DNA from: Bacteroidales bacterium
GTDB lineage: Bacteria > Bacteroidota > Bacteroidia > Bacteroidales > VadinHA17
Assembly: GCA_025455505.1 (NCBI GenBank)
Contig: JALOMK010000024.1
Span: forward strand, 1-12,723
Reading direction: 5' to 3'
Length of the DNA: 12,723 nt
In this document: in pieces, positions 1-12,723 of the stretch
Layout: every line of letters starts with the position of its first letter
How positions within the stretch are numbered: position 1 is the first letter of the stretch
Program-made: the position numbers and the translations under genes
The notes under the pieces: generated by a model
Told to the model about the DNA's origin: nothing
The model's database searches: none
What the model saw: only the letters and a program-made list of their open reading frames with translations

Positions 1-60
1 GACGAGTTGTATTGCGCGGGCAAGAATCAAAACATGAGCCCCAAAATTATCTGCAGCCTC

Positions 61-76
61 TCCGCCAGCCGGCGGA
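61..76. repeat. 16-bp hairpin palindrome, copy 1
   Basis: The sequence TCCGCC-AGCC-GGCGGA forms a 6-bp GC-rich stem with a 4-nt loop. With one flanking base on each side, 18 bp (60-77) are identical to 3985-4002. It lies in the non-coding stretch beyond the queA stop and 4 bp from the larger hairpin at 81-114. Identity and symmetry are seen directly. That it is a dispersed genomic repeat is inferred from two copies in one window. Confidence 0.85.
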
Positions 77-80
77 TTTG

Positions 81-114
81 GTTACTTTCTTTGTGTCAGG
101 ACAAAGAAAGTAAC
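81..114. repeat. 34-bp hairpin (13-bp perfect stem) downstream of queA
   Basis: GTTACTTTCTTTG (81-93) and CAAAGAAAGTAAC (102-114) are exact reverse complements around an 8-nt loop. The hairpin starts 7 nt past the queA stop on the minus strand, so it could end or protect the 3' end of the queA operon transcript. No T-run follows it on that strand, so it is not a textbook intrinsic terminator. Together with the 16-bp palindrome at 61-76 it forms a 54-bp two-hairpin block. The rest of the 1-121 stretch shows nothing recognisable. Confidence 0.8.
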
Positions 115-121
115 AGTCTCA

Positions 122-1171
122 CTATACAATTAACATTGCATCCCCGTAAGTCCCGAACCTGTACTTCTCCTTGACAGCCACCTTATATGCCTCGAAAAGC
201 AGATCGTAACCCGCAAAGGCCGACACCATCATGAGAAGCGTTGAATAAGGCAAATGGAAATTGCTTATCATCATGTCGGGAACCTTGAACTCATACGGCG
301 GGAATATAAACTTGTTCGTCCATCCGTCATAGGGCTTCAGGTAACCGTCAGTCGACACTGAACTCTCAACAGTCCTGACGACAGTCGTGCCAACCGCGCA
401 GATCCTGTGCTTGTTCTCCTTGGCCTGGTTCACAATCTGAACACACTCGTCAGTAATTTTAATCCGCTCAGAATCGACTTTGTGCTTTGTGAGATCCTCA
501 ACATCCACGCTGCGGAAATTGCCAAGCCCCACATGAAGCGTGATCTCGGCGAAGTCAACTCCTATTATCTCGAGTTTCTTAAGCAGCTCCCTGCTGAAAT
601 GAAGCCCGGCAGTCGGCGCCGCAACAGCCCCTTCATGCTTTGCAAAAATCGTCTGGTAACGCTCGCTGTCCTCCGGCTCAACTTTCCTGTTAATGAACTT
701 TGGCAGCGGTGTCTCGCCCAAAACATAAAGCGTCTGCTTGAACTCCTCATAGGTGCCGTCAAAGAGAAACCTGAGGGTCCTGCCCCTCGAGGTCGTGTTG
801 TCAATGACCTCCGCAACAAGAAGGTCATCCTCCCCGAAATACAGCTTATTCCCTATCCTTATCTTCCTGGCCGGATCCACAAGCACGTCCCACAAACGCT
901 GCTCCCTGTTCAACTCACGCAGAAGAAATACCTCAATCTCAGCTCCCGTCTTCTCCTTGTTTCCATAAAGCCTTGCCGGGAATACTTTTGTATTATTGAA
1001 GATCAATACATCATGCTCGCTGAAATATTCAGTAATCTCCTTGAAAACCCTGTGCTGCAACTCCCCTGTCTTCCTGTCAACGACAAGAAGCCTCGACTCA
1101 TCCCTGTTGGCAGAAGGATATAAAGCAATCAACTCCTGGGGCAGATTGTACCTGAACTTCGATAATTTCAT
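122..1171 (-). CDS. queA: S-adenosylmethionine:tRNA ribosyltransferase-isomerase (QueA)
   Basis: QueA moves the ribosyl group of S-adenosylmethionine onto 7-aminomethyl-7-deazaguanine in tRNA, giving epoxyqueuosine at wobble position 34. It is a cytoplasmic enzyme of queuosine synthesis. The 349-residue protein has the family length and begins with the typical MKLSxFxYNLPxELIA. Family blocks in order include [40 protein letters not shown], and near the C-terminus [19 protein letters not shown] and [11 protein letters not shown]. It ends with TAG and is the last gene of the leftward run, 45 bp after truB. No promoter of its own is visible in that gap, so it is probably co-transcribed with truB. 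A two-hairpin block follows its stop. The identification is secure. Confidence 0.97.
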
Positions 1172-1216
1172 AGATTTATATGGTCCAATTTAAATTTAAG
1201 AAATCCTTTATACGCA

Positions 1217-1933
1217 CTAATATCCGTTTTGTTTCATTTGTTCAATGAAATTTTCAAATTTTTCGAGGTTATAAGCTTCACTGACTCTTAATGAGCCTAT
1301 TGCAGTCCGCTCGAGAGCCGATAAATAACAGCCGCTTCCCAGCGCCTTCCCAAGGTCATGCGCAAAAGTCCGTATATATGTCCCCTTGCTGCACACTATC
1401 CTTACCCTAATCTCAGGCATTCTGAACGAAAGAAGCTCCATTTCCCTGAATACAACACTCACAGGCTTGATCTCACGTTCAATACCCTTCCTTGCAAACT
1501 CGTAAGAGCGTTTGCCGTCAATCTGTTTGGCAGAATATGCCGGGGGTACCTGCATCTGTTCGCCTAGGAAACTTTCGAGCGCCTTAATTACAAGCTCCTC
1601 CGTGATGTGATCAGTGGGATATGCAGCATCTGTTTCTGTTTCCAGATCATAGGAGGGAGTTGTGGCCCCCGCCTTTATTGTCGCAACATATTCCTTGTCA
1701 AGATCCCTGAAGCTGTCAATCTTTTTCGTAGCCCTGCCCGTGCAAATTATCATAAGACCTGATGCAAGCGGATCGAGCGTGCCAGCATGACCTACCTTTA
1801 TTTTCTTAATGCCGAAAGCCGACCTTATCATTATCCTGACCTTGTTCACGAGATCGAACGACGTCCAGTAGAGGGGCTTGTCAAAGAGCAGCACCTGCCC
1901 CTCCTCAAAATATGAAAGCTTCTCAGAAGACAT
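1217..1933 (-). CDS. truB: tRNA pseudouridine(55) synthase TruB
   Basis: TruB isomerises U55 to pseudouridine in the T-loop of most tRNAs. The catalytic aspartate is visible as D54 in VGHAGTLDPLASGL, and the later SKGTYIRTFAHDLG block is the conserved core of the TruB fold. At 238 residues it is shorter than the roughly 310-residue E. coli enzyme: it stops soon after the catalytic domain and lacks the C-terminal extension, a short form I associate with Bacteroidota. Its ATG overlaps the end of uppP by 11 bp, which suggests translational coupling. queA follows 45 bp downstream, so two tRNA-modification genes sit side by side. Confidence 0.97.
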   Translation of the reverse strand: MSSEKLSYFEEGQVLLFDKPLYWTSFDLVNKVRIMIRSAFGIKKIKVGHAGTLDPLASGLMIICTGRATKKIDSFRDLDKEYVATIKAGATTPSYDLETETDAAYPTDHITEELVIKALESFLGEQMQVPPAYSAKQIDGKRSYEFARKGIEREIKPVSVVFREMELLSFRMPEIRVRIVCSKGTYIRTFAHDLGKALGSGCYLSALERTAIGSLRVSEAYNLEKFENFIEQMKQNGY

Positions 1934-2714
1934 TCAGTCCGAGCAGAAGCGTGAATATGCCGGCAAGACCAACGTACACTGCAAACCAGAGCAGGTTGCC
2001 CTTCCTTACAATGCTTATCATCCACCTGCATGCGATATATCCCGAAACAAAGGCTGTTACAAAACCTGCAGCAATTACGGCAAGCGAGGTCCCTTCCCTC
2101 GAAAAATCACCCGAACGCAGCTCGACAAGATTGGCCCCGATAATCGGAACCAGCACCATCAGGAAGGAAAATTTCGCTATGTCAGCCTTCCTGTTCCCGA
2201 GCATCATCCCGGTTGCTATTGTCGCTCCCGAACGCGATATCCCGGGAAGTATGGCAAGAACCTGGGCAAGGCCTATAATGAAAGAATCCCGGTAGCTTAT
2301 CGGTCTTTCCTTCGGACGGATCCAGAGCGTCATTAAAAGGAAAAGTGCAGAAACAAGGAATTCAAAACCCAGCGATATCATATTCCCGGTAAAAAAGCGT
2401 TCGGCTATCTCCTTCAGGAAAAGGCCGGCTATGGCGACGGGTATCATCGAAACTATAAGCTTAAGGATGTAGACCGTTTCCTCGTTGAGCCGGAACCGGA
2501 AAGCACCTTTCAGAAGATCCCATATCTCCTTGTGCAGCGCTGCAAGGGTACTAAGCACCGTTGCACCGTGAACAGCTATCGAGAAATAGAAATTGGCCTC
2601 ATGGTCGATGCCAAAGAGGTACTTACCCAGTTCAAGATGCCCGGAGCTGCTCACAGGCAGAAACTCGGTGAGACCCTGGATCAAACCAAGTATTATGGCT
2701 TCAAGAAAATTCAT
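1923..2714 (-). CDS. uppP: undecaprenyl-diphosphatase UppP (BacA family)
   Basis: UppP is a polytopic membrane enzyme that removes a phosphate from undecaprenyl diphosphate. This regenerates the lipid carrier for peptidoglycan and surface glycans, and high dosage gives bacitracin resistance. The 263-residue protein has the family length and both signature regions: GLTEFLPVSSSGHL at residues 15-27 (Glu17, Ser22-24, His26) and LPGISRSGATIATGMMLG around 156-173 (Arg161). About eight hydrophobic segments fill the rest. The start MNFLEAIILGLIQG matches the family N-terminus. It overlaps truB by 11 bp, and a 78-bp gap with a 9-bp tandem duplication separates it from the DUF3098 gene upstream. The identification is secure. 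Confidence 0.97.
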   Translation of the reverse strand: MNFLEAIILGLIQGLTEFLPVSSSGHLELGKYLFGIDHEANFYFSIAVHGATVLSTLAALHKEIWDLLKGAFRFRLNEETVYILKLIVSMIPVAIAGLFLKEIAERFFTGNMISLGFEFLVSALFLLMTLWIRPKERPISYRDSFIIGLAQVLAILPGISRSGATIATGMMLGNRKADIAKFSFLMVLVPIIGANLVELRSGDFSREGTSLAVIAAGFVTAFVSGYIACRWMISIVRKGNLLWFAVYVGLAGIFTLLLGLNVF

Positions 2715-2750
2715 GTTCAGTGAAAGTATATAAGAAGTGAGCTGGAGTTG

Positions 2751-2768
2751 GGAGTGACTGGAGTGACT
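2751..2768. repeat. 9-bp tandem duplication in the uppP leader
   Basis: GGAGTGACT occurs twice head to tail (2751-2759, 2760-2768). A related GGAGTTG lies just before it at 2744-2750. It sits in the 78-bp gap upstream of uppP, 36 bp before its ATG, in an otherwise compact gene run. The repeat is seen directly; any regulatory role is unknown. Confidence 0.75.
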
Positions 2769-2792
2769 AAAATTGGAAAGCCAAACGCCACT

Positions 2793-3047
2793 CTACTGTT
2801 TTGGTTTTCTCATTATGGCCCAGATCTCGAAAATGAATCCGCCCAGGACTACAAGGGGGGCCAGCGTTATCCTGCGGAAGCTGAAGATGTCCTCGCTGAA
2901 CTTGTCGGGACTCTCAGATTTGCCTCCGAGCATCAGGAGGAAGCCGGCAACTATTATAAGAAATCCGATTCCAAGAAGCCTGTAATTCTCACGGGGAAGC
3001 GCAAAGCCTGTATTTTCTCCCTTCTCCTTTTCTTTTTTCGTACTCAT
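2793..3047 (-). CDS. DUF3098 family small membrane protein
   Basis: This 84-residue protein has a charged, Lys-rich N-terminus (MSTKKEKEKGE), then FALPRENYRLLGIGFLIIVA leading into a first membrane helix (about 24-41). A loop follows, with GGKSESPDKF and DIFSFRRITLAPLVVL, then a second helix (about 61-78) and a basic end (MRKPKQ). The layout and the FSFRRITLAP block match DUF3098, a Bacteroidota family of unknown function. The gene starts 4 bp after ftsX ends and precedes uppP. That order is consistent with a cell-envelope or division role, but this is inferred from neighbours only. No catalytic residues are evident. Confidence 0.9.
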   Translation of the reverse strand: MSTKKEKEKGENTGFALPRENYRLLGIGFLIIVAGFLLMLGGKSESPDKFSEDIFSFRRITLAPLVVLGGFIFEIWAIMRKPKQ

Positions 3048-3051
3048 CGTG

Positions 3052-3939
3052 TCAGTTGTATAATTTATCTTCTGGTATTGAAAGATACCTGTTAACGGAA
3101 AAATATGTCGAAACTATATTTATGAGGATGCCAATTACTATCAGAAACACTCCGAGAAGGATAAGCAGCCTTGTGCTCTCAAGCGTGAACATCCTGAAAA
3201 ATTCCTTTTCAATGAGATAGAGAAGCCCCATCAGCAGCACCATCGAGATAAGGGCCGCGATCAGCCCGTGAAAGGCACTCTGAACGAGGAAAGGCCTGCG
3301 TATGAAGGCCCTGGTTGCGCCAACAAGCTGCATTGTCCTTATAAGGAAGCGCCTCGAATAAATGGCAAGCCTGATAGTGTTGTTTATTATTGTAAGAGCT
3401 ATCAGAAGCAGGAAGGAGCTTATCACGAGGAGGAACAGGCTTATCTTGTTCACATTCTCGTTAATAAGAAAGAGCAGTGATTCCTGGTAATAAACTTCCT
3501 TCACGAAGGGGTATTCCGACACGTATTTCTCTATCTTAACAACACTGTCAGGCCTTGTATAACCTGCATACAGGTAAACATCTATCGAAGGCGGCAGGGG
3601 GTTGTCGCCGATAAAGCTGATAAAGTCCTCCCCGAGATCTTCCTTCATCTTGGCCGCAGCGTCCTCTTTCGATACGTATTCCGTGGACTTTACGTAGGGC
3701 TTGGCATCAAGATCCTTCTGAAGCATTCTTATGTCGGCCTCCCTTGCATTGTCATCGAGCATCACCGAAAATGAAAGGCTCTCCCTGAAATAGTCTGAAA
3801 GAGTTTTTGCATTTATAAGGACAAGCCCCAGTATCCCAAGAAGGAAAAGCACAAGCGAGACGCTTATTACAAGTGTCAGGTAGGAGCTTTTCAAGCGTGT
3901 TCCGGAGTATTCTGAAGCCTTGGTTTTCATCATTTTCAT
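3052..3939 (-). CDS. ftsX: FtsX-type cell-division permease
   Basis: FtsX is the membrane partner of the ATPase FtsE and controls peptidoglycan hydrolases at the division site. The 295-residue protein shows one N-terminal helix (about 20-42), a periplasmic domain (about 43-165) with the typical SVMLDDNA and PLPPSIDVYL segments, and three C-terminal helices (about 166-188, 224-243, 257-278). The cytoplasmic loop RRFLIRTMQLVGATRAFIRRP is the FtsX family signature. No ftsE lies in this window. The ATG at 3939 is followed by in-frame ATGs at codons 3 and 4; with no clear ribosome-binding site, any of the three may be used. A tandem repeat array reaches within a few bases of the start. DUF3098 follows 4 bp downstream. 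Confidence 0.93.
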   Translation of the reverse strand: MKMMKTKASEYSGTRLKSSYLTLVISVSLVLFLLGILGLVLINAKTLSDYFRESLSFSVMLDDNAREADIRMLQKDLDAKPYVKSTEYVSKEDAAAKMKEDLGEDFISFIGDNPLPPSIDVYLYAGYTRPDSVVKIEKYVSEYPFVKEVYYQESLLFLINENVNKISLFLLVISSFLLLIALTIINNTIRLAIYSRRFLIRTMQLVGATRAFIRRPFLVQSAFHGLIAALISMVLLMGLLYLIEKEFFRMFTLESTRLLILLGVFLIVIGILINIVSTYFSVNRYLSIPEDKLYN

Positions 3940-3944
3940 AGTCC

Positions 3945-4016
3945 TGCGGTCTTGCGGTCTTGGGTCTTGGGTCTTGCGGTCTTGCTCCGCCAGCCGGCGG
4001 ATGCGGTCTTGCAGTC
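3945..4016. repeat. short-period tandem array upstream of ftsX
   Basis: On the plus strand the array has units TGCGGTCT at 3945, 3953, 3975 and 4002, two 7-bp variants TGGGTCT at 3961 and 3968, and a degenerate last unit TGCAGTC at 4010-4016. It fills nearly all of the 86-bp gap between ilvE and ftsX, and on the minus strand it ends 5 bp before the ftsX ATG. It is interrupted by the hairpin palindrome at 3986-4001. Such arrays can change copy number by slippage; whether this one affects ftsX expression is inference. Confidence 0.85.
3986..4001. repeat. 16-bp hairpin palindrome, copy 2, inside the tandem array
   Basis: TCCGCC-AGCC-GGCGGA is identical to 61-76. Here it is flanked on both sides by TGC (3983-3985 and 4002-4004). 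Removing the palindrome and one TGC restores an unbroken 8-bp period across the array, which is the footprint expected of an insertion with a 3-bp target duplication. Copy 1 has no matching flanks, so the mechanism stays open. Confidence 0.85.
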
Positions 4017-4025
4017 GTTAACAAA

Positions 4026-5042
4026 CTAGAGTATGCTTACCCAGCCAAAGGTGTCTTCCTCGTCGCCGCACTGCAGCGCCGTAAGCTTGTTGTAAAGCTT
4101 CATAGTCAGCGGTCCCGGCTGCCCGTCCCTGCAATATTCGTATATTATGTTATTTTCAGGATCAACTATCTTCCTTATCGGGCTTATGACAGCTGCCGTA
4201 CCGCAGGCCCCGGCCTCCTCAAACATACCGAGCTCCTCAACAGGCACCTGCCTGCGCTCGGTCTTCATGCCAAGGCTCGCAGCAATGTCGAGAAGACTCA
4301 TATTTGTTATTGAGTTCAATATCGACTCCGACTTCGGTGTTACGTAGGTATTGTCCCTTATCCCGAAAAAGTTAGCCGGACCGCACTCATCAATATACTT
4401 TTTCTCCCTTGCATCGAGGAAGATTGTATTGGCGTACCCGCCGTCGCGGGCTGCAATAATTGCCCTCATGCTGGCCGCATAGTTGCCGCCGACCTTGTAT
4501 ATACCTGTTCCCTTCGGAGCAGCCCTGTCGATATCGCGGCATATCAGCATGTCAACAGGCTTCACCCCTCCCTTGAAATATGGACCTACAGGGGTCACAA
4601 ACACTAAAAACGTATATTCCGATGCCGGCTTCACTCCCACCTCGGCACCGCTTCCGTATAATAGCGGGCGTATGTAAAGTGAGGCCCCTGACCCGTATGG
4701 CGGGACAAAGCGCCTGTTGAGTTCAACAACCTTGTAAAGAGCCTCCCTGAAAAGTTCATAGGGAAAGGGAGCCATTATTATACCTCCAGCAGAGAGAATA
4801 AGCCTCTTTGCATTCTCTTCCCAGCGGAAAAGCCTCACCCTGCCGTCTTTTCCCATGTAGGCCTTGAGACCTTCAAAGGCCTCCTGCCCGTAATGAAGCC
4901 CGGTTGCAGCTATATGAATATCAATGTATTCCGAAGAGGAAATTTCAAGTTCACCCCATTTGCCGTTCCTGTAATGACATCGGACATTATAGTCTGTCTT
5001 CATGTATCCGAAGGGCAGGTTTTTCCAGTCAGGAGCTTCCAT
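4026..5042 (-). CDS. ilvE: branched-chain amino acid aminotransferase (class IV PLP)
   Basis: IlvE transfers amino groups between glutamate and the 2-oxo acids of leucine, isoleucine and valine, using pyridoxal phosphate in the cytoplasm. The likely PLP-binding lysine is K183 in TGIYKVGGNYAAS, and Glu219 lies in YIDECGPANFFGI, the family pattern. ATGLHYGQEAFEGLKAY and YIRPLLYGSG are further branched-chain aminotransferase blocks. I start at the ATG at 5042 (MEAPDWKNLPFG, 338 residues). The frame can be read 6 bp further only from a TTG at 5048. The length fits the roughly 340-residue eukaryote-like branch better than the 300-residue E. coli type. It heads the leftward run, but the repeat-filled 86-bp gap before ftsX leaves co-transcription uncertain. 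Confidence 0.93.
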   Translation of the reverse strand: MEAPDWKNLPFGYMKTDYNVRCHYRNGKWGELEISSSEYIDIHIAATGLHYGQEAFEGLKAYMGKDGRVRLFRWEENAKRLILSAGGIIMAPFPYELFREALYKVVELNRRFVPPYGSGASLYIRPLLYGSGAEVGVKPASEYTFLVFVTPVGPYFKGGVKPVDMLICRDIDRAAPKGTGIYKVGGNYAASMRAIIAARDGGYANTIFLDAREKKYIDECGPANFFGIRDNTYVTPKSESILNSITNMSLLDIAASLGMKTERRQVPVEELGMFEEAGACGTAAVISPIRKIVDPENNIIYEYCRDGQPGPLTMKLYNKLTALQCGDEEDTFGWVSIL

Positions 5043-5118
5043 ATTCAAAAGGTAATTTTTACAGCGGGTAAAAGTACATTTTTCTTACCTATCCCTGAAG
5101 CATTTGAAGCGAATTCTG

Positions 5119-6561
5119 CTATGATTCATATACGGACAGGGCTTTGACCTGTTCTTCCGCAGGCACGCTCCTTAGCATTTTTGCCGTGTCGGTGAGGAAA
5201 TCGTGCTCCGCAAGGAATTTCCTTTGTATCTCAAGCCAGGCTTTCCTGTCGCACTTCCACCCGAACTCGGACATTTCCCTGAACAGTCTGTCGGTAAGGC
5301 GAATGTAATCTACCCTGCCAAGGTAATCATAAAGTGAGTCGTGCAATATCCTGTCGGAGAGTGAATAATACCTGTCGGTAAATGAATTTTCTATCAGCTG
5401 CCTGGCAGCCTCAACATTAGCGGCAGAAAAGCCAAACTCGGGCAGTTTCTTCTCAAGAAGGATAAGCGCGCCGTCCATGGGTTTTGAATAGTCCGAAACA
5501 TAACCTGCCAGCAGGAACACGGCAGCGCTCTTCAGGTTCACGAGATCCTCCTCCGGCAGCTGTTGGGCCGTTGCCAGAAGGTCGACCTGGTTGCAGATAT
5601 TCCTTACAAGCGATGCATTGTGAAAATACAGGCTGGGCGGGGCATCTTCCTCGAACATCCTTATGACCATCTCCTCAAGATCGAGAATCCTGAGAAGCCT
5701 CATCCTCGTCAGGAACTTTTCATTCGGAGAGCCGTCGGGACCACAGAGGTCGGGCTTTATCCCCTGTACAAAATACATCTCGAGGTCGCCCTTGTATTTC
5801 ACAGGCATCCTTCCCCTGTACTCTGCATCGAAGAAGTCCTTCACAAACTCGTATGTCGTGCCTGATATGTTGATCTTTCCACCTTCACCCGAGGATTCCA
5901 TCCTGCTTGCAATGTTAACCGTGTCGCCCCAGATGTCGAAGGAAAGCTTTTTCTGTCCGACAACCCCGGCCACAACCGGCCCTGTATGAATACCTATCCT
6001 GATGTCCCAGTATTTCATCCCCTCAAGTATGGAACTTTCCTTGAGTCCCGACATGTAAGTGCGCATCTCGAGCGCCGCCAGTATCACCTCGACAGGATTT
6101 GTCCTGTTTTTCCCGGGAATACCGCCCGCACACATATAGGCATCGCCGATAGTCTTAATCTTTTCAATTCCGTACTTTTCAACAACTGAATCGAAGTGGA
6201 AGAAAAACTTGTCGAGTTCATCAATAAGCACCTCGGGGTTCATCTCCTCGGCAATCTTGGTGAAGCCCTGTATATCGGAAAAAAGAACAGTAACAAAATT
6301 GTACTTGGCCTTTGCCGCCTTTCCCTTGGCCATGATCTCTCCTGCAGTGATCTTAGGCAGAAAATTGGCAAGCAGAGCCTCCCGTTTCTCTCTTTCAGCC
6401 GCCAGGTCATCGCTCTTCCTCAGTACAAGCTGCTCAAGCTTCCCTATCTTCCCTTTTTGCCGCGCTACTATGAATGCCGCAATAAGTGCAAGCAGCAACG
6501 GCGGCACGAACAGCAGTACCAGCAGAATTGAATCGGGCAGGGAATGAATGAATTGCGACAT
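5119..6561 (-). CDS. membrane-anchored class III adenylate cyclase with degenerate HD-like domain (cyclase A)
   Basis: Predicted to make cAMP from ATP at the inner membrane. From the ATG at 6561 (480 residues): one membrane helix (about 11-33), a coiled-coil signalling helix ending in LLANFLPKITAGEI, a cyclase domain (about 88-270), and a C-terminal domain (about 300-465). The catalytic set is complete: metal Asp96 (FSDIQGFT) and Asp140 (KTIGDAYM), adenine-selecting Lys136 and Asp209 (FDIWGDTVN), Asn216 and Arg220. The C-terminal domain aligns with the HD domain of cyclase B, but HD has become Leu350-Leu351 (AAVFLLAGY) and other ligands are lost; His314 (YFHN) and Asp408 remain. The longer frame from 6648 is rejected because it would leave 5 bp to divergent rdgB and cover a good promoter. 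The HD-like part may be regulatory. Confidence 0.88.
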   Translation of the reverse strand: MSQFIHSLPDSILLVLLFVPPLLLALIAAFIVARQKGKIGKLEQLVLRKSDDLAAEREKREALLANFLPKITAGEIMAKGKAAKAKYNFVTVLFSDIQGFTKIAEEMNPEVLIDELDKFFFHFDSVVEKYGIEKIKTIGDAYMCAGGIPGKNRTNPVEVILAALEMRTYMSGLKESSILEGMKYWDIRIGIHTGPVVAGVVGQKKLSFDIWGDTVNIASRMESSGEGGKINISGTTYEFVKDFFDAEYRGRMPVKYKGDLEMYFVQGIKPDLCGPDGSPNEKFLTRMRLLRILDLEEMVIRMFEEDAPPSLYFHNASLVRNICNQVDLLATAQQLPEEDLVNLKSAAVFLLAGYVSDYSKPMDGALILLEKKLPEFGFSAANVEAARQLIENSFTDRYYSLSDRILHDSLYDYLGRVDYIRLTDRLFREMSEFGWKCDRKAWLEIQRKFLAEHDFLTDTAKMLRSVPAEEQVKALSVYES

Positions 6562-6579
6562 GACGCGGCAAATATTACC

Positions 6580-6610
6580 CAAATGTAGCATTAATAAGGG
6601 AGCGATCAAA
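6580..6610 (-). promoter_or_regulatory. Bacteroidota-type promoter for cyclase A
   Basis: On the minus strand TTTG (6610-6607), 19 nt, then TACATTTG (6587-6580) match the -33 TTTG and -7 TAnnTTTG elements of the primary Bacteroidota sigma factor, with usual spacing. Transcription would begin near 6573-6576, giving a leader of about 13 nt to the ATG at 6561. The match also supports that start codon over the one at 6648. Confidence 0.7.
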
Positions 6611-6629
6611 AGGTATGCCCAATTTTGAC

Positions 6630-6637
6630 TACTTTTG
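6630..6637 (+). promoter_or_regulatory. possible -7 element for rdgB
   Basis: TACTTTTG fits TAnnTTTG and lies 17 bp before the rdgB ATG in the divergent 92-bp gap, but no TTTG is seen at the right distance upstream. This is half of a promoter only. Confidence 0.3.
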
Positions 6638-6653
6638 CAGCTTTGCATAAAGG

Positions 6654-7253
6654 ATGATCAAACTTATATTCGCATCGGCAAATGAACACAAGATCAGGGA
6701 GATAGGCAGCATCCTGGGCTCTTCCTTCAGCCTCGGAAGCCTGAGCGATGCCGGCATTACCGAAGACATCCCCGAGAATGAAGACACACTCGAGGGAAAT
6801 GCACTTTCAAAGGCAAGGTATGTGCACAGGCTCACCGGCATGAATGTCTTTGCCGACGATACAGGGCTCGAAGTGACTGCCCTCGGAGGAGCCCCCGGCG
6901 TACATTCGGCCCGCTTCGCCGGAGAGGCCAAAAATCCATCAGACAACATTGATAAGCTGTTATCACTGCTTGGCAATACCTCAAACAGGAAAGCCCGCTT
7001 CAGAACAGTGATAGCTCTTATACTCGATGGCCGCGAACACCTTTTTGAGGGTGTGGCAGAAGGCCGGATTATAAATGAAAAAAGAGGCAGCGAGGGCTTC
7101 GGCTACGATCCTGTATTTGTGCCCGAGGGCCATGAACTTACATTTGCAGAAATGAGCCTCGCCCTGAAGAATACAATATCGCACAGGGCTCGGGCCTTTG
7201 AGGCCCTGCGGCTATTCCTGGCCCGAAGGGAAGCCAAGAACAATAAAGAATAA
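6654..7253 (+). CDS. rdgB: XTP/dITP pyrophosphatase (RdgB/HAM1 family)
   Basis: RdgB hydrolyses non-canonical purine triphosphates (XTP, dITP, ITP) to monophosphates plus pyrophosphate, keeping deaminated bases out of DNA and RNA. The 199-residue protein has the family length and its motifs in order: FASANEHKIREI (7-17), DTLEGNALSKA (44-54), FADDTGLEVTALGGAPGVHS (66-85, with Asp68/Asp69), GFGYDPVF (148-155) and ISHRARA (175-181). The start ATG at 6654 gives the standard N-terminus MIKLIFASAN. It is divergent from cyclase A across 92 bp and co-directional with porZ, whose ATG lies 19 bp after the rdgB stop, so the two are probably one transcript. The identification is secure. Confidence 0.97.
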   Translation: MIKLIFASANEHKIREIGSILGSSFSLGSLSDAGITEDIPENEDTLEGNALSKARYVHRLTGMNVFADDTGLEVTALGGAPGVHSARFAGEAKNPSDNIDKLLSLLGNTSNRKARFRTVIALILDGREHLFEGVAEGRIINEKRGSEGFGYDPVFVPEGHELTFAEMSLALKNTISHRARAFEALRLFLARREAKNNKE

Positions 7254-7272
7254 GTTTGTCTGTTTAACCTGT

Positions 7273-9558
7273 ATGGCAAGATTCCTGTTCCTGCTCATAC
7301 TGACCCTGGTGTCCGCCGCCGCCAGCCCTCAGACTCCTGTGGGATCCTGGAGCGACCATCTCATGTACGGCAGCGCATTATCGCTGGCTGCAGGCAGCGA
7401 CGAGATCTACTCTTCAACAGGATCTTCAATACTTATCTATGACAAGGAATACGCCGAACTGAAGAAACTCTCTGAGATAAACGGCCTTTCGGAGACCGGA
7501 ATAAGCACAATAGGATGGTCTCCGGAACAAAAAACACTTGTAATCGCCTATACAAATACAAATATCGACTTCGTCAGCAGTAATTCAGTTGCAAACGTTC
7601 CCGATATCATGATGAAATACATCCCGGGGAACAAGGTTATAAACAGGGTCAGGTGCAGCGGCAAATATGCTTATCTTGCCAGCAGCTTCGGGATAGTCGT
7701 GCTCGACATTGCAAAAAAGGAAGTTTACGACACATGGAAGCCCGGATCTTCATCGGACCTGCCGGAGGTTTATGATGTCGCCTTCGGCAACGGAATCATT
7801 TATGCAGCTACAGACGAAGGTGTATTCAGGGCCGACATTTCCGATCCCGGGCTTGCCTACTTCGGGAACTGGACAAGGATCAACAGCCTGGCCCAGCCTT
7901 CGGGAAAATTCACAGCCGCAATAGTATCAGGCGATAAGCTTTATGTCAACTATATTGATGCGAGTGCAGGTGGCGACCTCGTTTACCAGGTCGGCGCCTC
8001 AACAATCCTATTCTCCTATGTCCCCGGGATCTTCAATTTATCATTCGAGAATACAGCCAGCGGTTTCTCAATCACTTCCCCTGACAGGGTAAGGGAATAC
8101 GGAATCAACGGGTCGCTTGTCAGAACGGTAAGCACCTATGGATGGGGCACCCCTGATATTTCGCAGGCCCTGATCAGTGACGGGGATATCTGGATAGCCG
8201 ACCGAAGCGCAGGTCTTGTAAGAGGCAGGAACTTTTCTGAATTCATCGCTCTCACAATCCCCGGTCCCGCATCGAACACCGGCTTCAGCATCAGGTCTTC
8301 CGGCGGAAAAACAATGATCTGCGCCGGGGCTGTTAGCTCTTCGTGGAACAACCTTGGCATTCCCCTGAAAGTCTCCGTCTTCGAGGGTAATGAATGGAAC
8401 AATATCTCATCTTCCTCATATATTGACGCCATGAGGGCCCATAGCCTCAGCAGGGAGAATAACCGGATGTACGTAACCACATGGGGCTACGGATTGCTCG
8501 AATACCGCGACAATATCCTCGTAAAGCAGTACAATGAATCCAATTCTCCCCTGCAGTCGATCATCCCCGGAAGCCCCTTCTCGAGGATCTGCGGAATTGC
8601 AGAAGACAGCAAGGGGAACATCTGGATAACACAGACAGGTGTCCCCGGAAGCATCAAGGCACTTAAACCTGACGGAAGCTGGATTGTCAACCCTGTAACT
8701 ATAGACGCACCAACAATAGGCGACATTATAATAACATCGAGGGGACATAAATGGGTTGTACTTCCCCGCGGATACGGGATCTTTGTCCTTGACGACAGGA
8801 ATACTCCTGAAAATGCATCTGACGACAGGATCAGGAAGATGCTTGTGAAGGACAGCGAAAACCAGGTGATTTCAATGGTATATTCTCTCACGGAGGATCT
8901 CGAAGGGGCCATATGGGTTGGGACCGACCAGGGTCCTCTCGTCTATTACAACCCCGGGGAGGTATTTGAAGGGGACCCAAGGGCAAGCAGGCCAAAAGTG
9001 CCCAGGAACGACGGCACCGACATATATGATTACCTGCTTAAGGAAGAAACTGTAACGGCAATAGCGGTTGACGGGGCAAACAGGAAATGGATAGGTACGG
9101 CCGGATCGGGTGCCTATCTTGTGTCGGCTGACGGCAGCCAGCTTATTCACAGCTTCAACGACAGGAACAGCCCCATATTCTCATCATCGGTGGGAAGCCT
9201 TGCAATCGACGAAAAAAGCGGCGATGTCTGGTTCGGGACATCCGAAGGCATTGTATCATACCGGGGACTTGCAACCAAAGGAGGAGAAGAGTTCGGGAAA
9301 GTTTATTCTTTCCCCAACCCTGTCAGGGAGGATTATGAAGGCAATGTTACAATAACCGGGCTCATGCGCGACACCCAGGTAAGGATAACCGATGTCAGCG
9401 GCAACCTTGTATACAGGACTGTATCAAAAGGAGGACAGGCGGAATGGGACCTTAAAACATACAACGGAAAAAGGGTTGCAACGGGTGTATATATTGTTTT
9501 CTGTGCAAGCGCCGACGGATCGCAGGCCGTGGCAACAAAGCTGCTTGTAATAAACTGA
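7273..9558 (+). CDS. porZ: type IX secretion protein PorZ (beta-propeller, sorting domain)
   Basis: PorZ belongs to the cell-surface attachment complex (with PorU, PorV, PorQ) of the type IX secretion system and, in Porphyromonas, delivers anionic LPS to the sortase PorU. Evidence: a signal peptide (MARFLFLLILTLVSAAAS), then the PorZ-like start VGSWSDHLMYGSALSLA, YDKEYAELKKLSEINGLSE and LASSFGIVVLDIAKKEVYDT. Propeller strands follow (DIWIADRSAGL, GNIWITQTG, GAIWVGTDQGPLVYY, NRKWIGTAGSGAYL, GDVWFGTSEGIVSY). A Por-type C-terminal sorting domain occupies about 677-761 (YSFPNPVREDYEG to ATGVYIVF). The 761-residue length fits PorZ. The frame continues upstream to a TTG at 7198, but only the ATG at 7273 puts the signal peptide first. 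It converges with cyclase B with 4 bp between stops. A generic propeller protein is the alternative. Confidence 0.85.
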   Translation: MARFLFLLILTLVSAAASPQTPVGSWSDHLMYGSALSLAAGSDEIYSSTGSSILIYDKEYAELKKLSEINGLSETGISTIGWSPEQKTLVIAYTNTNIDFVSSNSVANVPDIMMKYIPGNKVINRVRCSGKYAYLASSFGIVVLDIAKKEVYDTWKPGSSSDLPEVYDVAFGNGIIYAATDEGVFRADISDPGLAYFGNWTRINSLAQPSGKFTAAIVSGDKLYVNYIDASAGGDLVYQVGASTILFSYVPGIFNLSFENTASGFSITSPDRVREYGINGSLVRTVSTYGWGTPDISQALISDGDIWIADRSAGLVRGRNFSEFIALTIPGPASNTGFSIRSSGGKTMICAGAVSSSWNNLGIPLKVSVFEGNEWNNISSSSYIDAMRAHSLSRENNRMYVTTWGYGLLEYRDNILVKQYNESNSPLQSIIPGSPFSRICGIAEDSKGNIWITQTGVPGSIKALKPDGSWIVNPVTIDAPTIGDIIITSRGHKWVVLPRGYGIFVLDDRNTPENASDDRIRKMLVKDSENQVISMVYSLTEDLEGAIWVGTDQGPLVYYNPGEVFEGDPRASRPKVPRNDGTDIYDYLLKEETVTAIAVDGANRKWIGTAGSGAYLVSADGSQLIHSFNDRNSPIFSSSVGSLAIDEKSGDVWFGTSEGIVSYRGLATKGGEEFGKVYSFPNPVREDYEGNVTITGLMRDTQVRITDVSGNLVYRTVSKGGQAEWDLKTYNGKRVATGVYIVFCASADGSQAVATKLLVIN

Positions 9559-9562
9559 AATA

Positions 9563-10945
9563 TCACTCGCTTATAAGGCTCCTGATTCTTTCAATCTGCA
9601 GCCTCTTATTCACTTCCCGCAAGCGCCGCGCCGTCTTCGTGAAATACTGGTGCCCTGAAATGAACTTCACCTGCAGCTTGTTCCAGTCGTTTATCGAACT
9701 CATCTTATCAAGGGCTTTAAGTTCTTCATACAGTGTGTTCGAAACCGGGATGAAATCGCTGCGGCCAAGGTAATCGAGATCAGAATCGCACATAATGCTT
9801 TCGAGCAGATCGTTCGGCTTCGGCGGAAGCTTCGTTGACATAATGAGTGAGCATATCCTTTCAATCTGCTCAGCCGTGTAACCAAATGCCGGAAGCATTT
9901 CACGTGCAAGTACGGTTCCCTGCATCTCGTGCCCGTCGTAGGAAACCGTATGGCCCGCATCGTGAAACAGCGCCGCCGTCTTGAGAAGCAGGATCTCCTC
10001 ATCGGAACAGCCTTCGGCCCATCCTATAAGCTCAACCTCGGTGACAACATCCACTGTATGCTTTACATTATGATAGTAAAGATGTTGCGGCAACTCCTTT
10101 TCAAGCTTGTCAAGGATCAGCTCCTGGATGTCGGTGAACTGGATAAGCCCGAACTTTATCCTGAAATTGCCATTAGGCACCAGCCCCCTGCCATCTTCAG
10201 AGAATTCGGGCTTCAGACCCTTCACGGCATAGAGCTGAAGGTCGCCCTTGTATTTCACAGGCAGCTTTCCTGCATATTCGCAGTCGAAGAACTCCTTGAC
10301 AAGCTCATATGTCATAACGCTTATCAGGATGTTTCCATTTTCAGCTACCGCCTCTATCCTGCTGGCTGTATTTACAGTGTCGCCCTTAATGTCGTAACTT
10401 ATCTTTTTCTTGCCCGAAACCGATGCAGTAACAGGCCCCGTGTGAATGCCGGTCTTAAGCTCCCAGATGCGTTTGCCGGGCCCCCGTCTGGACGCTTCAA
10501 AATCCTCAAGGAAGTTCCGCATTTCAATTGCGGCCATAACAACCTCAACAGGATTTGTGATGTTCTTCACCGGAATCCCCCCGGCAGCCATCCATGTGTC
10601 ACCGACAGTCTTAATCTTCTCTATTTTGTATAATGAAGCCGTTTTGCCGAACTCAAAGAGTATCTCGTCAAGTTCATCCATAAGAGCTGAGGAGTCTGTA
10701 TCATCTGCCATTCTTGTAAACCCGTGAATGTCAGCGAAGAGCACCGTGGCCATATTGAATTTCAGGGAATGATCGCGAGTCAGATGAGCGCTTCCCTTCT
10801 CGCTTTCCTGCCTGAGCCTTTCATTCTCGGCAGCAAGCTTTTCATTCAGTTTCCCGAGACTTCGCAGCTGCTCCTCCAGCTCCTGGTTCTGCCTTGCCAG
10901 GCGGGCAATGCGTTTAACAAGCTCGTCGTTGCTAATAAGCGTCAT
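9563..10945 (-). CDS. class III adenylate cyclase with intact HD phosphohydrolase domain (cyclase B)
   Basis: Predicted soluble, possibly bifunctional enzyme of 460 residues. Order: N-terminal coiled coil (about 8-50), cyclase domain (about 62-245), HD domain (about 285-395), basic helical tail. Cyclase residues are complete: metal Asp72 (FADIHGFT) and Asp116 (KTVGDTWM), adenine-selecting Lys112 and Asp185 (YDIKGDTVN), Asn192 and Arg196. HD ligands also look complete: His292/His296 (YYHNVKHT), His328-Asp329 (AALFHDAGH), His339-Glu340 and Asp387/389/391 (MCDSDLDYLG). The cyclase should make cAMP; the HD domain should hydrolyse a phosphoester whose identity cannot be read here. It is paralogous to cyclase A along the shared cyclase and HD parts. 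It has no membrane helix. It is divergent from recO, with an inverted repeat in the gap, and convergent with porZ. Confidence 0.9.
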   Translation of the reverse strand: MTLISNDELVKRIARLARQNQELEEQLRSLGKLNEKLAAENERLRQESEKGSAHLTRDHSLKFNMATVLFADIHGFTRMADDTDSSALMDELDEILFEFGKTASLYKIEKIKTVGDTWMAAGGIPVKNITNPVEVVMAAIEMRNFLEDFEASRRGPGKRIWELKTGIHTGPVTASVSGKKKISYDIKGDTVNTASRIEAVAENGNILISVMTYELVKEFFDCEYAGKLPVKYKGDLQLYAVKGLKPEFSEDGRGLVPNGNFRIKFGLIQFTDIQELILDKLEKELPQHLYYHNVKHTVDVVTEVELIGWAEGCSDEEILLLKTAALFHDAGHTVSYDGHEMQGTVLAREMLPAFGYTAEQIERICSLIMSTKLPPKPNDLLESIMCDSDLDYLGRSDFIPVSNTLYEELKALDKMSSINDWNKLQVKFISGHQYFTKTARRLREVNKRLQIERIRSLISE

Positions 10946-10960
10946 CGTAGGGCTCTTTGA

Positions 10961-10985
10961 ACCGTAAATATAATAATTTTACGGT
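10961..10985. promoter_or_regulatory. inverted repeat in the cyclase B/recO divergent gap (candidate operator)
   Basis: ACCGTAAA (10961-10968) and TTTACGGT (10978-10985) are perfect reverse complements around 9 AT-rich bases, a 25-bp dyad. It lies in the centre of the 60-bp region from which cyclase B and recO diverge, where both promoters must be if they are close. It resembles a binding site for a dimeric regulator. It does not match the TGTGA-N6-TCACA consensus of E. coli CRP. I found no complete TTTG/TAnnTTTG promoter here on either strand. Confidence 0.5.
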
Positions 10986-11005
10986 GTAATTAAGGGTCTC
11001 CCGCA

Positions 11006-11734
11006 ATGCTCGAAAAGACAAGGGCCATAGTGCTTCACCAGGTGAAATATACCGATTCGGGTATAATAGCCCAGCTCTATACAAGAAAATTCGGCAGGCA
11101 GTCGTTCATTGTCAGGGGTCTGAGGAACAAAAAAGCAGGCAAACACAGCATCCTCTTCCAGCCAATGTTCATACTCGACCTCGAGATGTACTACAGGCAT
11201 ACAAGGGAGGTGCAGTCGCTGAAGGAATTCGCCGTGGCCTTCACGCCCTACAATGTTTTTACAGATATAAGGAAAAGCTGCGTGGCAATTTTCCTCGGGG
11301 AAGTGCTGACTTCAGTCCTGAGGGAGGAAAGTCCGCATGAGGAGCTCTTTGACTTCCTCGAGGAAGCTATAAAATGGTTCGACGCTTCGAAGGAGGATTT
11401 TGCAAACTTCCATATCGGATTCCTGGCAGGACTGAGCAGCTACCTCGGATTTGAGCCCGGTCGGAAAAACAGCAGCGAAGAAGCATACTTTGACATGATG
11501 AATGGAGGCTTCGTAATGGTGCCTCCCCTGCATGGCATCTACGCCGGCACCGAAATATCGGAGGTACTTGCAAAGGTCTTCAGCTCCTCATATGAGACGA
11601 TAGGCAGTATACCTCTTAACGGAAGGCTTAGAAATGAGATCCTCGACACTCTCATAAGGTATTATTCCCTTCATCTTCCCGGTCTGAAACGCTTCAACTC
11701 GCTCGAAGTGCTGAAGGAGGTGTTCAGTTTTTGA
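11006..11734 (+). CDS. recO: DNA repair/recombination mediator RecO
   Basis: RecO works with RecR (and RecF) to load RecA onto SSB-coated single-stranded DNA in gap repair and anneals complementary strands. The 242-residue protein opens with the OB-fold pattern of the family: MLEKTRAIVLHQVKYTDSG, IAQLYTRKFGRQSFIVRGLR and a LFQPMFILDLEM strand. The helical C-terminal domain follows, with SYLGFEPGR and YFDMMNGGFV. It has no C4 zinc-finger cysteines at the place where many RecO proteins carry them. The start ATG at 11006 gives the standard N-terminus. It is divergent from cyclase B across 60 bp and followed 27 bp later by the GH3-family gene in the same direction, which suggests co-transcription. 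Confidence 0.93.
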   Translation: MLEKTRAIVLHQVKYTDSGIIAQLYTRKFGRQSFIVRGLRNKKAGKHSILFQPMFILDLEMYYRHTREVQSLKEFAVAFTPYNVFTDIRKSCVAIFLGEVLTSVLREESPHEELFDFLEEAIKWFDASKEDFANFHIGFLAGLSSYLGFEPGRKNSSEEAYFDMMNGGFVMVPPLHGIYAGTEISEVLAKVFSSSYETIGSIPLNGRLRNEILDTLIRYYSLHLPGLKRFNSLEVLKEVFSF

Positions 11735-11761
11735 TTATATTCGTGGCATAGGTCACCGCAA

Positions 11762-12723
11762 ATGAATTTTATCCCGGGCATAATAAACTGGCTTAATTCC
11801 GGCCGTGCCGAACAGATAGACCTGTTCCGGAAAAACCCGCTTGCTGTGCAGGAGAAGACTTTTAAATCGCTTATCGAGAAAGCCGCACTTACCGAGTGGG
11901 GCACGAAATATGGATATTCATCTGTAAAATCCCTTGGCGATTACCAGGAGAGAGTCCCGGTGCATACATACGACGACATGATCCCCTGGGTTGACAGGAT
12001 CAGGAACGGCGAAAACAACCTGCTGTGGCCGGGAGAAATTAAATGGTTTGCAAAATCCTCCGGAACAACGGCATCGAAAAGCAAGTTCATTCCAATGAGC
12101 CGCGAGGCACTTGAGGATTGCCACTATCGGGCCGCAAAGGACATCATTCTGCTTTACCTCCGGAACAGGCCTGATTCAAAGTTGCTCTCAGGCAAGGGCC
12201 TGACACTGGGGGGCAGCCACAAAATAAACAAGTTCAGCAACAGTTCGCTGTACGGCGACCTCTCGGCCATTCTTCTCGAGAATGCGCCGTTCTGGTCGGA
12301 ACTCATCAAAACACCGAAGAAGGAGATTGCCCTTCTCGAGGACTTCGAGGAGAAGCTGGCAATGATAACCCGAACATGCATTAATGAGAATGTCACCAGC
12401 ATGTCGGGAGTCCCGTCCTGGTACCTTGTTCTTATCAAACAGATACTTGAATATACCGGCAAGACCAACCTCCTGGATGTATGGCCTAACCTAGAGGTTT
12501 TTTTCCACGGCGGAATCAGCTTCACTCCTTACAGGGAACAGTACAGGAAGCTTATTGCAGGCGACCAGATGCAGTACATGGAGACATACAATGCCTCGGA
12601 AGGCTTCTTTGGCATGCAGGATGAGCAGTCGGACACCAGCATGCTGCTTATGCCTGATTACGGAATTTTCTATGAATTCATTCCGGCCGAACAGGCCGCC
12701 AGGGAAACGGCAGCCGCCCTCCC
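11762..12723 (+). CDS. GH3-family acyl-adenylating enzyme (5' part, cut by window end)
   Basis: GH3 proteins form an acyl-adenylate with ATP and, in plants, join acids such as jasmonate or auxin to amino acids. Bacterial members are common but their substrates are mostly unknown. The visible 320 codons include the ATP-binding loop SSGTTASKSKFIP (99-111), VTSMSGVPSWYLVLIKQILE (211-230), the HGGISFTPY strand, and ETYNASEGFFG (274-284), equivalent to the second ATP motif. Bacterial homologues usually run to about 500 residues, so about a third lies past the edge. The ATG at 11762 follows recO by 27 bp. Plant-type auxin conjugation should not be assumed from the family name. Confidence 0.9.
   Translation, partial: MNFIPGIINWLNSGRAEQIDLFRKNPLAVQEKTFKSLIEKAALTEWGTKYGYSSVKSLGDYQERVPVHTYDDMIPWVDRIRNGENNLLWPGEIKWFAKSSGTTASKSKFIPMSREALEDCHYRAAKDIILLYLRNRPDSKLLSGKGLTLGGSHKINKFSNSSLYGDLSAILLENAPFWSELIKTPKKEIALLEDFEEKLAMITRTCINENVTSMSGVPSWYLVLIKQILEYTGKTNLLDVWPNLEVFFHGGISFTPYREQYRKLIAGDQMQYMETYNASEGFFGMQDEQSDTSMLLMPDYGIFYEFIPAEQAARETAAAL

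Follow-up and report, generated by a model that had tools for sequence, protein, structure and literature searches.

The window analysed here, a stretch of 12,723 nucleotides from a Bacteroidales bacterium, encodes two related proteins on its minus strand, A and B, each with a class III cyclase domain followed by a C-terminal HD domain. The locus raises the question of what roles the two copies have come to play, given that one has kept the metal site of its HD domain and the other has not.

Two cyclase paralogs in one window

Gene A (5119..6648, minus strand; an open reading frame of 509 aa from its first start) encodes a membrane-anchored class III cyclase with a C-terminal pseudo-HD domain. 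A hydrophobic stretch at residues ~40–62 (6463..6531, minus strand), read from the sequence alone, is a putative transmembrane helix; the cyclase domain (5764..6309, minus strand; residue scoring) and the pseudo-HD domain (5122..5733, minus strand; alignment and model) follow. Gene B (9563..10945, minus strand; an open reading frame of 460 aa) encodes a soluble class III cyclase (domain at 10220..10759, minus strand; residue scoring) with an intact HD domain, putatively class I-PDE-like, at its C-terminus (9566..10177, minus strand). The preliminary description had found both frames, but its boundary for A at 6561 is only an internal ATG, an alternative start at residue 30. Between the two genes, on the plus strand, lie rdgB/HAM1 (6654-7253) and porZ (7198-9558), conserved neighbours that stand outside the mechanism proposed below.

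A and B are full-length paralogs of common descent: as had been proposed, their similarity spans the cyclase and C-terminal domains, with 39% identity over 441 aligned residues (BLASTP, 325 bits). The Guanylate_cyc model (Pfam, cut-off 21.9) matched A with 184.4 bits (2e-54) and B with 129 bits (2e-37), and the six scored positions, which we take to be the two metal Asp, the Lys, the base Asp, the Asn and the Arg of class III enzymes, read DKDDNR in both proteins, the complete set already noted in the preliminary description. In the HD domain we scored what we take to be the relevant positions, H296, H328, D329 and D387 in B numbering. The H...HD...D metal set is complete in B, whereas three of the four ligand positions are replaced in A (L347, L379, L380), with H343 and D437 kept; A also carries P-M at B's H339-E340 and L439 at B's D389. 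Every HD-region motif quoted earlier is present, namely YYHNVKHT, FHDAGH, DGHE and CDSDLDYLG in B and, as counterparts in A, YFHNASLV, FLLAGY, KPM in place of B's GHE, and HDSLYDYLG.

The HD profile of Pfam matched B (7.9e-07) and gave no match to window A at E 1, but the AlphaFold2 model of the A pseudo-HD has an HD fold (pLDDT 95.5). The A and B models, each superposed on the same PDB chains and not on each other, show the same predicted fold; unrelated C-terminal folds, named beforehand as a finding that would speak against the duplication, are not what these models show. Among the matches listed, the positions of H296, H328 and D329 were replaced in 121/121 A rows (window A and 120 of 7,999 matches) and kept in 121/121 B rows (window B and 120 of 6,174 matches, two of these rows, P0121 and P0122, being window B or close to identical with it), and the D387 position was kept in both. 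Because replacement and retention are each complete among the matches listed, the contrast first described, between an HD that is intact in B and its pseudo-HD counterpart in A, is not a matter of chance.

Reciprocal loss of catalytic sites across the order

A cyclase was counted as lost when either metal Asp, the Asn or the Arg had changed, and an HD domain when any of its four scored positions had. The HD site was intact in all 85 B-type proteins, and 37 of the 85 had lost the cyclase, a mirror image of A that the preliminary description overlooked. The first metal Asp was changed in 32 B-type proteins, the second in 1, the Asn or Arg in 7, and both halves in 3. An HD region was present in 79 A-type proteins, of which 40 had lost the HD site, 30 had both sites intact, 6 had lost the cyclase and 3 had an unreadable HD. 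No loss of both sites in one protein was seen among these 85 B-type and 79 A-type proteins, nor in a named set of 101 rows that includes both window proteins and overlaps in species with the order set (B-type: 47 intact, 27 cyclase lost, 1 gap; A-type: 20 HD lost, 5 intact, 1 cyclase lost). B relatives in which the first metal Asp is naturally replaced occur, for instance, in the cultured Alkaliflexus imshenetskii and Geofilum rubicundum. When A and B were paired (59 pairings, one genome each), every pairing kept at least one cyclase site and at least one HD site: A had lost its HD site beside an intact B in 28, which is the window's state; an intact A stood beside a B with its cyclase lost in 14; A had lost the HD and B the cyclase in 11; both were intact in 3; the A HD was unreadable in 2; and A had lost its cyclase beside an intact B in 1.

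Parsimony puts the minimum number of HD-state changes at 4 for the 89 A rows (cyclase tree) and that of cyclase-state changes at 13 for the 85 B rows (HD tree); because events are fewer than rows, no p-value is claimed for the reciprocal loss. Within family f38, the four HD positions are all present in genome G072 but lost in G183, and in the sister genus G246 the HD site of A is half-decayed, with LYD for FHD and the first metal His kept, as it also is at L183, L188 and L192. At four loci (L183, L185, L188, L217) B was scored as intact, yet its Lys and base Asp have both become Arg. A possible effect of an AC-HD partner on the B cyclase (21/29 versus 8/23 rows) comprises only 4 starred independent pairs. 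All 51 genomes of the order that carry B had two or more cyclase matches.

Eight A-type proteins with an intact HD (L065, L068, L070, L077, L081, L084, L088, L105) have only the base-selecting Asp changed, to Gly, Thr, Val or Ile; judging from this substitution, these cyclases perhaps act on a different nucleotide.

Constraint within the genus

Across 29 genomes of the window's genus, mean pairwise identity was 87.8% for the cyclase and 57.4% for the HD domain of A, and 77.3% and 85.0%, respectively, for those of B; the HD of A fell below that of B in 406/406 pairs, and the cyclase of A exceeded that of B in 398/406. Median dN/dS was 0.026 (A cyclase), 0.106 (A HD), 0.063 (B cyclase) and 0.040 (B HD), obtained by simple Nei-Gojobori counts from the 11 of 406 pairs (7 genomes, the pairs being non-independent) in which all four dS values were usable. 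On these identity and dN/dS values, the pseudo-HD is the least constrained of the four domains, yet under purifying selection.

Family history and genomic neighbourhood

Of 247 genomes of the order, 142 had a match to the B HD query, and the gene A query matched 44 of 60 relatives; both counts include the window's own genome (assembly completeness 69%). An apparent second copy of B in genome G002 was set aside as assembly redundancy, since the two open reading frames are identical at 400/402 positions. Rows were assigned to a type from the residue that precedes GDTVN, W/Y marking A and K/R/S marking B. In a quick cyclase tree 70 rows grouped on the A side (SH-aLRT 93) and 42 on the main B side (97), while seven W-type rows formed a separate clade (99) and six loci (L093, L106, L117, L119, L120, L121) fell near the root, itself arbitrary; because of this clade and these six loci the typing rule is imperfect. 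At L106 and L121 the typing residue is that of B, yet both adjoin ilvE as A does, and L244, L251, L252, L254 and L255 show similar ambiguity; both domains are kept in all of these. The A/B split is order-wide, with both types present in many families, and a recent duplication within the window's genus is thereby ruled out. Loss of the HD site is later than this split, lies within the A group and occurred in more than one family.

Soluble AC-HD proteins of the order measure ~460–500 aa, HD-only proteins ~195 aa, and long sensors ending in AC-HD ~1,200 aa. Among the sensors, L085 comprises Reg_prop, Y_Y_Y, cyclase and HD, the last intact, and L101 has Y_Y_Y and cyclase matches; L012 is a shortened form of ~617 aa that retains Y_Y_Y, and window A has no Y_Y_Y match in Pfam. 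The A sensor is shortened stepwise, from ~1,200 aa with propeller and Y_Y_Y, through ~617 aa with Y_Y_Y, to 509 aa with a membrane segment only. The membrane sensor looks ancestral to A, and as a long sensor form with an intact HD exists, gain of the anchor by A is ruled out. The earlier history therefore holds for duplication and loss of HD chemistry in one copy and fails for an anchor gained, the anchor having been kept from the long sensor form.

The gene order GH3/recO, B, porZ, rdgB, A was found at 26 fetched loci, sister genus G246 included and two genomes counted twice (L095/L200, L132/L196); recO adjoins B in 26/26 and ilvE follows A in 23/26, some contigs breaking off. The window's neighbours were identified as ilvE, rdgB, porZ and recO (Pfam, NCBIfam), and porZ encodes the type IX secretion protein PorZ (NCBIfam 2.5e-181). 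Outside the window's family, rdgB or ilvE was in reach at 25 of 39 A-type loci and both at 4, the stretch fetched often being the limit, whereas the B-type loci read were mostly without rdgB and ilvE. Because A-type loci outside the family often have one of these neighbours and B-type loci mostly do not, the site of A is probably the older, and B probably joined it in the window's family.

Wider occurrence of the HD domain

Stand-alone HD genes lie on the same strand after a cyclase gene in 4 of 7 fetched loci (L107-L113), and at L107, L109, L111, L112 and L313 an HD gene of ~195 aa is preceded on its own strand by a gene for a class III cyclase. Fusions of HD to PycTM, of ~400 aa, were seen in other Bacteroidota in 4/4 tested (L305:932-2104, L308:1323-2528, L309:1439-2662, L310:1317-2615, minus strand), and the phylum-wide HD search returned many further matches with open frames similar in length to these. 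L099:3832-5376 is a fusion in reverse order, HD then a divergent cyclase, and L100:2042-3556 and L315:4186-5640 couple the HD to a DUF2179-containing YitT membrane protein. At L317:4105-6741 and L318:1887-4460 the HD ends long TPR proteins whose N-terminus appears TIR-like by eye, with no Pfam match to TIR in either; a cyclase gene lies near the TPR-HD gene of L317.

A proposed division of labour

We consider it likely that A and B divide the labour in the manner of RelA and SpoT for a cyclic mononucleotide, most likely cAMP, with A as the cyclase and the HD domain of B as the phosphodiesterase. Their ancestor would have been one AC-HD protein that both made and hydrolysed this nucleotide. A would be the membrane-anchored cyclase, its HD stripped of the metal site and retained as a folded pseudo-hydrolase that probably passes signals to the cyclase or holds the dimer. 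B would be soluble, with a class I-like phosphodiesterase for its HD, and its cyclase, intact in the window, is the less constrained half of the protein, the catalytic residues having gone in many relatives. The analysis shows that the two copies share an ancestor, which residues each retains, what folds are predicted and that loss and constraint run crosswise between them; the enzyme activities, the substrate, the regulation and any contact between A and B are what we infer in this scheme. We put forward only tentatively, as a possibility, a widespread bacterial cAMP system resembling RelA/SpoT, in which duplication and reciprocal degeneration of a cyclase-phosphodiesterase ancestor took place more than once. 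The sensor's dead hydrolase would switch the cyclase attached to it, and the inactive cyclase domain in the soluble protein would sense ATP or cAMP and switch the phosphodiesterase, possibly within an A-B complex.

The HD of B might instead have another nucleotide as its substrate and be, for instance, an NTP pyrophosphatase like YpgQ or a hydrolase of ppGpp, which we regard as somewhat unlikely. The predicted HD fold resembles PDE10A, but YpgQ ties with it; of the solved structures, 2pq7, an HD hydrolase without assigned function, matches best in sequence; and PDEase_I scores 18.9 bits on window B, below the Pfam cut-off of 24.8. The HD is, however, fused to cyclases in both domain orders and to PycTM, cyclase genes adjoin HD genes, and 30 of 78 relatives have a PDEase_I match at their YHNxxH motif. 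It is unlikely that the pseudo-HD of A is a mere relic, dispensable after the duplication and drifting. It is the fastest of the four domains (57.4% mean identity, as above), and a nested clade of seven A-type cyclases in the quick tree is entirely without HD, but its dN/dS stays within 0.087–0.127 in the 11 close pairs, the tail after the cyclase is steady at 206–218 residues in the seven pseudo-HD proteins newly read from outside the genus, and 21 columns, the first-motif H and N included, have the same residue at ≥95% in both A and B of the 29 genomes. Both the low dN/dS and the steady length of this domain speak for some function, which may be regulatory.

In the mammalian C1/C2 scheme the metal Asp pair comes from one partner and the Asn/Arg from the other. 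It is quite improbable that A and B form an obligate heterodimeric cyclase of this kind, A supplying the two metal Asp and B, with its HD attached, the Asn/Arg side. The decaying B cyclase does lose the first metal Asp (32/85) far oftener than the Asn/Arg (7/85); both halves, however, are lost in 3 of 37 decayed B cyclases, where chance gives ~2.7 (33 x 7 / 85), so that avoidance of double loss, considered as a C1/C2 sign, does not rise above chance. Moreover, four members of the genus have lost the Asn, alone or with other residues, and A by itself keeps all cyclase residues.

Relation to known systems and significance

The division of labour favoured here has its nearest likeness in the long RSH proteins (Rel, RelA, SpoT), which, in the available part of the source, likewise combine a synthetase and an HD hydrolase in one protein, have duplicated, and include one copy with a dead HD and another that is bifunctional or synthetase-less (PMC3153485). 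RelA has an inactive HD and SpoT is mostly bifunctional there, with full division in Moraxellaceae, where the synthetase was lost; by analogy, most of the window's genus would be at the first of these stages and families like f8 (G042, G159, G257) at the second. According to the portion available of PMC8012599, the dead hydrolase domain of RelA controls its synthetase, which makes it the best precedent for the pseudo-HD of A. Unlike RSH proteins, A and B have a class III cyclase in place of an RSH synthetase, presumably handle cAMP and not ppGpp, and carry the HD after rather than before the synthetic domain, and A is membrane-anchored; no match to the RSH synthetase was found in A or B (Pfam, NCBIfam), and the comparison is one of analogy only.

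CAPE, a plant and stramenopile fusion, likewise unites class III cyclase and class I PDE domains within a single protein, but is eukaryotic, has the PDE first and the cyclase last, and has both sites reported intact; in the accessible part of that source no CAPE pair with reciprocal decay was seen (PMC8115329). Kinship with Pycsar extends to the class III cyclase (PycC models of PADLOC, A 9.3e-18, B 7.5e-08) and to the relatives of B's HD fused to PycTM in other Bacteroidota, but the neighbourhood of A and B is conserved and housekeeping. A Pycsar identity for the window pair was ruled out, no effector gene being recognised among the window genes (Pfam, NCBIfam). GGDEF-EAL tandems, in the sources partly available, similarly place opposing making and breaking domains for one messenger together, one often dead; their messenger is c-di-GMP. 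The GGDEF-EAL hydrolase fold is unrelated to HD.

Within the open-access literature, to which the search was confined, we found neither bacterial AC-HD fusions nor the reciprocal-decay pattern described. If the proposed division is true, a family for cAMP synthesis and hydrolysis, common in this order of Bacteroidota, had gone unnoticed, and bacteria would have a phosphodiesterase of the HD type, which to our knowledge is otherwise known mainly from eukaryotes. Class I PDEs are placed in eukaryotes in the accessible text of PMC8115329. The pair would also be a second natural experiment, beside RelA/SpoT, on how a two-way enzyme, once duplicated, is split and why a dead domain is retained, and one in which the order of decay can be traced because half-decayed intermediates survive.
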